Part shown: positions 1 to 64,000 of the stretch, piece after piece
Position numbering within the stretch: position 1 is the first letter of the stretch
Layout: each line of letters opens with the position of its first letter
From: Virgibacillus phasianinus
GTDB lineage: Bacteria; Bacillota; Bacilli; Bacillales; Amphibacillaceae
Length of the DNA: 64,000 nucleotides
Assembly (NCBI RefSeq): GCF_002216775.1
Contig: NZ_CP022315.1
Location: 1,984,001 to 2,048,000 of the forward strand
Direction: 5' to 3'
The notes under the pieces: model-generated
Database searches by the model: none
Told to the model about the DNA's origin: nothing
Seen by the model: only the letters and a program-made list of their open reading frames with translations
Program-made: the position numbers and the translations under genes

Positions 1-669
1 CAACAGGTTCCGGAAAAGCTTCAGCAAAAGATGGAAAACAAAAAGTTCTTAACGGAAGCCGAGCCATACCTCAAGAAACTTGCATTATATGGTGAGGCAG
101 GTGCAGCGGCCGTTAACTATTTAATGGCACAGCAAGCAGATGATGCAAACAAAGCAAGTCAGTACAAAGAAAAGCTAAAGGTCTTATTTGATCAATCTGA
201 GCAAATTCCGCAAAAGATGGGAGAAGGCGTCATCCGAAAATTTTTGACGGACACTTTATGGGGACCAAACCTTGCCCTTAATCAGCCGGTGGAAGTGAAT
301 AACTATTGGAACAATCTTCCTAGTGTCAACGGTGAAAAAGCCGTGGATGGGGAATTGAAAACTAGGTGGGCTTCCGGTGGCGGTGTGACCTCCGCGTGGC
401 TTGTGGTCAATTTCCCAGAAGGTGTTACCTTTAACCAAACTTTATTAAGGGAATGCAAGGATTTTGGAGATCGGATCCAAAACTATGAAATTCAATATTG
501 GGATGGCTCGAATTGGGTGACGGTCCATTCAGGCGGAGTGCCTGCGAGAATTCAAGTGGATCAGTTTGAGCCGGTGACAACAACCAAAGTACGATTAAAC
601 ATTACCGACGCAACCTATGAGCCTACTATTTGGGAATTTGAAGTTTATAATACAGAAGCTGCACGATAA
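1..669 (+). CDS. C-terminal part of a GH84-type beta-N-acetylglucosaminidase with discoidin domain (partial)
   Basis: The reading frame is open from base 1, so this is the 3' end of a longer gene and the ATG at 31 is probably internal. The first ~90 visible residues are helical and resemble the post-catalytic domain of GH84 hyaluronidase/O-GlcNAcase-like enzymes (NagJ type). Residues from about 95 onward (NQPVEVNNYW, AVDGELKTRWAS, WLVVNFPEG, VRLNITDATYEP) form an F5/8 type C (discoidin, CBM32-like) carbohydrate-binding domain. The enzyme would remove terminal GlcNAc from glycans outside the cell. This fits the chitobiose PTS locus downstream, but that link is an inference. The catalytic domain lies outside the window, so the GH84 call rests on the C-terminal architecture only. 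Confidence 0.6.
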   Translation, partial: QQVPEKLQQKMENKKFLTEAEPYLKKLALYGEAGAAAVNYLMAQQADDANKASQYKEKLKVLFDQSEQIPQKMGEGVIRKFLTDTLWGPNLALNQPVEVNNYWNNLPSVNGEKAVDGELKTRWASGGGVTSAWLVVNFPEGVTFNQTLLRECKDFGDRIQNYEIQYWDGSNWVTVHSGGVPARIQVDQFEPVTTTKVRLNITDATYEPTIWEFEVYNTEAAR

Positions 670-689
670 TAGGAAGTGGATATGCAATT

Positions 690-719
690 GGGGCTGACTG
701 TTTGATGGCAGCCCTTTTT
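690..719 (+). terminator. Rho-independent terminator of the glycosidase gene
   Basis: GGGCTG pairs with CAGCCC across a 12-base loop and is followed by a run of five T. It lies about 20 bases after the stop codon. Confidence 0.75.
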
Positions 720-898
720 GTTGTGCAAGAAGTCGGGAAACTTCCTGGGGATAAGTGAAGAACTCGGCCAAACCGATGCACATTTTGTCATATTTTGAAA
801 TGAAATGTTATTAAATTGTATCCTCCTGATAATCTCATAGTTTTATTCATTTGCTAGACTAGAATAGTCATCAACTATACAGCAAAGGAGCATACATA

Positions 899-1720
899 AT
901 GGAAAATAAAAAGCATTCGATAGGAAAGTACATAGGAGCAACTGCCTTTGTCACATCGCTCGCATTTACACCGGTTGTCGCGGGAAGTGTTTTTGCCCAT
1001 GGGGCCGCACCGGACAATGGTAATACAGGAAATGAAGAGGTGGTTGTCCCAACTGTTACTGTTAGTTCCGGTCTCATTTCAGCAGGCGATAGAGGAGAAG
1101 CTGTCAGTGATGTGCAATCAGTTTTAAATAACAATGGTTACGACCTGAATGTGGATGGAATATTCGGCCCAATTACGAACGATGCAGTGAGAGATTTTCA
1201 ACAGGATAATGATCTTCTGGTCGACGGGATTGTCGGACCACATACAAAAAAAGCTCTAAATACAAGTGATCATACGAATGAACAGGGAATAACCATTACT
1301 GAGGCGCCTGAACAAAAGACAGAATCCGAGGTAGTAGATACCCCGGCTGATTCTCAGTCTGATATTGTTTCGATTGCCGAAAGTTTAGTTGGTACCCCTT
1401 ATACATTTGGCGGAACAACACCTCAAGAAGGTTTCGACAGCAGTGGTTTCATCAACTATGTGTTCGAGCAAGTCGGCATTCCGCTCGATAGAACCCATGC
1501 TGAAATGTGGGAAAATAATGGTACACATGTAGATAGCCCAAGTCCTGGCGACGTTGTATTTTTCGAAGATACATATAAAGATGGTATATCGCACAGTGGT
1601 ATTTATATCGGAAACAACAAAATGATCCATGCCGGTACAGAAGAAACAGGCGTAGAAGTAACATCCCTTGACGCAGACTACTGGCAAAGCCGTTACGTCG
1701 GCGCAAAATCATTTCAATAG
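899..1720 (+). CDS. Secreted peptidoglycan-binding NlpC/P60-like protein with Cys-to-Ser active site
   Basis: This is a 273-residue exported protein. The N-terminus carries a lysine-rich start and a hydrophobic signal segment ending near VFAHG. A PG_binding_1 domain follows at about residues 60-115 (GDRGEAVSDVQ, VDGIFGPITNDAVRDFQ). An NlpC/P60 domain occupies about residues 150-273. In active NlpC/P60 endopeptidases the nucleophile is the Cys of a DCSG motif. Here the motif reads FDSSGFINYVF, so position 181 is Ser. The two other catalytic positions are kept (His232 in HSGIYIG, His244 in IHAG). The protein may therefore bind wall peptides without cutting, or use Ser. The start is set by AAGGAG nine bases upstream of the ATG. 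It stands alone, closed by a terminator inside a REP doublet. Confidence 0.85.
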   Translation: MENKKHSIGKYIGATAFVTSLAFTPVVAGSVFAHGAAPDNGNTGNEEVVVPTVTVSSGLISAGDRGEAVSDVQSVLNNNGYDLNVDGIFGPITNDAVRDFQQDNDLLVDGIVGPHTKKALNTSDHTNEQGITITEAPEQKTESEVVDTPADSQSDIVSIAESLVGTPYTFGGTTPQEGFDSSGFINYVFEQVGIPLDRTHAEMWENNGTHVDSPSPGDVVFFEDTYKDGISHSGIYIGNNKMIHAGTEETGVEVTSLDADYWQSRYVGAKSFQ

Positions 1721-1721
1721 T

Positions 1722-1854
1722 GGGACATGGGGACAGGTCCCTTGTCCCAGATTCGAAAGCTAGCATGCTGGTGGGTTCCCCGCCTGGATGCTGGCTTTTT
1801 TGTGTTTAGAGCGGGACGCGGGACCTGTCCCCATGTCCCTATCCCCATGTCCCT
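1722..1854. repeat. REP doublet (REPIN-like) enclosing a terminator
   Basis: The forward arm is at 1722-1748 and the reverse arm at 1813-1839, followed by a partial duplicate of its end to 1854. The arm family is GGGAC-N3-GGGACAGGTCCC-N2-GTCCC, a nested imperfect palindrome. The reverse arm is its reverse complement, so the pair can fold into a long hairpin. Both arms share the same ATG triplet after the outer GGGAC when read in the same sense. Confidence 0.85.
1756..1802 (+). terminator. Terminator with GCTAGCAT stem, between REP arms
   Basis: AAAGCTAGCAT pairs with ATGCTGGCTTT (one wobble) over a 21-base loop and runs into TTTTTT. Similar GCTAGCA stems lie between REP arms near 14.15 kb and 30.65 kb. 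Confidence 0.75.
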
Positions 1855-1891
1855 ATACATGACATTAAATCCTTAATATGTAATAATAGTG

Positions 1892-1910
1892 TTGTTGAAA
1901 TATGCAACAA
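1892..1910 (+). promoter_or_regulatory. Candidate operator, TTGTTG-N7-CAACAA
   Basis: This perfect 6-bp inverted repeat lies just upstream of the regulator's preferred start at 1923 and overlaps the alternative ATG at 1902. Related CAACA/TGTTG elements occur before the permease gene near 3.78 kb, which suggests autoregulation by the PrpR_N protein. Confidence 0.5.
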
Positions 1911-1922
1911 ATGAGGGATAAA

Positions 1923-3665
1923 ATGATAAAGGCACTTTTAATTGCTCCGTATCAAGGGATGGCTGAAACGGTTAAAAAAGTGAATATACCGGATGATATT
2001 GAATTAGATGTAAAGATAGCCAATTTGGAGGAAGGCGTTCGAGTCGCAAAGTTGGCGGAGAAGCAAGGATATGAGTTAATCGTCAGTCGTGGTGGTACTG
2101 CTTCGATGATTCAGGATGTTGTATCGATACCCGTAGTACATATAGATATAACAGGGTACGATATGCTGCGTGTTTTTACCCTGCTTCGTGGCATCAAGAA
2201 AGGGGTGGCGCTTGTTGGTTATGCAAATATTTCCCAGGGGGCCGCCACAATCTGCAACATATTGGAATTTGATGTGAAGATGATTACGATTACCTCCAGG
2301 AATGAAGTGAGGGGTCACTTGGAACAACTGAAACAACAAGGTTACGCTGTGGTAATTGGTGATGTGATTACGGTTCAAGTTGCTGAGCAGGTAGGGTTGC
2401 GTGGCGTTTTAATTACATCCGGAAAAGAAGCGGTGACAGATGCTATCGAAGAAGGGAAGCGGGTATACCATTTTTTCCGGAGGGTGAATAATCAATTCAA
2501 TTATTTTCGGGAGACCTTTAATTCCATGCCCTTCCCGGTTATTTTACTTCATAAAAACGGTGAAATAATAGCGAAGAATTTAATGTACGAGCAGGACAGC
2601 CACTGTCACGAAATAATGGAGTCGTCTGCTGTTCCAAGGATAATCAAGAGGGTACTGGAAAGTGGAATCAGTAAGTGGTCTGAAATTGAAGGTAAAACGA
2701 ATCGTTATGAAATACAAGCCTTTCTGGTAAGTAAAGCAGAGGGTATAGTTGGGATAAACATCCATGCTGCGCTTCTTAAATCACATACCAAAGCTGTTAA
2801 AATTATCGGGGATCCGGTGCATATCCCGATTATTGGAGATAGCGGCCAGGCCATTAATTTACGAAAAAATATTGAGCAGATTGCTCATTCCGACGATCCT
2901 GTGTGTATTTTGGGTGAGCCGGGTACGGGTAAATTTAGCGTTGCGCAGGAAATCCATTTTGAACGGTTTGGTCAGGACTCACCGATGGTTGTGATCGAGG
3001 GAAGCTGCTTAGCCAAAGCGGCGGCGGAATATGAAAAAATACATCCAAAGCTTTTGTCCATTAAGCTGGGAACGGTTTTAATCAAAGATATCGACGCAGT
3101 ACCAATGGAAATACAAGACGCGATGGAAAGCCTGCTCCGTTCTATTCCTAACAGCATAAAAGTTATCGTTCTCGCTAAAGAAGCACTCGATAAACTCGTA
3201 TATGCCGGCAGGTTTAATGACGGGTTGCATCAAAAAATTTCGAAGTACACGCTACATCTTGCGCCACTAAGGGATCGGAAGGAAGATATTGGGGCATTTG
3301 TTGATTACTTTTTAGCTGAGTTTCATGCCGAAAACGGTAATGAAACAGTGGGTATGAAGCAGGGTGCGGTAGAATATCTGAAGAAATTTGACTGGCTGGG
3401 CAACCTTTCGCAGCTTAAAAAAGTGATTCGGAAATTAAGTGTGATGACGACAGCAAATTACATCGAGCTTTCGCATGTGGAAACCTTAATGAATGAATAT
3501 GAAGAAACAGTGGCCGATATAAGTTTACCACTTAACGGAACGCTAGAAGAAATTGAACAAGCAGTAATTAAACAGGTGTTGCAGGAAGAGGGAAATAATC
3601 AATCAAACGCAGCAAAAAGGTTAGGGATAAACCGTTCAACCTTGTGGCGAAAGCTGAAAGAATAA
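1923..3665 (+). CDS. PrpR_N-domain transcriptional regulator, sigma-54-activator-like but lacking GAFTGA
   Basis: This is a predicted regulator of 580 residues. Residues 1 to ~190 match the PrpR N-terminal sensor domain (IVSRGGTASMIQD, IDITGYDMLR, LITSGKEAV). A degenerate AAA+ domain follows with a recognisable Walker A (GEPGTGK), but the GAFTGA loop that contacts sigma-54 is missing. A Fis-type helix-turn-helix ends the protein (NAAKRLGINRSTLWRKL). It therefore probably acts on sigma-A promoters. The start at 1923 is preferred over 1902 because GAGGG sits five bases upstream and the 1902 ATG falls in an inverted repeat. It is followed in the same direction by the acid-sugar genes, which it most likely controls in response to the acid or a phosphorylated intermediate. 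Confidence 0.82.
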   Translation: MIKALLIAPYQGMAETVKKVNIPDDIELDVKIANLEEGVRVAKLAEKQGYELIVSRGGTASMIQDVVSIPVVHIDITGYDMLRVFTLLRGIKKGVALVGYANISQGAATICNILEFDVKMITITSRNEVRGHLEQLKQQGYAVVIGDVITVQVAEQVGLRGVLITSGKEAVTDAIEEGKRVYHFFRRVNNQFNYFRETFNSMPFPVILLHKNGEIIAKNLMYEQDSHCHEIMESSAVPRIIKRVLESGISKWSEIEGKTNRYEIQAFLVSKAEGIVGINIHAALLKSHTKAVKIIGDPVHIPIIGDSGQAINLRKNIEQIAHSDDPVCILGEPGTGKFSVAQEIHFERFGQDSPMVVIEGSCLAKAAAEYEKIHPKLLSIKLGTVLIKDIDAVPMEIQDAMESLLRSIPNSIKVIVLAKEALDKLVYAGRFNDGLHQKISKYTLHLAPLRDRKEDIGAFVDYFLAEFHAENGNETVGMKQGAVEYLKKFDWLGNLSQLKKVIRKLSVMTTANYIELSHVETLMNEYEETVADISLPLNGTLEEIEQAVIKQVLQEEGNNQSNAAKRLGINRSTLWRKLKE

Positions 3666-3693
3666 TGTTTTACATTCAGTATAATAATAGTTT

Positions 3694-3723
3694 GAAGGAT
3701 CCTTAGTGAAGGGTTCTTTTTTA
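3694..3723 (+). terminator. Probable terminator of the PrpR_N regulator gene
   Basis: AGGATCC pairs with GGGTTCT (two wobbles) over an 8-base loop and is followed by TTTTTATTG. It separates the regulator from the permease operon. Confidence 0.55.
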
Positions 3724-3733
3724 TTGTTTTAAA

Positions 3734-3838
3734 ATGCAACAATGCAAAATATTTATTCGTTAATAAATGGAAAAACACAACAATATGTTGCATTATATAA
3801 CAAATTGATCTATTATAATACATGTAAACGCTTTACAT
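3734..3838 (+). promoter_or_regulatory. Control region of the acid-sugar operon: CAACA/TGTTG operators, -10 box and cre-like site
   Basis: ATGCAACA lies at 3734-3741 and the palindrome CAACA-ATA-TGTTG at 3778-3790, both related to the inverted repeat before the regulator gene. TATAAT at 3814-3819 is a likely -10 box. ATGTAAACGCTTTACAT at 3822-3838 is close to a catabolite responsive element, though one base off the usual spacing, and would allow CcpA control. No -24/-12 sigma-54 promoter is present, in keeping with the missing GAFTGA motif. Confidence 0.5.
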
Positions 3839-3889
3839 TTTATTTGTGTTTCATTATTAAACATCATTAGATAAACGAGGGGGATAAAA

Positions 3890-4873
3890 ATGAGAATCAA
3901 AGCGACGTTAGAACGAATTCCTGGTGGTATGATGGTAGTGCCATTGTTGCTAGCTGCAACACTAAACACTGTCGCACCGGAATTACTAAGGATAGGTAAC
4001 TTCACACAAGCATTATTCGTAGATGGGGCAAGTACGCTTATCGCACTATTTCTATTATGTACAGGGGCACAGATTAATGTACGAAATGTTGGTGTAAGTC
4101 TTGGTAAAGGGGCAACATTGCTGACAACGAAATGGTTAGTAGGTGCGGCTGTTGGTTTAATTGCTTATATTTTCGCTGGAAATGATGGCCTTTGGTTGGG
4201 TCTGGCGCCAATTGCAATAATTGCTGCCATGACTAATAGTAATGGAGGCTTGTATGTGGCGCTAGTTGGCCAATACGGAGATAAAACGGACCGTGCGGCA
4301 TATTCGCTGCTTGCATTAAATGATGGTCCTTTCTTTACAATGGTTGCGCTGTCAATTTTCGGTGCAATGGGCTTTGTAAATGGATTGTTTTCTTTCGTGT
4401 CATTTATTGCCGTGTTACTGCCGATTATTGTTGGTATGGTTCTAGGTAACTTAGATGAAGAAATGAGAGCGTTTTTTGAAAAAGGCAGTTCGATGTTAAT
4501 TCCATTCTTTGCGTTTGCCTTAGGTATGGGTATTGACTTCGGTGCAATTATCGATGGTGGACTATCCGGAATCATTCTTGGCTTAGCAACCGTATTTATA
4601 ACAGGTACAGCTGGCTATTTCATCTTTAAAGCATTTAAATGGAACCCGATTGCAGGTGCTTCAGAAGGATCTACAGCGGGAAATGCCGTAGCAACACCGG
4701 CCGCAATCGCAGCTGCAAGTGCCAGTTTTGCAACACATGTTGATTTGGCAACAGTGCAGGTTGCAGCATCCACTGTTACAACAGCGATTCTGCTTCCGCT
4801 ATATATTGGATTTCTGGTAAAACGTTTGGACAAAAAAGGTGTTAAAGTACCAGACGACTATATGGTCGAGTAA
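3890..4873 (+). CDS. KdgT-family 2-keto-3-deoxygluconate-type permease
   Basis: This is a 327-residue integral membrane protein of the KdgT (2-keto-3-deoxygluconate transporter) family, with about ten hydrophobic segments. Family hallmarks include the N-terminal IPGGMMVVPLLL, LCTGAQI, AAMTNSNGGLY and SEGSTAGNAVATPAA segments. Length is normal for the family. It starts at an ATG eight bases after a GAGGGGG site. It lies 37 bases before a four-carbon acid-sugar kinase and PdxA2, so the substrate here is more likely D-threonate or D-erythronate than KDG. That substrate change is inferred from context. Confidence 0.85.
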   Translation: MRIKATLERIPGGMMVVPLLLAATLNTVAPELLRIGNFTQALFVDGASTLIALFLLCTGAQINVRNVGVSLGKGATLLTTKWLVGAAVGLIAYIFAGNDGLWLGLAPIAIIAAMTNSNGGLYVALVGQYGDKTDRAAYSLLALNDGPFFTMVALSIFGAMGFVNGLFSFVSFIAVLLPIIVGMVLGNLDEEMRAFFEKGSSMLIPFFAFALGMGIDFGAIIDGGLSGIILGLATVFITGTAGYFIFKAFKWNPIAGASEGSTAGNAVATPAAIAAASASFATHVDLATVQVAASTVTTAILLPLYIGFLVKRLDKKGVKVPDDYMVE

Positions 4874-4910
4874 CTTAGTATATAAAATTGTTAATAAATG
4901 AGGAATCAAC

Positions 4911-6212
4911 ATGAAACAACTGATAGGAATAATAGCAGACGATTTAACTGGTGCAAATGATAGTGGTGTCCAACTGACCGAAAAGGGGATAAATACTTCA
5001 GTTCTTTTTGATAACCCTGAAGGCCGGAGAGAACTGGACAGTGGGCTGGTGATTGATACGAACTCCCGCGCGCTGTCAAAAGGCGACGCAGCCGCTGTTA
5101 CAAGAAAAGCCGGGCAATTTTTACAGCAAGCTGGTTATGTTAACATTTATAAAAAGATGGATTCAACCTTAAGGGGACATATTGGCGCGGAGCTGGGCGC
5201 TCTTTATGACGTGTTTAAACCGGAGTTTATGTTTATCGCGCCGGCTTTCCCACCACTTGGCAGAACGACAAAAGATGGGGTTCATTATGTCAACGGGGAA
5301 GAAATCGCCAAAACAGAAATAGCGAAAGACCCTAAACATCCGGTTATAGAATCGTCTATCCTGAAACTGTTGGAAAAAGAAATTGGGCAACAGGTTGGCT
5401 TATTGACAAGGACGGATATTGAAGCGGACTTATCCAGCTTCCGGGACAAAATAAATACTTTTAACGAAAATAATATAAACTATATTGTTTGTGATGCTGA
5501 GACACAGGATGATTTACAACAGGCAGCACAGAAAATGAGTGCTGTTTCGAAGCAGATTGTTTGGGCCGGTTCTGCCGGCTTGGCTGAAGTGCTTCCAGAG
5601 GTGCTTGGAATAGGCGGGCTGGCAGATTATCGAGCTATTTCCAGCTCAGGTCGGGTCATGACAGTTTGCGGCAGTCTATCACAGGTTACACAAGAGCAAG
5701 TGAAGTATGCGGGGAAGCAACCAGCAGTAACAGCTGTAGAGCTCGACCCGCTGCAGATTTTTGCGGATGATTGGAAGGTGCTTCGTCAACAATATGTAAA
5801 AGAGATTCTTGAAGGTTTAGCAAAAGGAAATGATATCGTTTTGTTTGTTCCTTCTAATCAAGAAATCAGAGATCAAGTCAAGCAAGCCGGAAATAACCTG
5901 CAATTAACAGGCAATCAAATTGGTGAACGGATATCAAGTGCGATTGGCGAAATTGTGGCGGCAGTAACAGCGGTAAACAAGGAGCTAACAGGTTTGGTGC
6001 TGACAGGTGGCGACACGGCAAAAGATACTGCGCGCCAATTAGACGGAATTGGCTTTCGTTTGATTAAACAGATTGAAGCGGGAATTCCATTGGGCACGTT
6101 AATTGGGACAGATAGGGAATTTACGGTAGTGACAAAAGCGGGCGCGTTTGGAAAAGAAGATTCGATTTACCATGCCATGCAGGAATTGAAGGGAGTTCTT
6201 ACGAATGAGTAA
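4911..6212 (+). CDS. dtnK: Four-carbon acid sugar kinase (DUF1537 / OtnK-DtnK family)
   Basis: This 433-residue protein belongs to the DUF1537 kinase family, ATP-dependent kinases of four-carbon acid sugars. The N-terminal substrate domain begins IGIIADDLTGANDSGVQL and contains KKMDSTLRGHIGAE. The C-terminal nucleotide domain has VCGSLSQVT and GLVLTGGDTAKDTA. Its stop overlaps the start of the PdxA2 gene by eight bases, a tight coupling typical of kinase/dehydrogenase pairs. In the known pathway D-threonate (or D-erythronate) is phosphorylated at C4 and then oxidatively decarboxylated to dihydroxyacetone phosphate by PdxA2. The choice between D-threonate and D-erythronate cannot be made from sequence. 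Confidence 0.85.
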   Translation: MKQLIGIIADDLTGANDSGVQLTEKGINTSVLFDNPEGRRELDSGLVIDTNSRALSKGDAAAVTRKAGQFLQQAGYVNIYKKMDSTLRGHIGAELGALYDVFKPEFMFIAPAFPPLGRTTKDGVHYVNGEEIAKTEIAKDPKHPVIESSILKLLEKEIGQQVGLLTRTDIEADLSSFRDKINTFNENNINYIVCDAETQDDLQQAAQKMSAVSKQIVWAGSAGLAEVLPEVLGIGGLADYRAISSSGRVMTVCGSLSQVTQEQVKYAGKQPAVTAVELDPLQIFADDWKVLRQQYVKEILEGLAKGNDIVLFVPSNQEIRDQVKQAGNNLQLTGNQIGERISSAIGEIVAAVTAVNKELTGLVLTGGDTAKDTARQLDGIGFRLIKQIEAGIPLGTLIGTDREFTVVTKAGAFGKEDSIYHAMQELKGVLTNE

Positions 6213-7203
6213 AAAACCAATAATAGGTATTACGATGGGAGATGCCTCCGGCGTAGGGCCAGAAATCATTGTGAAAAGTCTGCAAAGCGAACATGTATAT
6301 GAGCAGTCGCACCCAATTGTAATTGGTGATGCTAAGATGTTAGGGCGTGCTGCAGAGCTTTTAGAGGCGAATGTAACTATTAAGGAGGTAGATGTAAATT
6401 TCGATTTCACAGCAACAAAATTTGGAGAAATTGCTTGTTACGATCTAGACTTACTTCCAGCGGATCTACCGTTCGGACAGGTTTCTCCTGAAGCCGGCCA
6501 TGCTGCATTTGAATACTTAAGGACGGCTATTGAACTCGCAAATGAGGCTCGGATTGATGCGATTTGTACGGCGCCGTTAAATAAAGAAGCGCTGCATAAG
6601 GGTGGGCATATCTATCCAGGTCATACAGAAATTTTGGCTGAATTAACCAATACAAAAGATTTTTCGATGATGCTGTCATCACCTAAATTAAAAGTAATTC
6701 ACGTCACAACACATGTCGGCTTACTTGATGCGATCAATATGACTAATCCAGAGCGCGTCTATAAAGTCATCCGTTTAGCGCATGAAACACTTACCAACTC
6801 CGGAATCGATCAGCCTAAAATAGGTGTCTGCGGAATTAACCCTCATGCCGGTGAAAATGGCTTATTTGGTTACGGTGAAGAAGAAGAAAAAATAATCCCG
6901 GCGATTGAACGGGCTACTGAAGAAGGAATAAATGTGGAAGGCCCATTGCCGGCAGATACATTATTCTTCCGCGCGCAACGTGGCGACTTCGATATCGTTG
7001 TAGCCATGTATCATGACCAGGGCCACGGACCAATTAAGGTGTTGGGACTGGAAGCAGGCGTCAACATAACTGTCGGATTGCCAATTATTCGAACAAGCGT
7101 TGACCACGGCACAGCATTTGACATCGCTGGCAAAGGCATCGTTGATGAAAGAAGCATGCTGGAAGCGTTAAGACAAGCGATTGAATTGGCGCCGGAGCGG
7201 TAG
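6205..7203 (+). CDS. pdxA2: PdxA2-type 4-phospho-D-threonate/erythronate dehydrogenase
   Basis: This 332-residue PdxA-fold NAD-dependent dehydrogenase carries the N-terminal GITMGDASGVGPEI, TAPLNKEALHKGGH with the metal-site PGHTE, GINPHAGE, VVAMYHDQGH and SVDHGTAFDIAG. PdxA proper oxidises 4-phosphohydroxythreonine in vitamin B6 synthesis. The direct coupling to a DUF1537 kinase and a permease instead indicates the PdxA2 branch, which oxidises and decarboxylates 4-phospho-D-threonate or D-erythronate to DHAP and CO2. The gene overlaps the kinase gene by eight bases and ends the operon. Confidence 0.85.
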   Translation: MSKKPIIGITMGDASGVGPEIIVKSLQSEHVYEQSHPIVIGDAKMLGRAAELLEANVTIKEVDVNFDFTATKFGEIACYDLDLLPADLPFGQVSPEAGHAAFEYLRTAIELANEARIDAICTAPLNKEALHKGGHIYPGHTEILAELTNTKDFSMMLSSPKLKVIHVTTHVGLLDAINMTNPERVYKVIRLAHETLTNSGIDQPKIGVCGINPHAGENGLFGYGEEEEKIIPAIERATEEGINVEGPLPADTLFFRAQRGDFDIVVAMYHDQGHGPIKVLGLEAGVNITVGLPIIRTSVDHGTAFDIAGKGIVDERSMLEALRQAIELAPER

Positions 7204-7205
7204 TA

Positions 7206-7256
7206 GGGACAGAGGGTTCTTGATCCGGGGGGACAGAGGGACAGGTCCCTCGTCCC
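7206..7256 (+). repeat. REP forward arm with partial duplicate
   Basis: A partial copy (GGGACAGAGGGTTC) begins at 7206 and a complete forward arm lies at 7230-7256. Its reverse partner is at 7529-7555, so the doublet encloses the 20-bp tandem array and a terminator. Confidence 0.8.
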
Positions 7257-7269
7257 GCTTGTTGACATG

Positions 7270-7429
7270 GGCGGATAAATTCCTGTTTTGGCTGATATAC
7301 GCAGAGAAAGGCTGATATATTTCATTTTTGGCCTATATATTCCGAAAATGGCCGATATATTTTTATTATGGCTGATATATGTTGAGAACGGCCGATAACA
7401 CTCTGTTTTGGCTGATATACGCAGAAAAG
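7270..7429. repeat. Tandem array of eight 20-bp units, GGCYGATATAT + 9 variable bases
   Basis: Eight units of exactly 20 bases begin at 7270, 7290, 7310, 7330, 7350, 7370, 7390 and 7410. Each starts with GGC, most read GGCTGATATAT or GGCCGATATAT, and the last nine bases vary (units 2 and 8 are nearly identical). The array is non-coding: the antisense frame across it translates to a repetitive artefact. Two more units occur at 18020-18059. The function is unknown. The constant period suggests a protein-binding array or a small mobile repeat. Confidence 0.85.
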
Positions 7430-7466
7430 TTGCTAGCAGGACAAATCCGACAAGCCCGAATAAAAC

Positions 7467-7505
7467 AAGATGCATGCAGACTTAAAATCTGCATGCATCT
7501 TTATT
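7467..7505. terminator. Bidirectional terminator between pdxA2 and the deacetylase gene
   Basis: AAGATGCATGCAGA pairs perfectly with TCTGCATGCATCTT over a 7-base loop. A-rich sequence lies before it and TTATTTT after it, so it can serve the convergent genes on both sides. Confidence 0.8.
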
Positions 7506-7520
7506 TTCCCCAAGAAAATC

Positions 7521-8231
7521 CTAGAGGTGGGACGCGGGACCTGTCCCTCCGTGCCGCTCAAGGCTGCACAATATTTTTAATTCCTGCGCACGTTCTTCTA
7601 AATATGTGCTTACTTTCTGCAGGTCGTCGTCAACTACTGCTGGGTGTGTCATGACTTCGACTGATTGAACGTCCAGTTTGTACAGCTCATCAAGTATCCC
7701 TGCATTAACACCGCTTTCATAAAAGTCCAGCCAAAGTTTTTCGGTCAAAAGAATATCTGGATATGCCTTAAGTGAATCCACATACCGAACACGAACTCCG
7801 AACTCTTTGGCCAATTTGATAACTACATCTTTTAGTGGCGCCCATCCATGAATATGGTGGTGACTGTCAATGTGATGCAAGGGTAAGCCTGTTTTCAGAA
7901 AGGCTTCAATCTGTGCTCGCCACTCCTTTTCGACTGCAGAAACGTCGGGTGGGTCCATTTCCATAAATGTATTTTTATATTTAAAAAGACCTTCCGTATC
8001 AACTAGTTCTGGAATGTCACTACATATCGGCCGTCCCCATGTCAGTACTAGGTGAATGCCAACCCGCAATGAAGGAAATTCTTTTGCTTTCTCAACCGCA
8101 TAGTCCACTGCCCATCCATTCATCATTAATGTAGTGGAACCGACCACCCCGTTTAAATGAGCCTGCATGATTCCGTCTGTTACGCCTTTAGTCAGGCCAA
8201 AGTCATCCGCGTTAAATAATACGTTCATCAC
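7521..8231 (-). CDS. chbG: ChbG/HpnK-type carbohydrate deacetylase (YdjC fold)
   Basis: This 236-residue member of the ChbG/YdjC family carries metal-binding features NADDFG (Asp9-Asp10), VGIHLVL (His60) and IDSHHHIHGW (His124-126), plus VMTHPA near the end. In Escherichia coli ChbG removes one acetyl group from chitobiose or its 6-phosphate, so that the GH4 enzyme can cleave it. Here it follows gntR with a 4-base overlap and is divergent from the GH4/PTS genes. The last nine residues (GGTGPASHL) are translated from a REP reverse arm at 7529-7555, so the native C-terminus has been replaced or extended by the repeat. Confidence 0.85.
   Translation of the reverse strand: MMNVLFNADDFGLTKGVTDGIMQAHLNGVVGSTTLMMNGWAVDYAVEKAKEFPSLRVGIHLVLTWGRPICSDIPELVDTEGLFKYKNTFMEMDPPDVSAVEKEWRAQIEAFLKTGLPLHHIDSHHHIHGWAPLKDVVIKLAKEFGVRVRYVDSLKAYPDILLTEKLWLDFYESGVNAGILDELYKLDVQSVEVMTHPAVVDDDLQKVSTYLEERAQELKILCSLERHGGTGPASHL
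7529..7555 (-). repeat. REP reverse arm inside the 3' end of chbG
   Basis: This reverse arm reads GGGACGCGGGACCTGTCCC then TCCGTGCC, with the outer GTCCC degenerate. It is the partner of the forward arm at 7230-7256 and is translated in the antisense direction as the tail of the deacetylase. Confidence 0.8.
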
Positions 8232-8959
8232 TTTTCCCCCAACGGATAATTTCTTTCAATCATAAAGTTTGTTTTGTCGCCACGAAAATAGGAACGGGAA
8301 TACTCGACCTTTTTTCCGCTCTCATCTTCGGCAATTGTTTCAATATAAAAGCAAGGTAACCCAGGTTCACACTGCAAATGAGAGCATAATTGCTCATCCG
8401 CAAGTGTTATTTCGATATGTTCGGTCGTTTTCGCAATATGAATTTCGAATTCATCTTTCAATGCTGCATATAAAGATGTTTCTGCCTGGGCTTGGGTAAT
8501 CCCTGGGGCAATGTTCCACGGAATGTAAGCTATCTCATATTGTGTAGGCTCTCCATTTGCCTTTCGGACGCGTTCCACCCGCTGAATTGGGTCGTTTACG
8601 TTGACAGGAAGTGACTGCTTTAAAGTTTCCGAAGCTGGCACCACGTTAATTGAAATCAATGTTATCTCCGGCTTTTTTCCTTGCACTTCAACCTGGTCAC
8701 TATAGCGCTGGACCGTATTGGAAAGGGTCTGTCTTACCTTTTTGTCAGCCACAAACGTACCTCTGCCCTGATGCCTGACCAAATACCCTTCTAGTGTTAA
8801 TTGGGTTAAGGCTGTTCGGACTGTTGTCCTGCTAACATTGAATGCCTTGCAAAGCTCAAGTTCAGTAGGGAACTTTTCCCCCCTTTTGTATTCGTCAGAC
8901 TTAATCCTGGTTAATAACTCATCCTTAATATATGCATGTAATGATTGGTTTTTATCCAT
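8228..8959 (-). CDS. GntR-family transcriptional regulator with UTRA domain
   Basis: This 243-residue regulator has an N-terminal GntR winged helix (LPTELELCKAFNVSR-type segment, TTVRTALTQLTLEGYLVRHQ, GRGTFVA) and a C-terminal UTRA ligand domain from about residue 90. The ATG at 8959 is chosen because AAGGAG lies six bases upstream; the TTG at 8974 would overlap that site. It is divergent from the GH4/PTS operon and translationally coupled to chbG. It probably represses both directions and is released by a phosphorylated disaccharide, as UTRA proteins of the HutC/FarR group commonly sense phosphosugars. The inducer itself is an inference. Confidence 0.88.
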   Translation of the reverse strand: MDKNQSLHAYIKDELLTRIKSDEYKRGEKFPTELELCKAFNVSRTTVRTALTQLTLEGYLVRHQGRGTFVADKKVRQTLSNTVQRYSDQVEVQGKKPEITLISINVVPASETLKQSLPVNVNDPIQRVERVRKANGEPTQYEIAYIPWNIAPGITQAQAETSLYAALKDEFEIHIAKTTEHIEITLADEQLCSHLQCEPGLPCFYIETIAEDESGKKVEYSRSYFRGDKTNFMIERNYPLGEK

Positions 8960-9049
8960 GATATGCTCCTTCAATTACGCGATATATAAAGTTTACAAGA
9001 TTGGACAAGTAATGACAACTTTAAAAATATGTTACTACAATATGACATA

Positions 9050-9133
9050 AATGTATAGACAACTAATTATTTGTATGATACATTTTAAAGCAAGAAATGA
9101 ATATACATGTATGGAAAACCTAAAGCGCTTTCA
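9050..9133. promoter_or_regulatory. Divergent control region with inverted repeat and cre-like site
   Basis: AATGTATAGACAA (9050-9062) and TTGTATGATACATT (9071-9084) form an imperfect inverted repeat. ATACATGTAT at 9103-9112 is a perfect palindrome. Both are candidate operators for the adjacent GntR regulator. TAAAGCGCTTTCA at 9121-9133 resembles a CcpA cre site, so glucose repression is likely. Confidence 0.5.
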
Positions 9134-9159
9134 CTTTCACAACAAGGAGTTTGTTTATC

Positions 9160-10485
9160 ATGTCATTAAAAGTAGTAATTATTGGTGGCGGATCCAGCTA
9201 CACACCGGAAATAATTGAAGGCATCATCCGTCGTCACGACACTTTTCCAGTATCAGAAATCGTGCTCGTTGACATTGAAGCCGGAAAAGAAAAGCTGGAA
9301 ATCATCGGGAACTTAGCATTAAGGATGGTTGAAAAGGCAAAGAAATCTATTAATCTATCATGGACATTGGATCGCAAAGAGGCATTGCAACATGCGGACT
9401 TTGTTTCTACACAAATTCGTGTTGGCGGTTTGGCTGCCAGAGAAAAGGATGAACGGATTCCGCTCAGCCATGGTTTTATCGGACAGGAAACGAACGGTGC
9501 CGGTGGAATCTTCAAGGCATTTCGCACCATCCCAGTATTGCTGGAGCTTGCGAATGATGTTCATGAAATTTGTCCTGACGCCTGGATTATCAATTTCACA
9601 AACCCAGCGGGAATCGTTACGGAAGCTTTACTTAAGCACTCACCACACCAAAAGGTTATTGGGGTTTGTAACATTCCCTTTAACATGCGGCATTCCACAG
9701 CGGAAATCTTAAATGTCCGCCCAGAGGATGTGAAGATTGAATTCATTGGGATGAACCATTTCGTCTTCGGAAAAAAGGTATATGTAAACGGTGAGGATCA
9801 GACACAAGAAGTACTCACCAAACTAGCGAATGAAGGACTCGATTATTCACCGGCTAATATTGTTAATCTTGGCTGGTCCAAAACGTTTATTGAAGCAACT
9901 GGCTTGTTGTCCAATCCATACCATCAATATTATTTCCAGACAAAAGATGTTTTGGATAAAGACGTAAAGGCTTTTGAAGAAAATGGCACCCGTGCAGAAG
10001 TCGTTCAACAATTGGAAACGTCATTATTTGACTTATATAAAAACCCAGAATTAAACGAAAAGCCAAAGGAGCTTGAGAGCAGGGGAGGGGCATTTTATAG
10101 TGATGTAGCGTGTAGTTTGATGAATTCGCTTTATAATGATAGTGAAGATATTCAAACTGTTAACACAATGAATAACGGGGCCATCCCGGATTTACCGGAT
10201 CATGCCGTTATTGAAGTGAACAGTGTCATTACGAAACATGGGCCAAGACCAATTTCATCTGGGCCACTTCCAGACACTGTAAAAGGAATTATTTATCAAA
10301 TGAAAGCCTTTGAAGAACTCGTTATCCGCGCCAGCATAACTGGAAATTACCATGATGCATATACAGCCATGGTTATGAATCCATTAATTGCTGATGAAAG
10401 GGGAAGTAAGGTTCTGCTTGATGAGCTGTTGGAAGCGCACAACAATTACTTGCCGCAATTTAATACCGGTGGGAAGGCGGAATGA
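9160..10485 (+). CDS. GH4 6-phospho-beta-glucosidase (ChbF/LicH-like)
   Basis: This 441-residue member of glycoside hydrolase family 4 hydrolyses 6-phospho-beta-glycosides by an NAD+- and Mn2+-dependent oxidation/elimination mechanism. The N-terminal Rossmann motif is VIIGGGSSYTPE. NFTNPAG, VCNIPFNM and GMNHFVFG are family landmarks around the metal and substrate site. The ATG at 9160 follows AAGGAG at 9144-9149; an upstream TTG in frame lacks a site. It heads the PTS operon. With chbG beside it, the closest functional model is ChbF acting on phosphorylated chitobiose, though cellobiose-6-phosphate is equally possible from the enzyme alone. Confidence 0.87.
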   Translation: MSLKVVIIGGGSSYTPEIIEGIIRRHDTFPVSEIVLVDIEAGKEKLEIIGNLALRMVEKAKKSINLSWTLDRKEALQHADFVSTQIRVGGLAAREKDERIPLSHGFIGQETNGAGGIFKAFRTIPVLLELANDVHEICPDAWIINFTNPAGIVTEALLKHSPHQKVIGVCNIPFNMRHSTAEILNVRPEDVKIEFIGMNHFVFGKKVYVNGEDQTQEVLTKLANEGLDYSPANIVNLGWSKTFIEATGLLSNPYHQYYFQTKDVLDKDVKAFEENGTRAEVVQQLETSLFDLYKNPELNEKPKELESRGGAFYSDVACSLMNSLYNDSEDIQTVNTMNNGAIPDLPDHAVIEVNSVITKHGPRPISSGPLPDTVKGIIYQMKAFEELVIRASITGNYHDAYTAMVMNPLIADERGSKVLLDELLEAHNNYLPQFNTGGKAE

Positions 10486-10561
10486 GGAATGTCTGGTTAA
10501 TGTAGCGGGGGAAAGGGAACAACGGTTTACATTTTTAATACTATTAGGGAGAGTGTTCGTG

Positions 10562-10864
10562 ATGAAAAAAATTATGTTAGTTTGCTCAGCAGGTATGTCA
10601 ACAAGCTTATTGGTGACAAAAATGGAGAAAGCCGCAGCACAAAAGGGAGAAGAGGTTGAAATTTTTGCAGTGGCGGAAGCAGAGGCAAGTAAGCATTTTG
10701 AAGAGATTGATATTCTTTTGCTTGGGCCACAGGTGCGTTTTCTAAAGTCGAAATTGGAAAAGCAGCTTGAAGGGAAAAATGTCCCGGTTCGAGTTATTGA
10801 AAGTATTGATTATGGAATGATGAATGGCGAAAAAGTGTTAGAAACAGCGCTGCAAGCACTTTAA
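10562..10864 (+). CDS. chbB: PTS lactose/cellobiose-family IIB component
   Basis: This 100-residue cytoplasmic phosphocarrier of the lactose/chitobiose PTS family has the phosphorylated Cys at position 8 (VCSAGMSTSLLV). It accepts phosphate from IIA and passes it to the sugar entering through IIC. The ATG at 10562 follows AGGGAGAG; the longer in-frame extension upstream reads through the end of the GH4 gene in another frame and is not real. The order GH4-IIB-IIC-IIA-GH1 is a single operon. Confidence 0.9.
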   Translation: MKKIMLVCSAGMSTSLLVTKMEKAAAQKGEEVEIFAVAEAEASKHFEEIDILLLGPQVRFLKSKLEKQLEGKNVPVRVIESIDYGMMNGEKVLETALQAL

Positions 10865-10894
10865 TACGAGTGCAAACAAAGGGGGGGATTTGGT

Positions 10895-12166
10895 ATGAAT
10901 AGATTTATTGAATTTATGGAAAAGTATTTTGTTCCATTCGCTTCAAAGGTCGGATCACAAAGGCATCTCGTTGCTATCCGTGATGGTTTCGTAACCATTA
11001 TGCCATTAATGATTCTAGGATCCATGGCTATTTTAATTAATAACCTGCCAATTGGTCCATATCAAGATTTTATGACGAATCTTTTTGGAAGTGATATATG
11101 GAAGAATTTTGGTGGCAATCTGTGGGAAGGAACTTTTCAGGTCATATCATTATTGACGGCATTCACGATTGCCTATCAACTGGCGAACTCCTACAATAAG
11201 GATGCTTTGTCTGCGGGAATTGTTTCAGTTGCTTCATTGATTATTTTGATGGAGCCAATTAGTGAGGGGGCTGGTTTGCCGATCATTTGGGCTGGAGCAC
11301 AAGGGTTGTTTATCGCAATCATTACAGCCCTTCTGTCAACTGAAATTTTCATCAGACTGTTGGGAAACAAAAGGCTGGTTATAAAAATGCCTGAAGGGGT
11401 TCCCCCAGCAGTAGCAAAATCATTTTCATCACTTTTTCCATCTATGATAACGTTATCAATTTTTTCCTTGTTTGAGGTGTTAACGTTAGCAGTGGATATT
11501 CCAGATATACATCAAGCTTTTTATGAGCTGATTCAGGCGCCGATTTCCCATTTGTCCAACACACTTTTTGCAGCTGTTCTTATTGCGTTTCTGCTCCATT
11601 TGCTTTGGTTTTTTGGTCTGCATGGTTCCAATATGATGGAGCCGATTATGCAAGCCGTCTATTTGCCAGCAATTGAAGCCAACGCTGCCGCATATAAAGC
11701 CGGTGAAGCGATTCCGTATGTTGTGACAAAACCATTCTTTGATGCATTCATGTATTTAGGTGGGACAGGGGCAACGCTGGCCTTGATTACCGCGGTCTTC
11801 ATTGCCGGGCGACGCCACAAGCACTACTATAGTATATCCAAAATGTCGGTAGCACCGGGTTTATTTAACATCAATGAGCCAATTTTATTCGGGTTTCCAG
11901 TTGTCTTAAATCCAATTTTATTTATTCCGTTTCTATTAACACCGGTAGTTTTAACAGTGATCAGCTATACTGCCATCTCGATTGGACTAGTCCCGAAAAC
12001 CATTGCTTTTATTCCATGGACAACACCACCAGTTATTGGCGGATTTTTGGCAACCGGTTCGTGGAAGGGAGCGGCACTTGCGATTTTCAATTTCGCGGTG
12101 GCTGTTGTGATGTATTTACCGTTTATCGGAATTGCTGTACGCATGCAATTTGAAAAAAATAAATGA
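10895..12166 (+). CDS. chbC: PTS lactose/cellobiose-family IIC permease
   Basis: This 423-residue integral membrane transporter of the lactose/cellobiose/chitobiose PTS IIC family has about ten hydrophobic segments. Family features include the N-terminal RFIEFMEKYFVPFASKVG, LWFFGLHGSNMM and the conserved FNINEPILFGFPVVLNP loop that forms part of the sugar site. It takes up the disaccharide while IIB phosphorylates it. A GGGGGGG ribosome site precedes the ATG. It lies 30 bases after IIB and 63 before IIA. Confidence 0.9.
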   Translation: MNRFIEFMEKYFVPFASKVGSQRHLVAIRDGFVTIMPLMILGSMAILINNLPIGPYQDFMTNLFGSDIWKNFGGNLWEGTFQVISLLTAFTIAYQLANSYNKDALSAGIVSVASLIILMEPISEGAGLPIIWAGAQGLFIAIITALLSTEIFIRLLGNKRLVIKMPEGVPPAVAKSFSSLFPSMITLSIFSLFEVLTLAVDIPDIHQAFYELIQAPISHLSNTLFAAVLIAFLLHLLWFFGLHGSNMMEPIMQAVYLPAIEANAAAYKAGEAIPYVVTKPFFDAFMYLGGTGATLALITAVFIAGRRHKHYYSISKMSVAPGLFNINEPILFGFPVVLNPILFIPFLLTPVVLTVISYTAISIGLVPKTIAFIPWTTPPVIGGFLATGSWKGAALAIFNFAVAVVMYLPFIGIAVRMQFEKNK

Positions 12167-12229
12167 GTTTCAAGGAAGACACAGAAATAATTCAGACAAG
12201 GGAAATATACGAAATGAGGAGTTTTAATT

Positions 12230-12535
12230 ATGGAATTGGAACGGATCGTTATGACGATTATTACACATAGTGGTGATGCCAAAAGTGACGCGATTGAGGC
12301 CATTCAGTGCGCTAAAGCGAAGGATATGGAAAAAGCAAATCAGCTAATTGACAGTTCAGAAAAGGAATTATTGGCTGCCCATAAGGTACAAACAGAGCTC
12401 ATTCAAAACGAAGCACGTGGCGAAAAGACAGAGGTTACCTTGCTTCTGGTTCATGCCCAGGATCATTTAATGAACGCAACGACTTTTAAGGACTTGGCAA
12501 AAGAGTTTGTTGAACTGTACGAAAAAGTTAATTAA
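12230..12535 (+). CDS. chbA: PTS lactose/cellobiose-family IIA component
   Basis: This 101-residue all-helical phosphocarrier of the lactose/cellobiose IIA family has His75 in LLLVHAQDHLM as the phosphorylation site and Asp78 as the conserved metal ligand of the trimer. The N-terminal ITHSGDAKSDAIEAI is typical of the family. It transfers phosphate from HPr to IIB. It belongs to the PTS operon. Confidence 0.9.
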   Translation: MELERIVMTIITHSGDAKSDAIEAIQCAKAKDMEKANQLIDSSEKELLAAHKVQTELIQNEARGEKTEVTLLLVHAQDHLMNATTFKDLAKEFVELYEKVN

Positions 12536-12671
12536 CAATTAGTTGGAAACTCAAAGTTGATAGTTGCGATGTTTTAATTAATGTGATTATGGCTAGAGCA
12601 TGGCAGCTATCAACATGATATTATCTAGTAGAATTTGTACTAATAAAGATTGAAACTGGAGGGGAGTCCAC

Positions 12672-14078
12672 ATGGTCGAAACAAATACAACCAACAACGA
12701 TTACCATTTTCCGGATGATTTTTGGTGGGGATCTGCTGCCTCGGCAACACAAATTGAGGGGGCGGCAAGTACCGGCGGAAAAGGAATGAATATTTGGGAT
12801 TACTGGTTTCAAGAAGAACCTAACCGTTTTTATGACCAAATTGGCCCGGAACAAACATCTGATTTCTATCATCGCTATCCAGAGGATATTCAGTTAATGA
12901 AGCAATTGAACCATAATAGTTTTCGATTGTCGCTATCCTGGTCGAGAATTTTTCCAGAAGGGACTGGGGAGATAAACGAAGAAGCGATTGTTTTTTACCA
13001 TCATGTATTGGACGAACTTCTAGAGGCCGGCATCGAACCATTCGTAAACCTGTATCATTTTGATATGCCAATGGCGATGCAAAAAATTGGCGGTTGGGAG
13101 AATCGTGAAGTGATTGATGCCTTTGCAGCATATGCTGAAAGGTGTTTCGCAATCTTTGGCGACAAAGTCAAAAAGTGGTTTACCTTTAATGAACCAATTG
13201 TGCCAGTGGAAGCTGGTTATTTGTATAACGCCCATTATCCGAATGTTGTCGATTTCACCCGTGCGACACAGGTTGCTTATAACACAATGCTGGCACATGC
13301 AAAAGCTGTCCAGGTTTTTCGTCATGCTGATATCCCCCAAGGAAATATCGGTATCATTTTAAATGTGACCCCTTCCTATCCGAGGAGTAATCGCCCGCAG
13401 GATTTAGAGTCTGCCCGCATTGCCGACCTTTTATTTAATCGTAGCTTCTTGGATCCAGCCGTTAAAGGGAAATATCCCCAGGAACTTATCACATGGCTAA
13501 AGGAACAAGGGTTATTTCCAAAAACGGAACCAGGAGATTCTTCACTCCTTAGGGAAGGCGTTATTGATTTTCTAGGAATCAATTATTATCAACCAAGACG
13601 TGTGAAAGCAAAAGAACATATTCCTGTACCTGATTCACCAATGATGCCCGAATCGTTTTTTGATTATTATGAGATGCCGGGCAGGAAAATGAACCCTTAT
13701 CGGGGCTGGGAAATCTATGAAAAGGGCGTTTATGATATTCTAATTGATCTGCGGGACAACTATGGAAATATCGAATGCTTCATTTCTGAAAATGGTATGG
13801 GCGTGCAAAACGAAGAGCGTTTCATGGAAGAAAACGTCATTCAGGATACATACCGCATTGCGTTTATCAAAGATCATCTTAAATGGATTCACCGCGCTTT
13901 GGAAGAAGGGGCGAATGTGAAAGGCTACCATCTATGGACGTTGATGGATAACTGGTCATGGCTAAACGCATATAAGAACCGCTACGGATTCATATCCGTA
14001 GACCTCAAAACAATGACAAGAACCCCAAAAAAAAGCGCATGGTGGTTTAAAGAAGTCATACGGAACAACGGATTTTAG
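12672..14078 (+). CDS. GH1 6-phospho-beta-glucosidase
   Basis: This 468-residue family 1 glycoside hydrolase is a retaining enzyme. The acid/base Glu174 lies in TFNEP and the nucleophile Glu373 in ISENGMG. The N-terminal FPDDFWWGSAASATQIEGA is the family signature. A 6-phospho specificity is inferred from the PTS operon it ends. With the GH4 enzyme the locus has two mechanistically different phospho-glycosidases, perhaps splitting chitobiose and cellobiose substrates. The start follows GGAGGGG. The gene is closed by a degenerate REP arm and a strong terminator. Confidence 0.88.
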   Translation: MVETNTTNNDYHFPDDFWWGSAASATQIEGAASTGGKGMNIWDYWFQEEPNRFYDQIGPEQTSDFYHRYPEDIQLMKQLNHNSFRLSLSWSRIFPEGTGEINEEAIVFYHHVLDELLEAGIEPFVNLYHFDMPMAMQKIGGWENREVIDAFAAYAERCFAIFGDKVKKWFTFNEPIVPVEAGYLYNAHYPNVVDFTRATQVAYNTMLAHAKAVQVFRHADIPQGNIGIILNVTPSYPRSNRPQDLESARIADLLFNRSFLDPAVKGKYPQELITWLKEQGLFPKTEPGDSSLLREGVIDFLGINYYQPRRVKAKEHIPVPDSPMMPESFFDYYEMPGRKMNPYRGWEIYEKGVYDILIDLRDNYGNIECFISENGMGVQNEERFMEENVIQDTYRIAFIKDHLKWIHRALEEGANVKGYHLWTLMDNWSWLNAYKNRYGFISVDLKTMTRTPKKSAWWFKEVIRNNGF

Positions 14079-14080
14079 GC

Positions 14081-14224
14081 GGGACGCGGGGTTCCTTGTC
14101 CCAGCGTTCCCAGTTCATTGCCATAAGTAAAGCTAGCATTCTCGGAGTTAACCGGGAATGCTAGCTATTTTGTTGTGATAGGGTATGGGTTCCTAGTGGG
14201 ACGCGGGACCTGTCCCTATGACCC
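14081..14224. repeat. REP doublet enclosing a terminator (forward arm shortened)
   Basis: The forward arm at 14081-14102 has lost part of its inner half (GGGACGCGGGGTTCCTTGTCCC). The reverse arm is intact at 14198-14224, and its TAG supplies the stop codon of the amidohydrolase on the minus strand. Confidence 0.75.
14131..14172. terminator. Strong terminator between convergent GH1 and amidohydrolase genes
   Basis: GCTAGCATTCTCGG pairs with CCGGGAATGCTAGC over a 6-base loop with flanking A and T tracts. It is again set between two REP arms. Confidence 0.8.
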
Positions 14225-15874
14225 TCTTCTCTCGTAAACCAACTTACTATTAATATAAGTGGCGATAACTTCAATATCTTTAATATCCATTGGATCAATG
14301 GTCGTAGGGTCTGAATCCAGCACGGCAAAGTCTGCTAGTTTGCCAACTTCTATACTGCCAACATTCGCTTCATCACTGTTTAACTTTGCTCCATCAATGG
14401 TCATCGTCTTCAATGCTTTCTCAACACTAATACATTGATCTTCCCCAAGCACTTCACCCTCCATCGTTCTACGATTTACCGCCGCCCAAATGGAAAACAA
14501 AGGGGATATCGGTGTGATTGGACAATCCGAGTGCAACGTATACAGTATATCCCGTTTTAACGCGTCTGCTAGCGGATTAATTTTGCTTGCTCGTTCTGGT
14601 CCTAAGAAAATATTTTTATGCCTATCACCCCAGTAGTAGACATGGTTGATGAAAAATGAACCGGCAACATCTAAAGAGCGCATTCGATCCAAATCCTCCA
14701 AAGTGGCCGTTTGTACATGCTCAATCCGATGAAGATGATCTTCACGTGGTTCATTTGCTAACGCATTCTCATAAGCATCTAAAATAGAACCAATCGCCCG
14801 GTCACCATTACCATGAACGGCAATACGAAATCCTCGCTTGTGTAAATCTAGTACCTCCGCATTAAAATCATCCTGATCCCGTGATAATTCTCCATAATAG
14901 GAGGAGTCGCAATGATAAGGTTCCCTTAACGCTGCTGTCATCCCTTGAATGGACCCATCCTGGAATAGCTTCGCACTGTCTAACACAGCACGCCCGTTGG
15001 ACCGTTTTTTAATTTCTTCATCAAGCTGTTCCGCTGTGTAGTTATGATATGGGCCTGTTTCACCTAAAAGATGATGGAGCACCAATAACCGCATGCGAAG
15101 CGGATTGTTTCCTTTTTCAAGTGCCATCAAGTGTGCATCGAATTCAGCTATCCCAAGATCAAGTCCGACACCAGCATCTGAATTTGTGGTAATTCCCTGC
15201 GCCAGGTAATCTTCGGCTGCTTCACCAATCAGGTTGGCCATTTCTTCAATAGATGGTGTGGGAATCGCAGCTTGCACTGGGGCTAATGCCGATAATTCAT
15301 GTAAAACACCGTTCAACTTGCCATCCTCATCACGTCCAAAGTGGCCACCCTGTGGATCCTGAATATCTTCACCAATATCGGCCACTTCCAATGCTTTTGA
15401 ATTTGCTGCTCCAAAATGTACGGAAATATGCCGTAAAAGTACTGGATTGTTTGGTGCAACTGCATCGAGCTCTTTGCGGGTAGGGTGTCTTTTTTCCTCT
15501 AAAAGTGTATTGTCATAGCCCCAGCCCATGACCCACTCTCCATCAGGGGTTTGATCAGCGAGTTCTTTCACTCTTGCTAAAATATCTGCAATATTGCGAT
15601 TTGGTGGCGTGCTGCAATTGGCCTGTGTTCGAAATTGGGAGTACATCAAAAGGTGGTTATGCGTATCAATGAAACCTGGTATTAGGGTAGCACCTTTAAG
15701 ATCAATTACCTCCGTTGCTGCAGTGATATTATTTTCATCTCGACGCGGTGGCTCTGGTGAGGACCAAACGTTACGAATCCGCCCATTTGATACGGCTACA
15801 GACCCTGCACGTGAATTTTGACCATCAAGTGTTAAAACAGTTGCATTTGTGATAAGTAAATCAATTGTATCCAT
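14216..15874 (-). CDS. YtcJ-like metal-dependent amidohydrolase (Amidohydro_3 family)
   Basis: This 552-residue member of the Amidohydrolase_3 family is similar in layout to YtcJ. The N-terminal beta-sandwich leads to the metal motif GFIDTHNHLLMYS. Further landmarks are MGWGYDNTLL, LFQDGSIQGMTAAL, AVHGNGDRAI, HRIEHVQTAT and TLHSDCPITPISP. The family hydrolyses exocyclic amides or esters of varied substrates and the specificity here is unknown. It lies 37 bases after a sodium:solute symporter on the same strand, which probably imports its substrate. The stop codon and last two residues (GS) lie inside the REP reverse arm at 14198-14224. Confidence 0.8.
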   Translation of the reverse strand: MDTIDLLITNATVLTLDGQNSRAGSVAVSNGRIRNVWSSPEPPRRDENNITAATEVIDLKGATLIPGFIDTHNHLLMYSQFRTQANCSTPPNRNIADILARVKELADQTPDGEWVMGWGYDNTLLEEKRHPTRKELDAVAPNNPVLLRHISVHFGAANSKALEVADIGEDIQDPQGGHFGRDEDGKLNGVLHELSALAPVQAAIPTPSIEEMANLIGEAAEDYLAQGITTNSDAGVGLDLGIAEFDAHLMALEKGNNPLRMRLLVLHHLLGETGPYHNYTAEQLDEEIKKRSNGRAVLDSAKLFQDGSIQGMTAALREPYHCDSSYYGELSRDQDDFNAEVLDLHKRGFRIAVHGNGDRAIGSILDAYENALANEPREDHLHRIEHVQTATLEDLDRMRSLDVAGSFFINHVYYWGDRHKNIFLGPERASKINPLADALKRDILYTLHSDCPITPISPLFSIWAAVNRRTMEGEVLGEDQCISVEKALKTMTIDGAKLNSDEANVGSIEVGKLADFAVLDSDPTTIDPMDIKDIEVIATYINSKLVYERRGS

Positions 15875-15911
15875 CTAAAGTAGCTCCTTTTATGACATGA
15901 AATTATCATGT

Positions 15912-17333
15912 TTATTTCTTTGCTGAATCCAAGTCATTCCAATAAACAGCCCTAACCTGTTCTGTTTTATCATGCTGCGTTACGAGGCTAATTACGACTA
16001 AACTGATAATGGAAACTGCAAACCCAAAGATTGTATGATTAATTGCGATGTTCAACAAAGGCCATGCTAATGTTGCAATTAATGCTAGAATCATGCTCCA
16101 CAGCATCCCAGCCTTGGTAACCTTCTTCCAGAACATTACTGCAAGAAACGGGAAAACCAATACGGTTGCTGATAATCGTAATGCCCACTGATAGGCGCTT
16201 GCGATGTCAGTCACAAAGTAAGCAGCAATTAGACCCAGTAGGGTGATAATTACAACCGTTAATCGTGAGGTAAACATGAGTTGCTTGTTATTTGCATTTG
16301 GTCTCATCAAGCGTTGATATAAGTCCCTGGTAAGGTTAGAACTTCCTTGAAGGATAAAGGAAGTAGCCCCAGTCATAAGCGCTGCCATCAGACCAATGAA
16401 GACAATACCACCAACAGCTGGAGGCAAGAGTTCAGCGGTCACATAAGAAAACAACAAGTCAGGATCTAAATCTAATGGTACATATTGGCGGGCGATAACC
16501 CCAATCGAAAAGGGTAAAACAGAAATTGCCCCAGCAATGACGAAACCAGTTACACCGGCTCTTTTCGCAACCCTTTCATTTTTTGAAGCAAAGATACGCT
16601 GCCATGTTGACTGCCAAACTAGATAAAACGGACCTACGGATAATGCATACAGCAGTATTTCACCTAATCCCTTAGGGCCTAAAGGACTAATCAATTCAAT
16701 AGGTGTATTAGCAACAATGTTTCCGAAGCCACCAGCATAGAAAATACTGGCCACAAATAAAACAATAATCCCGACAATTACAATGATTGATTGCAATGCG
16801 TCGGTTACAATTGTCGCTGGCAATCCTCCTAAAACGGTAAAGCCTAAAATTAAGGCAAAAGATAACGCAATTGCTATATTTGTCTCAATACCTAGCGTGA
16901 TATTAAAAATGGTAGACATTCCTACCATCTGCAATGCAAGTGTTGGTACAGAATAAACAAATGCGGAAAGAATAGATGGAATAATCCCAGACTTACCACC
17001 AAATCTTTCGCCAAATAAGTCTGCTAACGTATAAAGTTTCTGCCTTCTTAACGGGCCTGCAAATGCAACAATTAATAGAAGACAAAACAGAATGCCCGGA
17101 AGCGCAAATTTAAAAAATCCGGAAAGTCCTACCGTGAATCCCATGCCGACCCAGCCAATAAAGACTGCGGCACCGCACCATGTACTGACTATCGTGCCAA
17201 CGATTGGCCAGAAGCCAGTGTTCCAGCCGCCAATTAAGTATTCATCGTACGTTTTTATCTTGAAAAAATAATAGAAACCCATCGCAAACATTAAAATGAA
17301 ATAAATAATTATGTAGCTTAAATACCATGCCAT
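15912..17333 (-). CDS. Sodium:solute symporter (SSS family)
   Basis: This 473-residue membrane protein of the SSS family has about 13 hydrophobic helices. The N-terminal TYDEYLIGGWNTGFWP and the VLGGLPATIVTDALQ segment are family features, with SSNLTRDLYQRLMRP after the core. It couples Na+ entry to uptake of an unknown organic solute. It is the first gene of a two-gene minus-strand operon with the amidohydrolase, starting after a GAGAGG site. Confidence 0.82.
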   Translation of the reverse strand: MAWYLSYIIIYFILMFAMGFYYFFKIKTYDEYLIGGWNTGFWPIVGTIVSTWCGAAVFIGWVGMGFTVGLSGFFKFALPGILFCLLLIVAFAGPLRRQKLYTLADLFGERFGGKSGIIPSILSAFVYSVPTLALQMVGMSTIFNITLGIETNIAIALSFALILGFTVLGGLPATIVTDALQSIIVIVGIIVLFVASIFYAGGFGNIVANTPIELISPLGPKGLGEILLYALSVGPFYLVWQSTWQRIFASKNERVAKRAGVTGFVIAGAISVLPFSIGVIARQYVPLDLDPDLLFSYVTAELLPPAVGGIVFIGLMAALMTGATSFILQGSSNLTRDLYQRLMRPNANNKQLMFTSRLTVVIITLLGLIAAYFVTDIASAYQWALRLSATVLVFPFLAVMFWKKVTKAGMLWSMILALIATLAWPLLNIAINHTIFGFAVSIISLVVISLVTQHDKTEQVRAVYWNDLDSAKK

Positions 17334-17464
17334 GTTATAAAAATCCTCTCGGTTAATTGAATTAATCTCAACAAAGATTTACATAAAAGCACAAAAAACA
17401 GTACAACCCCTCCTTCTCGGAATGTGATCTTAACTATTAATATATTAATTAAATCATTTATATT

Positions 17465-17974
17465 TTGACAAATCAATTATTTCAGAAAGTTAGGGACGGA
17501 GGGACAGGTCCCTCGTCCCGCATAAGGGTTGTCGAAGGGACGTTAAAGCCTTCCAGCGAATATCAGATGCATGCACTTGTCTACCGAAACCGTTTTGAAG
17601 CACAGGCAATGATTCATACGCATGCACTTTACGCTACCACGATTTCCTGTCTGAAGGAAAAATTACCCGCAATTGACTACCTTTTGGCCTATTCAGGCGG
17701 ACCGAATGTTAAGTGTGCAAAATATGCAACATATGGGACACATGAACTTGCAGAAAATGCACTAGAAGCAATGAAAGGCAGAAAAGCTGTGCTGCTGGCG
17801 AACCATGGTATCAACGTTTTTGGAGGCAACCTCTGCGAAGCATTCGACATTAGCGAGCAACCTGAATTTTGTGCAAGACTATATTGGCAAACCAAATCCG
17901 TTGGAAATCCGGTTATACTCCCAGAGGAGGCGATGAATCGGATGGTCGAGCGGTTTGAGGGGTATGGGCAGTAG
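17465..17974 (+). pseudogene. Class II aldolase/adducin-family remnant, N-terminus lost at a REP insertion
   Basis: From about residue 20 the frame matches the class II aldolase family (fuculose-phosphate aldolase or ribulose-phosphate epimerase type). VVEGTLKPSSEYQMH, the zinc ligands IHTHALYAT and LANHGINVFGG, and FGGNLCEAFDISEQ are all kept. About 60 N-terminal residues, including the phosphate-binding part, are missing. In their place is a REP forward arm (17493-17519), read in frame as DGGTGPSSR. The only start is a TTG with no ribosome site. The gene is therefore broken and the REP sits exactly at the break. Confidence 0.8.
17493..17519 (+). repeat. Single REP forward arm at the breakpoint of the aldolase remnant
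   Basis: This is a complete forward arm (outer GGGAC, inner GGGACAGGTCCC, outer GTCCC) with no reverse partner nearby. Confidence 0.85.
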
Positions 17975-18019
17975 TTGGAATGGGTTTCGTGTCCCGTTGC
18001 TATGATTAAAACGGGGAAT

Positions 18020-18059
18020 GGCTGATATATTTTTCTAATGCCCAATATGCGGGTGGATT
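18020..18059. repeat. Two units of the 20-bp GGCTGATATAT repeat
   Basis: The first unit (18020-18039) begins GGCTGATATATTTTT. The second (18040-18059) is degenerate (GCCCAATATG). They match the units of the array at 7270-7429. Confidence 0.6.
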
Positions 18060-18127
18060 CTGGGGAGTGTATAATTTATAGGTTAATTTAAATGGAAATA
18101 AACTCCCTTACAAGTGTTACCATAATA

Positions 18128-18160
18128 GGCCCATCAACTATATGGTTGGTGGGCCTTTGT
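18128..18160 (+). terminator. Terminator hairpin upstream of gntR
   Basis: GGCCCATCAAC pairs with GTTGGTGGGCC over a 6-base loop and is followed by TTTGT. The gene-free stretch 17975-18283 holds two 20-bp units, this hairpin and the gntR promoter. Confidence 0.7.
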
Positions 18161-18224
18161 CAGTGTCCGCTCATAAGCTAATTCCATTTGACTTTACCCT
18201 CAACCAGGGTTACACTATTTTTAA

Positions 18225-18258
18225 TTGACTAATTATTTAAAAGGTTATAATATTATAA
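18225..18258 (+). promoter_or_regulatory. gntR promoter with overlapping TTATAATATTATAA operator
   Basis: TTGACT (18225-18230) and TATAAT (18246-18251) give a sigma-A promoter with a short 15-base spacer. The perfect palindrome TTATAATATTATAA at 18245-18258 covers the -10 box. The same palindrome recurs before the next two genes, so it is the best candidate operator for the GntR protein, with autorepression. Confidence 0.6.
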
Positions 18259-18283
18259 TAAACTTTGGCAAAGGGAGAACAGC

Positions 18284-19006
18284 ATGGAAATTAATAAGAG
18301 TTTATCGATACCTTTATATCAACAAGTAAGGGGATATTTAAAAGAGAAAATTATTTCGGGTGAGTGGGAAGTTGGCTACCAGTTGCCAACAGAAAAGGAA
18401 TTGGCGTCACAATTTGATGTGAGTAGCATCACAATAAAACGAGCAGTACTTGAACTGGTTAATGAGGGGCTGCTGCATCGCCAAAGCGGGAAAGGGACCT
18501 TTGTAACACAAATTGAAGAAAAGGATATATCAAAATTTGTGTCATTAAAAAATGAGTCTTGGGAACAGCATCATCACCCGCATAAATTACTGAGCTTTAA
18601 AAAAGATCCAGCTGGAAGAAAGGTTGGTAAGTTGCTGGAAATAAAACCTGATGAAGATGTATATAAAATTAATCGTTTGAAAATCCAAAACGATAGTCCA
18701 GTGGTAATCGAGCATTCGTTTATCCCGTCTGCTTTATTTCCCGATTTACAACAATCCGATATAGATAACGATTTACTGTATAACATTTTTATCAAAAAAT
18801 ATGGAGCACAATTAAAAAAGGCAAGAATTTATTTTTCAACAATCCTTGCTGATGAATACGAAGCAAATTTATTAGAGGTTCCAATTGGAGAACAATTATT
18901 TGTATTTGAACGCTATACCGTTACGAAAGATAATAAAGCAGTTGAGTATTCCAAATTTGTTCTCAAACAGGATCAATCGAAATACTTTCTGGAGGTTCAA
19001 CTTTAA
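18284..19006 (+). CDS. GntR-family regulator with UTRA domain of the amine-oxidation operon
   Basis: This 240-residue regulator has an N-terminal GntR winged helix (LPTEKELASQFDVSSITIKR, QSGKGTFVTQ) and a UTRA effector domain from about residue 85 to the end. It directly precedes, in the same direction, a seven-gene operon for flavoproteins, iron-sulfur proteins and a symporter. Copies of the palindrome TTATAATATTATAA lie at its own promoter and before the first two operon genes. The likely ligand is the imported substrate or its first product. The ATG follows AAAGGGAG. Confidence 0.88.
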   Translation: MEINKSLSIPLYQQVRGYLKEKIISGEWEVGYQLPTEKELASQFDVSSITIKRAVLELVNEGLLHRQSGKGTFVTQIEEKDISKFVSLKNESWEQHHHPHKLLSFKKDPAGRKVGKLLEIKPDEDVYKINRLKIQNDSPVVIEHSFIPSALFPDLQQSDIDNDLLYNIFIKKYGAQLKKARIYFSTILADEYEANLLEVPIGEQLFVFERYTVTKDNKAVEYSKFVLKQDQSKYFLEVQL

Positions 19007-19043
19007 ACTTTAAAATTGTTTTAAACTAAATATGTAAAAAAAG

Positions 19044-19073
19044 TTATAACTTTATAAGATTATAATATTATAA
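19044..19073 (+). promoter_or_regulatory. Tandem operators before the first oxidoreductase gene
   Basis: TTATAACTTTATAA (19044-19057) and TTATAATATTATAA (19060-19073) lie 16 bases apart, upstream of the gene at 19149. They are the same motif as at the gntR promoter. Confidence 0.6.
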
Positions 19074-19148
19074 ATAACTAAGCTGCATTATAATTCGAAA
19101 AAAGTTTGATGAGAGTAATTAAACTACTATTTAATAGGGGTGAGAAAA

Positions 19149-20270
19149 ATGAAGGTTATTATCATCGGCAGTGGCATAGTTGGTGCCAGTGCTGCATATC
19201 ATCTAGTTAAAAATAATACAGAAGTAATGATGATTGATAAGAATCATCAGGGGGCCGCAACCTCTGCTGGAGCAGGGATCGTTTGTCCGTGGATTTCAAG
19301 TGTGGAAGACGCCGATTGGTATAAAATTGCAAAACAAGGTGCGAACTATTATCCTGAGTTAATTTCACAATTAAAAGAAGATAACGAAGAAAATGTTGGT
19401 TATAAAAAAGTAGGGGCACTGCGCATAGGAACAGATTCTGATGAATTAGACAGAATTGAAAATGAGGTAAGAACAAAGCAGAAAGATGCACCAGAATTAG
19501 GTGATATCGAGAGATTAACCCCGACTGAAGCTCGTGAGCTATTTCCGCCTTTACATGAGGGAATGGAAGCTGTTTTTGTTTCTGGTGCAGCTCGTGTAGA
19601 CGGCAGATTAATAACAGATGCAATGAAACGTGCCGCTCAAAAACATGGCGCAAAACTAGTGAATGGTGAAGCGGAATTGATCCATGAACGAGGCAGAATA
19701 ACGGGTGCCCGCGTCAACGGTGAAAAGTTTTATGCAGACGCGGTTCTACTGACAGCTGGCGCCTGGTCACAAAAGTTATTGGCCCCGATTGGCATTGACT
19801 TAAAAGTGGAATCACAGCGTGGACAAATCGCGCATATAAAATTGTCAGCTACAGACACTTCTAATTGGCCTGTTGTATTGCCAAAAGGAAGTCACTATAT
19901 GTTAGCGTTTGATGATTCACGAATAGTTGCCGGTGCGACAAGAGAAACAGGGGCAGGATTCGATTACCGGACTACTGTTGGAGGTGTACATGAGGTAACC
20001 ACGGAGGCTTTATCCGTTGCGCCAGGTCTTGCTGAAGGAACATTGCAGGAAGTACGAGTTGGATTTCGTCCGCTTGGCCCAGATGTTTTACCTATATTAG
20101 GAGAACTGGATAATGTGAAGGACGTAGTAGTGGCAACCGGTTTAGGAGCTTCAGGGCTCACAATGGGACCGTACGTTGGGGCATTGGCTGCCTCGATTGT
20201 AACGGGAGAAGAGGTAGATCTTGATTTGACGGCGTATAATCCAATGCGCGCTATTAAGATTACGAATTAA
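19149..20270 (+). CDS. FAD-dependent D-amino-acid/glycine-oxidase-type oxidoreductase (DAO family)
   Basis: This 373-residue FAD enzyme of the DAO (DadA/glycine oxidase) family starts MKVIIIGSGIVGASAAYHLV, the dinucleotide-binding motif. LTAGAWSQKLL and GFRPLGPDVLPILGE are typical later landmarks, with a closing GLGASGLTMGPY segment. The family oxidises amino or imino acids. The ATG at 19149 is chosen over a GTG at 19140 because AGGGGTGAG lies at the right distance before it. It opens the operon after gntR. It is one of three DAO-type proteins here, so it may act on a downstream intermediate or on the opposite enantiomer. Confidence 0.82.
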   Translation: MKVIIIGSGIVGASAAYHLVKNNTEVMMIDKNHQGAATSAGAGIVCPWISSVEDADWYKIAKQGANYYPELISQLKEDNEENVGYKKVGALRIGTDSDELDRIENEVRTKQKDAPELGDIERLTPTEARELFPPLHEGMEAVFVSGAARVDGRLITDAMKRAAQKHGAKLVNGEAELIHERGRITGARVNGEKFYADAVLLTAGAWSQKLLAPIGIDLKVESQRGQIAHIKLSATDTSNWPVVLPKGSHYMLAFDDSRIVAGATRETGAGFDYRTTVGGVHEVTTEALSVAPGLAEGTLQEVRVGFRPLGPDVLPILGELDNVKDVVVATGLGASGLTMGPYVGALAASIVTGEEVDLDLTAYNPMRAIKITN

Positions 20271-20277
20271 TTAGATT

Positions 20278-20299
20278 CTATAATATTATAACTTTATAA
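20278..20299 (+). promoter_or_regulatory. Overlapping operators before the [2Fe-2S] subunit gene
   Basis: CTATAATATTATAA (20278-20291) and TTATAACTTTATAA (20286-20299) overlap by six bases, so the same two motif versions recur at an internal operon position. This suggests a second regulated promoter. Confidence 0.55.
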
Positions 20300-20316
20300 T
20301 GTTTGGAGGTTTTAGA

Positions 20317-20640
20317 ATGGACCCTTTCATCCATCCTATTTTTGGAAAAAGTATAAAAAAAGAAGTACCTTTTTATTTTAATGGTGAATTGCTTAAAGCT
20401 AGGGAAGGGCAAACGGTAGCCGCCGCATTAATGGCAAATGGTATTAAGAAATTAGGGGTTAGTAGAAAGCTGCAACAGTCTAGGGGGTTGTTTTGTGCAA
20501 ACGGCAGATGTTGCAGCTGTTTTGTTTCTGTAAATGAATTAGACCATGTGCTAAGCTGCATGACTCTCGTGGAAAAGGGCATGAAGGTTGATTCAAATAA
20601 TGGTGACCCTAATGTCAGGGGTGAAAAAAATGGAGACTGA
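20317..20640 (+). CDS. Small [2Fe-2S] subunit of a heteromeric amine dehydrogenase (HcnA/LhpF-like)
   Basis: This 107-residue protein has a Fer2_4 ferredoxin-like fold, as in the small subunit of HcnABC, opine oxidases and D-hydroxyproline dehydrogenase. The cluster ligands are the Cys of GLFCANGRCCSC and the later LSCMT. The ATG at 20317 follows GGAGG; an ATG at 20299 overlaps the operator and lacks a site. Its end overlaps the next gene by 11 bases. It probably carries electrons between the FAD subunits encoded downstream. Confidence 0.85.
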   Translation: MDPFIHPIFGKSIKKEVPFYFNGELLKAREGQTVAAALMANGIKKLGVSRKLQQSRGLFCANGRCCSCFVSVNELDHVLSCMTLVEKGMKVDSNNGDPNVRGEKNGD

Positions 20641-21745
20641 TTTATTAATAATTGGTGGTGGTCCTGCCGGGTTAAATGCTGCATATGAAGCAGCTTCACA
20701 TGGTATTGAAACACTAGTCATTGAGGAGTCATTTTCGATGGGTGGCCAATTAAGACAACAAACACAGGTTTTGGATAAACTACCAAAGCAATTTGAAAAA
20801 CAAAGAGGTACAACGCTTGCTCGAACATTGATCGAAAAACTTTCAACCTTAAATGTAAAAGTGTTATTAAAGCACACGATGATAGGTACTTACCAGGATG
20901 GGCGAATTGGCGTGTCAAATGGAGTAAAAACAATTCCAATTACTGCTAAGAGGATTATTGTTACAACGGGTGCAGCCGAAGAAGCAAGTGTGTTTCCGGG
21001 CTGGACATTGCCAGGAGTGATGACCATAGGAGCCGCCCAAATATTAATGAATCGTGAATATGTACAACCAGGGAAAAATGCGCTTGTTTTGGGTTCAAAT
21101 ACCTTTTCTTTAGAAATTGTTAAACAATTTAAGGAAATGGGTGTGACTGTACGAGGGATTATTGAAAGTAATAGTGAGCTTATTAGTAAACATGAAAAAA
21201 TCATTAAATCCATTAAAAAAGACGGTATCCCGCTCTATTTGAATAGCTACATTGAAAATGCGACGGGTGTTGGTGAGGTACAAAAAGTGACTCTAAATCA
21301 TAACGGTATCACAGAAGAGATGAATATTGATTTGGTTTGTATTGGTAAAGGGGTAGCACCGATTCTAGAACCTTTTGAAATAATGAATTGCAGTTTTACA
21401 TATCAAATTCGCCTTGGTGGGTGGGTACCCCAATACTCTATATCGATGGAAACAAGCAGCCCCTCCGCGTATATAGCGGGAAATGCCGCCGGAATCACAA
21501 GTATGGGTGGTATTCTACTAACGGGTCAGCTTGCAGCGGTCAGTGTGGCAGAATCCTTGGGTTTTTTAAATGAAAAACTGGCAACAGAGAAAAGAGCATC
21601 CTTGTGGAAGGAACTTCATTGTATTGAAACTACTGCGGATTTACGAGAGGTATTTAATGCCCGAATGGCTTTAATTAAAGACTATCATGAAGAAGCTAAC
21701 CTGCTACCTTCGTCGTTATTTGATTTGAGCTTGGAGGAATGTTAA
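20630..21745 (+). CDS. FAD/NAD(P)-type oxidoreductase subunit (HcnB/LhpE-like, without BFD domain)
   Basis: This 371-residue pyridine nucleotide-disulfide oxidoreductase-like flavoprotein has DLLIIGGGPAGLNAAYEA at the N-terminus and an internal NAD-type region (KNALVLGSNTFSLEIVKQF). AGNAAGITSMGGILLTGQLA is a typical FAD-closing segment. HcnB/LhpE homologues in proteobacteria are about 100 residues longer because they end in a BFD-like [2Fe-2S] domain. Here that domain is the next gene, in the same frame and separated only by one TAA. The start at 20630 follows AGGGGTG. Confidence 0.82.
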   Translation: METDLLIIGGGPAGLNAAYEAASHGIETLVIEESFSMGGQLRQQTQVLDKLPKQFEKQRGTTLARTLIEKLSTLNVKVLLKHTMIGTYQDGRIGVSNGVKTIPITAKRIIVTTGAAEEASVFPGWTLPGVMTIGAAQILMNREYVQPGKNALVLGSNTFSLEIVKQFKEMGVTVRGIIESNSELISKHEKIIKSIKKDGIPLYLNSYIENATGVGEVQKVTLNHNGITEEMNIDLVCIGKGVAPILEPFEIMNCSFTYQIRLGGWVPQYSISMETSSPSAYIAGNAAGITSMGGILLTGQLAAVSVAESLGFLNEKLATEKRASLWKELHCIETTADLREVFNARMALIKDYHEEANLLPSSLFDLSLEEC

Positions 21746-22078
21746 ATGGACAAATCAACAATCGTTTGTAGATGTGAAGAAATAAATATTGATGAAATTG
21801 AATCAGCCATTAAAATGGGTGCACATACTTTTGATGACATTAAACGAATAACGAGATGTGGCATGGGACCATGTCAGGCGAAGATATGTACAACTCTGGT
21901 ACAACGAATAATCAGTGAATATACAGACAAACCGTTAAGTGACATTGGACCATCTAGAATGCGAATGCCGCTAAAGTTAACGCGAATTGGTGTTTTAGCA
22001 GGAAATAAGGAATCTTCCAGTGTCATTTCCGTTTTTAGTGAGTCAGCATCAAAAGAAGGTGAAACAAAAAATGACTAA
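21746..22078 (+). CDS. BFD-like [2Fe-2S] protein, split partner of the HcnB-like subunit
   Basis: This 110-residue protein has a BFD-type [2Fe-2S] domain. Cys8 and Cys10 (VCRCEEI) and the later pair in RCGMGPCQ are the cluster ligands. Residues ~75-110 form a tail without clear family. It begins immediately after the TAA of the preceding gene and in the same reading frame, with its own GGAGG site at 21733-21737. A natural split of an HcnB-type fusion is more likely than a recent nonsense mutation. It overlaps the next gene by eight bases. Confidence 0.8.
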   Translation: MDKSTIVCRCEEINIDEIESAIKMGAHTFDDIKRITRCGMGPCQAKICTTLVQRIISEYTDKPLSDIGPSRMRMPLKLTRIGVLAGNKESSSVISVFSESASKEGETKND

Positions 22079-23156
22079 TCAATACGACGTTGTTGTTATC
22101 GGCAGTGGTGTAATAGGGAGCAGTATTGCCTACCATCTATCGGAAAGCAAGCAGAAAGAGATTTTAGTAATTGATAAAGGATTCCCTTTATCTGGCACCT
22201 CAGGATCCACTCAGGCCTGGGTATGGGTCCACAATAAAACGCCGTCGTGGTATGGCGAACTAAGCATGTATAGTGCGGAATTATATCCTTTTTTAGAAAG
22301 GAAAATTGGCGATGTAGAATACAAGCGCACCGGTGGTATTGCTCCGTTTTTTAATGAATCGGACCGGGAGAAAGCACTAAGACTAGCTGAAAAACAGGCG
22401 GAAGTTGGCATCGATATTGAAGTATTAAACCGTGAACAGGTATTGGAGAAAGAACCAGCGTTATCTCCAACTATTGCTGGAGCGACATATAGCAAAATTG
22501 ATGGAAATGTAAATCCGTTCCGCCTGGTCGAGCTCTATATTAAAGCCGCTAAAAGGAATGGTGCGGAGTTCTCTTTTTATAATCCAGTTATTGATATTGA
22601 TAAAGATAATGGGAATTTTACGATCACAACAAAAGAAGGAGTTTTTTATGCAAAACAATTGATTTTGGCTGGTGGTCCCTGGACGAAAGGATTGGGTGAA
22701 CTTTTAGGAATAGATATTCCAGTCAAACAGGTGCGGGGACAAATAATAGTTACAGAGCCATTGGCACCATTAATCAAACATACGATAGGGGGGATGCGAC
22801 AAGCTGACAATGGAGAAATCCTGATCGGATATTCGAAAGAGGAGGTGGGATATGACCGAAGAACTACACTGGATGTGATTCAGGATACAGCAAAAATGGC
22901 TGTCGACTATTTACCAGACCTGGCAAGAGCAAATATCGTACGCTGTTTTTCAGGAATTCGGGTAATGCCGCATGATGGGTTTCCAATTTTAGGTGAAATT
23001 CCAGAGATTGATAATGCATTTATTGCGGTTATGCATAGTGGTATTACATTGTCACCTTTAGTTGGAACGCTGATGACGGAACTTTTAACAGAAGGGGAAA
23101 CATCTATTGATTTAAAACGTTTAAGATTTAATCGTTTTAATGAATGTAATGTTTAA
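22071..23156 (+). CDS. DAO-family FAD oxidoreductase, catalytic subunit (HcnC/LhpB-like)
   Basis: This 361-residue FAD protein begins with the DVVVIGSGVIGSSIAYHL motif and contains AGGPWTKGLGELLGIDIPV and the closing VMHSGITLSPLVG. It resembles the beta subunits of HcnABC, opine oxidases and D-hydroxyproline dehydrogenase, which oxidise an amino or imino acid and hand electrons to the partner subunits. Translational overlaps with the two preceding genes point to a stoichiometric complex. The substrate is not determined by sequence; a D-amino acid, proline derivative or N-methylated osmolyte is plausible. Confidence 0.82.
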   Translation: MTNQYDVVVIGSGVIGSSIAYHLSESKQKEILVIDKGFPLSGTSGSTQAWVWVHNKTPSWYGELSMYSAELYPFLERKIGDVEYKRTGGIAPFFNESDREKALRLAEKQAEVGIDIEVLNREQVLEKEPALSPTIAGATYSKIDGNVNPFRLVELYIKAAKRNGAEFSFYNPVIDIDKDNGNFTITTKEGVFYAKQLILAGGPWTKGLGELLGIDIPVKQVRGQIIVTEPLAPLIKHTIGGMRQADNGEILIGYSKEEVGYDRRTTLDVIQDTAKMAVDYLPDLARANIVRCFSGIRVMPHDGFPILGEIPEIDNAFIAVMHSGITLSPLVGTLMTELLTEGETSIDLKRLRFNRFNECNV

Positions 23157-23239
23157 GAAAAACTGACAGCATGACTTTTACTAAACTAATTATTTATAAG
23201 TAACATACGGTAATGTTAATAAATAATAGGAGGTAAAAA

Positions 23240-24667
23240 ATGAATGCTACTTTAGTAATTGTGTTAAGCTCTATTGTGGTTTTGTCGGCGGCAGCTGTTT
23301 TCTCCATTTGGATTGGCAGGAGGAATAAAAGTAGTGAAAATTGGTCAGTTGGCGGCAGATCATTACCCATTTATGTAGTAGCTGGAACCCAGTTTGCTAC
23401 AGGGATGGGTGGTGGTGTGCTAGTAGCACATATTGGGATAGGCTACAGTGCAGGCTGGTCAGCAGTAACGTATAATGTACTTTATTCCATCGGTATCGTC
23501 ATTCTGGTATTACTTGCTAATTGGCTAAAGGAGCATAAGTTTACCACAATGCCGGAGATTTTTAAAAAGTTGTACGGCGATCATAAAATAATGATGAGTA
23601 TCGTCACCTTTTTAGCCATTGTTGTTCCATTTGGATGGTTATGTACACAATTAGTTGCTTTTGGAAGTCTGTTTTCAGAGATTACAGGTATTGGTTTCGC
23701 CACGCTGTTGGTAATCTTCGCTGCTATTAGTCTATTATTTGTACTGCCTGGTGGACTTAGTTCTGTTGCGTGGACCGATTTCATTTTTGGCTGTGTAATG
23801 GTAGTCATGACAATTGTAAGTGGATTTTATGTATTAGAACTTGCCGGTGGCTGGTCCGAAATAACATCTAAAGTACCAGAGTCGATGGTTAGTTTCCCGG
23901 AAGGATTCGGAGCGGTTGGAACGATGACAATTATTTTTTGGATATTGGCGATTTTCCCTGGAGCATTGACGAATCAGATGTCCTACCAGCGTATTTATGC
24001 TTCAAGTAGCGCTCAGGTAGCTAAAAAGGGATTTATTATTGCTGCAATAGTAGGGGTTATCAGCGGCTTTTGGGCGTCATTTATGGGCATCGCTATTTTC
24101 TCTATGAATCCCGATTTAACCGATCCAGAATTAGCCTCAGGGTGGTTCCTAACCCAGATCCCACTTTGGTTTATGGCAATATACGCTTCATTTATTATTG
24201 CTACCATTATGTCGACCGTTAGTAGTGCTGTTCAATCAGTTGTAGTTAATTTAACAACGGATATTTACCAATCTTACATTAACCCAAACGTTAGTGATAA
24301 CAAATTATTGAAGTTATCACGGATTTTGTCCGTTATCGTAATAGCTTTGGCAGTGCTTCTAGCATTATATTATCCTAAGGCGTTAGGATGGTTAGTTGCA
24401 ACGTATGCCTATTCTGCATCGGGATTATTGGTACCAATTTTTGGCGGTTTCCTTCTTAGAAAGTCGAATCTATTGAGTGCTAAAGGTGCAATAGGAAGTA
24501 TGGTCTTAGGAATAGCCTGTGCAGCAATTGCACAAATAATTGGCACCGATATACCATATGTAGCATTCGGTATACTCGGATCATTGGTAGGCTTTATTTT
24601 GTTTAACTATATGTATAAAGATAAAAACAGTGTAGCTGATATAGAAAAAAGTGAGCTAGAGGCTTAA
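23240..24667 (+). CDS. Sodium:solute symporter (SSS family) of the amine operon
   Basis: This 475-residue SSS-family transporter has about 13 helices. It carries ENWSVGGRSLPIYVVAG near the start, LPGGLSSVAWTDFIFG in the middle and QMSYQRIYAS after helix 7. It presumably imports the compound oxidised by the neighbouring flavoproteins. It is 83 bases downstream of the HcnC-like gene, with a perfect AGGAGG site, and 40 bases before the SolA-like gene. Confidence 0.83.
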   Translation: MNATLVIVLSSIVVLSAAAVFSIWIGRRNKSSENWSVGGRSLPIYVVAGTQFATGMGGGVLVAHIGIGYSAGWSAVTYNVLYSIGIVILVLLANWLKEHKFTTMPEIFKKLYGDHKIMMSIVTFLAIVVPFGWLCTQLVAFGSLFSEITGIGFATLLVIFAAISLLFVLPGGLSSVAWTDFIFGCVMVVMTIVSGFYVLELAGGWSEITSKVPESMVSFPEGFGAVGTMTIIFWILAIFPGALTNQMSYQRIYASSSAQVAKKGFIIAAIVGVISGFWASFMGIAIFSMNPDLTDPELASGWFLTQIPLWFMAIYASFIIATIMSTVSSAVQSVVVNLTTDIYQSYINPNVSDNKLLKLSRILSVIVIALAVLLALYYPKALGWLVATYAYSASGLLVPIFGGFLLRKSNLLSAKGAIGSMVLGIACAAIAQIIGTDIPYVAFGILGSLVGFILFNYMYKDKNSVADIEKSELEA

Positions 24668-24707
24668 GATGAAGTATCTGAATAAATAAAAAATACGAGG
24701 TGAGAAA

Positions 24708-25838
24708 ATGGATGCTGATGTAGCGGTTATTGGAGTGGGAGCAATGGGAAGTATGGCTCTTTGGCAGCTTGCTAAAAGGGGCGTTTCCGTTTTGGGATTT
24801 GAGCAATTCGGGATTGGCAATGACCGATCAGCCGTTGGAGGAGAATCACGCTTATTTCGAACGGCGTACATGGAGGGGAAGGAATATGTGCCATTATTAC
24901 AAGAAGCCCGCCAGTTATGGAAGCAACTAGAGGAAGAATCACATAAAAGTTTATTAACACTTAATGGAGGATTAATGATTGGCGATCCCAACACGGAAGT
25001 TATACAAAATGTACTTCGTTCGATAGAAGAGTTTCATTTAGAACATGAGGTAATGCAGGGAAATGAAGCTAAACACCGATATCCTCAACATCGCCTATTT
25101 TCTGATGATATAATGGTTCTAGATAAAAATGCAGGTTTTCTACGACCTGAGTTAGCAACCGTTGCTGCCGCGAATCAGGCAGAGGCTCATGGGGCAAAAA
25201 TTCACAGGTATACTAAAGTAGAAGACATTCTCCCAGATAACGATGGTGTTACTATTCTAGCTAATGGGGAAAAGTATCGGGTTGGCAAAGTGTTGATTAC
25301 GACAGGTGCATGGACTGGAAAACTCGTTCCGGAATTAAACAAAAAAATAAAAGCCCGCCGTTTGGTGTTAACATGGTTTGCCCCAAAAAATATCGAGGAC
25401 TTTAAACCCGATAAATTTCCAATTTTTGCTCGGATGCGAAAGGATTTCCGGCTAACAGGTGCACCGACACTAGATGGAACAATGGTGAAAGCTTCCAATA
25501 CGAAGAATCCAGGAATTGTTCCAGAACCAGAAGAGCTTAACCGTGATGTTTCACTAAGAGAAATGATCGAAGTTGGCGAATCTGTTAAGGAATTAATACC
25601 CGGACTTATACCGAATCCTGTGCGAGCTAGTGTTTATATGGATGGGTACACCGATGATGATCATTCTATTGTTGGGGAAGTGCCAGGTATGGAAAATACA
25701 TTATTAGTAAGCGGTTTCTCAGGGCATGGATTTAAGATGGCACCTATTATCGGTTCAATAGCCGCAGATCTTATCATCGATGGGAAGACTTTACATGAAA
25801 TCGGGCATCTTGATTCGAGAAGATTTGTTAGGAATTGA
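24708..25838 (+). CDS. Monomeric sarcosine oxidase/N-methyltryptophan oxidase-like flavoprotein lacking the FAD-linking Cys
   Basis: This 376-residue protein has the MSOX/SolA layout: VAVIGVGAMGSMALWQLAKRG, the ESRLFRTAYMEG region, and a C-terminal SGFSGHGFKMAP segment. Known MSOX and MTOX enzymes bind FAD covalently through a Cys near residue 315 (CxYT motif). The matching position here is Ser308 in RASVYMDGYT, and the whole protein contains no cysteine. FAD must therefore be non-covalent. It ends the operon and probably oxidises a secondary amine from the same pathway, such as an N-methyl amino acid. A REP arm and terminator follow at once. Confidence 0.82.
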   Translation: MDADVAVIGVGAMGSMALWQLAKRGVSVLGFEQFGIGNDRSAVGGESRLFRTAYMEGKEYVPLLQEARQLWKQLEEESHKSLLTLNGGLMIGDPNTEVIQNVLRSIEEFHLEHEVMQGNEAKHRYPQHRLFSDDIMVLDKNAGFLRPELATVAAANQAEAHGAKIHRYTKVEDILPDNDGVTILANGEKYRVGKVLITTGAWTGKLVPELNKKIKARRLVLTWFAPKNIEDFKPDKFPIFARMRKDFRLTGAPTLDGTMVKASNTKNPGIVPEPEELNRDVSLREMIEVGESVKELIPGLIPNPVRASVYMDGYTDDDHSIVGEVPGMENTLLVSGFSGHGFKMAPIIGSIAADLIIDGKTLHEIGHLDSRRFVRN

Positions 25839-25840
25839 TA

Positions 25841-25867
25841 GGGACATAGGGACAGGTCCCTTGTCCC
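25841..25867 (+). repeat. Single REP forward arm after the amine operon
   Basis: A complete forward arm begins three bases after the SolA-like stop codon. It has no reverse partner before the next gene, and a terminator follows. Confidence 0.85.
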
Positions 25868-25897
25868 GGAGACTCTATCTATATTTATAAATAGAAA

Positions 25898-25926
25898 GGG
25901 TCGGGGAAGATATCCCGGCCCTTTTT
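25898..25926. terminator. Terminator between the amine operon and the rhodanese gene
   Basis: GGGTCGGG pairs with CCCGGCCC over an 8-base loop, followed by TTTTT. It stands between convergent genes. Confidence 0.8.
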
Positions 25927-25941
25927 CCTACCACTTACTTT

Positions 25942-26781
25942 CTAATTTGCCTTGTCAATTGGCACACCGACCATGCTGCCCCATTCTGTCCATGATCCAT
26001 CATAGTTTCTTACTTTGTTGAAGTTGAGAAGCTCATGCAGGACGAACCAAGTGTGAGCTGATCTTTCGCCAATACGGCAATAGGTGACTACTGGTTTATC
26101 TGATGTAATCCCTTTTTTACTGTATAAGCTTTCGAGTTCTTCAGGGGATTTGAAAGTACCATCTTCATTAACAACCTCTTTCCAGGGAACATTGACAGCA
26201 TGTGGGATATGCCCGCCTCGTTGTGCTGTTTCATTCATGCCTTCTGGTGCAATCACCTCGCCACTGTATTCTTGAGGACTGCGTACATCGACAAGTGGTT
26301 GAGCGTTCTTGACAGCTTCCATTACATCAGGCTGCAGTGCTCTCATGGAAGGATCAGCGCTTTTTGCCTCATATTTGGTTGGTGTAACTTCAGGAATGTC
26401 GTTCGTATAGTTCCGGTTTTCCTTTTCCCACTTTACACGGCCGCCATCCATAAGGTCTAATTTTTCATGGCCATAAAGTTTCAATTGCCAGTATGCATAA
26501 GCGGCAAACCAGTTATTGTTATCACCGTATAATACGATAGTTGTATCAGGTGAGATGCCTGACTGACCCAATAACTGTTCCATCTGACCACGGTCAAGAA
26601 TATCTCTTCGTATCTGATCATTTAATTGTGTTGTCCAGTTCCAGGCAATCGCCCCTTCAATATGTCCTGAATCATAGGCACTTGTGTCAACATCCACCTC
26701 TACTACTTGAATATCGGCATCGTTCTTGTGTTGTTCAACCCATTCTGTAGAAACAATCGGACTTTGCGTAGAATTAACCAT
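25942..26781 (-). CDS. Two-domain thiosulfate sulfurtransferase (rhodanese)
   Basis: This 279-residue protein has two rhodanese domains. The first (about 1-130) is inactive by family rule and has YDSGHIEGAIAWNW. The second (about 150-279) holds the active Cys235 in TYCRIGER, the CRxGER loop of thiosulfate:cyanide sulfurtransferases. The reaction moves the outer sulfur of thiosulfate to cyanide or another thiophile. It starts after AGGAGG and is a single gene convergent with the amine operon. Confidence 0.88.
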   Translation of the reverse strand: MVNSTQSPIVSTEWVEQHKNDADIQVVEVDVDTSAYDSGHIEGAIAWNWTTQLNDQIRRDILDRGQMEQLLGQSGISPDTTIVLYGDNNNWFAAYAYWQLKLYGHEKLDLMDGGRVKWEKENRNYTNDIPEVTPTKYEAKSADPSMRALQPDVMEAVKNAQPLVDVRSPQEYSGEVIAPEGMNETAQRGGHIPHAVNVPWKEVVNEDGTFKSPEELESLYSKKGITSDKPVVTYCRIGERSAHTWFVLHELLNFNKVRNYDGSWTEWGSMVGVPIDKAN

Positions 26782-26847
26782 AGTTTAGAAGCCTCCTGTA
26801 TTTTTGTTCTACAGACCTAGTACCACGTGTGGGATTAACTAAACATT

Positions 26848-26927
26848 GGGACGGAGGGACAGGTCCCGTGTCCCGGGGTTTTGTTGAGGAGTAGTATAGG
26901 CGGGACGAGGGACCTGTCCCCATGTCC
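26848..26927. repeat. REP doublet between rhodanese and MFS genes
   Basis: The forward arm is at 26848-26874 and the reverse arm at 26902-26927, with a 27-base spacer. It sits upstream of both divergent genes rather than at a 3' end, which is unusual in this window. Confidence 0.85.
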
Positions 26928-27050
26928 CGCCCGGGAAAGTCCACGTCCCTCTTGTCTTTAACCAAACTACGTGGTAAATTTTAAAAGGATAAAATAATGG
27001 AAAGAGTTCGATAACGGCCGATGGAGCTGTTATGAATAGGGGTTACGACA

Positions 27051-28346
27051 ATGAGGTGGAAGGATTGGGATCGTAATTTAAAGGTCCGGCTTTATGGTGA
27101 ATTTTTAACGAACGTATTATTTTGGATGTTTTTTCCGTTTATGGCGATCTATTTTTCGGAACATCTAGGGAAGGAACTGGCAGGAATTCTATTAATCGTG
27201 TCACAGTTGGTAGGTGTCTTCACAAACCTGATTGGCGGCTATTGTGCGGATAAATTTGGCCGCAAAAAAATGATGACAATATCGATGCTCGGTCAGGCGC
27301 TGTCGTTTGTCTGTTTCGCCTTGGCAAACTCCCCGTGGCTTGAGTCGGCCATGCTTAGCTTTATCTGCTTCTCGGCACTAGGCTTTTTCGGTTCCTTTTA
27401 TTGGCCTGCAAGTCATGCAATGGTTGCGGACGTAGTGCCTGAAAAACATCGCAGTGAGGTATTTGCTGTATTTTATACGGCCATTAATATATCGGTTGTA
27501 ATTGGTCCGATTGTTGGTGGAATCCTTTTCTTCGAGCATCGGTTTGAATTGCTTTTAGCTAGTGCCGCTACTAGTTTTCTGATGACGTTTTTAATCCATA
27601 AGCTGATTCGAGAAACGGTGCCTGTTCAGGAAAAGGTTGAGACTAATACTGAAAAAAATAATTGGCGTCAGGTGATCCGGGAACAATTGCAAGATTACAA
27701 GGTTATCATCAATGATAAGGCATTTCTATTGTTTATTATTGGTGGAATATTTGCGGCACAGGCGTTTATGCAAATGGACCTGCTGCTTGCGGTCTATATG
27801 AACGATCAGGTCCCTAAGCAGACGCTGTATTCATTTGGTGACTGGTCGGTTGCGGTTAACGGGGAAGGGGCATTCGGATGGATTGTTTCTGAGAATGGTC
27901 TGCTTGTTGCGCTTTTTACCGTTTTTATCTCCAAATGGATGACCAAGTATTACGAGCGGAACGTGTTCGTCATATCCTCGTGCTTTTACGGGGTGGCAAT
28001 GCTCTTATTTGGACACACTACAAGTATATGGGTAATCGCGTTTGGAATGTTCGTCTTCACGGTTGCTGAGCTTATGGTGGTTGGCATACAGGAAAGCTTT
28101 ATTGCTAAGCTATCACCTGAACATATGCGGGGCCAATATTTTGCAGCAGGAAGTTTACGTTTTGCAATTGGACGTGCCATCGCACCAATCGCCATCCCAC
28201 TAACAGCCTGGATTGGCTATCAGTGGACCTTCAACCTATTATGTTTCCTAACATTAGTAGGCGCACTCATGTACATGTGGACATTCAAATTAATCGCAAG
28301 TAGGACGGAGGGTTCGGTCTCTGGGACGGAGGGACAGGTCCCTTGA
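27051..28346 (+). CDS. MFS transporter with REP-encoded C-terminal tail
   Basis: This 431-residue major facilitator protein has about 12 membrane helices. The loop 2-3 motif GGYCADKFGRKKMM and the FYWPASHAMVADVV segment are typical of drug/metabolite exporters. A soluble insertion lies between the halves. The substrate is unknown. The last ~14 residues (RTEGSVSGTEGQVP) are translated from REP material, and the REP forward arm at 28323-28349 supplies the TGA stop. The start follows AGGGG. Confidence 0.8.
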   Translation: MRWKDWDRNLKVRLYGEFLTNVLFWMFFPFMAIYFSEHLGKELAGILLIVSQLVGVFTNLIGGYCADKFGRKKMMTISMLGQALSFVCFALANSPWLESAMLSFICFSALGFFGSFYWPASHAMVADVVPEKHRSEVFAVFYTAINISVVIGPIVGGILFFEHRFELLLASAATSFLMTFLIHKLIRETVPVQEKVETNTEKNNWRQVIREQLQDYKVIINDKAFLLFIIGGIFAAQAFMQMDLLLAVYMNDQVPKQTLYSFGDWSVAVNGEGAFGWIVSENGLLVALFTVFISKWMTKYYERNVFVISSCFYGVAMLLFGHTTSIWVIAFGMFVFTVAELMVVGIQESFIAKLSPEHMRGQYFAAGSLRFAIGRAIAPIAIPLTAWIGYQWTFNLLCFLTLVGALMYMWTFKLIASRTEGSVSGTEGQVP

Positions 28347-28403
28347 CCCAGCTTATGCTAGCAGGGTGGTGTGGGCGGGACGCGGGACCTGTCCCCGCGT
28401 CCC
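28302..28403. repeat. REP doublet overlapping the 3' end of the MFS gene
   Basis: A partial copy lies at 28302-28320. The complete forward arm is at 28323-28349 (last GTCCC mutated to GACCC) and the reverse arm at 28377-28403. The spacer holds ATGCTAGCAGG, half of the GCTAGC terminator stem seen in other doublets. Confidence 0.82.
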
Positions 28404-28541
28404 GCTGATTGACTTAAAATGGAAGTCTACATATACTGAAACTAGTATTTTGTTGCTATTTTCATAGATTTATACATACATATTTTAACTGCTTGGTCGT
28501 CTTTGGAAATAGACAAAACTGAAAAAGGGAGTGTTAATTCA

Positions 28542-30572
28542 ATGGGGAATGGAAAACGAAAGAAAGTGCTGGGTACGATTCTAGCTGCTTCGTTACTTCT
28601 GCCTGCTGTTCCAATGGCGGTGAATGCACAACAACCAAGCGTCAGTCACCAAACAACGGGTGCACATCAGGATGGGATTACTGACATACACTTGGGTGAT
28701 GACTATAAAACGGGAAAGTTGATGGTCCATGATTCACGTGCATCAATCACAATCGATGCTGGTGCGGAAATCAAAAATGGAGTTGTCTTTACCGGGGACT
28801 ATGCGGAATTTCATGGTGATGGGTTCGCGGATAAGACGGTGACAATCAAACCGAAAAACGATGGGGCGATTGTTGATTTTAAAGGAACGTTCATTCCAAA
28901 GGTTACGATTGTACGTGACCGGGTTTCGGAAATTCGCGGGGATGAAAATGTCCAGCAAATCGACTATGTAAAGGGTGCAGATGCAGAGTCGATTGCATTT
29001 CCGGACTCCGATTTTTCGCTATCAATTATGCATACCAATGATACCCATGCACATTTAGATGATGTCGCGAAACGGGTTACCGCGGTTGAGCAGGTGCGGG
29101 CGGAAAAAGCGAATACCCTCTTGCTTGATGCTGGTGATGTATTTTCTGGAACGTTGTATTTTAACGAATTCCAAGGAATGGCGAGCATGAAATTTATGAA
29201 TCTCATGAACTATGATGCGATGACATTTGGTAATCATGAGTTTGATTTGGGCTCAAGTACTGAAGGCCACAAAGGTCTAGCTGAATTTGTGGAAGCGGCC
29301 AACTTCCCATTCGTTAGCGCAAACGTAGATTTTTCAACTGATGAGAAGTTTACTGGTCTATTCAGCGACCGGATTTCAAGCGATCCGAAGAATGGCAACA
29401 TTTATAATGGAATCGTCAAAAAGATTGATGGGGAAAAAGTTGGTATTTTCGGACTTACCACCGAGGAAACCGTTGATCTTTCCAGTCCTGGGCCAATAAC
29501 TTTTGAAAATTACATTGAAGAAGCTGAAAAAGCGGTCAACGCATTTGAAAGCCAAGGTGTTGATAAAATAATTGCCTTAACTCATATTGGCTATGACGAC
29601 AATCCAGCGGTTGACAATGATTTGGTATTGGCTGCCGGAGTTGATGGGATTGATGTCATTGTCGGCGGGCATACTCATACAAGATTGGAGGAACCGGTTG
29701 TTGTTGATGAGGATGAAAACGGGGCGGTAAAAGATCCAACCGTTGTTGTTCAGGCGTATCAATATAATAATTTTCTAGGAAATGTTGATGTGGAATTTAA
29801 CCGAAAAGGTGTCGTTGTTGGACAGGATGGCGAACTGATTTCAATTGCCAATCAGGTAGCAGATCCCGAGGCTGCCGAAATGCTGGCAGAATATAAGTCA
29901 GTTGTTGAAAAAGTTTCAAAGGATCCAATTGGGGCAACAGCAGTGCATGCATTGCTAAATCCAAGGTTATCCGATGAAGGCAATGATGGCACAAGTGTAC
30001 GAAATAGCGAAACGCCACTTGGAAATGTGATTACCGACGGCATGTTAGCAAAAGCAAGGGAATATAACGATGATGTAAAGATGGCCATGCAGAATGGCGG
30101 CGGAATCCGTACGTCAATTGATGCGGGGCCAATAACGGTAGGTGAGGTCATCACGGTACTGCCGTTTGGGAACACATTGGCGACGATGACGTTATCCGGG
30201 GCTGAATTAAAAGAGGCATTTGAGCATAGTGTTCATGCATTTCCGGAAGAAAATGGAGGATTCCTGCATGTATCAGGAGCAAAGGTAAGATTTGATTCCA
30301 CCATGTCAGCCGGTGACCGCATCGTATCCATAGCCTACCAGGATGCATCCGGAAATTACGTGGATATTCAAGATGATGAAATGTACACCGTTGCAACCAA
30401 CGCATTTACCGCGAAAGGCGGGGACGGTTATGATGTATTCGCCAAAGCGTATGAAGAAGGCCGCGTCACAGACCTTGGACTCTCCGATTGGGAAAACTTC
30501 GCCGAACACCTAGCAAACCTAGGCACCATCGACCCGGAAATCGAAGGACGAATAGTAGACATAGCGGAGTGA
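28542..30572 (+). CDS. Secreted 5'-nucleotidase/2',3'-cyclic-nucleotide phosphodiesterase (UshA type) with extra N-terminal domain
   Basis: This is a 676-residue exported phosphohydrolase. The ATG at 28542 after GGGAG gives a classical signal peptide (GKRKKVLGTILAASLLLPAV, cleavage after VNA). Residues ~35-150 form an additional beta-rich domain without a family I recognise. The metallophosphatase core follows with MHTNDTHAH, LDAGDVFSG, FGNHEFD, LTHIGYD and GGHTHT, which hold the dinuclear metal ligands. The C-terminal 5_nucleotid_C domain (MQNGGGIRTS, TVLPFGNTL, FTAKGGDGYDVF) binds the nucleoside. It releases phosphate and nucleosides from external nucleotides. No LPXTG anchor is seen, so it is probably secreted. 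Confidence 0.87.
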   Translation: MGNGKRKKVLGTILAASLLLPAVPMAVNAQQPSVSHQTTGAHQDGITDIHLGDDYKTGKLMVHDSRASITIDAGAEIKNGVVFTGDYAEFHGDGFADKTVTIKPKNDGAIVDFKGTFIPKVTIVRDRVSEIRGDENVQQIDYVKGADAESIAFPDSDFSLSIMHTNDTHAHLDDVAKRVTAVEQVRAEKANTLLLDAGDVFSGTLYFNEFQGMASMKFMNLMNYDAMTFGNHEFDLGSSTEGHKGLAEFVEAANFPFVSANVDFSTDEKFTGLFSDRISSDPKNGNIYNGIVKKIDGEKVGIFGLTTEETVDLSSPGPITFENYIEEAEKAVNAFESQGVDKIIALTHIGYDDNPAVDNDLVLAAGVDGIDVIVGGHTHTRLEEPVVVDEDENGAVKDPTVVVQAYQYNNFLGNVDVEFNRKGVVVGQDGELISIANQVADPEAAEMLAEYKSVVEKVSKDPIGATAVHALLNPRLSDEGNDGTSVRNSETPLGNVITDGMLAKAREYNDDVKMAMQNGGGIRTSIDAGPITVGEVITVLPFGNTLATMTLSGAELKEAFEHSVHAFPEENGGFLHVSGAKVRFDSTMSAGDRIVSIAYQDASGNYVDIQDDEMYTVATNAFTAKGGDGYDVFAKAYEEGRVTDLGLSDWENFAEHLANLGTIDPEIEGRIVDIAE

Positions 30573-30577
30573 TGTAT

Positions 30578-30706
30578 GGGACATAGGGACAGGTCCCGTG
30601 TCCCGCCGCAGGCACGTAAGACACATGAAAAAGCTAGCAATCTCGGATGACAGACCAAGGTTGCTAGCTTTTTTTAGGTGGGACAGTGGACCTGTCCCTA
30701 TGTCCC
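30578..30706. repeat. REP doublet enclosing a bidirectional terminator
   Basis: The forward arm is at 30578-30604 and the reverse arm at 30680-30706. The reverse arm encodes part of the C-terminus of the AbrB-type membrane protein on the minus strand. Confidence 0.85.
30628..30675. terminator. Bidirectional GCTAGCAA terminator
   Basis: AAAAGCTAGCAA pairs perfectly with TTGCTAGCTTTT over a 20-base loop, with T and A tracts on both sides. It ends the convergent nucleotidase and AbrB-type genes. Confidence 0.85.
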
Positions 30707-31752
30707 GCCACTAGGTATGGTGTTATGAGGGGCAGGAGCAGGAATATTATTAATAGGCGGACGAGCTGGACGGATGCGACAACTGATGCATCCAGGTTCA
30801 ATACGGCGGCGGTTGATGACATTTGTGGTGCTCCGCCGGGTGACATGCTGAGCATACTTGTGACGTAATCTAGCGGTGTCAGGAAGAAAAACAAGAGTGA
30901 AATCGCAAATGTTATTACTAGGAACATCATTAAAATGCCAATACTCAGCCATCCAATTTTCTTGAGTTGTTTGAGTGCTGTCCTGTCAAAACGCAATCCA
31001 ATAGTCGCGCCAAGAAGAATCTGACCAAACCCGACTACATCAGTTGGCAGGGAGCCGATAGGCAATACAAATTGGTTTACTAAAAAGGCAATGAGCATTG
31101 CATATAGAAACTGTGCTGCGGGAATTTTTGCCACCTTCGCGAGAAATAGGGCCAAAGCCATCATTGCAAGGACACATAAAAACTGGAACCCGGGAAAGAA
31201 GCTGATTCCTTCTGTACCTGTATCTGGTACTGAAACCGCCGTATTTGCTCCATCCCCGGCACCGGTCAAACTGGCCATCAACCCGGCCAAAAGTGGAATG
31301 GCTAAAACAACTATCACTACCCTTGCTGACTGAAAAGCGGCGACAATTCGCTGATCGGCACCGTACTCTTCGCTAAGTGCCAGCATCACAGAGGCGCCGC
31401 CTGGGACACAGCAGAATAATGCTGTTTTTGAATCCAACGTTGAGTACCGCACCAACAGTCGACTGAGCATCCAGCTGCCGACTAAAATCGCAACTAAGCT
31501 AATGGTCAGCGGTATAAAATAAGAAGCAACTTCTGCAAACATGCTCAACTCCATGGTCAATCCAATATTGGCCCCGATCAAGGCCATTGCAAATGGAAAC
31601 ACGTACGGCGGTAGTGTTAACTCGCCGATCTGTAACCGGTAAAAAACACCGACAAGCAACGAGCCGATCAGGAAACCAGCTGGAATCTGAAGCCAGGCAA
31701 ATAAACTACCTCCTGCTGCTGCCATCAGAAGATATAAAAGCGTACGAACCAT
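30664..31752 (-). CDS. AbrB-duplication family membrane protein, REP-encoded tail
   Basis: This 362-residue polytopic protein of the AbrB duplication family (often misnamed ammonia monooxygenase or AbrB regulator) has two repeats of hydrophobic helices. GGSLFAWLQIPAGFLIGSLL begins the first and FGQILLGATIGLRF the second. CCVPGGASVMLAL and SMSPGGAPQM are the paired family motifs. A transport function is suspected for the family but not proven. The C-terminal 13 residues (GHRDRSTVPPKKS) come from the REP reverse arm and the terminator. The gene follows the isochorismatase-like gene by 22 bases, forming an operon. Confidence 0.8.
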   Translation of the reverse strand: MVRTLLYLLMAAAGGSLFAWLQIPAGFLIGSLLVGVFYRLQIGELTLPPYVFPFAMALIGANIGLTMELSMFAEVASYFIPLTISLVAILVGSWMLSRLLVRYSTLDSKTALFCCVPGGASVMLALSEEYGADQRIVAAFQSARVVIVVLAIPLLAGLMASLTGAGDGANTAVSVPDTGTEGISFFPGFQFLCVLAMMALALFLAKVAKIPAAQFLYAMLIAFLVNQFVLPIGSLPTDVVGFGQILLGATIGLRFDRTALKQLKKIGWLSIGILMMFLVITFAISLLFFFLTPLDYVTSMLSMSPGGAPQMSSTAAVLNLDASVVASVQLVRLLIIFLLLPLITPYLVAGHRDRSTVPPKKS

Positions 31753-31774
31753 GTATTTCCCTTCTTTCTTTAAC

Positions 31775-32353
31775 TTACAACGCCTTCAAAATATCCTCTG
31801 TTTTACGGATTCGTCCCATGCGCGGAAACATATATTTCTTCGTATAGTCATGTTCCTCCTGTGAGATTGCGTTCATCGCATCAATCGCAAAAATCTGCTG
31901 ATAGTTGCGCTGGTATGCCTCCACAGCCGTCACACCAACCCCGATATTGGTTGCGATTCCGGTCAAAACAATCGTGTCGATCCCACGCCGGCGTAACTGC
32001 ACATCCAGGTCCGTCCCAAAAAAGGCACCCCACTGATGTTTTGTGACGATCAAATCACCTTCTACCGGTTCAAATTCCGGAATAAATTGGCTGAAATTTT
32101 TTGGCTTTCCTTCGGGAGTTTGGGTGGGCGCATCTGTAATCGGGTTCAATGCATCTTTACCATCATGAAAATCGACATGCACAAGGGTTACAAGAGCACC
32201 TTTCTCACGAAAAGCCCCAGCCAATTTCGCCGAATTTTCCACAACCCTTTCATTCTGGTGGGGCTTTCCGTTGATATGATCAACAACCCCCTTTTGCAAA
32301 TCTATAACCACCAACGCAGTTTTTTCAGGATTAAGTATTAAATCTTGCATCAT
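31775..32353 (-). CDS. Isochorismatase-fold hydrolase lacking the catalytic cysteine
   Basis: This 192-residue protein has the isochorismatase-like (cysteine hydrolase superfamily) fold. Asp18 (VVIDLQKG) and Lys105 (VTKHQWGAF) match two members of the Asp-Lys-Cys triad. The third position is Gly138 in GIATNIGVGVTA, and no Cys is seen anywhere in the protein. Amidase members such as nicotinamidase need the Cys. True isochorismatases have Gly or another residue there, so this protein may hydrolyse an ether-type bond or be non-catalytic. The start at 32353 follows GGAAGGGG; an upstream in-frame start has no site. The partner gene encodes an AbrB-type membrane protein. Confidence 0.78.
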   Translation of the reverse strand: MMQDLILNPEKTALVVIDLQKGVVDHINGKPHQNERVVENSAKLAGAFREKGALVTLVHVDFHDGKDALNPITDAPTQTPEGKPKNFSQFIPEFEPVEGDLIVTKHQWGAFFGTDLDVQLRRRGIDTIVLTGIATNIGVGVTAVEAYQRNYQQIFAIDAMNAISQEEHDYTKKYMFPRMGRIRKTEDILKAL

Positions 32354-32404
32354 CAGTAAAAACCCCTTCCATCTAATCATTCCACATTAATTATTGCACA
32401 AATA

Positions 32405-32459
32405 GGGACGGAGGGAAATAGGGACGGAGGTAGGGACGGAGGGACAGGTCCCGCGTCCC
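32405..32459 (+). repeat. REP forward arm with tandem partial copies
   Basis: TAGGGACGGAGG occurs three times in a row (from 32404, 32420 and 32431), and only the last continues into a full forward arm (32433-32459). Its nearest reverse partner is at 32820. Confidence 0.8.
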
Positions 32460-32528
32460 GCTTGGGCAACTGATCTCCCTGTCGGATATAAGGGGTTGTC
32501 CTCGTTCACTATTGTTATTGCGGTATTT

Positions 32529-32770
32529 GAAAAGTAAACAACATATATGGTGTATTTCCTTACAATTTTATTACATTAGATTTGACCTGTAATTTTTATT
32601 TAGGTTAAAACGCTGTGGGAACAATCGCCCATTGGGGTTTGCTGAATTCCCGAACCGGATGCAAGAAGCCTGTCAGTTATGATGGCGACTCCTTCGTTTT
32701 TAAAAGTAAACAACATATATGTGGCATTTTTCAACAAATTTGTGACATTAAATTTGACCTTCATTTTGGA
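32529..32770 (+). repeat. Pair of ~68-bp direct repeats upstream of the RAYT gene
   Basis: Copy 1 begins near 32530 and copy 2 near 32702, both with AAAAGTAAACAACATATATG. They stay alignable through ACATTARATTTGACCT, with an estimated three quarters of positions identical. They lie between the REP forward arm at 32433 and the reverse arm at 32820, in a ~640-base stretch (32354-32993) without a credible gene. The only ORF there, 64 codons at 32615, has no ribosome site or family features. Confidence 0.65.
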
Positions 32771-32819
32771 TTATTACTTTTAAGGAACCTTGATTTAAAA
32801 TTATGCTAACTGCAGTGCT

Positions 32820-32859
32820 GGGACAAGGAACCTGTCCCTCAGTCCCACCCTCAGTCCCT
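32820..32859 (-). repeat. REP reverse arm with partial duplicate, upstream of the RAYT gene
   Basis: The reverse arm is at 32820-32846 (GGGACAAGGAACCTGTCCC then TCAGTCCC), followed by a second CCTCAGTCCC to 32859. It pairs with the forward arm at 32433. Confidence 0.8.
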
Positions 32860-32993
32860 ATTGACTTTAGATTAAAAATGACATATCTTTATGTGGAGCA
32901 ATGGTCAAAAAACTACTTCATATTTCCCCAGATACCCCAAACAGGCTGTTTTTCCCAGCAACCCCATAACTTAATAAAGAGGTGCATCCCCCT

Positions 32994-33755
32994 ATGCCAA
33001 GAAACCCAAGAAAGAGAAGTCGTAATGGAATTTACCACATCATGCTGCGAGGTATTAACAGACAAACTATTTTTGAAGATGATGAAGACAGATTCAGGAT
33101 TTTGGAAACAATCAAAAGGTATAAGACCGTTAGCAAAATAGAGGTTTATAGCTATTGTCTGATGGATAATCATATTCACTTATTAATCAGGGAGTCGGAG
33201 GAGTCCGTCTCGAAGGTCATTCAAAGAATTGGTGCGAGTTATGTTTATTGGTATAATGCCAAATATAAGCGCTGTGGACATCTATTTCAGGACAGATTCA
33301 AAAGTGAAAGTGTGGAAACAATCCCTTCCTTCTTAAGAGTTCTTCGGTACATACACCAAAACCCCGTAAAAGCTGGATTAGCGGCCAATGCGCTTGAGTG
33401 CAAATGGACAAGTATTAAGGAATATTTCGGTCATGCCAGCATGGTTGACGTCGATTTTGGTCTTCGTTTATTTACCAGTGACAGAAGCAAAGCTATCCAG
33501 TTATTTTCCGATTATATGCAACTAATAAATGATGATGATTTTATGGATGATCGAATAAGAGTGCGGTTGACAGATGAGGAAGTGAGAGACCATCTCAGTC
33601 AGCTTGGATTTCCAAATGGCAGCGCCTTGCAGCAGATGAAGCCTGCGGAAAGAAATGCAATTATTCTGGAGATGAAAGGCGTGAATGGCGTGGCAATTCG
33701 GCAGCTTTCACGGATTACAGGTATATCAAAAAGCGTTATTCACCGCATTCGCTGA
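32994..33755 (+). CDS. REP-associated tyrosine transposase (RAYT, Y1/HUH family)
   Basis: This 253-residue protein is a Y1_Tnp (IS200-like) domain single-gene transposase of the RAYT type. The start PRNPRKRSRNGIYHIMLRG is typical. The HUH metal motif is His60-Ile-His62 in MDNHIHLLI, and the predicted nucleophile is Tyr119 in LRYIHQNPVKAGL. A C-terminal extension ends in a helix-turn-helix (IRQLSRITGISKSVIHR). RAYTs are single-copy genes that cut single-stranded hairpins and are linked to dispersed REP palindromes. A REP doublet lies two bases after the stop and another REP pair upstream. The ATG at 32994 is preferred to the GTG at 32982, which lies inside the AGAGGTG site. Confidence 0.9.
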   Translation: MPRNPRKRSRNGIYHIMLRGINRQTIFEDDEDRFRILETIKRYKTVSKIEVYSYCLMDNHIHLLIRESEESVSKVIQRIGASYVYWYNAKYKRCGHLFQDRFKSESVETIPSFLRVLRYIHQNPVKAGLAANALECKWTSIKEYFGHASMVDVDFGLRLFTSDRSKAIQLFSDYMQLINDDDFMDDRIRVRLTDEEVRDHLSQLGFPNGSALQQMKPAERNAIILEMKGVNGVAIRQLSRITGISKSVIHRIR

Positions 33756-33756
33756 T

Positions 33757-33854
33757 GGGACGGAGGGACAGGTTTTCTGTCCCTCTAAGCGTCAGTTTAC
33801 AATAGAGGACATGATTGCGGAATGGCGGGACGAGGGACCTGTCCCTACTGTCCC
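33757..33854. repeat. REP doublet directly behind the RAYT gene
   Basis: The forward arm is at 33757-33783 (inner half altered, GGTTTTCTGTCCC) and the reverse arm at 33827-33854. The reverse arm supplies the stop codon and last residues of the RNase H gene on the minus strand. Confidence 0.83.
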
Positions 33855-34237
33855 TCCCGGATTGCTTTTCTGGCTAGCTTGTCTGCGTGGGTATTGCTTT
33901 TTTCGGGTATCCATTTAATGAAAAAGTGGGGGAAGGTGCTCGCATCTTCTTTGATTTTCGTGAGCAGGGGAAGAAAGGTTTGGTTTTTTGTGAAATCCTT
34001 TTCTACTGTATCGACGACTAGTTTTGAATCGGAGCGGAAAGATAAAATTTCATCCTGAAAATGGGCTCGGCAGATTTCCAGTGCCTTGATAACCGCAAGA
34101 AATTCAGCCTCGTGGTTGGACATCTCACCCAAAGGAAAAGCGTATTCATAACTCTTTCCACCCGCTTTTATATAAACTCCAGCACCACTCATGCCAGGAT
34201 TGCCACTCGAAGCCCCGTCCGTATATACTTCAATCAC
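33845..34237 (-). CDS. RNase HI-family protein
   Basis: This 130-residue RNase H-fold protein carries acidic metal ligands in EVYTDGASSGNPG, NHEAEFLAVIKAL, FRSDSKLVVD and the late HADKLARKA. This is the full DEDD set of RNase HI-like enzymes that cut the RNA strand of RNA-DNA hybrids. It is shorter than E. coli RNase HI (no basic handle), like the YpdQ/YpeP-type Bacillus proteins. The GTG start at 34237 follows AAGGGGG; the longer ORF upstream reads through REP sequence and another gene. The stop and final Gly-Gln come from a REP reverse arm. Confidence 0.85.
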   Translation of the reverse strand: MIEVYTDGASSGNPGMSGAGVYIKAGGKSYEYAFPLGEMSNHEAEFLAVIKALEICRAHFQDEILSFRSDSKLVVDTVEKDFTKNQTFLPLLTKIKEDASTFPHFFIKWIPEKSNTHADKLARKAIREGQ

Positions 34238-34258
34238 TATGCTTAACCCCCTTCTTTT

Positions 34259-34389
34259 GGGACGGAGGGACAGGTCCATCGTCCCTCCGTCTACTTGTGG
34301 CCCGCAGCCACAATCCAGCGCCAGAACGGAACGGACCGGACCGGACCGAACCGAACCGAACCGGGACGCGGGACCTGTCCCTATGTCCC
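34259..34389. repeat. REP doublet with a pentanucleotide repeat in its spacer
   Basis: The forward arm is at 34259-34285 and the reverse arm at 34363-34389. The spacer contains eight 5-bp units and a GC-rich stretch. The reverse arm encodes the last residues (GGT) and stop of the MATE gene. Confidence 0.83.
34324..34363. repeat. Pentanucleotide microsatellite, eight units
   Basis: The units read GAACG (2), GACCG (3) and AACCG (3) without interruption. This is a likely slippage-prone tract between two REP arms. Confidence 0.85.
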
Positions 34390-35733
34390 GCCTGAACTCC
34401 CGAATAATTTTTTCTTGTGCCATTTTCCTAGGCGGTAGTAGAGGTAGGCGACTAGGCTGCTTACCAGAAAGCTTGCGCCCATTCCGATTGCTATTCCGAT
34501 ATCGCCGAACATGCTTGAAAATAGTGCCGTCAACGGATATCGTAGCACCCAGAATGAGATCAGGTTTAGTACCAGAACTTGGTACATTGCGCCGGATGCA
34601 CGAACGATTCCGTTTAGGATAAAGTTTATCCCTAAAAACGGATAACATAGTGCGATTATCTGGAGATACTTTGTCCCGAATTCGACAGCTGTATCTTCTT
34701 GGATAAACAGTCTGACTCCGTACTCGGCAAAAAATACGACAAAAATTCCTACAATTAGCATGACAGAAAAGTTATATAGCACTCCATATTTGGCAATTTT
34801 TTTTACTCTATCCCAATCACGGACGCCAATATTCTGTCCAGCCATGCTGCTGACTGCCGTTCCTAAGGCGTGCGCGGGCAGCATCAATAGACTATCCAGT
34901 CGTTGTGCGGCACTAAAGCCTGCAACAACATCGTCGCCAAAACCTGTCACAACACTCATAATTGCTGCCACACCAGCTGATATAACGGCCATTTGTAATC
35001 CAGACGGAATACCGAGGTTCAGAATTAAAACAACTTCCTGTTGGGTCGGAATAGTCGGTACACTAAATGGCGCCAGCTTGCGATAGAGGACGTAAATGAT
35101 TCCATATAGAAAAGCCAGTCCCTGAGAGATAACGGTTGCGTATGCAGCTCCAGCTACTCCAAGGTCTAAACCTGAGATGAAAAGCGGGTCAAGCACGATA
35201 TTTAATGCTACCGCAATCATAACAAATCGCAGCGGTGTTTTACTATCACCCAGCGATCTAAGCACAGTGCTGATAAAGTTATATCCGAACAAAAACAGCA
35301 TACCAAGAAAGTTTATTTGTAAATAGGATTTTGCCGCTGCCATCATACTTTCTGGAGTACCGAGCAGCTGTAAAAATTGTTCAGCAAAAATAAATCCCAA
35401 TGCTCCAAGCGTCACAGAGAGAATGGTAAGAATGACAACAAATGCATTCAGGTAACTTTTCAGTCCAGCTTCATCGCTGCGCCCTTTTTGCTGGGACAAA
35501 ATGGTTAGTGCAGCATTATTTAAGCCAATCACAAAAGAAAGCACGGTAAAAATAATTGTACTTGATACAGCAACAGCACCCAATGCACTCCCGCCAAGTA
35601 GGTTCCCGACCCACAAACTGTCCGCAAATTGATAGGAAGTCTGCAATAAATTCGTAAGCATAATCGGACCAGAAAAGATGATTAACTGCCTCAGTATGCC
35701 GCCCTCCGTAAAATCATGCTGCGTTTTTTTCAT
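34381..35733 (-). CDS. MATE-family multidrug/Na+ antiporter
   Basis: This 450-residue MATE exporter has about 12 membrane helices. The N-terminal GGILRQLIIFSGPIMLTNLLQ and DSLWVGNLLGGSALGAVAV, and the matching QRLDSLLMLPAHALGTAVSS of the second half, are family features. It expels organic cations or drugs in exchange for Na+ or H+. The ATG at 35733 with AGGTG upstream is chosen; the frame stays open ~190 bases further only because it reads through a REP arm and GC-rich spacer. The C-terminal GGT and stop lie in a REP reverse arm. Confidence 0.85.
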   Translation of the reverse strand: MKKTQHDFTEGGILRQLIIFSGPIMLTNLLQTSYQFADSLWVGNLLGGSALGAVAVSSTIIFTVLSFVIGLNNAALTILSQQKGRSDEAGLKSYLNAFVVILTILSVTLGALGFIFAEQFLQLLGTPESMMAAAKSYLQINFLGMLFLFGYNFISTVLRSLGDSKTPLRFVMIAVALNIVLDPLFISGLDLGVAGAAYATVISQGLAFLYGIIYVLYRKLAPFSVPTIPTQQEVVLILNLGIPSGLQMAVISAGVAAIMSVVTGFGDDVVAGFSAAQRLDSLLMLPAHALGTAVSSMAGQNIGVRDWDRVKKIAKYGVLYNFSVMLIVGIFVVFFAEYGVRLFIQEDTAVEFGTKYLQIIALCYPFLGINFILNGIVRASGAMYQVLVLNLISFWVLRYPLTALFSSMFGDIGIAIGMGASFLVSSLVAYLYYRLGKWHKKKLFGSSGGT

Positions 35734-35754
35734 CCGAGTCACCTGCCTTTCTGC

Positions 35755-35999
35755 GGGACATGGGGACAGGTCCACCGTCCCGGCCCTCGCCCTATCCGGG
35801 CCTTCATCCACTGTCCCGGCATCTCGACCAGACTCAACCCCTGCCCCAGCACCGGCACCCGTAGCCCCGTGCTCAAACTCGGGCGACCAAAGCCTAAGGA
35901 TCCCCAAGACAAGTCCAAGCACCCTAGCTCATCCTGCGTAAGGTAACAGATACATAGCTCCCCCATAGCCCTGGGACAAAGGACCTGTCCCCATGTCCC
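35755..35999. repeat. REP doublet with long GC-rich spacer
   Basis: The forward arm is at 35755-35781 and the reverse arm at 35973-35999. The ~190-base spacer is much richer in C and G than the surroundings and has no gene with a ribosome site. The stretch 35734-36105 holds this doublet and the pxp promoter region. Confidence 0.8.
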
Positions 36000-36000
36000 T

Positions 36001-36028
36001 TTAAAATTATTCACAAATCCTTTATAAT
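36001..36028 (+). promoter_or_regulatory. Possible sigma-A promoter of the pxp operon
   Basis: TTAAAA (36001-36006) and TATAAT (36023-36028) are 16 bases apart, directly after a REP arm. The -35 match is weak. Confidence 0.35.
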
Positions 36029-36105
36029 GAAACAATCGTTATTTTCTTAATTCTTAGTATAGCATTCCCTTGATAGGTGGGGGAAATATGTTTTGAGGTG
36101 ATGGA

Positions 36106-36807
36106 ATGGAGGTAACTTATTCTCCTTTAGGTGATCGTGCCGTTGTTATTGAGGTTGCAGATGCAATCACGCCAGAAACGCAAAATCGGGTACAAGTTCT
36201 ATCATCGTATTTTGATGAACACCCGCCAGGCTGGATGATTGAATATATTCCTGCCTTTACAACGGTAACTGTTTTTTACGATATTTTAAAGGTAAGTAAA
36301 AACACGCAACATCCATATAAAAAGGTTTGTGAGGAACTGGATGCAATTTTATCATCCGTACAAGGAAATCGGCAATTTGCTTCACGCACGATTGAAATCC
36401 CGGTCTGTTACGGCGGGGAATTTGGTCCGGATTTGGAGTTTGTAGCTAAACACAATGGTATCCAACCGGAAGATGTCATTGACATTCATACTTCAGGTGA
36501 CTACACGATTAATATGATTGGCTTTGCTCCTGGTTTTCCTTTTGTCGGTGGCATGCCTGAAGAAATTGCAACACCCAGGCGTGATTCACCACGTCTGGCA
36601 ATCCCGGAACGAACAGTCGGTATTGCGGGAAAGCAGACGGGAGTTTACCCCATCGAAACACCCGGGGGCTGGCAGTTGATTGGGCGTACGCCGATTCGCT
36701 TGTTTCGACCTGAACTGGATCCGCCAAGCTTGCTTGCGGCGGGTGATAAATTGGTATTTCGTTCCATTAGTCTAGAAGAATACAGCAATTGGGAGGAACA
36801 TGATTGA
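36106..36807 (+). CDS. pxpB: 5-oxoprolinase subunit B (KipI type)
   Basis: This 233-residue PxpB/KipI-family protein carries YSPLGDRAVVIEVAD, IPVCYGGEFGPDL, MIGFAPGFPFVGGMP and VGIAGKQTGVYPIETPGGW. With PxpC and PxpA it forms the bacterial ATP-dependent 5-oxoprolinase, which opens 5-oxo-L-proline (pyroglutamate) to glutamate. In Bacillus subtilis the homologue KipI was first known as an inhibitor of the sporulation kinase KinA. It overlaps pxpC at TGATG. It opens a five-gene run of pxpB, pxpC, pxpA, a ycsG-like gene and ycsI. Confidence 0.9.
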   Translation: MEVTYSPLGDRAVVIEVADAITPETQNRVQVLSSYFDEHPPGWMIEYIPAFTTVTVFYDILKVSKNTQHPYKKVCEELDAILSSVQGNRQFASRTIEIPVCYGGEFGPDLEFVAKHNGIQPEDVIDIHTSGDYTINMIGFAPGFPFVGGMPEEIATPRRDSPRLAIPERTVGIAGKQTGVYPIETPGGWQLIGRTPIRLFRPELDPPSLLAAGDKLVFRSISLEEYSNWEEHD

Positions 36808-37811
36808 TGCTTAAAATAATCAAGCCGGGCCTGCTTTCAACGATTCAGGACCTTGGCAGGCATGGTTATCAGAAATTTGGCGTAATTGCGAGCGGTGTCA
36901 TGGATCCGTTGGCACACAGGATTGCCAATCTCCTGGTCGGAAATGATGAGGACGCGGCAACCTTGGAAATTACCTTAGCCGGGCCAGTTATCCTCTTTGA
37001 AAAGGATGCCCTTATATCGCTGTGCGGCGGTGATTTGTCCCCAGCCATTGATGGGAAGTCCGTCCGAATGTGGCGTACAATTTTTGTGAAAAAAGGTAGT
37101 AAGCTGCAGTTCGGCGCGCACCAAAGCGGTTGCCGTACGTATTTGTCAATCGCAGGCGGATTCAAGGTCCCTGAAATAATGGACAGCAGTTCTACCTATT
37201 TACGCGCAGAAATTGGTGGGTTTCATGGTCGCGCATTAAAAGCCGATGACCGGTTGGAGACCAATTTGATGACCGACCTGTCCAAGGTAATAATGGAAGC
37301 ATTAATACCCGACACGGATGAACCGTTCGGCGATATCGGCTGGTCCATCACGTCTTCCATCAGCCCATTCCTTTCCGGGGAGTCAACCATTCAGGTAATC
37401 CCGGGACGTCAATTTCATTTATTTACCAAGGAAAGTAAGCAAAACTTGTTTAAGGAATCCTATGACGTGTCCCCGCAATCTGATCGCATGGGCTACCGTT
37501 TACAAGGCGCAAAATTAAGTCTGTCAGAACCCGAGGATTTGATTTCGGAAGCAGTTGCTTTTGGCTCTATTCAGGTGCCGCCCGATGGAAATCCCATAGT
37601 TTTACTGGCTGACAGACAAACGACTGGCGGCTATCCAAAAATAGGGCAGATTGCTTCTGTTGACATGTCACTGATTGCCCAGGCCAAACCGGGCGATTCG
37701 CTTAGCTTTAAAAAAATTACAGTCGAAGCGGCGCAACAACTTTATCTGGAGCAGGAAAATAATATCCAACAATTAAAGCAGGGAATTCGGTTAAAGTTTA
37801 AAAGTGGATAA
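36807..37811 (+). CDS. pxpC: 5-oxoprolinase subunit C (KipA type)
   Basis: This 334-residue PxpC/KipA-family biotin-dependent-carboxylase-like protein starts LKIIKPGLLSTIQDLGRHGY and contains GVMDPLAHRIANLLVGN, QSDRMGYRLQG and LADRQTTGGYPKIG. It forms the PxpBC part of 5-oxoprolinase, the ATP-using half. The stop of pxpB shares one base with its ATG (36805-36809), with GGGAGG upstream; an in-frame TTG three bases earlier is an alternative start. Confidence 0.9.
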   Translation: MLKIIKPGLLSTIQDLGRHGYQKFGVIASGVMDPLAHRIANLLVGNDEDAATLEITLAGPVILFEKDALISLCGGDLSPAIDGKSVRMWRTIFVKKGSKLQFGAHQSGCRTYLSIAGGFKVPEIMDSSSTYLRAEIGGFHGRALKADDRLETNLMTDLSKVIMEALIPDTDEPFGDIGWSITSSISPFLSGESTIQVIPGRQFHLFTKESKQNLFKESYDVSPQSDRMGYRLQGAKLSLSEPEDLISEAVAFGSIQVPPDGNPIVLLADRQTTGGYPKIGQIASVDMSLIAQAKPGDSLSFKKITVEAAQQLYLEQENNIQQLKQGIRLKFKSG

Positions 37812-37927
37812 GCTAGAGTTGAGGATTGGAAAATATAAGGGATTTTGCTCTATTAGTACGAGTCAAATACCAAGTTTTTCGATCAGTTTATAAATATATA
37901 AGTTTTATCATTTGAAGAATATGCAGA

Positions 37928-37955
37928 ACTTCGGCATCGCAATTAAAGCCGAAGT
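37928..37955. other. Hairpin in the pxpC-pxpA gap
   Basis: ACTTCGGC pairs perfectly with GCCGAAGT over a 12-base loop. The A7 run after it would act as a terminator only on the minus strand. On the plus strand it may be an mRNA-stabilising or attenuating stem before pxpA. Confidence 0.4.
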
Positions 37956-37993
37956 AAAAAAACAACATTTTTAAAAATAATGAGGTGGATAAT

Positions 37994-38764
37994 ATGGCAG
38001 ATATTGTAGATTTGAATTGTGATTTGGGAGAAAGCTTTGGAGCATACAAAATTGGTAATGATGAGGAAATTCTGGATTATGTGACCTCGGCCAATATTGC
38101 CTGTGGCTTTCATGCGGGTGATCCAGCAACCATGCGCAAGACTGTTAAGCTTGCTCTGAAAAAAGATATTGGAATTGGTGTCCATCCGGGGCTTCAGGAT
38201 CTGATTGGATTCGGTCGCCGGAATATGAACATTACACCGCAGGAGGCCTATGATCTCGTTGTTTACCAAATTGGTGCTTTGCACGGATTTGTGCGAGCGG
38301 AAGGCGGTAAACTGCAGCATGTGAAGCCACATGGCGCCCTGTTCAACATGGCAGCAAAAAACGCGGTACTTTCAGAGGCTATTGCCGAAGCGGTTTATCA
38401 AGTGGATCCAGAACTCATTTTGTTTGGACTAGCAGGATCTGAATTGGTAAAAGCAGGAGAGAAAACCGGGCTTCGTACGGCGCATGAGGTTTTTTCAGAT
38501 CGAACCTATCAGGAAGACGGCTCACTTACTTCACGTCAGGAAAAAAACGCCTTAATCACTGATCATCAGGTTGCCATCAATCAAGTCATCCGCATGGTGA
38601 AGGAAAATAAGGTGGAGTCCACTAAAGGTTCAGATGTTTTAATCAAGGCACATACCGTATGTATTCATGGTGACGGCAAATCCGCATTGGAATTTGCCAA
38701 AAAAATACCACAAGCACTACGCAGCGAAAACATCGAAGTAGCCAAAATAGGAGACTTTCTATAG
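37994..38764 (+). CDS. pxpA: 5-oxoprolinase subunit A (LamB/YcsF family)
   Basis: This 256-residue YcsF-family protein has [18 protein letters not shown] at the start, then [28 protein letters not shown] and [13 protein letters not shown]. PxpA is the hydrolytic subunit that completes 5-oxoproline cleavage with PxpBC. The ATG at 37994 after GAGGTGG is chosen over an in-frame GTG inside that site. A REP doublet follows directly after the stop. Confidence 0.9.
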
Positions 38765-38765
38765 C

Positions 38766-38841
38766 GGGACATGGGGACGGGACACGGGGACAGGTTTCTT
38801 GTCCCTAAAACATAGGGACAAGAAACCTGTCCCTCCGTCCC
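38766..38841. repeat. REP doublet with matched arms
   Basis: The forward arm is at 38766-38805 (with an internal GGGACACG duplication) and the reverse arm at 38815-38841. GGGACAGGTTTCTTGTCCC and GGGACAAGAAACCTGTCCC form a perfect 19-bp inverted repeat with a 9-base loop. Both arms carry the same rare TTT variant. Confidence 0.88.
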
Positions 38842-38882
38842 ACCACAAAGATGAAAAACTGTACAGAGGGGAACTAACTATC

Positions 38883-40079
38883 ATGAGAAATAACCAAAAA
38901 TCGAATTTAAGCGTGTACATGGGTGCAGTTTTTCTAATGGCTACATCTGCTATTGGACCTGGATTCTTAACACAAACAACTGTTTTTACTGAAAAACTGA
39001 TGGCAAGCTTCGGTTTTGTAATTTTAATTTCCATAGGGATTGATATAATAGCGCAACTGAATATTTGGCGAATCATTGCTGTTTCCGAAAAACGTGCACA
39101 GGATATTGCAAACGCTGTATTACCGGGACTTGGTTACATTCTTGCCATATTAATCGTCGCCGGTGGGCTGGCATTTAATATTGGAAACATTGCGGGAGCC
39201 GGCCTCGGAACAAATGTCCTATTCGGCATCTCGCCCAAAACTGGTGCACTGCTAAGCGGAGTGCTGGCAATCGGAATTTTTCTCGTGAAAGAAGCAGGGC
39301 GTCTCATGGACCGTTTCACACAACTGCTTGGATTTGTCATGATTGGCTTAACCATCTACGTGATGTTTACCGCTCAACCACCCGTGGGAGAAGCGGTTGT
39401 TAACACGTTTGTTCCAGCAAAAATTGATATTTTAGCGATTGTTACCATAGTCGGCGGAACGATTGGTGGCTATATCACCTTTGCTGGCGGTCATCGCTTA
39501 ATTGATGCCGGTATTAAAGGGAAGGAAATGCTGCCAGAGGTGACGAAGAGCTCGGTTCTAGCGGTTGGTGTAGCATCAATTATGCGAATTTTCCTGTTCC
39601 TGGCGGCGCTTGGAGTTGTTGCCACAGGGTTCGTGCTTGATCCCGGAAATCCCCCGGCATCCGTTTTCCATCAGGCGGCAGGTAATGTTGGGTATAAATT
39701 ATTCGGTATTGTCATCTGGGCAGCAGCGATCACTTCTGTAGTAGGAGCAGCGTATACTTCTGTTTCTTTTATACGAACGTTCAGCCCGCTGCTGGAAAAA
39801 TATCATAAATACATTATCGTCGGATTTATTGCGGTCTCCACTGTTGTATTTTATTTTGTAGGACAACCGGTAAAAATTCTCGTTTTGGTAGGATCGCTTA
39901 ATGGACTGATTTTGCCGATTGCACTTGGTGTTATGCTAGTTGCGGCTTATCGATCCAAAATAGTAGGTGATTACAGACATCCGAAATGGATGACGTTAAC
40001 TGGTATAATCGTTGTTATTGCCATGGCTATTATGGGCTTGTATTCTTTATTTAACGGAATTCCGCAGTTATTTGAGTAA
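38883..40079 (+). CDS. NRAMP-family transporter, YcsG-like
   Basis: This 398-residue NRAMP/divalent metal transporter-like membrane protein has about 11 helices, similar to B. subtilis YcsG. MGAVFLMATSAIGPGFLTQT is the helix-1 motif, in which the usual metal-binding DPGN is replaced by GPGF. It may therefore not carry transition metals. As in B. subtilis it lies with the 5-oxoprolinase genes, which suggests uptake of 5-oxoproline or a related acid. The ATG at 38883 follows GAGGGG; the longer ORF reads through the REP doublet. Confidence 0.82.
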   Translation: MRNNQKSNLSVYMGAVFLMATSAIGPGFLTQTTVFTEKLMASFGFVILISIGIDIIAQLNIWRIIAVSEKRAQDIANAVLPGLGYILAILIVAGGLAFNIGNIAGAGLGTNVLFGISPKTGALLSGVLAIGIFLVKEAGRLMDRFTQLLGFVMIGLTIYVMFTAQPPVGEAVVNTFVPAKIDILAIVTIVGGTIGGYITFAGGHRLIDAGIKGKEMLPEVTKSSVLAVGVASIMRIFLFLAALGVVATGFVLDPGNPPASVFHQAAGNVGYKLFGIVIWAAAITSVVGAAYTSVSFIRTFSPLLEKYHKYIIVGFIAVSTVVFYFVGQPVKILVLVGSLNGLILPIALGVMLVAAYRSKIVGDYRHPKWMTLTGIIVVIAMAIMGLYSLFNGIPQLFE

Positions 40080-40100
40080 GAAAAAATAGGGGGCTTCACA

Positions 40101-40892
40101 ATGAACGATAGGAAATTGTTTCTTCCAGAAGAAGCACGCCAGCTGATTCGCGGTGGTGAGTGGTCGAAGCCGACATCAGGTTTAGCAAACGGCTATATTC
40201 AGGCAAATCTAGCAGTTCTGCCAAAAGAGCTGGCATTTGAGTTCCTGCTCTTTTGTCAGCGTAATCCGAAAGCCTGTCCAATTATCGATGTCACCGAACC
40301 TGGCTCTGCTATTCCAGTGTTAGCTGCACCAGGAGCAGATTTGCAGACGGATATACCAAGGTATCGCGTTTATCGAAATGGTGTTTTTATAGAAGAGAAA
40401 GCGGACATTGCGGATATATGGACAGAAGACATGGTCGGGTTTCTGATTGGCTGCAGCTTTACATTTGAAGAAGCATTGCTGGAAAACGGCATCCCGATCC
40501 GCCACATCGAGGAAGGCTGTAATGTACCTATGTATCAAACTAATATTCCTACGGTAAAAGCCGGCCCATTCGAAGGCCCAACCGTAGTCAGTATGCGGCC
40601 AATGCCAGAAAAAGATGTTGTTCGCGCTGTCCAGGTTACAAGCCGCTTCCCATCTGTCCACGGCGCACCCGTTCATATAGGAAATCCGGAAAGCATCGGC
40701 ATTACCAACATAAACAATCCGGATTTTGGTGATAAGGTCACTATCAAAGAAGGCGAAGTTCCCGTTTTCTGGGCCTGCGGTGTAACCCCACAGGCAATCG
40801 CGATGCATGTAAAGCCGGAGATTATGATCACCCATTCACCAGGGCATATGTTTATTACCGATTTGAAGAATGAGAAATTTAGTGTGATGTAG
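40101..40892 (+). CDS. ycsI: YcsI-type putative hydro-lyase (DUF1445)
   Basis: This 263-residue protein belongs to the DUF1445 family, related to mammalian D-glutamate cyclase, which interconverts D-glutamate and 5-oxo-D-proline. QANLAVLPKELAFEFLLFCQ, DMVGFLIGCSFTFEEAL, VSMRPMPEKD and FWACGVTPQAIAM are conserved family segments. Beside pxpABC it would feed D-glutamate into, or handle D-isomers for, the 5-oxoprolinase. This role is inferred from context. Confidence 0.85.
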   Translation: MNDRKLFLPEEARQLIRGGEWSKPTSGLANGYIQANLAVLPKELAFEFLLFCQRNPKACPIIDVTEPGSAIPVLAAPGADLQTDIPRYRVYRNGVFIEEKADIADIWTEDMVGFLIGCSFTFEEALLENGIPIRHIEEGCNVPMYQTNIPTVKAGPFEGPTVVSMRPMPEKDVVRAVQVTSRFPSVHGAPVHIGNPESIGITNINNPDFGDKVTIKEGEVPVFWACGVTPQAIAMHVKPEIMITHSPGHMFITDLKNEKFSVM

Positions 40893-40924
40893 AGGTGGAG
40901 TGTTTCTGGTTCTGGCTTTGAGGT

Positions 40925-40945
40925 GGGACATAGGGACAGGTTCCT
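40925..40945 (+). repeat. Truncated REP forward arm at the end of nhaC
   Basis: The outer GGGAC, inner GGGACAGGTTCC and no final GTCCC remain. The stop codon of the NhaC gene (minus strand) overlaps it. A lone reverse arm at 43706 lies at the other end of the iadA-nhaC operon. Confidence 0.7.
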
Positions 40946-42374
40946 AACTAGCCTTTTCTTTCCGTGACTCCTCGCTAATTTTCTTAATTCCAATTCCTGT
41001 ATAGCCCAAAATAATGGCGATTATAAATCCTGTGTAGCACAGGATAGCCCACGGGGCATAACTCAAAGTAGGTACACCTAGTACTCCGGCCATGTATACA
41101 CCTGCTGACGACCAGGGAATTAGCGGAACTACTACTGTACCAGAGTCTTCCAATGTTCTTGATAAATTTTTTGCCTGCAAATTTTTCTTTTTATATGTTT
41201 CTTTAAACAGCTCACCTGGAACAATAATGGAAAGGTAAGAGTTACCTGTTACAAGTGCCATTGTTATACATGAGGCAACCGTTGATAAAATAAGATCCCC
41301 AGTCTTTTTTACGACCTTCAATAAAGCGTCCATTATGACATCCAGGGCACCTGCCTTTGTAATAATACCGGCAAAGGCAAATGCACTAAAAGCAATCAAA
41401 ATAACACTTGTCATAGACTGCATTCCGCCTTGATTTACCAATCTTGTTACTTCAAAAATTACTCCCTCGGAATCGAAGCCAGGCTTGTTAACCATGGAAA
41501 CGTCAAATCCGGTAACAACGGAAGCAAAGATATCTGTTAACGAAAATCCCTGATATAAATTTGCGATGATCCCGGCAAGAATCGATGAAAAAATAATAGT
41601 AGGGAGTGTAGGTTTTTTTGTGATTGAGCCGTAAAGAACCACAATTGGCGGTAATAATAATAAAAGATTCCAATCAAACATCTCGCCTAAGGTTTGCAGC
41701 ATGGCGCTTGTTTCTTCCGGAGTCGAAACCCCATTATCCGACAAGTTAAATCCAACAAATGTATAAACAATCATGGATATAACTGCAGCTGGAATTGTTG
41801 TATAAAGCATATGTTTTATATGTTCATATAATTCACTTCCGGCAGCAATGGGAGCAAGGTTTGTTGTATCTGATAATGGTGAAAGTTTATCACCGAAATA
41901 CGATCCAGCAACAATTGCGCCCGCTGTTGCAGGTAATGATGCACCTAAGCCGATGGCGATCCCCATTAGCGCAACTCCGACAGTGCCGGCTGATCCCCAG
42001 GATGTACCGGTCACAATGGAGATGATGGCCGTAACTACGAATGCAATAAGAACGATGAACCTTGGATTAATCAATTCCAATCCATAATAAATCATCATTG
42101 GAATCGTTCCAGAAATCATCCAGGTTCCGATCAAAATACCTATCGAGATTAATACTAGTATCGCAGGCATTGCCATATCAAGTTTTTCACGAATGCCGAG
42201 CATCATTTCATCCCAGCCAACACCGACACGCAGCGCGATAAATCCGGCAAAGATGGATGCAAGTATTAATAGAGGTTCCGGACTAAACCCGTACACCCCG
42301 TAGCCAATTGCTAAAAGGAATAACATCATGATAATTGGTATAAAAGCTTCAAGTAAGGTTGGTTTTCTTTTCAT
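40944..42374 (-). CDS. NhaC-family Na+/H+ antiporter-type transporter
   Basis: This 476-residue NhaC-family membrane protein has about 11-12 helices. GTSWGSAGTVGVALMGIA, FGDKLSPLSDTTNLAPIAAG and GNSYLSIIVPGELF are characteristic. Family members exchange Na+ for protons, or malate and lactate with Na+. It sits 11-20 bases after iadA, so it may import or export a beta-aspartyl peptide or dicarboxylate. The start MKRKPTLLEAF at 42374 is preferred because the AAGG site lies too close to the upstream ATG at 42383. The stop lies in REP remnant sequence. Confidence 0.83.
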   Translation of the reverse strand: MKRKPTLLEAFIPIIMMLFLLAIGYGVYGFSPEPLLILASIFAGFIALRVGVGWDEMMLGIREKLDMAMPAILVLISIGILIGTWMISGTIPMMIYYGLELINPRFIVLIAFVVTAIISIVTGTSWGSAGTVGVALMGIAIGLGASLPATAGAIVAGSYFGDKLSPLSDTTNLAPIAAGSELYEHIKHMLYTTIPAAVISMIVYTFVGFNLSDNGVSTPEETSAMLQTLGEMFDWNLLLLLPPIVVLYGSITKKPTLPTIIFSSILAGIIANLYQGFSLTDIFASVVTGFDVSMVNKPGFDSEGVIFEVTRLVNQGGMQSMTSVILIAFSAFAFAGIITKAGALDVIMDALLKVVKKTGDLILSTVASCITMALVTGNSYLSIIVPGELFKETYKKKNLQAKNLSRTLEDSGTVVVPLIPWSSAGVYMAGVLGVPTLSYAPWAILCYTGFIIAIILGYTGIGIKKISEESRKEKAS

Positions 42375-42394
42375 TCTGTTCATCCTTTCTAAGG

Positions 42395-43543
42395 TTATTC
42401 AAACGTTCCTGTTACCAGAATTCTTTTTTCTTTAAGCATATGCTGTCCTTTTGCAAGGACATGTTCAAGTTCAAATGTAGTTTTGTCCATCATTAAAATA
42501 TCGGCATCGAAGCCTTCTTTTAAGGACCCCTTTTTTTCTAACCGAAGTGCCCTAGCCGTGTTCCGGGTCACAAACGAAAGTACTTCTGATATTGGTAATT
42601 GATAATCCTTAATGGCAGAAGTGATTTGGTTGTATAAGGTCTGTTGGGAAGCCACCCCAAATCCGATTAATTCTCCTTTTGCATTGAATTTAGGTAAACT
42701 GCCATTCCCATCCGACGATAAGCTAAGCTGTTCTATATCCCCATTATTTTCCTTATAATATTGGATCCACTTTCCTGAATCTTTGTCGGCCGTAATATCT
42801 ACAAAAGCTCCCTTATTAGCCAATGCTATCGCGTCATTGACAAGTTCCCTGCTTCTGGTAATATGCGTCGCATAAATGTTAGCGGGTGGAATCTCATAAT
42901 CTTCCAAAAGGGTATGTAAAAATTTCAAACGCTCTTTACCGATCCCGACATGAAAATGAGTGACGCCTGCCTTTTTGCTCAATAAGCCCCCAATTCTTGC
43001 CTCCGCAACTAACTTTGCAACTTCCTGAATAGCGGGTTGAGCCGATCGTGAATCTGAAATTGCAATTTCCCCAGCCCCGATAATCTTATCAATAAGAATA
43101 ATGTCATCTTTCACTGATGACGTTATGGTAGGAGTGGGTATGTGATAATTGCCAGTATAAATGTAAGTTGTTATACCCTCTTCCTCAAGCCCTCGTGCTT
43201 TTGCTAGCAAGGAGGTCATGTGTCTTGTTGTGCCGTCAGTTCCGAGACAACCAACAACAGTGGTAATCCCCGAGCTTATTACGCCACTTAATTGAAGTTC
43301 GGGTGTTCTGGTTGCAAATCCACCTTCTCCACCGCCTCCGATTAAATGCACATGAGGATCGATTATGCCGGGTGCAACAATTAACCCACTGGCATCAATC
43401 ACTTCTACATCTAAGGGTAGATTTGCGAGATCAGCTTCATTAATTTCTCCTATTTTAGCTATTTTGTCATTGATTAGCAGGATGCTTTGGCTCCCTATGT
43501 AGTCTGGTGTATAGATTTCACCGTTCTTAATTAGTGTAATCAT
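42395..43543 (-). CDS. iadA: Isoaspartyl dipeptidase (beta-aspartyl peptidase)
   Basis: This 382-residue amidohydrolase-superfamily enzyme of the IadA type has metal ligands in GIIDPHVHLIGGGGEGG and later His residues in THFHVGIG and YATHITRS. AISDSRSAQP and SSDGNGSLPKFN are IadA signatures. It releases aspartate from beta-aspartyl dipeptides that arise by protein damage. It is the first gene of a two-gene operon with nhaC and starts after AAAGGAG. Confidence 0.88.
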   Translation of the reverse strand: MITLIKNGEIYTPDYIGSQSILLINDKIAKIGEINEADLANLPLDVEVIDASGLIVAPGIIDPHVHLIGGGGEGGFATRTPELQLSGVISSGITTVVGCLGTDGTTRHMTSLLAKARGLEEEGITTYIYTGNYHIPTPTITSSVKDDIILIDKIIGAGEIAISDSRSAQPAIQEVAKLVAEARIGGLLSKKAGVTHFHVGIGKERLKFLHTLLEDYEIPPANIYATHITRSRELVNDAIALANKGAFVDITADKDSGKWIQYYKENNGDIEQLSLSSDGNGSLPKFNAKGELIGFGVASQQTLYNQITSAIKDYQLPISEVLSFVTRNTARALRLEKKGSLKEGFDADILMMDKTTFELEHVLAKGQHMLKEKRILVTGTFE

Positions 43544-43705
43544 GATGAAACTCCTTTCTTTGACTCATTGAAATATTCTAAAAAATAATATTAATCTAAT
43601 ATAGTATATGTTTTGGTGAATTACAAGGTAGATTAATTGAATGACCGATGGGTGTGATGAGCATTTACATCAATCGGATTGATCAGACTAAATGACTGCA
43701 ATGGC

Positions 43706-43732
43706 GGGACGCGAGACCTGTCTCCGTGACCC
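43706..43732 (-). repeat. Single, diverged REP reverse arm
   Basis: The sequence GGGACGCGAGACCTGTCTC then CGTGACCC keeps paired changes in the inner stem (GAGAC with GTCTC), so the hairpin is preserved. It lies between the divergent iadA and gntP genes. Confidence 0.7.
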
Positions 43733-43820
43733 ATGCGAATACATTGATACAATCCTTAATATTATGTAGTTAGACGGAGTTGTTTGCAGGGAACAACTTT
43801 ACTAAATAAGGGGTGAAAAT

Positions 43821-45182
43821 ATGGATGGTTTTGGTCTTATAGTATTAATTGTTGTTAGTGTGCTGTTTATTGTTTTTGCTACCGCGAAATTAAAGCTGCA
43901 TCCGTTTCTATCGCTATTAATTGCAGCATTTGGCATTGGTATTTTAGCTGGTCTTCCCCTTTCAACCGTTATTGAAGCTGTTAATAATGGTTTTGGCGGA
44001 TTGATGGGCAGTATTGGTCTGGTTATTGTTTTCGGTACAATTATTGGAGTGATTTTGGAAAAGTCAGGTGCGGCATTACGTATGGCCGAGGTTGTTTTGC
44101 GGATTGTCGGGGAAAAGCGGCCGCAAATGGCAATGAGCCTCATCGGCGCTATCGTAAGTATTCCGGTATTCTGTGACTCGGGCTATATCATTTTGTCTTC
44201 CTTACAAAAAGCACTTGCAAAACGGGCAAAAGTAGCGATTGCTTCAATGGCAATTGCGTTAGCAACCGGTTTGTTTGCTACCCACACACTTGTCCCGCCA
44301 ACACCCGGGCCGATCGCAGCCGCTGGCAATATTGGCGCGGAAGATTATCTTGGCACGATTATTTTAATGGGTATTATTGTATCCATTCCGGCAATAATTG
44401 CGGGTTATTTATGGGCAATGAAGGTAGGGACGAAAATCAAGGTCGAGGGTGAAGATGATGAAGAACTGGCATATGATTATGATACTATTTTAAAAGAATT
44501 CGGTGAAATGCCATCAACGGTTAAATCATTTGCACCGATTGTTATTCCGATTCTATTAATCGCGTTTAGTTCTGTTATTTCCTTTGCAGGATGGACCGGT
44601 ACGATTTTTGACATATTATTATTTCTTGGATCGCCAGTAGTTGCACTATTAATTGGGGTCCTATTCGCGTTCTTACTGTTGCCGGAGTATAACGAAAAAA
44701 CAATGACAGAGTGGGTTGGAATCGCTATTAAGGAATCAGCACCAATTCTCCTGATTACCGGTGCAGGTGGCGCCTTTGGTTCCGTTATTAAAGCTACTCC
44801 TGTCGCAGATTTTATCCAAGGATTTGGTGAAAATGCGTTTTTTACAGGGGCAATGTTTGTGTTTATTCCATTCTTAATCGCTGCAGCCTTAAAGTCAGCA
44901 CAGGGATCCTCAACAGCGGCGTTAGTCATTACCTCTACATTGGTCGCGCCGCTGCTTCCGCAATTAGGCATAACTGGAGCAGTACCGCTTGCATTAGTGG
45001 TTATGGCTATTGGAGCCGGGGCAATGGTAGTATCCCACGTGAATGATAGCTATTTCTGGGTCGTTAAAGAGTTTAGCGGTATGTCAGTGACACAAGCATA
45101 TAAAGCCCAAACAGCCGGAACACTGATTCAAGGCGTTGTGTCCATAATCGTGACATTTATTTTGTGGGTGATTTTGGTTTAG
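43821..45182 (+). CDS. GntP-family permease
   Basis: This 453-residue membrane protein of the GntP (gluconate/glycerate/D-serine:H+ symporter) family has about 12 helices. Family landmarks are GGLMGSIGLVIVFGTIIGVIL, GIPVFCDSGYIILSSL-like VSIPVFCDSGY, ATHTLVPPTPGPIAAA and SHVNDSYFWVVKEFSGM. It transports a sugar acid or hydroxy acid. No kinase or regulator is adjacent, so the substrate is unknown. The start follows AAGGGGTG, and a REP doublet begins right after the stop. Confidence 0.88.
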   Translation: MDGFGLIVLIVVSVLFIVFATAKLKLHPFLSLLIAAFGIGILAGLPLSTVIEAVNNGFGGLMGSIGLVIVFGTIIGVILEKSGAALRMAEVVLRIVGEKRPQMAMSLIGAIVSIPVFCDSGYIILSSLQKALAKRAKVAIASMAIALATGLFATHTLVPPTPGPIAAAGNIGAEDYLGTIILMGIIVSIPAIIAGYLWAMKVGTKIKVEGEDDEELAYDYDTILKEFGEMPSTVKSFAPIVIPILLIAFSSVISFAGWTGTIFDILLFLGSPVVALLIGVLFAFLLLPEYNEKTMTEWVGIAIKESAPILLITGAGGAFGSVIKATPVADFIQGFGENAFFTGAMFVFIPFLIAAALKSAQGSSTAALVITSTLVAPLLPQLGITGAVPLALVVMAIGAGAMVVSHVNDSYFWVVKEFSGMSVTQAYKAQTAGTLIQGVVSIIVTFILWVILV

Positions 45183-45183
45183 C

Positions 45184-45242
45184 GGGACGGAGGGACAGGT
45201 TCCGCGTCCCAGGGCGGGACAAGGAACCTGTCCCTCCGTCCC
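45184..45242. repeat. Compact REP doublet between convergent genes
   Basis: The forward arm is at 45184-45210 and the reverse arm at 45216-45242, only five bases apart. Both arms carry the GGTTCC inner variant. It lies within two bases of the gntP stop and four bases before the end of the membrane protein gene. Confidence 0.88.
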
Positions 45243-45246
45243 GCCC

Positions 45247-45636
45247 TTATTTTCTTTTGACCATTTTAACGATAATATAAATGATTACGGCCAGTACGAA
45301 ATAAATCATGAAGAACACGAGAAACCCCCATAATCCCATCACGGCATCGGCGAATTCCATATTGCCGCGATTGGTTACCGCCTGCTGCAATTCTATTGCA
45401 AAGACCAGGACGACCATAACGGTGAATGTATAGATGAATGATAGAATTGTGATACTCCATTTCATTGCTTCGATTATCTTGAAGCAGACATATACAAAGA
45501 AGAAAGTGATAATCCCGATGATGCCTATAATCCAAAAGTGGAGTTCCTTGTCCGTCATTTGCAGACCAAACATATCGATTAACGTATCATGAATGTTATT
45601 TATAATGCCTGCCAAAGTTAATATAATTTCCCTCAT
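45247..45636 (-). CDS. Small integral membrane protein of unknown function
   Basis: I do not recognise this 129-residue protein. It has four hydrophobic segments (about residues 5-20, 32-55, 60-85 and 95-125) and a basic end (KMVKRK). The start ATG at 45636 has a good GGAGG site eight bases upstream, which is the main evidence that it is a real gene. It is monocistronic and convergent with gntP across a REP doublet. Confidence 0.65.
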   Translation of the reverse strand: MREIILTLAGIINNIHDTLIDMFGLQMTDKELHFWIIGIIGIITFFFVYVCFKIIEAMKWSITILSFIYTFTVMVVLVFAIELQQAVTNRGNMEFADAVMGLWGFLVFFMIYFVLAVIIYIIVKMVKRK

Positions 45637-45720
45637 CAAAATTCCTCCGCTTGATTTCATAGATTAATAGTACTTATTTTACTATATAATTATGGTCCTG
45701 TGGTTATGATTGTTTAATTT

Positions 45721-45881
45721 GGGACTTGGGGACAGGTCCCTTGTCCCACTGGGAACTCGAGAGAAGAGGCTGCTAACCCGGGCAAGATTGCAGTGAACCG
45801 GTGACAGCCTGGCGAACTCAGGCCACAATACAGCAAACCCGGGAGACGCACAGTGGGACAAGGAACCTGTCCCCGCGACCC
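45721..45881. repeat. REP doublet with GC-rich spacer
   Basis: The forward arm is at 45721-45747 and the reverse arm at 45855-45881. The arms are of different inner type (GGTCCC and GGAACC). The 107-base spacer is richer in G and C and has no gene. Between 45637 and 45982 there is otherwise only this doublet and a C-rich tract. Confidence 0.82.
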
Positions 45882-45885
45882 AGCC

Positions 45886-45925
45886 GCAACCCAACCCCAC
45901 GGCCCACACCCAACCCCACGCCCAC
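45886..45925 (+). repeat. C-rich direct repeat
   Basis: ACCCAACCCCACG followed by GCCCAC occurs twice in tandem with one base difference, next to the REP reverse arm. This resembles the other low-complexity tracts beside REP doublets. Confidence 0.6.
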
Positions 45926-45982
45926 ATCTCACCTGTGCTAAAATAGGTTTATAGTATGTGTGTTTAACAGTGGGGTGGTGTT

Positions 45983-47350
45983 GTGGAAACTGGGGTGCGT
46001 TTTTTTGAAGAGGGGAATGTGAAGCGTTTTTTTGAGAGTGTCTATGATGGGGTTGTGATTGTGGATCGTGATGGGATTATTGAATATATGAGTGCTAATT
46101 ATTGCCGCTTCCTCGGGGTAACGGAAAGCGATGCAACTGGTGCACATGTGGAAATGATTATTGAGAACACGAGGATGCATATTGTTGCTAAGACGGGAAA
46201 GGACGAAATCTCTGATTTGCAGCTGGTCAGGGGTAGTTATGTGGTAGCAAACAGGATTCCAATTTTCGATAATAATGAAGTGGTAGGTGCGATTGGTACG
46301 GTTATTTTCAGTGACCTGGAGAAGTGGAAGAAAATGAATGTGCATATTAAAAATCTTCTTACGGAATTGAATTTCTATCAACAGGAATGGAATAAGACGA
46401 ATGGCGTCAACTACTCGCTGCAGGACTTAGTCGGGAGATCGGTTAAAATTCTCGAATTAAAGGACAGGGTTTTGAAGCTTGCCAGCGGCGATATTTCGGT
46501 TTTAATCAGAGGCGAAAGCGGTACGGGGAAAGAATTGATTGCCCACAGTATTCATCAGTTGAGTGAGCGCAGCCGCAAACAGTTTGTAAAGGTTAATTGC
46601 GGTTCAATCCCGGAACATTTGCTGGAATCGGAACTTTTTGGGTATGTGGAGGGCGCCTTCACGGGCGCTAAAAAAGGTGGGAAGATGGGCAAATTTAAGT
46701 TCGCTGATGGTGGGACCATTTTTCTTGATGAAATTGGCGACATGCCTGATTACATGCAGGTTAAATTGCTGCGTGTTCTGCAGGAGAAAGAAATTGAACC
46801 GGTCGGTGCGCTGCAATCAGAGAAGGTTGATGTCCGCATTATAACCGCTACCAACATGCCTATTGAAAAAATGATCGAGCTTTCCGAGTTTCGCGAGGAT
46901 TTATTTTACCGGATCAATGCTGCACAGCTTGTACTCCCGCCATTACGGGAACGCAGGGAGGACTTAAGTATTCTCGCGTATCATTTTCTAAAAAAGATTA
47001 CTACCCGAATGGGTAAGCGAATTAACTTGATTGATGAGGATGCAATGGCACTGATTAACCACTATCATTGGCCAGGCAACATTCGGGAGTTGGAAAATGC
47101 TATTGAAGTTGCTGTTCATCTATCTGAAGGTGATACGATTGATATTCATTCCCTGCCAAGTTATTTAACAACCAGTCATGACAATACGGAGAATAAACCG
47201 TTAAAAGAATTAATGGATGACACAGAGAAAAGTATTATCGAGCGGGAATTAAAGAAGCATCATTATGATAAATTGAAGGTGGCTGAGGTTTTAGGGATTG
47301 GCAAATCGAGCCTTTATGCCAAAATAAAAAAGTATTATATTTCGTGTTGA
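45983..47350 (+). CDS. Sigma-54-dependent PAS-domain transcriptional activator
   Basis: This 455-residue enhancer-binding protein has an N-terminal PAS domain at about residues 12-115 (VYDGVVIVDRDGIIEYMSAN). The AAA+ domain has Walker A GESGTGKE (near residue 176), the sigma-54 loop GAFTGA at residues 224-229 and Walker B TIFLDEIGD. A Fis-type helix-turn-helix closes the protein (LKVAEVLGIGKSSLYAKIKK). It starts at a GTG. The gene is followed by a long inverted repeat and a consensus sigma-54 promoter, so it almost certainly activates the acyl-CoA synthetase operon. The PAS ligand is unknown. Confidence 0.9.
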   Translation: METGVRFFEEGNVKRFFESVYDGVVIVDRDGIIEYMSANYCRFLGVTESDATGAHVEMIIENTRMHIVAKTGKDEISDLQLVRGSYVVANRIPIFDNNEVVGAIGTVIFSDLEKWKKMNVHIKNLLTELNFYQQEWNKTNGVNYSLQDLVGRSVKILELKDRVLKLASGDISVLIRGESGTGKELIAHSIHQLSERSRKQFVKVNCGSIPEHLLESELFGYVEGAFTGAKKGGKMGKFKFADGGTIFLDEIGDMPDYMQVKLLRVLQEKEIEPVGALQSEKVDVRIITATNMPIEKMIELSEFREDLFYRINAAQLVLPPLRERREDLSILAYHFLKKITTRMGKRINLIDEDAMALINHYHWPGNIRELENAIEVAVHLSEGDTIDIHSLPSYLTTSHDNTENKPLKELMDDTEKSIIERELKKHHYDKLKVAEVLGIGKSSLYAKIKKYYISC

Positions 47351-47360
47351 TTTTTGCCGT

Positions 47361-47402
47361 AAATTCCGGATTGTTGGAATCCATTCCAATAATTCGGAAT
47401 TT
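47361..47402. promoter_or_regulatory. Long inverted repeat: candidate enhancer (UAS) and/or terminator
   Basis: Two 20-base arms (47361-47380 and 47383-47402, two mismatches) flank CC. The centre is the perfect palindrome TTGGAATCCATTCCAA (47374-47389). A related ATTCCA-N5-TTGGAA lies at 47451-47467. Position ~120-160 bases upstream of the sigma-54 promoter fits an activator binding site, while the TTTTCTTATT after it would also allow termination of the regulator gene. Confidence 0.6.
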
Positions 47403-47518
47403 TCTTATTGGTATGCTTGTCACGGCGTAATTGCTATCTGTCTAACGATCATTCCAGAATATTGGAAAACCCCAATTTCATAAGGCGTTGAATTGCTGTC
47501 CATAATGGATTTTTATAG

Positions 47519-47535
47519 TTGGCACGTTATTTGCA
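47519..47535 (+). promoter_or_regulatory. Sigma-54 (-24/-12) promoter
   Basis: TTGGCACGTTATTTGCA matches the TGGCAC-N5-TTGCW consensus completely. GG at 47521-47522 and GC at 47533-47534 are separated by the required ten bases. The expected start of transcription is near 47545. Confidence 0.9.
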
Positions 47536-47603
47536 TTAATAGAAGGAAGGAAATGCAAGCCGATTTTCAATATGTATGCGCTTACAAAGAAGGGGGTAAT
47601 CGT

Positions 47604-49193
47604 TTGGATTTAGGTTATATGACAAGAGGAGTTATGCACCACGGGAATCAATCGGATCAAAGAAAAGTGGCACTCCAGCTTGAAAAAGAGGCATCGTGGT
47701 CATACGAGCAACTGGATTATTTTTCAAACAGCTATGCGAATAAGCTGAAAGAGCTGGGCGTTGAAAAAGGTGATCGCGTGGGAATTCTGCTGTACAACTG
47801 CCTGGAATATTTCGGTCTGTATTTTGCCGCAGCTAAGCTCGGTGCGATTGCTGTCAGGTTGAATTTTCGTCTGTCGAGTGATGAATTTCAATATGCTCTA
47901 AACGATTCGGGAGTAAAGGTACTATGCTTTCATTCGGGTATTGCCAGCCGACTGGAAGGGCTTCGTGATGAAGTTGCGGTTCAGGAATATATTTGTCTGG
48001 CAAATACTGGCCAGCCGAGTCCGGACTGGGCGCTGGACTTTGATGTGTTGAATTGCAGCAGTGCAGCTGAACTGGATACGGATTCTATTAAAATGGATGA
48101 TCCGGTTATGTTGATGTATACATCCGGCACGACTGGAAGGCCAAAGGGCGCAGTTTGGACCCACGCAAATACATATTGGTTTTCCGCGATACAGGTGATG
48201 AAATGGAATTTTACCGGACAGGAAATTGGTATGACAGCAGGGCCACTCTACCATGTTGGCGCGATGGAAGATATTGCCCTGCCGATTCTGCTGGCAGGTG
48301 GAACCGTGATCATTACAAAAAGCAAGGGATTCGATATCAACCGAGTGTTAACAGTTATGGAGGATGAAAAGGTAAGTGATTGTTTTCTGTATCCATTTAT
48401 GATTTACGAAATGCTGAATGAAGCAGCTGATTCTTTGGAATTAAAAAATTTGAAACACATTTATACAGGTGGCGATTCGTTAATGCCGTGGGCGGTCGAA
48501 AAAATGTATCAAAGGTATCCACATATTGGTATCAGCCAGGTTTATGGATTAACAGAGGGTACACCGATTGCAGCTTCACTGGATCCTAGCGATGTTGTTA
48601 GTAAAGGACATACCGTCGGCAAGCCGTTGCCATTAACCGATATAAAAATTGTCGATGAAACCGGAAATTCGCTTGCAGTTGGTGAGATAGGTGAGATCGC
48701 AATTAAGGGCCCTGTTGTTTCCAGTGAATACTGGCAAAAACCTGAAGCAACAGCCGAGACTTTTATTGATGGCTGGTGCTATACCGGTGATCTTGGAAAC
48801 TTTGATGAAGATGGCTATTTGACAATTGCCGGCCGCAAGAAAGATATGATTCGCAGCGGCGGTGAGAACATTTACGCAGCAGAAATTGAGGATGTGTTAA
48901 TGCGACAGGAAAAGATTGTTGATGCGTCGATCATTGGCATTCCTGACGCCAAATATATCGAGGCGGTCTGCGCCATTATTGTAAAAAAGGAGGGGGTCAA
49001 TCTAACGGAATCAGAGGTGATTGATTATTGTAAGGAGCGGCTGGCAAGTTATAAAAAGCCGCGTAAGGTTGTCTTTGTTGATGAATTGCCAAGAACGCCA
49101 TCCGGCAAAGTGCAAAAGTTTTTGTTAAGAAAAACGTATGGCGAAAAGGGTGGTGTTGGACATGAAGAAACAACCGGTCGTAACATGGTTTAA
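47604..49193 (+). CDS. AMP-forming acyl-CoA synthetase
   Basis: This ANL-superfamily ligase of 529 residues (if started at the TTG at 47604) has the P-loop-like LMYTSGTTGRPKGAVWTH, QVYGLTEGTP, WCYTGDLGNFDEDGYL and the C-terminal catalytic lysine region PRTPSGKVQKF. It activates a carboxylic acid to its CoA thioester through an acyl-AMP. The frame is open from 47493, but the sigma-54 promoter places transcription near 47545. AGGGGGT at 47591-47597 favours the TTG at 47604; ATG codons at 47553 and 47619 are alternatives. It is the first gene of an operon with enoyl-CoA hydratase, symporter and MaoC genes. Confidence 0.87.
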   Translation: MDLGYMTRGVMHHGNQSDQRKVALQLEKEASWSYEQLDYFSNSYANKLKELGVEKGDRVGILLYNCLEYFGLYFAAAKLGAIAVRLNFRLSSDEFQYALNDSGVKVLCFHSGIASRLEGLRDEVAVQEYICLANTGQPSPDWALDFDVLNCSSAAELDTDSIKMDDPVMLMYTSGTTGRPKGAVWTHANTYWFSAIQVMKWNFTGQEIGMTAGPLYHVGAMEDIALPILLAGGTVIITKSKGFDINRVLTVMEDEKVSDCFLYPFMIYEMLNEAADSLELKNLKHIYTGGDSLMPWAVEKMYQRYPHIGISQVYGLTEGTPIAASLDPSDVVSKGHTVGKPLPLTDIKIVDETGNSLAVGEIGEIAIKGPVVSSEYWQKPEATAETFIDGWCYTGDLGNFDEDGYLTIAGRKKDMIRSGGENIYAAEIEDVLMRQEKIVDASIIGIPDAKYIEAVCAIIVKKEGVNLTESEVIDYCKERLASYKKPRKVVFVDELPRTPSGKVQKFLLRKTYGEKGGVGHEETTGRNMV

Positions 49194-49950
49194 ACAAAGG
49201 AAAATCGCTACCATTGTCATCGATAATCCACCAGTAAATGTTCTGAGTGGGGATGTGATCCTTCAGTTGGCAGAAGTGATTGGGGAAATTGAAGCAGATG
49301 AGTCAATTTCAGTAGTCATCCTGACCGGTGGTGGAGAGAAGATGTTTGTAGCGGGCGGAAATATTAAGGAATTTCCAGATTGGACTGGTAAAGGTGTTGA
49401 TTATGCAAAAGAAAAGTCACTTGGTTTACAGCATCCGTTGAATAAATTAGAAAGGCTGGCAGTTCCTACGATTGCTGCATTAAATGGTTCAGCATTGGGA
49501 GGGGGCTGTGAGCTCGCCATGTCCTGTGACCTGCGGATAGCAGAAGAACAAATCCAGATCGGCCTTCCGGAAATTACGCTAGGATTGTTTCCCGGGGCAG
49601 GGGGAACGCAACGGCTTCCAAGGCTAGTCGGAAAGGCGAAAGCGAAGGAACTGATATTCACTGGCAGGCTTTTATTGGCTGATGAGGCAATGGCTACCGG
49701 TCTTGTGACTAAGATCGTAGGTGAAGGGGAGTCCATGAACGTAGCACTGCAGCTAGCTGAAAAAATCTCTAGCTTTTCAAAGGAGGCTCTTTTGTTCGCG
49801 AAAAAATCAATAGACGATGGGTATGAACTTTCGTTAGCTGACGGACTTCAATTGGAAGCGAAGAATTTTGGGCATGTTTTTCAAACTGAAAATGTAAAAG
49901 TAGGAATTAATGCTTTTATTGAGAAGCAGAAACCTAATTTTAACAGTTAG
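49162..49950 (+). CDS. Enoyl-CoA hydratase/isomerase family protein
   Basis: This 262-residue crotonase-fold protein contains VAGGNIKEF (oxyanion hole region), ALGGGCELAMSCDLRIA, LPEITLGLFPGAGGTQRLPR with the catalytic Glu pair region, and ADEAMATGLV. It hydrates or isomerises an acyl-CoA. The ATG at 49162 (AGGGTGGTG upstream) is preferred; an earlier ATG at 49138 lies in the end of the synthetase gene. With the synthetase and the MaoC hydratase it forms a short acyl-CoA pathway for an acid imported by the symporter, perhaps a carnitine-, crotonobetaine- or phenylpropenoid-like compound. That substrate is speculative. Confidence 0.87.
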   Translation: MKKQPVVTWFKQRKIATIVIDNPPVNVLSGDVILQLAEVIGEIEADESISVVILTGGGEKMFVAGGNIKEFPDWTGKGVDYAKEKSLGLQHPLNKLERLAVPTIAALNGSALGGGCELAMSCDLRIAEEQIQIGLPEITLGLFPGAGGTQRLPRLVGKAKAKELIFTGRLLLADEAMATGLVTKIVGEGESMNVALQLAEKISSFSKEALLFAKKSIDDGYELSLADGLQLEAKNFGHVFQTENVKVGINAFIEKQKPNFNS

Positions 49951-49990
49951 CAGCGGCAAGAACTTTTAAACAATAGGGGTGGGTATTGAT

Positions 49991-50110
49991 ATGTTTGGAT
50001 TGTCACCGTTAATGACATTTATGTTTTTTATATTTTGGCCAGCATCAATAATTGCTGCATGGCTTTGGGGGATATTCGCATTCAGGAACCATGAGGGAGA
50101 GGATAGTTAG
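49991..50110 (+). CDS. Small single-helix symporter accessory protein
   Basis: This 39-residue protein starts MFGLSPLMTFMFFIFWPASI, has one hydrophobic helix with several Trp and Phe, and ends in a charged tail (FRNHEGEDS). GGGGTGGG lies ten bases upstream. Its TAG overlaps the GTG start of the symporter by one base, so the two are translationally coupled. Short one-helix proteins of this type are known directly upstream of certain SSS symporters. I assign it as the small accessory subunit by position and form. Confidence 0.8.
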   Translation: MFGLSPLMTFMFFIFWPASIIAAWLWGIFAFRNHEGEDS

Positions 50111-51594
50111 TGGAGGGGCATAACATTATATTGCTAATCGGTGTCTTATATTTACTTGTGATTATGGGGATAGGATTGTACTCGATGAAGCACCAAAAGG
50201 ACATGGACACGTATTACACTGGCGGACGCAGATTTGGTCCGTGGCTTGTTGCTCTGGCTGTATCATCGACAACAATGTCAGGCTACGGCTTCATCGGGCT
50301 GACTGGGCTGGTTTACGCTAACGGCTACCCTGTCTTTATGATTGGTATTTTTGCAACAGCGGGTATTTTTGTCAGCTTCTTAATCCTTGCCAAGCCAATG
50401 CGTAAAATAGCCGAGAAGTTTGGTTCCATGACTATCCCGGATATTTTGGAAGTTCGCTACAACAGTAAAGCTGTCCGCGGCATTACAGCACTTGCTATTC
50501 TTGGTGGCGCAATTGGGTACCAGATGGCGCAGTATAAAGCGCTTGGAAATATGCTGCAAACTGTTCTTGGCGTGAATTATGAATTAGCATTGTTTATCGG
50601 GGTAGCAATCTTAACCGTTTATGTTGTTGCAGGTGGCATGATCAGTGCCGTTTGGACCGACCTGATTCAAATGATTGTCATGGTGGTCGGTTCGTTAATC
50701 GTATTTATTGGCGGCATGAAAATGGTTGGGGGCATGAACCAATTGAATGCAGAGGTTTCTGCAATTAACCCGGATATGGTTAACGCCTATCATACTGCAG
50801 GTCCAATTGGCATCTTTGCATTTATTTCCTACTTTTTTATTTACGTGATCGGGCATCAAGGACAGCCACACGTGGTATCGAAGTTCTACATGATCAAGAA
50901 GGTATCGATGCTGAAGTGGGCATGTGTGATTGCGGCATCAACCTATGCCATTACAGCATTGCTGTGGTTTGTCGGACTGTATACGAAGGTGATGGTTGAA
51001 CGCGGGGAAATGGCAGCACCATCGTCCCCCGACCTTGTTGCGCCACTATTCATCGAAAACTTTTTCCATCCTGTTGTGGCGGGACTGATTTTCGCAGCTG
51101 TTATGGCCGCAATCATGTCGACAAGTGAGGCGTTTTTATTAGTCGCTAGTTCTTCAATTGTCAGGGATATTTACCAGCAAATTTACAAAAAAGGTGAAAA
51201 AATACCGCAAAAGAAGGAGCTTGCCTTATCAAGGTGGATTACCTTATCTGTAATCGTACTAACCTTTTTGCTGTCCATTAACCCACCAGATTTGGTTGGC
51301 TGGCTGGGGAATGCTTCATGGGGGATTTTCGTTGCCTCACTTGTCCCAGTTTTAAGTATCGGAATATATTGGAAGCGGGCAACTCGAATTGCCGCTATTT
51401 GGTCTTCCGCACTAGGATTCGTATTCAGTATCGGACTATACATTTTAAAAGTGAAAGAAATATACGTCCCAGCCCTTGATACCGGTGCAATTGCCCTAAT
51501 CATCTCAACCGTATCCTTTGTCGGAATATCACTGATCACCAAACCAGAAGCAAGCCAAATCTTCGAAAAGAAAACAGAAAAACAATCAGCTTAA
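50110..51594 (+). CDS. Sodium:solute symporter (SSS family) with small partner
   Basis: This 494-residue SSS transporter has about 13 helices. DMDTYYTGGRRFGPWLVALA near the N-terminus, VVAGGMISAVWTDLIQMIV in the middle and GHQGQPHVVSKFYMIK after helix 6 are family features. The GTG start overlaps the TAG of the small accessory gene. It lies in the sigma-54-controlled operon and presumably imports the acid that the synthetase activates. Confidence 0.87.
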   Translation: MEGHNIILLIGVLYLLVIMGIGLYSMKHQKDMDTYYTGGRRFGPWLVALAVSSTTMSGYGFIGLTGLVYANGYPVFMIGIFATAGIFVSFLILAKPMRKIAEKFGSMTIPDILEVRYNSKAVRGITALAILGGAIGYQMAQYKALGNMLQTVLGVNYELALFIGVAILTVYVVAGGMISAVWTDLIQMIVMVVGSLIVFIGGMKMVGGMNQLNAEVSAINPDMVNAYHTAGPIGIFAFISYFFIYVIGHQGQPHVVSKFYMIKKVSMLKWACVIAASTYAITALLWFVGLYTKVMVERGEMAAPSSPDLVAPLFIENFFHPVVAGLIFAAVMAAIMSTSEAFLLVASSSIVRDIYQQIYKKGEKIPQKKELALSRWITLSVIVLTFLLSINPPDLVGWLGNASWGIFVASLVPVLSIGIYWKRATRIAAIWSSALGFVFSIGLYILKVKEIYVPALDTGAIALIISTVSFVGISLITKPEASQIFEKKTEKQSA

Positions 51595-51596
51595 GT

Positions 51597-51655
51597 GGGT
51601 CTGAGGGACAGGTTCCTTGTCCCTGGTCGGGACAAGGAACCTGTCCCCGCGTCCC
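51597..51655. repeat. Compact REP doublet inside the acyl-CoA operon
   Basis: The forward arm is at 51597-51623 and the reverse arm at 51629-51655, five bases apart. The inner 19 bases GGGACAGGTTCCTTGTCCC are exactly complementary between arms. It is the only compact doublet lying between genes of one likely operon (symporter and MaoC hydratase). Confidence 0.88.
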
Positions 51656-51683
51656 AATTGAAACAATAGGGGGTTGACAGTCA

Positions 51684-52121
51684 GTGCTTGATAAAAAATA
51701 TGATTACTATGAAGTGGGGGAAACCTGGACTTCAAGAGGGCGTACGATTACGGAAACAGATCTTGTCATGTTCTCCGCGTACAGTGGGGACTGGTACCCA
51801 CTTCATACGGATAAAGAGTATGCCGAAAAGAATACCCCGTATCAGCAACGGATTGCGCATGGAATGCTTGTTTTGTCCGTTGCGATGGGGCTGCAGATTA
51901 TGGAACCAGGGGTAGTCGCTGCTTTTTATGGCATTGAGCACCTGCGCTTCACTAAACCAACATTTATTCATGACACAATTCATGTTGAACTTGAAGTTAC
52001 CGATTTGCTCGACAAGGAAAACGGCACGGGTGTTGTAACAATAAACCAAAAGGTAGTGAAACAAACGAACGAGATTGTGTCGAACGGTGTTTTGAAGATA
52101 TTGGTTAATAAAGAAATGTAA
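51684..52121 (+). CDS. MaoC-like (hot-dog) acyl-CoA hydratase
   Basis: This 145-residue MaoC-type hot-dog protein has YYEVGETWTSRGRTITETD, FSAYSGDWYPLHTDKEYA (the hydratase Asp/His region) and RIAHGMLVLSVAMGL. Family members add water to 2-enoyl-CoA. It starts at a GTG after a GGGGG site (the exact base is uncertain by one) and is separated from the symporter by a REP doublet that may reduce or stabilise downstream transcript. It probably shares the substrate of the acyl-CoA genes before it. Confidence 0.83.
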   Translation: MLDKKYDYYEVGETWTSRGRTITETDLVMFSAYSGDWYPLHTDKEYAEKNTPYQQRIAHGMLVLSVAMGLQIMEPGVVAAFYGIEHLRFTKPTFIHDTIHVELEVTDLLDKENGTGVVTINQKVVKQTNEIVSNGVLKILVNKEM

Positions 52122-52130
52122 ATTTAAGAA

Positions 52131-52205
52131 AAGCCCTTTGAATAGGAAGCTGTTAGTGCCAATGTACATCAATATATTGCCATAAGCAGTAGGGGGCTTT
52201 TTTCT
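52131..52205 (+). terminator. Possible long-loop terminator after the MaoC gene
   Basis: AAAAGCCC pairs with GGGGGCTTTT over a long loop and leads into TTTTTT. It is weaker than the other terminators listed. Confidence 0.4.
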
Positions 52206-52534
52206 ATCTCATACCCTCGTTTCCCAGTCCGCATTGACCGCATTAGCTGAAAATAGAACCGATCCCTCCGTCCACAGCATGGACTAAATGTTAAATGAAG
52301 TGGTAGATTGCTATACATATTGTACATTGTGATCACTTTTTTCCTATTGTAAAGTAAATATATATCAATTTGCATTTTGCAATTGGATTATGCAAGTATA
52401 ATTAAATTTAACTGAATTTTTGGAAGAGACTTTAAAATCCGCGGAAAAACCTGAAGGCTTGTGTAATAATTAAATAATTAGGTACTGGATTACACCTAAT
52501 ATTTGATTTCTACCTATAAGGGAGGTTGTATTAG
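52206..52534. other. Gene-free stretch before the pyrimidine operon
   Basis: This AT-rich stretch holds only a REP relic near 52257-52274 (GATCCCTCCGTCC), the last REP trace in the window, and presumably the promoter of the pyrimidine operon (a TATAAT lies near 52397, with no convincing -35 box). No gene was found. Confidence 0.5.
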
Positions 52535-53782
52535 ATGAAAAAAGAAGGGCTGTTAATTAATGGCGAAAGACTTAAGAATACGATGGAACGTTTTGCTGAT
52601 TTTGGACGGACCAAAAACAACGGAGTAACTCGTCTAGCGTTATCTGAAGAAGATGGCTTAGCGAGGGACTTTTTTTGTTCTTGCTGTGAGGAATTAGGTC
52701 TGTCTGTCAAGGTCGATGACATGGGGAATATTTATGCAACGCTTGAAGGTGTTGAAGATAAGCCGCCAATCGTTATAGGATCACACCTGGACTCCGTAAA
52801 GAAAGGCGGCAGATTCGATGGAGTTTTGGGGGTATTAGCTGGATTAGAGGTAATTCGAACATTAGTTGAAAACGAGATTAAACCGCAAATTCCTGTCACA
52901 GTTGTAAACATTACAAATGAAGAAGGTGCAAGATTTGAGCCCTCAATGATGTCGTCAGGCGTTCTTTCTGGAAAGTTTGAAAAATCCACTATGATGAATA
53001 AAGTGGATGCAGGGGGAGTCGTGTTTAAGGATGCACTGCAGTCAATCGGATACTCTGGTGACTACAAGAATCGTCTTGAAGAGGCCACTGCTTTTTTGGA
53101 GTTACATATTGAACAAGGTCCAATTCTGGAGCGGGAATCTACTTCTATTGGGGTTGTTGAATGTGTCCTAGGAATGGTTTGTTATGAAATAGAAGTAACT
53201 GGTGAATCAGACCATGCAGGAACAACACCTATGAATATGAGGAAGGATGCTCTTTTCGGGACAAATAATTTAATTGCAGAAGCCCGCAGGAAATTGAATG
53301 CCCTTGATAATAATTTAGTGTATACAATGGGAAGATTGAATGTTTATCCGAATGTACACACGGTTATCCCGAATAAAGTTGTCTTTTCACTTGAAGCAAG
53401 ACACCAGAATCCGGATACGATTAACCAAGTAGAGGACATCATCCAGGAACTTACTCAGTCATCTGCAAAAGAGGGCTGTGATGTTAAGGTTAGAAAGTTA
53501 TGGGGACGGGATACTGTTTGGTTCAATAATGAGGTGGTTGATCTACTAGAGGAATCCACAAAGTCACTGGGATATTCCTATAAAAAAATGGTTAGCGGGG
53601 CTGGTCATGATGCACAGTTCTTAGCAAGCTATATCCCTTCTGCAATGGTCTTTGTTCCAAGTATTAATGGAAAAAGCCATGCCGAAGACGAACTGACTGA
53701 ATGGGAAGATTGTGTAAAAGGGGTTAATGTTTTACTTGAAACTGCTTTGAAAATGTCGACAAGCGGAAAGCGCAGCTATTGA
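52535..53782 (+). CDS. Beta-ureidopropionase / N-carbamoyl-amino-acid hydrolase (M20 family)
   Basis: This 415-residue M20/allantoate-amidohydrolase-like zinc hydrolase has metal ligands in GSHLDSVKKGGRFDGVLGV, NEEGARFEPS, LELHIEQGPILE and SGAGHDAQFLA. Members cleave N-carbamoyl groups from amino acids, allantoate or ureidopropionate. The genes that follow encode dihydropyrimidine dehydrogenase and dihydropyrimidinase, so the substrate is most likely N-carbamoyl-beta-alanine, giving beta-alanine, CO2 and ammonia. It starts after GGGAGG and opens the pyrimidine operon. Confidence 0.86.
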   Translation: MKKEGLLINGERLKNTMERFADFGRTKNNGVTRLALSEEDGLARDFFCSCCEELGLSVKVDDMGNIYATLEGVEDKPPIVIGSHLDSVKKGGRFDGVLGVLAGLEVIRTLVENEIKPQIPVTVVNITNEEGARFEPSMMSSGVLSGKFEKSTMMNKVDAGGVVFKDALQSIGYSGDYKNRLEEATAFLELHIEQGPILERESTSIGVVECVLGMVCYEIEVTGESDHAGTTPMNMRKDALFGTNNLIAEARRKLNALDNNLVYTMGRLNVYPNVHTVIPNKVVFSLEARHQNPDTINQVEDIIQELTQSSAKEGCDVKVRKLWGRDTVWFNNEVVDLLEESTKSLGYSYKKMVSGAGHDAQFLASYIPSAMVFVPSINGKSHAEDELTEWEDCVKGVNVLLETALKMSTSGKRSY

Positions 53783-53839
53783 TTTTATACAGACTATAAA
53801 ACAATCTAGGCCACATGTAAAAATGAGGAGGGCGTCATT

Positions 53840-55222
53840 ATGCATATGAACCGATTTAGGGATAAAACGACTTCACTGAAGGATTTATCGCTTAATTTCA
53901 ATGAGATTGAACCTGATTTATCACCTAAGGAAGCTATGGATGAATCAAATCGATGTCTTTACTGTTACGATGCACCTTGTATTACAGCCTGTCCGACAGA
54001 CATTAATATTCCATCTTTTATTAAAAAGATTGCCTCTGGAAATATGAAAGGATCAGCTAAAGTCATTATGGAGGCAAACCCAGTGGGAGCAAGCTGTTCA
54101 CGAGTATGCCCAACGGAAGACCTTTGCGAAGGTGCCTGCGTGTTAAACGATGCCTCTTTACCTATCATGATTGGGAATTTGCAGCGACACGCAACAAACT
54201 GGGCAATAAAAAATAATGAACAATTGTTTGAAGCTGGTGAAGATAATGGAAAAACAGTTGCAATTGTAGGTGGTGGGCCTGCTGGCTTATCTGCTGCCCG
54301 AGAACTTGCCCGTCTTGGATTTAAAGTAACTATTTTTGAAGCAAAAGAACATGCCGGTGGACTTGATACGTACGGTATTGTTTCGTTCCGTTTGCCACAG
54401 GAAGTGTCATTATGGGAAGTGGAGCAAGTAGAAAAACTGGGTGTTGAGATCCGTACGAATACAATGATTGGAAGAGATATTTCTGTAAATGAAATTGAAA
54501 ACGCTTACGATGCAATTGTGCTGGCAGTTGGGTTGTCTAAAGTCCCGATGCTTGGTATAGAAGACGAGGATGCGAACGGCGTTTACGACGCAATTAATTT
54601 TGTTGAAACGACAAAGACACCACCGATGCGTGAGGATTTTATTGGAAAGAAAGTTGCCATCATTGGTGCAGGGAATACAGCGATTGATGCCGCTACTTGT
54701 TCTGTTCGCTTAGGTGCAAGTGATGTAAAAATGCTGTATCGGCGGACACAAGCTGAAATGACGGCATATGAATTCGAATATGAGTTTGCCAAGCAAGAGA
54801 GTGTTGCATTTAGCTGGTTAACGCAACCGACGAAGATTTTGACAGATAGTGAAGGAAAGGTTACGGCGCTAGAGTGTATCCGCATGGAACTTGGAGAAGC
54901 GGATGTTTCCGGTCGCCGTCGTCCATCCCCAATCAAGGATTCAGAGTTTACGATTGAGGTGGATGCAGTGATTAAGGCTATTGGTCAATCACGTTTTGTG
55001 GATTTGATTGAAGAATTTGATCTCAGTCATGATCGAGGTGTTGTGAATATCGATTCTGATACACATCAAACTTCAAATCCAAAGGTATTCTCAGCGGGTG
55101 ATGTAGTTTTCGGTAATGGTCAGGGAGAGGCGATGGTCGTCGAAGCGGCGGAACAAGGGAAATTAACCGCTTATTCGATTTACAAAGAATTGATTGGTGA
55201 AAGTGAAACTGTAAATGCTTAA
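53840..55222 (+). CDS. preT: NAD(P)-dependent dihydropyrimidine dehydrogenase, PreT-type subunit
   Basis: This 460-residue flavoprotein starts with a Cys-rich [4Fe-4S] domain (CLYCYDAPCITACP, then GASCSRVCPTEDLCEGACV). The FAD motif is VAIVGGGPAGLSAARELA and the NAD(P) motif VAIIGAGNTAIDAATCSVRL, as in glutamate synthase small subunits. PreT takes electrons from NAD(P)H and passes them to PreA, which reduces uracil or thymine to the dihydro form. The ATG at 53840 follows GAGGAGG. It is 32 bases before preA. Confidence 0.9.
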   Translation: MHMNRFRDKTTSLKDLSLNFNEIEPDLSPKEAMDESNRCLYCYDAPCITACPTDINIPSFIKKIASGNMKGSAKVIMEANPVGASCSRVCPTEDLCEGACVLNDASLPIMIGNLQRHATNWAIKNNEQLFEAGEDNGKTVAIVGGGPAGLSAARELARLGFKVTIFEAKEHAGGLDTYGIVSFRLPQEVSLWEVEQVEKLGVEIRTNTMIGRDISVNEIENAYDAIVLAVGLSKVPMLGIEDEDANGVYDAINFVETTKTPPMREDFIGKKVAIIGAGNTAIDAATCSVRLGASDVKMLYRRTQAEMTAYEFEYEFAKQESVAFSWLTQPTKILTDSEGKVTALECIRMELGEADVSGRRRPSPIKDSEFTIEVDAVIKAIGQSRFVDLIEEFDLSHDRGVVNIDSDTHQTSNPKVFSAGDVVFGNGQGEAMVVEAAEQGKLTAYSIYKELIGESETVNA

Positions 55223-55254
55223 CGAATTATCATCAATTTACGGGAGGTATTTTT

Positions 55255-56535
55255 GTGGCAGACTTAAGTATTAATTTTGCTGGGATAAAATCACCAAATC
55301 CGTTTTGGCTGGCTTCTGCACCGCCAACAAATTCAGGATATCAGGTTCAAAGGGCATTTGAAGCAGGGTGGGGAGGAGCGGTTTGGAAAACGCTTGGAGA
55401 ACCGATATTAAATATATCTTCCCGTTTTGCAGGCACCCATTTCAATGGACAGCGGGTCGCAGGCTTCAATAACACCGAATTAATTACCGACCGTCCACTT
55501 GAAGTGAATTTAAAAGAGATTTACGAAACGAAAAAAAGATTTCCCAACAACCCAATCATTGCCTCTTTAATGGTGGAACCTGAACAGGAAAAGTGGCATG
55601 AGATTGTAAAAAGGGTAGAAGCGGTGGGGGTAGATGGATTTGAATTGAATTTTGGTTGCCCGCACGGGATGGCCGAGCGTGGCATGGGAGCAGCTTCAGG
55701 ACAGGTGCCTGAACTCGTTGAGAAACAGACGATGTGGGCAAAGGAGGCAGCTGAATCACCTGTCATTGTGAAGTTAACACCGAACATCACTGATATTACC
55801 GCAACTGCATATGCAGCAGTACAAGGTGGAGCGGATGCTATTAGCATGATTAACACAATCAATAGTCTTGCAGGTGTCGACCTTGATACCTGGAACACCA
55901 TCCCGCATGTAGCGGGAAAAGGTGCCCATGGTGGTTATTGTGGACCGGCTGTAAAACCCATCGCGCTAAACATGGTTGCCGAATGTGCTCGCAATTCGAC
56001 AATCAACGTTCCTATTTCTGGAATTGGCGGCATCTCAGACTGGCGGGATGCTGTGGAATTCATGTTAATGGGTGCAGGCGGTTTGCAAGTTTGTACAGCA
56101 GCTATGCACCATGGCTTTAGCATCGTAGAAGATATGGTTGAGGGCTTAAACAATTACCTGGACGACAAGGGGCTAGCATCTGTCGGTGACCTTGTTGGGA
56201 AATCAGTTCCGAAGTATTCCGACTGGGGTGACCTTGACCTCAATTATAAATCCGTAGCCCGTATTAATACTGACACATGTATTAACTGCAATAAATGTCA
56301 TATTGCTTGCGAAGACACAGCACATCAATGTATCGATATGCTAAAGGCAAAAGATGGGACAAAGTACTTACAGGTTAACGAAGATGACTGCGTTGGTTGT
56401 AATTTATGTTCGATTGTTTGTCCGGTAGATGGCGCAATTGACATGATTGAGATTCCAAGTGACGAGCCAATGACATGGAAAGAGCGTGAGGCTGCAATTA
56501 AAGAACCATCATGTGGAATTAGTTTGGTTAAATAA
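55255..56535 (+). CDS. preA: Dihydropyrimidine dehydrogenase catalytic subunit, PreA type
   Basis: This 426-residue protein has an FMN-binding dihydroorotate-dehydrogenase-like barrel (residues ~1-310). NFGCPHGMAERGMGAASGQ contains the active-site Cys of the mobile loop. A C-terminal ferredoxin domain carries two [4Fe-4S] clusters (CINCNKCHIAC and CVGCNLCSIVCP). It reduces uracil and thymine at the 5,6 double bond, the first step of the reductive pathway. The GTG start follows GGGAGG. Confidence 0.92.
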   Translation: MADLSINFAGIKSPNPFWLASAPPTNSGYQVQRAFEAGWGGAVWKTLGEPILNISSRFAGTHFNGQRVAGFNNTELITDRPLEVNLKEIYETKKRFPNNPIIASLMVEPEQEKWHEIVKRVEAVGVDGFELNFGCPHGMAERGMGAASGQVPELVEKQTMWAKEAAESPVIVKLTPNITDITATAYAAVQGGADAISMINTINSLAGVDLDTWNTIPHVAGKGAHGGYCGPAVKPIALNMVAECARNSTINVPISGIGGISDWRDAVEFMLMGAGGLQVCTAAMHHGFSIVEDMVEGLNNYLDDKGLASVGDLVGKSVPKYSDWGDLDLNYKSVARINTDTCINCNKCHIACEDTAHQCIDMLKAKDGTKYLQVNEDDCVGCNLCSIVCPVDGAIDMIEIPSDEPMTWKEREAAIKEPSCGISLVK

Positions 56536-56553
56536 CTAAAGGGGGAAAAGAGA

Positions 56554-57966
56554 ATGAAAAAATTGATAAAAAATGGAACAATTGTAACGGCAACTGACAA
56601 ATATGAGGCTGATTTGCTGATTGAAGATGGCAAGGTGACTTCAATTGGCGGTTATTTTACTGAGGATGTTGATGAAGTGATTGATGCAAAAGGGGCATTC
56701 CTTTTTCCGGGTGGTGTTGACCCACATACCCATTTGGATATGCCATTTGGTGGAACAGTAACTGCTGATGACTTTGAAACAGGAACGATTGCTGCGGCTT
56801 ATGGCGGCACAACGACAGTGATCGACTTTTGCCTAACGAATAAAGGAGAGCCGTTAAGAAACGCCGTTAGTCATTGGCATGAAAAATCAAAGGATAAGGC
56901 AGTCATTGATTATAGTTTCCATTTAATGATAGGAGAAGTAAACGATGCAGTACTAAGTGAACTCCCTTCCATTATTGAAGAGGAAGGCATTACCTCGTTT
57001 AAAGTATTTATGGCCTATAAGAATGTCTTTCAAGTTGATGACAATGTGCTATTTCGAACACTGCTGACTGCAAAAGAACATGGTGCCCTTGTTATGGTCC
57101 ATGCTGAAAACGGCGATGTAATTGATCACCTAGTAACAGAGGCCTTAGAAAAAGGGAACACGGACCCAATCCATCATGCACTGACAAGGCCACCAGAATT
57201 AGAGGGGGAAGCAACAGGTAGAGCGGTAGAGCTGACAGGACTTGCAGACTCCCAACTGTACGTTGTGCATGTGACATCTGCTGCTGCACTAGAAAGAATA
57301 ACAGAAGCACGGCGAAAAGGTTACAACGTATGGGGTGAGACATGTCCACAGTATTTAGTATTAGACCAGTCGAATCTGGAAGAGCCTGACTTTGAGGGAG
57401 CTAAGTATGTGTGTTCGCCGCCATTACGTGAAAAATGGAATCAAGATGTACTTTGGAATGCGTTGAAAACCGGTCAGCTGCAAACATTAGGATCTGACCA
57501 ATGCTCCTTTAATTTTAAAGGCCAGAAAGACTTAGGGAAGGGTGACTTTACGAAAATCCCTAACGGTTGTCCAACTATTGAAGACCGCTTTAGTCTCTTA
57601 TTCTCAGAAGGGGTTAAAAAAGGGCGAATTACAATCAACCAATTTGTTGATATGGTCTCAACGAAACCAGCTAAGTTATTTGGCGTGTTTCCTCAAAAAG
57701 GGACAATTGCAGTAGGAAGTGATGCAGATATCGTAATCTTTGACCCAAATCGGGAACGCACATTGTCTGTTGACACGCACCATATGAATGTTGATTACAA
57801 CCCATTTGAAGGAATGAAAGTTATCGGCGAACCAATTTCTGTTTTGTCACGGGGGGAATTTGTAATCCGCGATAAGCAATTTGTTGGGAATCCTGGAGAA
57901 GGTAATTATTTGAAACGGAAGCGGTTTGACACATACAAAAAAGTGACTGAAGAATCGTTGAGTTAA
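56554..57966 (+). CDS. hydA: Dihydropyrimidinase
   Basis: This 470-residue cyclic amidohydrolase has metal ligands in VDPHTHLDMPFGG, the carbamylated lysine in TSFKVFMAYKN, and further His/Asp in VHAENGDV, YVVHVTSAAAL and TLGSDQCSFNF. It opens dihydrouracil to N-carbamoyl-beta-alanine. It follows preA by 18 bases, with an AAAGGGGG site, so the three steps dehydrogenase, hydantoinase-type opening and decarbamoylation are in one operon. Confidence 0.92.
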   Translation: MKKLIKNGTIVTATDKYEADLLIEDGKVTSIGGYFTEDVDEVIDAKGAFLFPGGVDPHTHLDMPFGGTVTADDFETGTIAAAYGGTTTVIDFCLTNKGEPLRNAVSHWHEKSKDKAVIDYSFHLMIGEVNDAVLSELPSIIEEEGITSFKVFMAYKNVFQVDDNVLFRTLLTAKEHGALVMVHAENGDVIDHLVTEALEKGNTDPIHHALTRPPELEGEATGRAVELTGLADSQLYVVHVTSAAALERITEARRKGYNVWGETCPQYLVLDQSNLEEPDFEGAKYVCSPPLREKWNQDVLWNALKTGQLQTLGSDQCSFNFKGQKDLGKGDFTKIPNGCPTIEDRFSLLFSEGVKKGRITINQFVDMVSTKPAKLFGVFPQKGTIAVGSDADIVIFDPNRERTLSVDTHHMNVDYNPFEGMKVIGEPISVLSRGEFVIRDKQFVGNPGEGNYLKRKRFDTYKKVTEESLS

Positions 57967-58049
57967 GCAGTAAAGGACATGGATTTACTTAAAATTTCCG
58001 TGGGAAGGCACCAGTTAATTTAAGAACGAAATGAAGGAGGAAATACCTA

Positions 58050-58286
58050 GTGGAAAGGCCAATGTCGCACCACAAAGAATTTCTTTTGGAAAAGGAAAAA
58101 ATCGACAACTTGTATAACAAGGGGTATCGAATTACCGCGGTTAATGAAACACTAAGTGGCGCATTTGTAGAGTTTTCCCGAGTCATTGAGAAAAAGATTC
58201 TTGAAAAAGAAGAGCTTCAATTTTTAAATCCTGACACCAGAATTTATTTCTCAACTCTTATTCGAGCGGAGCAAAAAGCGGAATAG
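58050..58286 (+). CDS. Unknown 78-residue protein at the end of the pyrimidine operon
   Basis: I do not recognise this small soluble protein. It is rich in Lys and Glu (HKEFLLEKEKIDNLYNKG, VIEKKILEKEEL), with predicted helices and no Cys or membrane segment. The GTG start has a GGAGG site nine bases upstream (58036-58040), and the gene is co-directional, 83 bases after hydA. These features support a real gene. Its presence in this operon suggests a part in pyrimidine use or its control, but nothing in the sequence proves it. Confidence 0.55.
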   Translation: MERPMSHHKEFLLEKEKIDNLYNKGYRITAVNETLSGAFVEFSRVIEKKILEKEELQFLNPDTRIYFSTLIRAEQKAE

Positions 58287-58318
58287 CGCGTACGTTAAAT
58301 ATAGCCGTCACTACTAGT

Positions 58319-58531
58319 AAATAGGCTGGGACATAACTAAAATGTTTGACCCAAAGACGAACAATCACAGGGTAGGAAGTTTAAAACGTTACTTTTTCAA
58401 CAATCGGTCCAATACGTCAATTTGCGGTTAAGTTTACAAAAGCAGCCAAGAAAAATATCCGAACTATGATTTCAAATTCAATCATAGTTCGGATTTTCTC
58501 TGACTGAATCACTTTTGTCACAGCCTCATTT
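58319..58531. mobile_element. MITE-like element bounded by imperfect inverted repeats
   Basis: AAATAGGCTGGGACATAACT (58319-58338) and the inverse of AAATGAGGCTGTGACAAAAG (58512-58531) are imperfect terminal inverted repeats, with three substitutions and one gap. The ~213-base interior has no gene but includes a perfect 13-bp stem. It fills most of the gene-free stretch 58287-58590. No flanking duplication is evident. The reading as a small mobile element is tentative. Confidence 0.45.
58459..58497. terminator. Bidirectional terminator between the pyrimidine operon and the permease gene
   Basis: CCGAACTATGATT pairs perfectly with AATCATAGTTCGG over an 8-base loop, with AAAAAT before it and ATTTTC after. 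It separates convergent genes. Confidence 0.75.
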
Positions 58532-58590
58532 AACATTGTTCCTTTTTCGCCTGTGAAAGCGCATACAATTACGCGCAAAGTGAAGATTAC

Positions 58591-60060
58591 TTATAAGCTC
58601 GCTACATCATCCTTTGCTTCGGTTTTAACATCGGTATCAATTATCCAGTCTCGTCCAACCGTTATTCCTAAGTATTTTTCATCGTCTGGATCTTCTATTT
58701 CCTTTTGTTTATATGCCTTGAACCACCAATGTTTCGCTAAAACATAATATGTTGCTGATCCAACAATAAATCCAATAATGAAAGAGTAATCTAAAAATAG
58801 ACAAGCTACTGCTCCGCCTATAATCCATGATAAAAATCCAGCTAAATTAATGCCCTTCCAATAATGGTATTGACCATCATTTTTGTATAAATCGTGTACA
58901 TTTATTCTTCGCTTACGCAATAGATAATAATCTACAAACAATACTCCTGTGATCGATGACAAAATTGCACCGATGATCAATAATGCTGTTAAAATTACTT
59001 CCATTACGTTCCATGGTTGAATGACAATCCCCACGATACCTGCTATAAACACAGCTACAGCATAGGAAACTTTAGGACCTCCAGCATTTGAATAAATTGC
59101 TGAAGCTGGTACAAGGTTAGCAGAAATATTTGTAGACCATTGCGTTAGAATAACCATTATCAACAATACCCACAGCATCCAGCCACTTGTACTGTCCTGT
59201 AGCGCTATTACAGGATTATTTGTAGATGCAGCTGTAAATGATGCAGCACCAATCATAATCATGAAACACCCAGTCAATGGTAGTGCTATAATACTGCCGA
59301 TTAGTGTACCTTTATTCCGCTTGAACCAATTTCTCTCATATTTTGGTGCTTTTATGTGTCTTGAAATTGTTGGAATGTCTGCACCTAAGGTAGCCCAAAA
59401 TCCCATGTTAGCAAAGATAACCACCATAAATGCTGTTATTGTTGCAACACCAGAAACGGGACTTTCAACCCATGTCCAAACGTTTTTTCCCTGTTCTAGC
59501 GCCTGGGTTAATAATGTACTATACATCCATATGGAAACTATAATAATGAACGGCACTGAAATTTCCGCAAATCTCTCGACCCATTTTATCCCGAGTGCAG
59601 TGTTTATTAATTGAAATAAGGCAAACACAAGAAAACAAATAAACCAGTTGTCGTAACCATAGAGAATAGTTAAAATTACACTTATTGCAGTTGCCCCGAA
59701 GTAAGTATTTACCCCAAACCAAAATGATGCTGAGACAGCACGGATGATGGAAGGAAAATGGGTTCCGACAGTACCAAATGGTGCTCTCATATAGACTGGA
59801 AAAGATATTCCGTGTTCAATTCCGATATCGCCAATTAAGGTAATGAATATGCCAATGGCAAGTGATCCTATGAACGTTGCGGTAACGACCCAGCCTAAAG
59901 GAATGGTCTGAACTCCTGCGGCACCAATAGCAAATGTTGCTAACAGAACACTCATCCCAATCCACATGAAGAAGAAGCCTGTTGTACTAATTGACTTTTC
60001 TTGGTAGGAAATTGGGAGTAAATCGGGTGACTTCAGGTAATTTCCCGAATTCTTTTTCAT
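58591..60060 (-). CDS. NCS1-family nucleobase:cation symporter (uracil/cytosine/allantoin type)
   Basis: This 489-residue NCS1 transporter has about 12 helices. GIEHGISFPVYMRAPFGTVG, the FWFGVNTYFGATA helix and TQWSTNISANLVPASAIYSN are conserved in cytosine, uracil and allantoin permeases. Lying between the dihydropyrimidine operon and PucR, it is most likely the uracil or dihydropyrimidine importer. It is a minus-strand gene directly downstream of pucR (254-base gap) with a GGAGGG site. Confidence 0.87.
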   Translation of the reverse strand: MKKNSGNYLKSPDLLPISYQEKSISTTGFFFMWIGMSVLLATFAIGAAGVQTIPLGWVVTATFIGSLAIGIFITLIGDIGIEHGISFPVYMRAPFGTVGTHFPSIIRAVSASFWFGVNTYFGATAISVILTILYGYDNWFICFLVFALFQLINTALGIKWVERFAEISVPFIIIVSIWMYSTLLTQALEQGKNVWTWVESPVSGVATITAFMVVIFANMGFWATLGADIPTISRHIKAPKYERNWFKRNKGTLIGSIIALPLTGCFMIMIGAASFTAASTNNPVIALQDSTSGWMLWVLLIMVILTQWSTNISANLVPASAIYSNAGGPKVSYAVAVFIAGIVGIVIQPWNVMEVILTALLIIGAILSSITGVLFVDYYLLRKRRINVHDLYKNDGQYHYWKGINLAGFLSWIIGGAVACLFLDYSFIIGFIVGSATYYVLAKHWWFKAYKQKEIEDPDDEKYLGITVGRDWIIDTDVKTEAKDDVASL

Positions 60061-60314
60061 TAATAAACCCTCCTGTTAAGATTTCACCTATTGTATTCTG
60101 CTAACAATAAATTTAAAACAGGGGTTATGCATTTTTTATTTATGGCCAAAAAGAAGCTAATTAATTGTTTTAAATCACTCCGTTCTTTTATATTTAGATT
60201 TTTGGGAATTAGCAGAATATAATTTAACTATAAAGTAAATACCGCTTAAGAACACTAAACACAATGTTAAATATGCTGATAGCTTGTGTTACATAGTGTA
60301 TATTCAGGCGGGTC

Positions 60315-61967
60315 TTAGTGATTAGTTACGGTTACGGTTGCAGGGGTATCTTTTACTAAATAATAAGCTTTAATGGCAGTTTCAAGTGCTAAACGATTCA
60401 TAGGTTCCATAAAGTCCTGTCCAATAAGCTGTTCAATTTTTACTAAACGATGGTAGAGTGTCTGGCGAACAATAAATAAACGTTCGGCAGCTTCCTTTTT
60501 AGAACCGCTGCAATCCAGGTAGATTTCAAGTGTTGTAAACAAATCACTCTTCATTTCTTGATCGTAGTTTAATAAAGTTCCTAAATAATCTTGTATATAA
60601 GATTCAAGTTGTCCATTTTCCTGTAATAGCAGAAGAAGTCGGTATACACCAATATTCTCGTAAAAAAATGTTTGTACCTTTTTTGATTCCTGTAAATGAA
60701 AGACATCCCTAGCTTCTTCATAACCTTTAGCTATAAGGGCAATATCTTGATAAACTTTACTTACTCCAAACGTGCATTGACTGCCATCCAGAATGTTAGT
60801 TTCTTTTATTTCCATTATTGTGGTTATAACTTGTGAAAGTTTTGACCTATCTTTTACTAAATCTTCTTCCATCGCATAGAAAGAAATAATTGCAATTTCA
60901 TTCTTTCCAATCGATACCGCAGGAAATAACCCATGTTGCTTAAAAAGGGACTTAAACATCATTGATCTTTGTAATTTTATTTCTTCCCAGTCCTTTTCAA
61001 TTAATTTTATTTCGGGGTAATTTGTTTGAATTAATACTACCCTGTAATACAAATTTGTTGGTAAAGATGGAATGACTGTTTGAAGTTCGTTCAGATTGTA
61101 ATGCTTGCCATGTAATAAATTCCGAACAAGTTCATCTTCTAAGTTTTGCTTTCTTTCTTCTATTGTTCGGTTTCGTAACATGATTTGTGCAATGGCAAGT
61201 GCGGCACAATCCATAACCGTATAGAAAAATTCATTTAATAAGCAATCTTTTACTTGTAAACATAGGTATCCCCAAATTTGTCCAAGTCCCTTTACTGGAA
61301 ATAAAGCAAAACTTTCTCCATTCAATGAAAAAAAACTTTGCTGCATATTTTGCTCCCTGAAGTCCATAAAATAGGAACGGATTACTTCATCCATGTCCTT
61401 AACCTCAGGGGGGTAATAGTAAGATTTCGTATCAACTGTAATAAATAGGGTGCTTTGTTGAAAATTAGCATGCAGTTCCTGAAGAATTTTTAAAATACCG
61501 TTCGGTGAAAGTGAGAGTTCATTCAATCTTTTGGACAATAGATTCAACTGATTGAGTTCGAGATGATGCTGGTTAACAATTAAGGAATGAAGATCTTGCG
61601 TAATGTCAACAAATTTCACAACTTTCTCAAATATGATGATTGGGAAGTCATGGTTATTCGCTAACTGGATTATTTCAGATGAAATTTTATTGACATGGGT
61701 GCCAATTTCAATACAAATACCTACAGCATTTCTTTCTATTAATTTTTTTATATGGGTTTGTTCTGTTTGTGAATCAAGCTGCAGACCAGCACCAGTCGTT
61801 AGAATTAATTCGCCTCCATTTATTAATGAATCGAATTTGTTCGTTTCCAGGATGTGCGTCCATTTCACTTGTCTTTCCAATCCATTGCTTCCTGCGATAA
61901 CTTTTGCATTTTGAAAGGTTTCTCTTGTAAGCACGTTTTTAATAGTTGGCTGAAACTCACTAATCAA
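60315..61967 (-). CDS. PucR-family transcriptional regulator
   Basis: This 550-residue regulator has an N-terminal PucR domain (about 1-130; NVLTRETFQNAKVIAGSNGL, ILTTGAGLQLD), a central GGDEF-like/GAF-like region and a C-terminal PucR helix-turn-helix (LEIYLDCSGSKKEAAERLF, VRQTLYHRLVKIEQLIG). In Bacillus, PucR controls purine degradation; relatives control pyrimidine and amino-acid use. Here it is divergent from the aminotransferase gene and upstream of the NCS1 permease, so it probably senses a pyrimidine intermediate. The start is a TTG with GGGGG seven bases upstream. Confidence 0.88.
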   Translation of the reverse strand: MISEFQPTIKNVLTRETFQNAKVIAGSNGLERQVKWTHILETNKFDSLINGGELILTTGAGLQLDSQTEQTHIKKLIERNAVGICIEIGTHVNKISSEIIQLANNHDFPIIIFEKVVKFVDITQDLHSLIVNQHHLELNQLNLLSKRLNELSLSPNGILKILQELHANFQQSTLFITVDTKSYYYPPEVKDMDEVIRSYFMDFREQNMQQSFFSLNGESFALFPVKGLGQIWGYLCLQVKDCLLNEFFYTVMDCAALAIAQIMLRNRTIEERKQNLEDELVRNLLHGKHYNLNELQTVIPSLPTNLYYRVVLIQTNYPEIKLIEKDWEEIKLQRSMMFKSLFKQHGLFPAVSIGKNEIAIISFYAMEEDLVKDRSKLSQVITTIMEIKETNILDGSQCTFGVSKVYQDIALIAKGYEEARDVFHLQESKKVQTFFYENIGVYRLLLLLQENGQLESYIQDYLGTLLNYDQEMKSDLFTTLEIYLDCSGSKKEAAERLFIVRQTLYHRLVKIEQLIGQDFMEPMNRLALETAIKAYYLVKDTPATVTVTNH

Positions 61968-62131
61968 TTACATCCCCCAAATTGTTAAAGCGAACCTGAT
62001 ATAATTTAACATTATGTAAAATGACAATGTTGGAAATTATTTGTAAAATAAATTATGAAGTATAGTTGAACCAGTGTCAACTTCAACTAATACAAATTTA
62101 ACAGTAAAATTGAGACATATCAGTCCCTGGA

Positions 62132-62145
62132 GGTAAGCGCTTGCA
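62132..62145 (+). promoter_or_regulatory. cre-like site before the aminotransferase gene
   Basis: GGTAAGCGCTTGCA differs from the CcpA cre consensus at two positions. It lies ~55 bases before the start codon, which suggests catabolite repression of beta-alanine use. Confidence 0.5.
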
Positions 62146-62199
62146 AAATGTGTTGATGGACAATGAGTAAATTCTTGTTTTCGAAGGGAGAAGGTTAAT

Positions 62200-63564
62200 T
62201 TGGAAACGATAGAGGAAAAGAAAAAAAAGTTACTTGTTGAAAAGGATCGTCAAAATGTTTGGCATCATGTTTCCCCATATAAAAAAGAAAATCCCGCAAT
62301 GGTCGTGACAGAAGCGAAAGGGTCATGGATAACTGACCATAGTGGAAATAAACTGCTTGACGCAATGTCAGGTCTTTGGTGTGTAAACGTTGGTTATGGC
62401 AGGGAAGAATTGGCACTGGCGGCATATGAACAAATGAAACAGATGGCTTACGCGCCGATGGTTCAAAGTCATGTTGCAGCAATAGAACTTGCTGAAAAGA
62501 TAAATGAGATGCTGGATGACGATTATATGATCTTTTATTCCAACAGTGGTTCAGATGCAAATGAAGTGGCGTTTAAAGTGACCCGCCAGTACCACCAGCA
62601 AAATGGCGATCCTTCAAGGTATAAGTTCATTTCACGTTACCGCGCCTATCATGGAAGTTCAATGGGGGCTTTGTCGGCAACTGGTCAGGCATTACGTAAA
62701 TACAAATACGAACCGCTTTCTTCAGGTTTTCTGCATGTTGCACCTCCAGATAATTATCGGAGGCCTTCAGGGCAATCTGTGGAAGAATATAATTTACTTC
62801 GAGCAGAGGAACTTGAAAACAAAATTATATGGGAGCAAAAAGAGACAATCGCTGGAATTATTATGGAACCATTAATTACCGGTGGAGGTGTGTTAATTCC
62901 GCATCCGGTATATGTAAAGAAAGTACAAGAGATTTGCAAGCGACATGGTGTCTTATTAATAATTGATGAAGTCATTTGCGGGTTTGGCAGAACTGGTAAG
63001 ATGTTTGGACATATGCATTATGACATTAAGCCGGATATTATTACGATGGCGAAGGGACTTACAAGTGCGTATTTGCCATTGTCAGTCACAGCTGTTCGTA
63101 AAGATATTTATGAAACCTTTAAAGATAGTGAAGAAAATAGCCATTTTCGTCACGTTAATACCTTTGGAGGGAACCCAGCAGCCTGTGCAGTCGCCCTGAA
63201 AAATATCGAGATTCTGGAACAGGAAAATTTAGTGTCTAGAGCCGCGGTTTTAGGAGAGCGCCTTCAAAAAGAGCTGGCAGAATTAAAAAGCCATCCATAC
63301 GTGGGAGATATTCGCAGTCTGGGATTTGTCATGGGTATTGAACTGGTGGAGGATAAGAACACAAAAGAGCCTGCAGCCGCTCAGCGAGTCGGCAAAATCA
63401 TTGGGGAATGTAAGGCCAATGGATTAATCATTGGGAAAAATGGAGATACGGTAGCAGGCTATAATAACATTCTAACCCTTTGTCCACCACTATCCAGTAC
63501 AGATGAGGATTTAGACTTTATTATTACTGTTTTGAAAAAGGTTTTTAAGCAAAACCAACCTTAA
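62200..63564 (+). CDS. Class III omega-aminotransferase, probably beta-alanine:pyruvate type
   Basis: This 454-residue PLP-dependent class III aminotransferase contains SNSGSDANEVAFKVTRQYH, LIIDEVICGFGRTGKMFG and the PLP lysine in ITMAKGLTSAYLPLS, followed by HVNTFGGNPAACAVAL. It would transfer the amino group of beta-alanine to pyruvate, giving malonate semialdehyde. This matches the reductive pyrimidine operon upstream and the dehydrogenase that follows. The start is a TTG with GGGAG upstream. It is divergent from pucR. Confidence 0.87.
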   Translation: METIEEKKKKLLVEKDRQNVWHHVSPYKKENPAMVVTEAKGSWITDHSGNKLLDAMSGLWCVNVGYGREELALAAYEQMKQMAYAPMVQSHVAAIELAEKINEMLDDDYMIFYSNSGSDANEVAFKVTRQYHQQNGDPSRYKFISRYRAYHGSSMGALSATGQALRKYKYEPLSSGFLHVAPPDNYRRPSGQSVEEYNLLRAEELENKIIWEQKETIAGIIMEPLITGGGVLIPHPVYVKKVQEICKRHGVLLIIDEVICGFGRTGKMFGHMHYDIKPDIITMAKGLTSAYLPLSVTAVRKDIYETFKDSEENSHFRHVNTFGGNPAACAVALKNIEILEQENLVSRAAVLGERLQKELAELKSHPYVGDIRSLGFVMGIELVEDKNTKEPAAAQRVGKIIGECKANGLIIGKNGDTVAGYNNILTLCPPLSSTDEDLDFIITVLKKVFKQNQP

Positions 63565-63604
63565 AAAGAGGGCCACCATCACAAAAATCTAGGAGGTAAT
63601 TCGT

Positions 63605-64000
63605 ATGACGCAAACAATTGTAAAGTCACTAAAAAACTATGTTGGCGGAAAATGGATTGAAGCAAAATCAGAGAAAACAGAGACAGTATATAATCCCGCC
63701 ACAGAAGAAGTAATCGCGCATGTACCTATTTCATCAAAAGATGACCTGGATCATGCAGTAGAAGTAGCTAATGAAGCGTTTCAAAGCTGGAAGGAGGTTG
63801 CGGTTCCAAAACGTGCTCGTATTCTATTTAACTATCAACAATTGCTGGTCGAACACTGGGATGAACTAGCAGAATTGCTAACCATCGAAAATGGCAAAAG
63901 TTTAAAAGAGGCACATGGAGAAGTATTGCGGGGAATAGAATGTGTGGAGTACGCAGCTGGGGCACCATCATTAATGATGGGGAGTCAATTACCTTCGATT
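63605..64000 (+). CDS. mmsA: CoA-acylating (methyl)malonate-semialdehyde dehydrogenase, N-terminal part
   Basis: The frame is open from the ATG at 63605 to the window edge (132 residues) and is cut there. The start [39 protein letters not shown] and the [10 protein letters not shown] segment are typical of MmsA/IolA, which converts (methyl)malonate semialdehyde to acetyl- or propionyl-CoA. The active-site Cys lies beyond the window. AGGAGGT precedes the start and the gene is 40 bases behind the aminotransferase, so it finishes uracil degradation to acetyl-CoA. Confidence 0.85.

Follow-up and report, generated by a model that had tools for sequence, protein, structure and literature searches.

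A Bacillales flavoenzyme operon with a conserved core for a probable heteromeric dehydrogenase, exchangeable side oxidases and a possible route to glyoxylate

The window analyzed here is a 64,000-nt stretch of the Virgibacillus phasianinus genome, and all coordinates are positions in it. Intact ORFs for a GntR/UTRA regulator and seven further genes run in one direction from 18284 to 25838 on the plus strand. Their Pfam order is GntR plus UTRA, DAO, Fer2_4, Pyr_redox_2, SO_alpha_A3/Fer2_BFD, DAO, SSF, and DAO. The first gene (18284–19006) encodes a GntR-family regulator (PF00392) with a UTRA effector domain (PF07702). It is followed by DAO1 (19149–20270), for which we find the same ATG start, at 19149, as the preliminary description of this DNA. 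The next four genes are tightly packed. The gene for a Fer2_4 [2Fe-2S] protein (20317–20640; PF13510) probably starts at 20317, as judged by the SD sequence, although the ORF can open at 20299. It overlaps by 11 bp the gene for an HcnB-like FAD protein (20630–21745; Pfam, with structure matches to 1y56_A, 2gag_A, and 1vrq_A), which abuts the gene for a BFD/SO_alpha_A3 [2Fe-2S] protein (21746–22078). The latter overlaps DAO2 (22071–23156) by 8 bp. An SSS-family sodium/solute symporter (23240–24667; Pfam SSF) and a SolA/MSOX-like flavoprotein (24708–25838; Pfam DAO) complete the set. A rho-independent terminator-like hairpin of 13 pairs (25893–25926; −21.4 kcal/mol) lies between the operon and a convergent rhodanese gene; it is absent from the output of a consensus terminator scan. 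The seven co-directional genes had been noted before, and the intact ORFs, the Pfam order, and recurrence in related genomes bear them out as a set. The regulator belongs to the unit as well, though it lies beyond the interval then described.

To place the operon among its relatives, we use a family set: 13 further genomes of this family supply 14 loci, of which two are identical over the operon. The genes for Fer2, HcnB, BFD, DAO2, and SSS occur together in 14/14 loci, SolA and GntR in 12/14 each, and DAO1 in 3/14. DAO2 is 72–84% identical over 13 orthologues. The gene order is not due to chance, because it recurs in the 14 family loci. A wider set comes from a single DAO2-based scan, in which 80 stretches yield 56 loci, and its counts cover DAO2-bearing operons. 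Genes are counted there with identity thresholds of our own setting and 45% coverage; several loci end at contig edges, and the pairs L022/L023 and L034/L035, each identical over the operon, are counted twice. Fer2 is present in 54, HcnB in 54, BFD in 56, and DAO2 in 55 of these loci, and the accessory genes SSS, SolA, and DAO1 in 15, 14, and 20, respectively. SolA is found in none of the 26 loci that carry PotD, so the core reaction can do without it in those loci. Its proposed membership of the unit is supported in the family (12 of 14 loci), though it extends to just 14/56 in the wider set. The gamma-alpha-BFD-DAO2 core is kept across Bacillales, and the transporters and side oxidases around it are exchanged.

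A listed subset of the genes flanking the related loci was scanned with Pfam or NCBIfam. At one locus, L031, and noticed there only, a gene carrying the table name argininosuccinate lyase scores 244 bits against PDB 6rx8 and 242 against 6g3d, both of which we take to be EDDS lyase; the next argininosuccinate lyase scores 197 bits. This is a tentative lead towards an EDDS-type chelator.

A motif scan finds the exact 14-bp palindrome TTATAATATTATAA upstream of gntR (18245–18258). Upstream of DAO1 (19052–19073), an exact copy (19060–19073) overlaps a copy with one mismatch (19052–19065), and another one-mismatch copy precedes the core genes (20278–20291). The window thus holds four matches with at most one mismatch, versus 0.06 expected, and the 18245 and 19060 sites are the only exact copies in the genome. 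Across the 56 related loci, 26/26 exact copies are located within 400 bp upstream of operon genes. The palindrome precedes gntR, DAO1, Fer2, PotD, M20, or DUF1904 genes in these loci, and an exact copy stands before Fer2 in L019/L032, L020, L024/L043, L029/L042, and L074. It does not occur in the counted zones of 14/56 loci, close relatives such as L044 included. Since the exact copies all lie upstream of operon genes, we infer that TTATAATATTATAA is probably the operator, and joint regulation of the operon genes as one unit is well supported by this arrangement. In accordance with the co-regulated unit proposed earlier, the palindrome stands before gntR, before DAO1, and, with one mismatch, before the core.

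Genes for alpha (FAD), beta (DAO), and gamma ([2Fe-2S]) subunits lie in tandem in the operon, as expected of heteromeric DAO dehydrogenases of the OpnDH, D-HypDH, L-ProDH, or HCN synthase type. A known member is the flavin-containing opine dehydrogenase of Pseudomonas putida and Bradyrhizobium (OdhABC; OoxAB/NoxAB), which has an alpha/beta/gamma set and a two-beta cluster, and of which the HCN synthase HcnABC is named as kin (PMC4575208). Like it, the window operon combines a DAO beta subunit, an HcnB-like FAD alpha subunit with a BFD-type [2Fe-2S] motif, and a small Fer2-type gamma subunit; as in the Bradyrhizobium cluster, two DAO genes flank the others. The alpha subunit, however, is encoded by two genes, and an SSS symporter and SolA are added. 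In the window the BFD part has a gene of its own, whereas in the relatives from Oceanisphaera, Microvirga, and Agrobacterium vitis it is joined to the FAD part in one protein.

The [2Fe-2S] motifs are consistent with this assignment. The published gamma motif C-x4-C-x2-C-x12-C is present in 50/50 called ORFs, and the BFD motif C-x-C ... C-x4-C in 47/48, tested with a spacing of 25–36, longer than the printed X15–20. At the FMN-motif column, DAO2 reads R-x-F in 55/55 rows and so differs from the published R-x-W, which four other heteromeric betas retain; a fifth, from a Paenibacillus hydroxyproline cluster, has R-T-Y. Of the two DAO proteins, DAO2 alone has the look of a catalytic (beta) subunit from a heteromeric dehydrogenase, opine/D-hydroxyproline type. 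The best solved relatives of DAO2 are glycine oxidases, and its AlphaFold model (14 sequences) is poor, with a mean pLDDT of 59. The beta subunit of the Paenibacillus plasmid cluster is a distant relative (28.7% identity), so a shared fold does not dictate which substrate is used.

DAO1 resembles stand-alone oxidases and is probably an FAD amine oxidase of that kind. It is 49% identical over 365 residues to PDB 6pxs, which we take to be the iminodiacetate oxidase IdaA, a stand-alone DAO-family oxidase; that enzyme converts iminodiacetate to glycine and glyoxylate, and glyoxylate-releasing chemistry of that type would fit the malate synthase neighbors discussed below. However, in a tree covering 4/9 chosen order-level rows, DAO1 falls outside the clade of 6pxs, Salipiger, and Paracoccus (support 100/100) and is likewise not in the clade formed by the widespread Bacillales paralogue. 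We also considered DAO1 as a second beta subunit in the Bradyrhizobium style and rejected it: in place of R-x-W or R-x-F, the FMN-motif column of DAO1 reads E-x-R, as it does in two of its kin, and for four relatives found on plasmid records the (incomplete) gene tables list no Fer2 or HcnB-like neighbor. The preliminary description had assigned both DAO proteins to the heteromeric enzyme. The lack of the motif, the likeness to 6pxs, and the absence of DAO1 from 11/14 family and 36/56 wider loci speak against this, while the gene set upholds its pairing of a hydroxyproline/opine-type dehydrogenase with an MSOX-like protein.

That protein matches monomeric sarcosine oxidase and N-methyl-L-tryptophan oxidase (SolA) over its full length, scoring 333.9 against a cut-off of 257 bits for the NCBIfam N-methyltryptophan-oxidase family. 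The MSOX-type R..R and GFSGHGFK motifs are present, and a Lys aligns near the flavin-activating Lys of MSOX. By contrast, the Cys that attaches FAD covalently in MSOX/MTOX is replaced by Tyr in the window protein and 14/14 orthologues (15 sequences).

An osmolyte, plausible according to the preliminary description, may be the substrate; the neighbors of related operons point to a compound yielding glyoxylate. Malate synthase G lies co-directionally within 10 kb of DAO2 in 6/56 loci, which points to glyoxylate as the product; in L037, L050, and L058 it is immediately 3′ of DAO2. The other three loci (L051, L052, and L060) have no DAO1 in the stretch covered, indicating that the link is to the core; in L052 and L060 the gene precedes gntR, outside the core. 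It is not in the window's own operon, in the other 50/56 loci (some cut by contig ends), or in any of the 15 SSS-type loci. In V. phasianinus, a malate synthase G gene lies ~57 kb downstream, accompanied by glycolate-oxidase-like genes and one of the FAH family. Malate synthase occurs in 14/14 operon-bearing family genomes versus 59/145 others (raw counts, relatedness ignored); the Fisher and binomial statistics ignore relatedness too, and the binomial assumes one gene and 4.5 Mb per genome. The enzyme has further roles in the glyoxylate shunt and in glycolate utilization.

We propose, with a confidence that stops a little short of even, a GntR/UTRA regulon that makes glyoxylate by oxidizing glycine or an N-substituted form of it. 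The GntR/UTRA protein would control a catabolic regulon in which the SSS symporter, presumably working inward, takes up a compound of the N-substituted glycine type. The core would assemble as a membrane-type, dye-linked dehydrogenase with DAO2 as beta (FAD, substrate site), Fer2 as gamma ([2Fe-2S]), an alpha split into the HcnB-like (FAD) and BFD ([2Fe-2S]) proteins, and FMN probably at the alpha/beta interface. Acting on a C–N bond, either in glycine itself or in a glycine with an N-substituent, it would yield glyoxylate and send the electrons in the direction of the respiratory chain. Other N-substituents could be stripped by the SolA-like oxidase, and in some species by DAO1, ahead of the core reaction or following it, and the glyoxylate would enter metabolism via malate synthase.

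A sarcosine or N-methylated osmolyte route, in which the SolA-like protein would take the methyl group off sarcosine or a different N-methyl amino acid, leaving glycine for the DAO2 complex to oxidize to glyoxylate, is rather unlikely. The family score, the MSOX-type motifs, and the retained Lys of the SolA-like protein agree with it, as does the closeness of DAO2 to glycine oxidases. HCN synthase, whose complex is of this type too, has glycine as its substrate, making glycine one option for DAO2; that likeness is by description, and unlike HcnABC the window-type operon has extra genes, is spread over Bacillales, and has malate synthase neighbors in some loci. The Tyr at the covalent-FAD position and the absence of SolA from all PotD-bearing loci argue against the route, and no dimethylglycine or betaine enzyme is found among the scanned part of the flanking genes.

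Catabolism of opines or opine-like secondary amine dicarboxylates, with the core as an opine dehydrogenase, a type of enzyme that oxidizes nopaline or octopine, and DAO1 and SolA acting on related N-carboxyalkyl amino acids, is rather improbable. It would account for the shared subunit architecture, for the resemblance of the two-DAO order to Bradyrhizobium OdhB1-C-A-B2 (PMC4575208), and for the A. vitis clusters with ABC transporters among the plasmid relatives of DAO2. The 6pxs likeness of DAO1 fits as well, iminodiacetate oxidase acting on a secondary amine dicarboxylate (PMC7312458). However, DAO2 is just 33–35% identical to the three compared fused-alpha betas, no arginine- or ornithine-type gene recurs among the operon neighbors scanned with Pfam, and malate synthase suggests glyoxylate rather than pyruvate or 2-oxoglutarate.

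D-hydroxyproline or D-proline is a very improbable substrate: the three-subunit plan is shared and the split-alpha Paenibacillus relative sits in a plasmid cluster with two proline racemase-family genes, a DHDPS-family gene, and an aldehyde dehydrogenase, but the epimerase, deaminase, and aldehyde dehydrogenase of D-hydroxyproline catabolism are missing from the operon and its scanned neighbors in the window, and we set hydroxyproline aside because the genome carries a separate cluster of this type ~0.1 Mb upstream of the operon (two proline racemase-family genes, a DHDPS-family gene, an aldehyde dehydrogenase, a DAO, and Fer2/HcnB matches).

The complex type is already known; for this gene combination, we found no paper describing the operon among the listed matches in open-license PMC, as judged by titles and the starts of abstracts. 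Beyond the proposed glyoxylate-forming regulon, a broader view is possible, if doubtful: one GntR protein and the operator TTATAATATTATAA may define a Bacillales regulon whose heteromeric dehydrogenase mineralizes N-substituted glycines to glyoxylate, be they natural aminopolycarboxylates, strombine-like opines, or N-carboxymethyl amino acids, and in which each species changes its transporters and side oxidases to suit the local substrate. The analysis would gather vaguely annotated "FAD-dependent oxidoreductases" of many Bacilli into one definite regulon, whose operator can be tested and whose product is predicted. The operon also illustrates how, in nature, transporters and side enzymes are exchanged while a single oxidizing core is conserved.

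The GntR/UTRA regulator gene and the seven operon genes (DAO1, Fer2, HcnB-like, BFD, DAO2, SSS and SolA-like) occupy 18284-25838 of the window, which covers positions 1984001-2048000 of a single 4.07-Mb contig. All are intact ORFs running in one direction, bearing out the co-directionality noted in the preliminary description. Fer2 overlaps the HcnB-like gene by 11 bp, the HcnB-like and BFD genes abut directly, and BFD overlaps DAO2 by 8 bp; these core genes are therefore tightly coupled. Gaps of 83 and 40 bp precede SSS and SolA-like, respectively. A terminator-like hairpin of 13 pairs with a trailing T run (25893-25926, -21.4 kcal/mol) marks the end of the unit. It is absent from the output of a consensus promoter/terminator scan, which carries no weight either way because its site counts are near or below those of shuffles (27 promoter-like sites versus 24.7; two terminator-like sites, both intragenic, versus 5.4). 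On the other side of the operon, a second SSS symporter and an Amidohydro_3 hydrolase are encoded divergently on the minus strand (14216-17333). Between this pair and gntR lies a class II aldolase ORF (17465-17974) whose Pfam match starts at profile position 57, and which is probably a 5'-truncated remnant.

An HcnB-like match (E ≤ 1e-40) is found in 14 of 159 family genomes, the own genome included. In the 13 others, 14-18 kb were fetched around each of 14 matches, two of which, both from one genome, have the same sequence across the operon. Fer2, HcnB, BFD, DAO2 and SSS are each present in all 14 loci (one Fer2 and one BFD, missed by ORF calling, were recovered by tblastn), SolA and GntR in 12 each, and DAO1 in three; clustering of the locus genes reveals no other family common to more than two loci. 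A scan with a DAO2 alignment, with one genome per species, gave a wider set of 56 loci, nearly all labelled as Bacillaceae or related families, in which genes were counted by tblastn with thresholds set for this analysis. The core recurs throughout (Fer2 54, HcnB 54, BFD 56, DAO2 55), whereas the other genes vary (GntR 41, PotD 26, DAO1 20, DUF1904 19, SSS 15, SolA 14, Dpp-type ABC with M20 peptidase 9, FAH-family hydrolase 8, malate synthase G 6). Window-like operons have SSS uptake, mostly with SolA; a PotABCD-like ABC transporter is found in 26 loci, many of them from Cytobacillus and Neobacillus; and M20 with a Dpp/NikA-type ABC transporter lies directly upstream of DAO1 in nine, one of which (locus L036) combines them with SSS and SolA. 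In a quick DAO2 tree with one transporter label per locus, the SSS label requires three changes and is confined to one 19-row group (SH-aLRT 81) that also contains two Dpp-type and one Pot-type operons. Since the transporter types vary around constant genes, the oxidising core stays while uptake and side enzymes change.

Several other features of these loci were observed. The DUF1904 gene adjoins the core in locus L051 (11132-11467) and 18 other loci, and has its own copy of the palindrome described below in 10 of these 19 (nine exact, one with a mismatch). Locus L031 carries, upstream of the operon, ABC-transporter genes and an argininosuccinate-lyase-family protein (9132-10673) closest to PDB 6rx8/6g3d, which we take to be EDDS lyase. 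On four proteobacterial plasmids, RidA genes adjoin related DAO genes. The DAO2 proteins of L068 (labelled Pseudomonas sp. ISL-84) and L056 (labelled Paenibacillus sp. BSR1-1) nest among Cytobacillus/Neobacillus rows, and these assemblies are possibly mislabelled or contaminated.

The perfect 14-bp palindrome TTATAATATTATAA is located at 18245 (upstream of gntR) and 19060 (upstream of DAO1), its only exact copies in the whole genome. One-mismatch copies are located at 19052 and, upstream of Fer2, at 20278; the expected number of sites with up to one mismatch is 0.06 for the window. Genome-wide there are nine such sites, four of them in the operon, versus seven for the reversed control, so one-mismatch sites alone prove little. 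No such copy was found in the window search upstream of the divergent SSS/Amidohydro_3 pair. In the 56 loci, zones within 400 bp upstream of operon genes make up 17% of bases and hold all 26 exact copies (gntR 11, DUF1904 9, Fer2 4, M20 1, PotD 1, by downstream gene) and 75 of 79 copies with at most one mismatch. The palindrome ranks first among 128 AT-only 14-bp palindromes, with 26 in-zone copies versus four for the next and a mean of 0.11 for the other 127, the related loci not being independent. Exact in-zone copies occur in 25 loci and copies with at most one mismatch in 42; the upstream zones of the remaining 14, including those of the close relatives L044 and L050, have none. This distribution supports one regulon with the palindrome as candidate operator. 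The sharing of the palindrome by gntR, DAO1 and, with one mismatch, Fer2 supports the single co-regulated unit proposed earlier, and speaks against independent promoters with unrelated induction.

As described in PMC4575208, opine dehydrogenase comprises an α subunit with FAD and a BFD-type iron-sulphur motif, a DAO-type β subunit with an R-x-W FMN motif and a γ subunit with a Fer2-type motif, and a Bradyrhizobium cluster has two β genes. The operon appears to follow the same plan, with the HcnB-like and BFD proteins together as predicted α, DAO2 as β and Fer2 as γ. The two α parts are fused in one protein in plasmid relatives from Oceanisphaera, Microvirga and A. vitis, whose β subunits share 33-35% identity with DAO2, and are encoded by separate genes in a hydroxyproline-type cluster of Paenibacillus. 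In contrast to the R-x-W of the opine enzyme, R-x-F occupies the FMN-motif column in 55 of 55 DAO2 rows; four other β subunits have R-x-W and the Paenibacillus β has R-T-Y. Judged from sequence, the operon dehydrogenase is a predicted variant of the heteromeric DAO dehydrogenases.

DAO1 and two of its kin have E-x-R in this column. DAO1 is 49% identical to PDB 6pxs, entitled 'FAD dependent oxidoreductase', which we take to be iminodiacetate oxidase. Of 348 genomes from the order, 269 encode DAO1-like proteins (E ≤ 1e-70); among the matches listed, these are mostly one per genome, and nine share 57-63% identity with DAO1 and the others 46-52%. The own genome also encodes a paralogue of the latter type (47%; 362107-363222 of the genome, 7102-8217 of locus L090). 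The record of its B. subtilis relative carries a sugar ABC gene, presumably of the frl region. In the tree, neither the widespread paralogues (7 rows, 99/100) nor the 6pxs group (3 rows, 100/100) falls with the operon DAO1s, which form no single supported clade there. From the E-x-R motif, the likeness to 6pxs and the tree, the best reading of DAO1 is a stand-alone oxidase whose specificity is related but unproven.

The SolA-like protein matches sarcosine oxidases over its full length and exceeds the N-methyltryptophan oxidase cut-off of NCBIfam. MSOX carries its FAD on a cysteine, whereas the aligned residue is Tyr in the SolA-like protein and in 14 of 14 orthologues; carboxylate-side motifs are retained in the alignment. 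The protein should therefore bind FAD non-covalently, with a secondary amine as the predicted substrate class.

Hydroxyproline is unlikely as the operon substrate because the genome has a separate cluster at 1896-1914 kb (locus L092) with two proline racemase-family genes, a DHDPS-family gene, an aldehyde dehydrogenase, a DAO and a second Fer2/HcnB-type pair, which we take to be the set for trans-4-hydroxyproline use.

The most likely product, glyoxylate, is suggested by association with malate synthase. Malate synthase G is encoded co-directionally within 10 kb of DAO2 in six of the 56 loci (rough chance figure 2e-7, ignoring relatedness); three of these genes lie directly 3' of DAO2, one follows DUF1904 and two precede gntR, and that of L051 scores above the NCBIfam cut-off. 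A FAH-family gene is nearby in five of the six. In three of the six loci the stretch covered contains no DAO1, so the association is with the core. Against this reading, malate synthase G is found by tblastn in none of the 15 SSS-type loci, and the window operon has none. At 2060-2078 kb, the own genome groups glycolate-oxidase-like genes with malate synthase G, lactate-permease-family genes and a FAH-family gene, presumably with glycolate roles. Malate synthase is present in 14 of 14 operon-bearing family genomes versus 59 of 145 others (Fisher 9e-6, with no correction for kinship); the only enzyme of one operon-bearing genome (G072) is of the shorter, A-type length.

Searches limited to the open-licence PMC literature turned up no description of the operon. 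The gene set given in the preliminary description is confirmed, but its interpretation is only partly supported. The operon is a real, conserved catabolic unit and is probably co-regulated; with glyoxylate as its product, the substrate would be glycine or a glycine carrying an N-substituent.
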